A stretch of DNA of 10,329 nt from Chitinophagales bacterium (GTDB lineage: Bacteria > Bacteroidota > Bacteroidia > Chitinophagales > UBA2359), in contig JAHDDN010000175.1 in assembly GCA_020629335.1 (NCBI GenBank), forward strand, positions 1-10,329. The letters run 5' to 3'. Positions within the stretch are counted from its first letter, which is position 1; the number at the start of each line of letters is the position of its first letter. The notes below the pieces were generated by a model. The model was given only the letters and a program-made list of their open reading frames with translations, ran no database searches and had not been told where the DNA came from. Both the position numbers and the translations under genes were made by a program. Of the stretch, positions 1 through 10,329 are shown in pieces.

Positions 1-2
1 CA

Positions 3-908
3 ACAGGCGCAACGGGTGCAACAGGTCCAGCGGGTCCAGCAGGTGCAACAGGAGCTACGGGTGCAGCCGGCGCAACGGGTGCTAATGGTCCAGCAGGTAT
101 GGGTTGTTGGGATACCAACAATAATGGTGTTAATGATTTATCAGAAGATATGAATGGAGATTCTTTATTCAACTCTTTAGATTGTCAAGGAGCTACAGTT
201 GCAGGTCCAGCAGGTCCAGCGGGTCCAGCGGGAGCTACAGGCCCAGCAGGAGCAACAGGTCCAGCAGGTGCAACAGGATCACAAGGTCCAGTAGGCCCTC
301 CAGGTATTGCAGGTCCAGCAGGTCCAGCAGGTGCTAACGGTATTAGCTGTTGGGATTTGAATGAGAATGGTGTTAAAGATGTTACATCTGAAGATTTAAA
401 CGAAGATAGTATTGTTGATGTACTTGATTGCCAAGCAGGTAATGTAGGTGTGATGGGTACAGAAGTAGCTTCTATGGGAACTCCTTCAGATTTACAGTTG
501 AAAACTAACATTAACCCAATTCCAAATGCTTTAAATAAAATAGTGGAAATTAACGGTATAAGCTTCGAGTACTTACAAGAAGATTATCCACAACTTTCAT
601 TAGAAGATGGTAAGCAACTTGGTGTTATTGCTCAAGAAATTGAGGCAGTTTTCCCTGAATTAGTAGAAGTTGATGAGTTTGGATTTAAGCATGTGAAATA
701 TGAGCAGCTTACAGCCGTACTTATTCAAGCTATTAAGGAGCAAGCTAAAGTTATTAGCGACTTAACAGTTACAGTTGAAGAAATGAATACTAATAGCACA
801 AGTGTTGAGCAGTTACAAGCTCAGATTAATGCTTTAGAAGCGCTTCTTCAGCAGATTCTTTCACAAGGTTTAAATGGTGAAGAAAGTCTTACACCAAGCG
901 GTGAATAA
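3..908 (+). CDS. Collagen-like surface protein with C-terminal peptidase S74 chaperone domain (5' end outside window)
   Basis: The reading frame is open from base 3, so the gene begins upstream and the ATG at 99 is internal. The visible protein has Gly-X-Y triplets, an acidic CWD...DCQ insert, fifteen more triplets, a second such insert, and a C-terminal S74 domain followed by a coiled-coil-like tail. The inserts contain DxNxNGxxD and DxNxD patterns resembling calcium loops, each bracketed by Cys. In S74 proteins the domain assists trimer folding and then cleaves itself off at a Ser, using a Lys five residues later. Here SDLQLK (Ser at 486-488, Lys at 501-503) keeps that spacing, and GVIAQEIE and VKYEQL match the family core. 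I infer a self-processed trimeric fibre on the cell surface. No T9SS sorting domain is visible at its C-terminus, and the export signal is off-window. A phage tail-fibre origin is possible, but no other phage gene is present. Confidence 0.85.
   Translation, partial: TGATGATGPAGPAGATGATGAAGATGANGPAGMGCWDTNNNGVNDLSEDMNGDSLFNSLDCQGATVAGPAGPAGPAGATGPAGATGPAGATGSQGPVGPPGIAGPAGPAGANGISCWDLNENGVKDVTSEDLNEDSIVDVLDCQAGNVGVMGTEVASMGTPSDLQLKTNINPIPNALNKIVEINGISFEYLQEDYPQLSLEDGKQLGVIAQEIEAVFPELVEVDEFGFKHVKYEQLTAVLIQAIKEQAKVISDLTVTVEEMNTNSTSVEQLQAQINALEALLQQILSQGLNGEESLTPSGE
6..338 (+). repeat. Two blocks of collagen-type Gly-X-Y coding repeats
   Basis: Ten triplets are encoded at 6-95 and fifteen at 204-338, mostly GPA and GAT, from near-identical DNA units such as ggtccagcaggtgcaacagg. 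The blocks are separated by the first CWD...DCQ insert. Such tandem units can change copy number by slippage, so fibre length may vary between strains (inference). Confidence 0.85.
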
Positions 909-928
909 GATTATCTAAATGAATAAAT

Positions 929-956
929 TAGTCAGGAGTTGAAAAACTCCTGACTA
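929..956 (+). terminator. Hairpin after the S74 protein gene
   Basis: An 11-bp perfect stem (929-939 with 946-956) closes a 6-base loop, 20 bases after the TAA. Only a weak T-rich stretch (tatattt) follows, so termination may be partial and the next gene could be read through. Confidence 0.6.
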
Positions 957-985
957 TATTTCCAAACACCTATAAATTTTGAACG

Positions 986-2191
986 ATGATAGAATTCAAT
1001 AAATTAGCTCGAATATTTTTAATAGCATTAGTCGCAGTGTCATTCACTGCAGTTACTGAGGCACAAACAATATTTACAAACCAAGCTGATATTACATTAG
1101 AGCCAAATGCAGAAATATTTGTAGAGGGTGATTTTGTAAATCAAGAAGGTGGACAACTAGATAATAATGGAAATATTTATGTAAGTGGAGATTGGTCAAA
1201 CAACTCCAGTTCCGATTTATTTTCAGATAATAGAGGTACTGTAATACTTAATGGTTCTGATCAAATTATATTTGGTGAGACTACAAAGTTTGGAGTATTA
1301 GATTTATCTAGAGGTGAAGGTTCTGTAGCTTTATTTACTGATCTACTTATTAGTTCAGATGGGGCATTAGCTATCAATGATAGGTTATTATCCCTTAATG
1401 CTAATAAGTTAGAAGTTAATAATCCTTCTTCAGATGCGATTACGTATCAAGCAGGAGGTATTATTAGTGAAAATGAATCATCAATTGTTAAATGGTATTT
1501 AGGTTTAAATACTGGTGAATACATCATACCATTTATAAACATGACTGGAAAAGCAATACCAGTAAGCGTGAATGCTTTATCAGAGGATAATGGTACTTTA
1601 AAAGTATCAACTTATTCGACTGATAATTATAATTACCCAAGGCCCTTCGGAGTTACTAATATGTCAGTAGACGGTTTGAATAAACCACTTACAAGTATTG
1701 ATAGATTTTGGTCAGTCGATTTGGGTGAGAAAAAAGCGGACGCGAGCTTTGCTTATGTATCTGAAGATTTAGAAGGCAATGATATTAACGCAAGTGAAAT
1801 CAAAGCCATCAAATGGTCAGTAGATAGCTGGGAAGAACAAGAAGGACTTAATAACGTAGGCGATCAAGTTTATGTTGTAGAAAATATAGAGTCAGGTAAA
1901 TGGTCTCTTAATTCTAATCCTATGGATTTAAGCTTAAATGTTTATCCTGTTCCTGCTATTCACGACTTAAATGTTGAAGTATACATGGGTGATCAGAAAA
2001 CTGGAAAAGCTTCAGTAGAGATCATTGATGGTTTCGGAAGAGCATTACAGAATCAAGATGTACAAGTGACATCTGATGGATCGAAGTTCCAAATGGACGT
2101 TTCACAACTGCCGTTAGGATACTATATGATTAAAGTAGAAGTAGATGGTAAAATGGTTGCTAAGAAATTCTATAAGGAAGACAAGCAATAG
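986..2191 (+). CDS. Secreted protein with T9SS type A C-terminal sorting domain
   Basis: The 401-residue protein starts with a Sec signal peptide (Lys/Arg, then a hydrophobic run to about residue 20, with likely cleavage near TEA-Q at 26-27). The body (about 28-310) is rich in short beta-like segments with repeated phrases such as IFVEGDF and IYVSGDW, common in Bacteroidota surface proteins, but I recognise no catalytic domain. From about residue 317 the protein has a typical T9SS sorting domain: LNVYPVPAIHDLNVEV, a VEIIDGFGR strand, LPLGYYMIKVEV, and a Lys-rich end (KKFYKEDKQ). T9SS carries such proteins over the outer membrane and removes this domain. The ATG at 986 is chosen because the signal peptide begins directly there. 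The gene lies 77 bases after the collagen-like gene on the same strand, so the two may act together at the surface (inference). Function unknown. Confidence 0.85.
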   Translation: MIEFNKLARIFLIALVAVSFTAVTEAQTIFTNQADITLEPNAEIFVEGDFVNQEGGQLDNNGNIYVSGDWSNNSSSDLFSDNRGTVILNGSDQIIFGETTKFGVLDLSRGEGSVALFTDLLISSDGALAINDRLLSLNANKLEVNNPSSDAITYQAGGIISENESSIVKWYLGLNTGEYIIPFINMTGKAIPVSVNALSEDNGTLKVSTYSTDNYNYPRPFGVTNMSVDGLNKPLTSIDRFWSVDLGEKKADASFAYVSEDLEGNDINASEIKAIKWSVDSWEEQEGLNNVGDQVYVVENIESGKWSLNSNPMDLSLNVYPVPAIHDLNVEVYMGDQKTGKASVEIIDGFGRALQNQDVQVTSDGSKFQMDVSQLPLGYYMIKVEVDGKMVAKKFYKEDKQ

Positions 2192-2216
2192 TAATACTAT
2201 TTACAGTATAGATATG

Positions 2217-2255
2217 AGGCCCTCTGAGATTAATCTCTCAGAGGGCCTTTTTTTT
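2217..2255 (+). terminator. Strong intrinsic terminator of the T9SS-protein gene
   Basis: A 13-bp perfect stem (2217-2229 with 2236-2248) has a 6-base loop and ends in a run of eight T (2248-2255). It lies 25 bases after the stop codon. There is no matching T run on the - strand, so it acts on + transcripts only. Confidence 0.93.
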
Positions 2256-2277
2256 ATGCAATCAATTTAATGCACAA

Positions 2278-2435
2278 GGGATAGAAGCGATATGTAGCGT
2301 AATGTTCAGTCTTGTGAAGCAAGGAGAGGCGCAGGCTGGCCCTGAAAGGGCAGACAAGGCTTCGACTATGCGAAACAGACTGAACATAGCTACATACAAG
2401 CGTATAGCCCGACCCGCCGCTTCTATAGCGGCGGG
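2278..2435 (+). ncRNA. Structured element A (first copy of the A/B family), probable RNA
   Basis: Nested helices are visible: GGG 2278-2280 with CCC 2408-2410; 2291-2298 with 2389-2396 (8 bp); 2302-2312 with 2377-2387 (11 bp, perfect); 2316-2320 with 2359-2363; and a GAA-loop hairpin 2339-2343/2347-2351. A separate 3' hairpin follows, 2413-2420 with 2428-2435. Element B at 7176-7380 shares the unpaired parts (AGGCGCAGGCTGGCCC, GGGCAGACAAG, AGCG on both sides, AGCCCGACCC) but has different stem sequences that still pair. On the + strand the conserved mismatches near the base are A-G/G-A oppositions, typical of structured RNA; on the - strand they would be C-U. The element is bracketed by two terminators and has no obvious promoter of its own. 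The Rfam family, if any, is unknown to me. Confidence 0.68.
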
Positions 2436-2450
2436 ATGTGCCCAAATAAG

Positions 2451-2489
2451 AAAGCCCCCTGAAAGCATATGACTTCCAGGGGGCTTTTT
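2451..2489. terminator. Intrinsic terminator downstream of atpC, possibly bidirectional
   Basis: An 11-bp GC-rich stem (2451-2461 with 2477-2487) has a 15-base loop. On the - strand it lies 23 bases after the atpC stop and is followed by ctttcttattt. On the + strand it ends in five T (2485-2489), so it could also stop transcripts that run through element A. Confidence 0.85.
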
Positions 2490-2510
2490 ATAAGCAGTGA
2501 TATTAGTCGC

Positions 2511-2762
2511 TTATTCTTTGGTTGTAGCGCCTTCTATGAGTACTACTACATTATTATTAAGGACTTCAACGAATCCACTTTTGATAAGAAAACGTTTTGT
2601 ATCCTTGCCTGAGGTGAGTTTGATTTGTCCTTCAATTAATGCGGATATTAATGGAGCGTGATTATTTAGAATTTCGAAGCTTCCATCGACTCCTGGAAAT
2701 TGAACGGATTCGGCATTGCCGTCAAAGACATTTTGTTCAGGCGTAAGTATTTGGACTTTCAT
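2511..2762 (-). CDS. atpC: F1F0 ATP synthase epsilon subunit, short form
   Basis: The 83-residue protein matches the N-terminal beta-sandwich of the epsilon subunit: MKVQILTPE at the start, FPGVDGSFEILNNHAPLISAL at 22-42 and FLIKSGFVEVLNNNVVVL at 58-75. In the F1 complex this domain links the gamma subunit and the c-ring. The C-terminal two-helix domain found in longer forms (usually 130-140 residues), which in several bacteria inhibits ATP hydrolysis, is absent; the protein stops right after the beta domain. There is no sign of a frameshift, and a terminator follows, so the short form seems genuine. It lies 25 bases after atpD and is surely co-transcribed with it. Confidence 0.95.
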   Translation of the reverse strand: MKVQILTPEQNVFDGNAESVQFPGVDGSFEILNNHAPLISALIEGQIKLTSGKDTKRFLIKSGFVEVLNNNVVVLIEGATTKE

Positions 2763-2787
2763 AAGCTGTATTAAAAAGTCAATTTAA

Positions 2788-4326
<1,539 letters not shown>

Positions 4327-4358
4327 TTATTTTTTTTCTGGTTTTTTCAAATTTAACG

Positions 4359-4389
4359 CAAAGGTACGTTAAGAAAACCAATTATCAAT
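4359..4389 (-). promoter_or_regulatory. Bacteroidota-type promoter of atpDC
   Basis: On the - strand, TACCTTTG (4366 down to 4359) matches the TAnnTTTG -7 element. A TTG (4388-4386, in ATTG) lies 19 bases upstream as the -33 element. Transcription should start near 4352, giving a leader of about 50 bases before the ATG at 4302. The same -7 octamer and spacing occur at the rpsL promoter. Confidence 0.8.
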
Positions 4390-4532
4390 GCCTTATGGGT
4401 GATACTTTTGTAACAAATATCGTCCTAATAAGGATCAAGGAATACTAAAATAATAATTTTACGTTATCTATTGATAAAAATAGGACAATTCTGCCTTATA
4501 AAAGCACTCATTTTAGTGGTATAATGCTTAGT

Positions 4533-4688
4533 GGTTAAATTTATAAGTCCTTGACAGTCCAAGTTTTGTCTTTTTACGATTCTACTTCGTTATTTTTTCG
4601 TTCCGTAGCGCTGCTATGTGCTTCAAACATGCCTTGTATAATCGCAAAAATACTACATCTTAACTATCAGAAACTTATAAACTTAACC
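4533..4688 (-). ncRNA. Long stem-loop element C2 (C family), probable RNA or hairpin repeat
   Basis: Read on the - strand, arms 4688-4673 and 4548-4533 pair over 16 bp. A further helix pairs 4653-4640 with 4581-4568. The tip contains ACAAGGCATGTTTGAAG, a small hairpin around ATAGCAGCGCTA, and AAAAAATAACGAAGTA. The tip closely matches that of C1 at 7049-7104, while the stems differ. Imperfect stem positions are mainly G-U pairs on the - strand but A-C mismatches on the + strand, which points to a - strand transcript; one A-G mismatch remains at 4570/4651. It lies upstream of, and outside, the atpD promoter, so it is not in the atpD leader. A weak TAnnTTTG match (TAAATTTG, 4764-4757) lies about 70 bases upstream, without a good -33 element. 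Confidence 0.58.
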
Positions 4689-4689
4689 A

Positions 4690-5223
4690 TTAGTTTTCGT
4701 GCTTTTGGGTTTATTTATTTTGCTTGTTTTTTGTAATAGAAAGACTTTCAATAGTTCAAATTTAGTATTTTGCTGGTTGTTCAGCATTAAATTTTGACTC
4801 AGATAGGTAAATTAATATTTTGAAATTCCTTAGTTAATAAGAAAGTAATATTATAAATGTAAATAATACAGGAATTTAATTTATTTACGCCATTAATTAG
4901 AAGAAATTGCTTAACTTTGTCAATTGCCTCTTTTATGATAATTTCCAACCACCCCCAAACAAATATTAGAGGTATTTATTGCAAGACTTTTAGCTTTATT
5001 AATTTACTAAACTTTAGACCAACGTTATTATTTTATTGATTAAGAGAAAATAATTCTTCACTTTTACTTGGGGAAGTTATATCATGTTTAGAAGATAGAA
5101 GCTCAATAAATGAAAGAGGAATTGAATTTTCTTCATTAGGAGCTTATATTGATTGATAAAGTTAAGTGGGTTTCAATCGTATTTTGATTACTTTATTTAA
5201 GGATTAGTGTAGGGATAGTATAG
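4690..5223. other. AT-rich intergenic stretch without a recognised gene
   Basis: I find no credible coding region or RNA gene here. On the + strand TAACTTTG at 4912-4919 matches the -7 octamer but lacks a good -33 partner. The first ORF after it (4937-5041) would encode 34 residues with no recognisable features. In sequence this AT-rich, octamers of this form are expected about once per kilobase per strand by chance. The remaining part of the same gap, 4390-4532, holds only short dyads such as TTTGTAACAAA at 4407-4417, upstream of the atpD promoter. Confidence 0.5.
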
Positions 5224-5252
5224 TTTGGACATTAGTTTATTGGGCTAATTTG
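5224..5252 (+). promoter_or_regulatory. Candidate promoter of the SPOR-protein gene
   Basis: TTTG at 5224-5227 is followed after 18 bases by TAATTTG (5246-5252), one base short of the TAnnTTTG consensus. The position suits a leader of about 30 bases before the ATG at 5290. The match is imperfect, so this is only a candidate. Confidence 0.3.
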
Positions 5253-5289
5253 CTTGATATAAGTAATAGTGCCAACTGATAGCTATTGT

Positions 5290-6240
5290 ATGAAAAATAT
5301 ATTTAACATAAAGCATTATAGCGTATTGTTATTAATGTTTATTTTATTATCACTAACTGCTACTTCAAGGGGTATTGGAGGAGCTGTAATTGCTTGTATG
5401 CCAACAGAAGTTGAAATGTTTCATAACAATGCTCTGGCTTCATTTGCAATAATAGAAGAGGAAATGCAAACAGCTTTGTATTTTCGGGATACAGATACTG
5501 TGATAACTGTAACTGGGAGAGTACTAGATATTATTGACAAAGATCCATTAAGTGGGGCATTGGTGGAGTTAAGAGATTTGATAAAGGAAGAAGTAATTGA
5601 TACATTTTTGACTAAGAGCGATGGGAATTTTTATTTTCGTTTAAAGCCCAATCAGGAGTATTTGATTTCGAAGATTTTTGAAGGTCAAATTGAGGATTCC
5701 TATATTTTGTCTACTAAGAATAAAACAGAGACGAATGTTATTCAAATTACCTTATTAGGAAAATCATCAGAAACAGAAGAATCGTTAGATTCATTGCAGT
5801 ATTGGTCACCGAAGGCATCAGAGCTTGATACTATGAAAGTTGATAGCTTAGATACTGTTAAGGCTGATAGTTTGGGTATCGTTATAGAGAAAGAGAAGAA
5901 AACGATTGATAGGAAAAAGGAATCACCTACTAAGAGTTATTATTATCCGAGAGATATTGTTGAATATAGGATAATGTTGGGGTCTTATAAGAGAGTTTTG
6001 TCAAGGAATGCTAATATGTTGAGGTCTCTTGATTCTGAATATAGAATTGAGCGTTGTAATGGTTTGTGGTGTTATTATGTAGGGGGATATTATAGAGATT
6101 ATTATCAAGCATTAGCTCATTTGTCTGCTTTGAAAAGTCGGGGATATAAGAATGCTGTTCTTAAGCCCTATGTAAATGGCCAGCAAGTTAATTTAAGGGC
6201 TGAGCAGGTTCATGATAGGTTTAAGAATAGGAAGCAGTAG
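5290..6240 (+). CDS. Probable exported protein with carboxypeptidase-regulatory-like and SPOR-like domains
   Basis: The ATG at 5290 gives 316 residues. An upstream in-frame GTG at 5269 is rejected because the signal sequence MKNIFNIKHYSVLLLMFILL begins at this ATG. Residues about 72-150 (VTGRVLDIIDKDPLSGALVEL, then TKSDGNFYFRLKPNQEYLI) look like a CarboxypepD_reg-type beta sandwich, common in Bacteroidota envelope proteins. Residues 160-215 form a Ser/Asp/Lys-rich linker with a near-repeat, DTMKVDSLDTVKADSL. Residues about 224-297 (EYRIMLGSYKRVLSRNANML, then WCYYVGGYYRDYYQALAHLSALKSRGYKNAVL) fit a SPOR domain, which binds denuded peptidoglycan glycan at division sites. A VIAC sequence ending at Cys36 resembles a lipobox, but an Arg lies between it and the hydrophobic core, so a lipoprotein is doubtful. 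The gene converges on pssA with only 6 bases between stops. Confidence 0.7.
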   Translation: MKNIFNIKHYSVLLLMFILLSLTATSRGIGGAVIACMPTEVEMFHNNALASFAIIEEEMQTALYFRDTDTVITVTGRVLDIIDKDPLSGALVELRDLIKEEVIDTFLTKSDGNFYFRLKPNQEYLISKIFEGQIEDSYILSTKNKTETNVIQITLLGKSSETEESLDSLQYWSPKASELDTMKVDSLDTVKADSLGIVIEKEKKTIDRKKESPTKSYYYPRDIVEYRIMLGSYKRVLSRNANMLRSLDSEYRIERCNGLWCYYVGGYYRDYYQALAHLSALKSRGYKNAVLKPYVNGQQVNLRAEQVHDRFKNRKQ

Positions 6241-6246
6241 GATTTA

Positions 6247-6957
6247 TTAGTTTTTAGGATTTATCACATTATCAGCTATTGCCATAGCGATATAGATCAA
6301 AATAATTACGGATATGCTTGAGAATCCAAAGAGGCTTAGTAGAGCTAATGAAATAGCCATGAAGCTGAATCGGAGTTTATTATCATCCCAGGAGAAGTTT
6401 TTGAATTTGAAAGCGAATATTCTTAATTCAGCTACTAATAGGTATGAGAATATAGCTGTTATTCCTAATAGGACGAATTTATTGAATAGGATATCATGGT
6501 AAGGGAAATCGGGGTTTAGAGCTAGGAAGATAAGTGAGACAAAGAAAAGGGTAGAAGCTGGAGTTGGAACTCCGATGAAGTCATCACTTTGTCTTTCATC
6601 AACATTGAATATCGCTAATCTGAGAGCAGATAAAAGAGTAATTAAAAATCCTCCAGTCGCTAGATAGGAAAAGGTAGTACTATCATTAATTCCTTCGCTC
6701 ATTCTAATAAGTTGATACATGACAGTACCAGGTACTAATCCGAAACTAACCATATCGGCGAGGGAGTCTAATTCTTTTCCAATGTGGGAGGATACTTTGA
6801 GCATACGAGCTACAGCTCCGTCCCAGAAATCAAAAGCTGCTGCAGCAAATACTAGATATGGCACCCATTCGAGTTTATTTTGAAATGCAAATGTTACGGC
6901 TATACATCCCATTAGTAGGTTAGCGAGTGTGAATAAGTTAGGTATATGCTTTTTCAT
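6247..6957 (-). CDS. pssA: CDP-diacylglycerol-serine O-phosphatidyltransferase
   Basis: This membrane enzyme joins CDP-diacylglycerol and L-serine to form phosphatidylserine, the precursor of phosphatidylethanolamine. The 236-residue protein carries the complete CDP-alcohol phosphotransferase signature: D43, D46-G47, A50-R51, G60, D64, D68, with the standard eight-residue spacing between R51 and G60. The N-terminus KKHIPNLFTLANLLMG is typical of PssA, which distinguishes it from PgsA. Hydrophobic stretches near 8-26, 31-45, 88-112, 132-150, 162-182 and 208-230 suggest about six membrane segments. Downstream it converges on the SPOR-protein gene with no terminator visible. Upstream on the same strand, element C1 ends about 38 bases before the ATG and could lie in its leader. 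I see no clear TAnnTTTG promoter directly upstream; AACTTTTG (7016-7009) is a one-mismatch candidate inside C1. Confidence 0.95.
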   Translation of the reverse strand: MKKHIPNLFTLANLLMGCIAVTFAFQNKLEWVPYLVFAAAAFDFWDGAVARMLKVSSHIGKELDSLADMVSFGLVPGTVMYQLIRMSEGINDSTTFSYLATGGFLITLLSALRLAIFNVDERQSDDFIGVPTPASTLFFVSLIFLALNPDFPYHDILFNKFVLLGITAIFSYLLVAELRIFAFKFKNFSWDDNKLRFSFMAISLALLSLFGFSSISVIILIYIAMAIADNVINPKN

Positions 6958-6994
6958 AATTAGGCGAATCGGATTGGTTGAGGATATCAGTATT

Positions 6995-7157
6995 TAAGTA
7001 GATAAACAAAAGTTTTCGAACAATATCGGATGGTTTATTTTGAGCTTATACTTCGTTATTTTTTTCAGCAATAGCTCGGCTATTCCTTCAAAAAATGCCT
7101 TGTCTAAGCTCAAAATAACCTCATCGGACTATGCGAAAACTTTTATTCACCTACTTA
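6995..7157 (-). ncRNA. Long stem-loop element C1 (C family) upstream of pssA
   Basis: On the - strand 7157-7134 pairs with 7018-6995 over 24 uninterrupted base pairs, including three G-U pairs. On the + strand those three would be mismatches, so the - strand is the likely RNA strand. After an asymmetric internal loop, 7118-7105 pairs with 7048-7035 (14 bp, perfect), with CATC/GATG just outside. The tip (7104-7049) reads ACAAGGCATTTTTTGAAG, hairpin AATAGC-CGA-GCTATT, then AAAAAAATAACGAAGTA. C2 has nearly the same tip on unrelated stems. C1 sits on the coding strand of both pepP and pssA, so it may be a pssA 5' leader structure, a pepP 3' structure, or a separate RNA. Confidence 0.65.
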
Positions 7158-7175
7158 TTAGGAACGGATGGCTTA

Positions 7176-7380
7176 GGGATGGTAGCGGTATGCAGCGTCT
7201 ATGTAATTGCTTAGGAAGCTTAGGTAGGCGCAGGCTGGCCCGAAGGGCAGACAAGCTTAGCTTAGCGAACTAGCAGTTACATAGCTGCATAATAGCGGAC
7301 AGCCCGACCCTTTCTAATTTTTCATTCGAGGGCGGATATATTAGGTATCGCATATAGGTTGAATGAAAAATTAGAAAGGG
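7176..7380 (+). ncRNA. Structured element B (second copy of the A/B family), probable RNA
   Basis: Helices mirror element A: GGG 7176-7178 with CCC 7303-7305; 7189-7196 with 7284-7291 (8 bp); 7200-7211 with 7272-7283 (12 bp with one U-G, on the + strand); hairpin GCCC-GAA-GGGC at 7238-7248; and a 3' hairpin 7308-7327/7361-7380. Stem changes relative to A keep pairing: TATGTAGC/GCTACATA in A is TATGCAGC/GCTGCATA here, and the basal A-U pair 2283/2405 is G-C here. The 3-base GT(A/C) bulge, AGCG sides and GCGAA in the 3' joining strand are kept. It lies 15 bases past the pepP stop but, by the pairing argument, reads in the opposite direction. No promoter is visible for it. Confidence 0.65.
7308..7380. 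repeat. 20-bp perfect inverted repeat just past the pepP stop
   Basis: Arms 7308-7327 and 7361-7380 are exact reverse complements, separated by 33 bases. In element A the equivalent position holds an 8-bp GC-rich hairpin, so this appears to be the lengthened 3' hairpin of element B. No T run follows on either strand, so it is not a standard intrinsic terminator, although it could protect the 3' end of pepP mRNA (inference). Confidence 0.85.
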
Positions 7381-7395
7381 GAAGCTCCTATTAAT

Positions 7396-8706
7396 TTAAG
7401 AGATATTGGATGTTTTGTGTGCATTCATAATTGTTTCTATTTCGTCTACTTCCATAGGGATACCATCCATTAGATCGATAGGGTCTCCTTGGGTGAGTAG
7501 TATGTCATTTTCTATACGAACGCCTATATTTTCTTCTCTAATATAGATGCCTGGTTCACAGGTAAATATATTGCCAGCTCTCATAGGTTGATAGCGGTTT
7601 CCAACATCGTGAACGTCTAATCCTAGGTGATGAGATGTACCATGCATAAAGTACTTTTTATACAGTGGTTTTTTAGGATTTTGCTTACTTACGTCATGTT
7701 TATCGAGTAGCCCAAGTCCGATGAGTTCGCTTTCCATAATTTTTCCAACTTCTTTGTGGTATTCATCATGTATAGTGCCGGGTCTTAGCATTGTTTTTGC
7801 TTCTTTTACGACATTTAGAACGGCGTTATAAACATTTTTTTGTCGATCAGAGAACCTACCGTTAACTGGGATTGTTCTACTTAGGTCGGCGGCGTAATTT
7901 GCATAATCGGCTCCGAAATCCATTAGAAGGAGATCTCCGTCATTGCAGACTTGGTTATTATCTACGTAGTGTAGAACGCAGGCATTGGCACCAGAAGCTA
8001 TAATCGAATCATAGGCAGGTCCTGTTGCTCTGTTTTTCAGATAAGTATGAACAATTTCTGCTTCGATTTCATATTCCATGACGCCAGGTTGTACGAACTT
8101 TAGAACTCTATCGAAGGCTTTACCAGTGATATTGATTGCTTCTTTCATGAGTTCTACTTCGATAGGAGATTTCACTGATCTAATATCGTGCAAAATAGGA
8201 GCGGATCTTTGGAATTTGTGGAGAGGGTATTGATTTTTGAGTTCGTTAGCGAATCTAAGATCTTTGTAGGGGACATCAGTAGAGAATCGGTTATGTTCAT
8301 TAAGATTTAGGTAGCAATTTTCAGCTTGGTGAATGAGGGAATGTAAAACGGAATCAAAATCATCAAACCATTTAACACTTTCTATACCTGAGGTTTGCGT
8401 TGCTTCTTGTTGGTTCAATTTTTTTCCTTCCCAGATGGCGATATGTTCGTTTGTTTTTCTGACGAAGAGTATTTCACGAAAATTTTCATCAGGGTGATCA
8501 GGAAAAAGAATAAGGGCTGTTTGTTCTTGGTCAACGCCAGTTAGGTAGAACATATCTGCGTTTTGTCTAAAAGGGAATAGTTGATCAGCGCTTTTAGGCA
8601 TAAGGTCGTTAGCATTAAAAACGGCGATAGAGTTGGGTTTCATCTTTTCAGTGAATCTTTTTCTATTGAAGATAAAGAGTTCATTATTGATTGGACGGTA
8701 TTTCAT
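7396..8706 (-). CDS. pepP: Xaa-Pro aminopeptidase (peptidase M24B)
   Basis: The enzyme removes an N-terminal residue that precedes proline, with two metal ions, in peptide turnover. The 436-residue protein has the aminopeptidase P N-terminal domain (about 1-150, with FPFRQNADMFYLTG at 44-57) and a C-terminal pita-bread fold. All five metal ligands are in place: D263 (MDFGADY), D274 (DLSRT), H359 (HGTSHHLGLDVHD), E384 (CEPGIYI) and E399 (RIEND), in the same order and spacing as E. coli PepP (441 residues). No signal peptide is seen, so it is cytoplasmic. The ATG at 8706 is the first suitable start and gives the expected length. The start region is A-rich without Shine-Dalgarno pairing. It is divergent from the str operon and upstream of pssA on the same strand, with elements B and C1 between. 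Confidence 0.95.
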   Translation of the reverse strand: MKYRPINNELFIFNRKRFTEKMKPNSIAVFNANDLMPKSADQLFPFRQNADMFYLTGVDQEQTALILFPDHPDENFREILFVRKTNEHIAIWEGKKLNQQEATQTSGIESVKWFDDFDSVLHSLIHQAENCYLNLNEHNRFSTDVPYKDLRFANELKNQYPLHKFQRSAPILHDIRSVKSPIEVELMKEAINITGKAFDRVLKFVQPGVMEYEIEAEIVHTYLKNRATGPAYDSIIASGANACVLHYVDNNQVCNDGDLLLMDFGADYANYAADLSRTIPVNGRFSDRQKNVYNAVLNVVKEAKTMLRPGTIHDEYHKEVGKIMESELIGLGLLDKHDVSKQNPKKPLYKKYFMHGTSHHLGLDVHDVGNRYQPMRAGNIFTCEPGIYIREENIGVRIENDILLTQGDPIDLMDGIPMEVDEIETIMNAHKTSNIS

Positions 8707-8952
8707 TTTGATTTTAATTTATTTAGTAAAAAGGCTCAAATATCTAAATTCTTGAATAGAGTATTATTATTTGAATCAATATCAGGGCCAATAAAAGCCC
8801 TAATTTGGTGGTTTTTTGTAAAATTATTACAATCATTTCATTTTTTTATAAAGAAGGCTTATAAAGCCATCATTTTTTATGTTATTTTTGCACTCCTGAA
8901 TAGGGAAGCGATTGTGTTAAGTGTTTAATTCTTAGAAAGATTAGTCAAATAT
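8707..8952. other. AT-rich divergent intergenic region, pepP side
   Basis: No gene is recognised. There are two small hairpin-like inverted repeats, AGGGC/GCCCT around 8788-8805 and GGC/GCC around 8857-8870, neither with a T run placed for termination. No clear pepP promoter was found; the best-looking CAAA..TA string near 8736 has the wrong spacing. Confidence 0.45.
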
Positions 8953-8983
8953 TTTGATATTAGATAAAGTTTGCCTACCTTTG
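8953..8983 (+). promoter_or_regulatory. Bacteroidota-type promoter of the str operon
   Basis: TTTG at 8953-8956 is followed after 19 bases by TACCTTTG at 8976-8983, an exact match to the TTTG/TAnnTTTG architecture of the housekeeping sigma factor in this phylum. Transcription should start near 8990. Confidence 0.88.
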
Positions 8984-8989
8984 CATTCG

Positions 8990-9120
8990 CTTTTTCAGAA
9001 GCTATAATTGTCGATAAATGTGTTGTTGGCCCTGCTTAATTGAGTGTAAAGGGTTAGCATCATTTTGTTATAATTGTGGGTTTTGATAGAATAACAAGGA
9101 GTAATAAAAAGCATAAAAGA
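8990..9120 (+). promoter_or_regulatory. Long 5' leader of the rpsL-rpsG-fusA operon
   Basis: If transcription starts near 8990, the leader is about 130 bases, long for this compact operon. It contains a weak possible stem CCCT/AGGG (9031-9034 with 9048-9051) and AAGGAG at 9096-9101, which is 19 bases before the ATG and too far for normal Shine-Dalgarno use. Ribosomal-protein leaders often mediate feedback, but I recognise no known motif here. Confidence 0.4.
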
Positions 9121-9498
9121 ATGCCTACTTTACAACAATTAATTAGAAAAGGAAGAAAGAAGATCAAGGTTGCGAGTAAATCGAGAGCCTTAAATGCTTG
9201 TCCGCAAAAACGTGGAGTATGTACTAGAGTATATACAACTACGCCTAAAAAGCCTAATTCAGCATTGAGAAAGGTAGCTAAGGTGCGTTTAACGAATGGA
9301 GCAGAGATTATTGCTTACATTCCTGGGGAAGGTCATAATTTGCAGGAGCACTCTATAGTGCTTATTAGAGGAGGCAGGGTTAAAGATCTGCCGGGTGTTC
9401 GTTACCATATAGTAAGAGGAGCATTAGATACTGCGGGGGTTCAAGATCGTTTACAAAGTCGATCTAAGTATGGAGCAAAACGACCTAAAGGTCAATAG
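9121..9498 (+). CDS. rpsL: 30S ribosomal protein S12
   Basis: S12 lies at the decoding centre of the small subunit. The ATG at 9121 gives 125 residues starting [14 protein letters not shown], the family's standard N-terminus. An in-frame GTG at 9076 would add 15 unrelated residues and is rejected. Conserved parts include [20 protein letters not shown] (31-50), [14 protein letters not shown] (67-80) and [20 protein letters not shown] (84-103). K43 and K88, the positions where streptomycin-resistance changes are known, are both the wild-type lysine. D89 is the residue that RimO methylthiolates in E. coli. It is the first gene of the str operon, 28 bases before rpsG, transcribed from the promoter at 8953-8983. 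Confidence 0.98.
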
Positions 9499-9526
9499 AT
9501 AAAAAAATTGTTTTAATAATTAAGAC

Positions 9527-9994
9527 ATGAGAAAGCAGCGAGCTAAAAAGCGTCCACTGGCGCCAGATCCAAAATTCAATGATCCATTAGTAACTAGGTT
9601 TGTAAATAATCTAATGTACGATGGTAAGAAGAGTATTTCTTATCAAGTTTTTTATGATGCTATGGAGCTTATAGAGCAAAGAGCCAGTGAGAATGGTCAT
9701 GATGTTTGGAAGAAGGCCTTAAATAATGTAATGCCTCAGGTAGAGGTAAGAAGTAGAAGAATCGGGGGGGCAACTTTTCAGATTCCTACAGAGATAAGAG
9801 GAGATAGGAAGTTATCGATGGGAATAAAGTGGATGATACTTTACGCTAGAAAGAGAAGTGGTAAATCGATGGCTGATAAATTGGCGAATGAAATATTAGC
9901 AGCTGCAAAAAATGAAGGAGCAGCAGTTAAGAAAAAGGAAGATACTCATAAGATGGCAGAGGCTAATAAAGCTTTTTCACACTTTAGGGTTTAA
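9527..9994 (+). CDS. rpsG: 30S ribosomal protein S7
   Basis: S7 starts assembly of the 30S head by binding the 3' domain of 16S rRNA. The 155-residue length is standard. Typical parts are MRKQRAKKR with PDPKF near the N-terminus, [20 protein letters not shown] (66-85) and the C-terminal [17 protein letters not shown]. The start MRK follows an A/T-rich spacer without Shine-Dalgarno pairing. It sits between rpsL (28-base gap) and fusA (40-base gap). The well-known S7 autoregulatory site of E. coli lies in the rpsL-rpsG gap, but the gap here is too short to hold that structure, so regulation must differ if present. Confidence 0.98.
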
Positions 9995-10034
9995 CCTAAT
10001 TTTATTTAAAGAATAAAATTCATAAGAACCGAAA

Positions 10035-10329
10035 ATGGCAAGAGATCTTAATTTTACGAGAAACATTGGTATTGCAGCTCATATTGATGCTGGTAAGACA
10101 ACTACGACAGAGCGTATATTGTATTACACAGGTATAACTCACAAGATTGGTGAGGTACATGATGGTGCAGCTACCATGGACTGGATGGAGCAAGAGCAGG
10201 AGAGAGGTATTACAATTACTTCTGCAGCTACCAAGACCAGTTGGAAATATCAGGATCAAGAATATCACATTAACATAATTGATACTCCTGGTCACGTTGA
10301 TTTTACTGTAGAGGTAGAACGTTCTTTAC
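10035..10329 (+). CDS. fusA: Elongation factor G, N-terminal part (3' end outside window)
   Basis: EF-G is the GTPase that moves tRNA and mRNA through the ribosome after peptide bond formation. The 98 visible codons carry G1 AHIDAGKTT (15-23, P-loop), the G2 region RGITITSA (57-64) and G3 DTPGHVDF (83-90). The start [20 protein letters not shown] is typical. The gene is cut by the window edge after VEVERSL. It is the third gene of the str operon, in its usual place after rpsG. Confidence 0.98.

Follow-up and report, generated by a model that had tools for sequence, protein, structure and literature searches.

Two long intergenic hairpins on a Bacteroidota chromosome fragment, very probably an extended variant of the Flavo-1 class of dispersed elements

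The window, by which we mean the whole stretch of DNA analysed, is part of a Bacteroidota chromosome and measures 10,329 bases. The best relatives of its aminopeptidase P share 69% identity with it, and one of these is named Chitinophagales; the cluster of this protein holds no other known contig. Besides aminopeptidase P, Pfam searches identified a T9SS-tailed protein, the epsilon-type and beta chains of ATP synthase (atpC, atpD) and a CDP-alcohol phosphatidyltransferase; further entries of the ORF list are presumably rpsL, rpsG and fusA. Two elements, A and B, are both intergenic. Element A is flanked by two convergent terminator-like stems, and a scan that does not cover Bacteroidota promoters found no sigma-70-type promoter around it. 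Element B lies between two minus-strand genes and is antisense to both. The window also carries a second, unlike repeat (4529-4692 and 6995-7157; cores 4572-4659 and 7038-7125), the two copies of which are 70% alike, lie inside long inverted repeats and have common strands CTTCGTTATTTTTT and ATGCCTTGT around a varying hairpin. Its copy at 6995-7157 immediately precedes element B, and the exact pattern of its shared strands was absent from 432 loci and from viral contigs.

An earlier sequence-only reading of this DNA had described A and B as one family, and the words, helices and loops that it quoted were located in both copies where it had placed them (Table 1). It had drawn the elements at 2278-2435 and 7176-7380; these stretches are present, but an outer closing helix, P0, had been missed. 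This helix appears when the fold includes more flank, so we place the elements at 2272-2443 (A) and 7170-7388 (B). The second long helix (11 bp in A, 12 bp in B), described as unrelated between the copies, is so in part: 5 of its 11 common pairs are exchanged, but 6 of 11 are identical. The two pairs above this helix are both exchanged between A and B. For the 3' hairpin, the 20 perfect bp given for B stand (22 in the fold), but A has 9 bp rather than 8. The label 'conserved loop, variable stem' is true of the tip but false for the whole element: A and B are 73% identical in paired columns and likewise 73% identical in the 56 other ungapped columns of alignment A2, some of which are stem put out of register by that alignment.

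Table 1. Coordinates of elements A and B and of the neighbouring terminator-like stems within the window
Feature	Positions	Strand	Evidence or remark
Element A, whole, outer helix to CCC	2272..2443	+	Fold; R2 hit 2272-2414, 21.7 bits, E 3.9e-4
A, P0 outer helix, 5' arm GCACA	2272..2276	+	Fold; partner UGUGC 2437-2441
A, P0 outer helix, 3' arm UGUGC	2437..2441	+	Fold
A, Flavo-1 basal module, 5' strand GGG-A-UA-GAA-GC-GA	2278..2290	+	RF01705 on this copy alone, 17.1 bits, E 0.26; R2
A, Flavo-1 basal module, 3' strand CA-AGCG-UA-UAGCCC-GACCC	2397..2415	+	RF01705, R2; exact 3' signature AGCGNANAGCCCGACCC
A, helix P2, 5' arm	2291..2298	+	Partner 2389-2396
A, helix P3, 5' arm	2302..2312	+	Partner 2377-2387
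A, tip domain AGGCGCAGGCUGGCCC-UGAAA-GGGCAGACAAG	2327..2358	+	Same words in B
A, 3' hairpin, 9 bp, GC-rich	2413..2435	+	Fold
Element B, whole	7170..7388	+	Fold; R2 hit 7168-7309, 33.6 bits, E 4.2e-7
B, P0 outer helix, 5' arm GGCUU	7170..7174	+	Partner AAGCU 7382-7386, one G-U
B, P0 outer helix, 3' arm AAGCU	7382..7386	+	Fold
B, Flavo-1 basal module, 5' strand	7176..7188	+	RF01705 on this copy alone, 24.4 bits, E 0.0033; R2
B, Flavo-1 basal module, 3' strand with AGCGGACAGCCCGACCC	7292..7310	+	RF01705, 3' signature, R2
B, helix P2, 5' arm	7189..7196	+	Partner 7284-7291
B, helix P3, 5' arm	7200..7211	+	Partner 7272-7283
B, tip domain AGGCGCAGGCUGGCCC-GAA-GGGCAGACAAG	7226..7255	+	Same words as in A
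B, 3' hairpin, 20 perfect bp, AT-rich, 33-nt loop	7308..7380	+	Fold
Terminator-like stem of upstream plus-strand gene	2216..2249	+	A lies just downstream
Terminator-like stem on the atp side, pointing towards A	2451..2487	-	

The results showed that A and B fold into one common long hairpin despite many differing stem letters. All 39 common pairs, which we set ourselves on alignment A2, are standard in both copies; 10 of them differ between the copies in both partners, 1 differs in a single partner and 28 are the same. Sliding the partners by 1-3 columns in the same alignment lowered pairing from 100% to 21-35%, and when 21 changes were placed randomly in the paired columns 200,000 times, none of the trials kept all 39 pairs (best, 35). 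Fold energies were -79.5 kcal/mol for A (z -8.0) and -93.0 kcal/mol for B (z -7.5), and each copy folded better than all 200 of its dinucleotide shuffles. With flank included, the plus strand folded more stably than the other strand in both A (-83.5 versus -71.4 kcal/mol) and B (-94.7 versus -69.6 kcal/mol). The proposal that these stems differ yet pair under selection on structure was thus borne out, with ten two-sided changes and no pair lost.

To place the copies among described families, we compared them with Rfam. Flavo-1 (RF01705) was the only family matching the basal arm of both, each copy searched alone, with scores (Table 1) that stay below the gathering cut-off of 42 bits in A and in B. 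Searched across the whole window, RF01705 listed only B (E 0.14), and of the 12 Rfam matches with E no higher than 10, not one reached its own gathering score. In the Rfam alignments of A and B (model positions 1-76), the A-G opposition, the GNA/GNA internal loop and then GC/GC are present. Further elements were gathered via signature and Rfam matches in other genomes and viral contigs, and a model, R2, was trained on 42 of 61 such references (sample A3; 19 were left out by hand, mostly longer or similar ones), all from elsewhere with the window excluded. R2 found both copies in the window (Table 1); its next match scored 4.4 bits (E 8). The link to Flavo-1, which the sequence-only reading had offered for comparison, is therefore supported by the RF01705 alignments, below cut-off as they are, and by R2 in both copies. 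These results indicate that A and B are, very probably, a new and long variant of the Flavo-1 class.

Across the class, elements ending in GACCC have the P0 helix closing the main arm together with the 3' hairpin, and their main arm runs through GGG-A-UN, a GNA/GNA internal loop and GC to one of several tips. In the basal arm of sample A3, 98.1% of cells were paired compared with 74.2% in shuffles, and 86 cells were changed on both sides compared with 26.6, figures in which seven of the ten basal pairs are biased because A3 elements were chosen to pair in 7 of 10. The three basal pairs not required in selection were 93.7% paired, with two-sided changes. Out of five measures on A3, three (cells paired, two-sided-change cells and covariation score) lay above all 500 shuffles. 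The number of pairs with two-sided change was 6 against 5.2 in shuffles, a value reached by 129 of 500, and further pair types (11 versus 11.2) showed no excess.

The P0 helix played no part in element selection. The loci contained 136 distinct matches to the 3' signature. The 5' signature was present as well in 87 of them, and these, together with A and B, gave 89 elements; the remaining 49, many of which look like chance, above all in viral contigs, were left out, and L121 (211 nt) was dropped as a false regex match. In 83 of the 89 elements, counted without correction for kinship, the reverse complement of the four outermost letters follows within 90 nt downstream, mostly as GCGT/ACGC. In 81 of these 83 the fifth pair is also standard, and it varies between G-C, T-A and A-T. 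The sets were GCGTG/CACGC (37), GCGTT/AACGC (32), GCGTA/TACGC (3) and others that were rarer, including whole exchanges such as GTGTG/CACAC and, in A, GCACA/TGTGC. Element A passes the exact 4-nt test and B fails it by one G-U pair (GGCUU/AAGCU). In 100 of 132 elements the plus strand folded better than the minus strand, which suggests that one of the two strands is the one that folds. In 98 contiguous stems we counted 1179 Watson-Crick, 22 G-T and 13 A-C pairs (G-T versus A-C, p = 0.18); contiguous stems were used because the counts of a cruder script (86 G-T versus 98 A-C), rejected for this purpose, had included the C-A opposition that is conserved in type-2 tips. Wobble is rarer here than we would expect for an old RNA.

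Three tip types recur on the main arm elsewhere, namely AT-rich ATCCTTTT...AAAAGAT, AAGCCC-RSA...GAGGACTT and GATACCGGCC...GGCCTG..CAGTATG. The A/B tip matches none of them by eye, and the second type was also compared through model R3 (AAGCCC-RSA...GAGGACUU; sample A5, 21 of 25 with the four longest dropped). R3 reached at best 4.3 bits in each of the inner A and B domains and, across the whole window, at best 11.5 and 8.5 bits, on the 5' basal strand only. A nested second type-2 core in the inner domain, attractive by eye with GAAGC/GCGAA repeating the basal loop, was given up, R3 being unsupportive. The exact tip pattern occurred in 37 stretches of genome contigs and in 6 of viral contigs; by eye, none of these 43 contexts had the fold or the basal module, and they were taken as chance for want of element structure. 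A loose tip search of all 432 loci found no true tip and one regex coincidence (L019). Model R1, made from A and B, gave 0, 1 and 0 matches over 4, 296 and 250 partly overlapping genomes, a near-absence that is weak evidence because searches above 40 genomes ran with stricter filters, which can miss elements, and scored part of the candidates. Its single match is a short-tip element in one genome (G115), which we read as upstream of ileS. Over 90 loci R1 had 27 matches at E up to 0.1, and the three alignments inspected consist of the basal module and a stem without the tip words. The search of Bacteroidota genomes with an A/B model, which the sequence-only reading had proposed, thus returned nothing but that short-tip element among 296 genomes, and a dispersed family defined by the tip domain is not supported, since this domain was found in no other genome searched. 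What A and B have in common with other genomes is therefore the outer frame and the Flavo-1 module at the base, and on present data the A/B tip is private to the lineage of the window.

Of 247 Bacteroidota genomes, 20 carry the exact 3' signature, at 64 sites in all as against 1 for the reversed control. Within one order, home of the window's closest sampled relatives by aminopeptidase P, the signature occurs in 99 of 400 genomes, with no control match among the matches listed. Both counts include some chance matches, since at least four of 30 loci printed from the 400-genome set (L404, L409, L412, L428) lack a proper 5' half and many 3'-only matches look chance-like. Of 148 genomes, 16 had RF01705 matches above the cut-off and 21 had matches reaching E 0.001, compared with 0 of 14 control genomes; copies per genome ranged from 1 to at least 29, with 29 candidates scored per genome. 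With R2, 18 to 32 copies each were found in four genomes chosen for having elements. In 80 stretches picked around known matches and with crudely called ORFs, R2 elements (n = 89) lay between ORFs in 79 cases, inside an ORF of at least 80 aa in 8 and at an edge in 2. Those with co-directional neighbours were more often antisense than sense (35 versus 15, p = 0.007), at median distances of 37-59 nt from these genes. Element B had no match in plasmid and phage records. Orientation relative to the replichore was not consistent (G061, p = 1.0; G107, p = 0.67; G202, p = 0.02), and insertion by replication strand was rejected with a bias in one of three genomes only. In the stretches from these three genomes, the two halves of the chromosome are told apart more clearly by GC skew at third codon positions (plus strand) than by plain GC skew. 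In another genome, contig 1 of G403 has three signature copies about 190-200 nt apart (2812748, 2812934 and 2813134).

Presence and absence were compared among three genomes, G146, G072 and G549, and thus on class members outside the window. At site 1 (contig 16 of G146), an element sits in a gap of 152 nt, right after a T-run, where G072 has 15 nt and G549 has 17 nt. At site 2, G146 has 185 nt versus 78 nt (G072) and 71 nt (G549), and the alignment to the relatives is not clean. A third element, in the same 11.9-kb G146 stretch, lies within sequence that aligns to both G072 and G549. Both sites show a copy difference between species that would fit insertion and deletion alike; no target duplication was defined, and the extra stretch in G146 is longer than the element core. 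At 14 congeneric loci of one dehydrogenase gene (gene ends taken as alignment ends, flanks of 1.5 kb), R2 matched in six and in none of the other eight; two of the six elements lie near the 3' end of the gene, antisense as in G146, and four lie elsewhere. Of the 16 genomes of the genus, at least 12 had matches to a single-element query, and among the matches listed most stop at the edges of the conserved core. One locus (L216, G146 contig 25) holds three identical element copies with some common flank, which may stem from segmental duplication. The same locus holds other dispersed repeats of 100-150 nt (855-972, 2594-2744, 4433-4549, 6564-6688, 7061-7169); repeats of this kind are met again in several congeneric genomes, with a spacing of 1-3 kb in places, and may be spacers of cassette-like arrays. 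These results show Flavo-1 behaving as a dispersed repeat, mostly intergenic, with presence/absence sites and with copy numbers that run from one into the tens in positive genomes.

Elements were also found on phage-like DNA and next to topoisomerase genes. One contig (L141) encodes an rve-domain transposase and an AAA/TniB-like protein and carries elements at 449-513, 6275-6361 and 9068-9132, two clear and one weak (21.4 bits, E 0.076); it resembles a transposable phage, which we take to be Mu-like. In four loci (L403, L429, L431, L432), a topoisomerase gene is followed, at a distance of about 35 nt, by an element with a long 3' hairpin (around 1430-1580). The four elements are closely similar, and conservation drops past their last letters. 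In L101, the other strand reads a topoisomerase C-terminus, then an ORF6N gene and then a related element. All five loci are presumably parts of putative conjugative elements. For Y1 (RAYT-type) transposases no link emerged in the 7 genomes searched: an element lay within about 1.5 kb at 1 of 16 Y1 loci, and one genome (G088) with 28 Flavo-1 matches had no Y1 match.

Taken together, we consider, at a probability of roughly 0.55, that the class is one of scattered hairpin repeats with copy differences between species, and that it is probably mobile and recognised in the form of a folded strand. It would spread as a REP/MITE-like mobile hairpin, with the purine-rich internal loops as contact sites of a putative trans-acting protein that would recognise the folded plus strand, either as single-stranded DNA or as a transcript. 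We propose that pairing is kept while stem letters drift because this protein would contact the loops of the folded strand. A and B would form a lineage-specific subfamily, and their extended tip may serve a lineage-specific form of the putative protein. A more far-reaching version, which we put forward tentatively and would not bet on at even odds, is that Flavo-1 elements are not RNA genes but phylum-wide mobile hairpins, a Bacteroidota counterpart of REP/RAYT without the RAYT, whose folded single strand would be recognised by a putative enzyme and whose exchangeable tips (the three recurrent types and that of A/B) would act as specificity modules.

The main rival, possible but rather doubtful in our view, is a structured non-coding RNA class, with copies transcribed alone or within mRNAs that fold to bind a protein or ligand and with the long A/B tips as specialised versions. 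Pairing kept by exchange in A and B and class-wide, P0 included, agrees with it, as does the better-folding plus strand in 100 of 132 elements and in A and B; this strand bias is expected for an RNA too. Weinberg et al. (PMC2864571) present Flavo-1 as a candidate RNA, marked 'y' as RNA and 'n' as cis-regulatory in their table. However, the F. psychrophilum transcriptome study (PMC9723704), which terms Flavo-1 widespread in Flavobacteriaceae, reports in its passage on the motif that matches occur in both sense and antisense orientation and that many of them lie beyond the transcribed regions, and it offers no real clue to what the motif does. A review (PMC9029176) lists Flavo-1, and no function is given for it in the portions of these three sources that deal with it. 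A search by titles and abstract openings, with subscription papers and supplements outside its scope, found no paper treating Flavo-1 as a repeat. Few G-U pairs and presence/absence between congeners also speak against an RNA class, as does the position of A between two convergent terminators with no sigma-70-type promoter found by that scan. The sequence-only reading had suspected a dispersed Bacteroidota RNA family; the family is dispersed, but its status as an RNA gene is unproven, because copies differ between congeners, A sits between convergent terminators and antisense placements outnumber sense ones (35 versus 15).

BIME/REP sites are bound by gyrase, IHF or a nucleoid protein, and a comparable chromosomal protein-binding site, as cruciform or double-stranded DNA near gene ends, is an unlikely account of Flavo-1. 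It would suit the mostly intergenic placement close to co-directional genes and the antisense excess, but the better folding of one strand in most elements and the inconsistent replichore pattern count against it. It is very improbable that A and B arose by local duplication within a single genome, pair by chance and have no relation to Flavo-1: the tip domain is indeed found in these two copies only, but ten two-sided changes lost no pair and the independent model R2 finds both copies, so that this account would survive only if the alignments of both were wrong. The fuller anatomy of Flavo-1, with its outer helix, 3' hairpin and interchangeable tips, together with the presence/absence sites and the missing Y1 link, turns an orphan motif into a testable one. 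Should the class prove mobile, those copies that are catalogued today as Bacteroidota sRNAs would have to be reinterpreted.

The reading as a mobile hairpin invites comparison with known systems. REP/REPIN elements, which are moved by RAYT (Y1) transposases, are likewise short intergenic hairpins with many copies and presence/absence differences, whereas Flavo-1 elements lack a Y1 link in the 7 genomes searched, have more elaborate internal loops and keep their pairing while stem letters change. MITEs resemble the class in being small, non-coding, dispersed and without a gene of their own, but Flavo-1 has neither the terminal inverted repeats of an identified transposon nor a defined target duplication. 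Integron attC sites are also folded sites with conserved structure and variable sequence; their boxes read AAC in 5' and GTT in 3', whereas the outer letters of Flavo-1 are mostly GCGTN...NACGC, in the opposite order, and do not fit AAC...GTT. Flavo-1 RF01705 itself shares with A and B three pairs, the A-G opposition, two pairs, the GNA/GNA loop, GC/GC and a second small loop, as well as occurrence in Bacteroidota with many copies in some genomes. A and B differ from it in having the GACCC 3' hairpin, which is common to many of the elements collected, and a tip of about 90 nt with conserved letters of its own.
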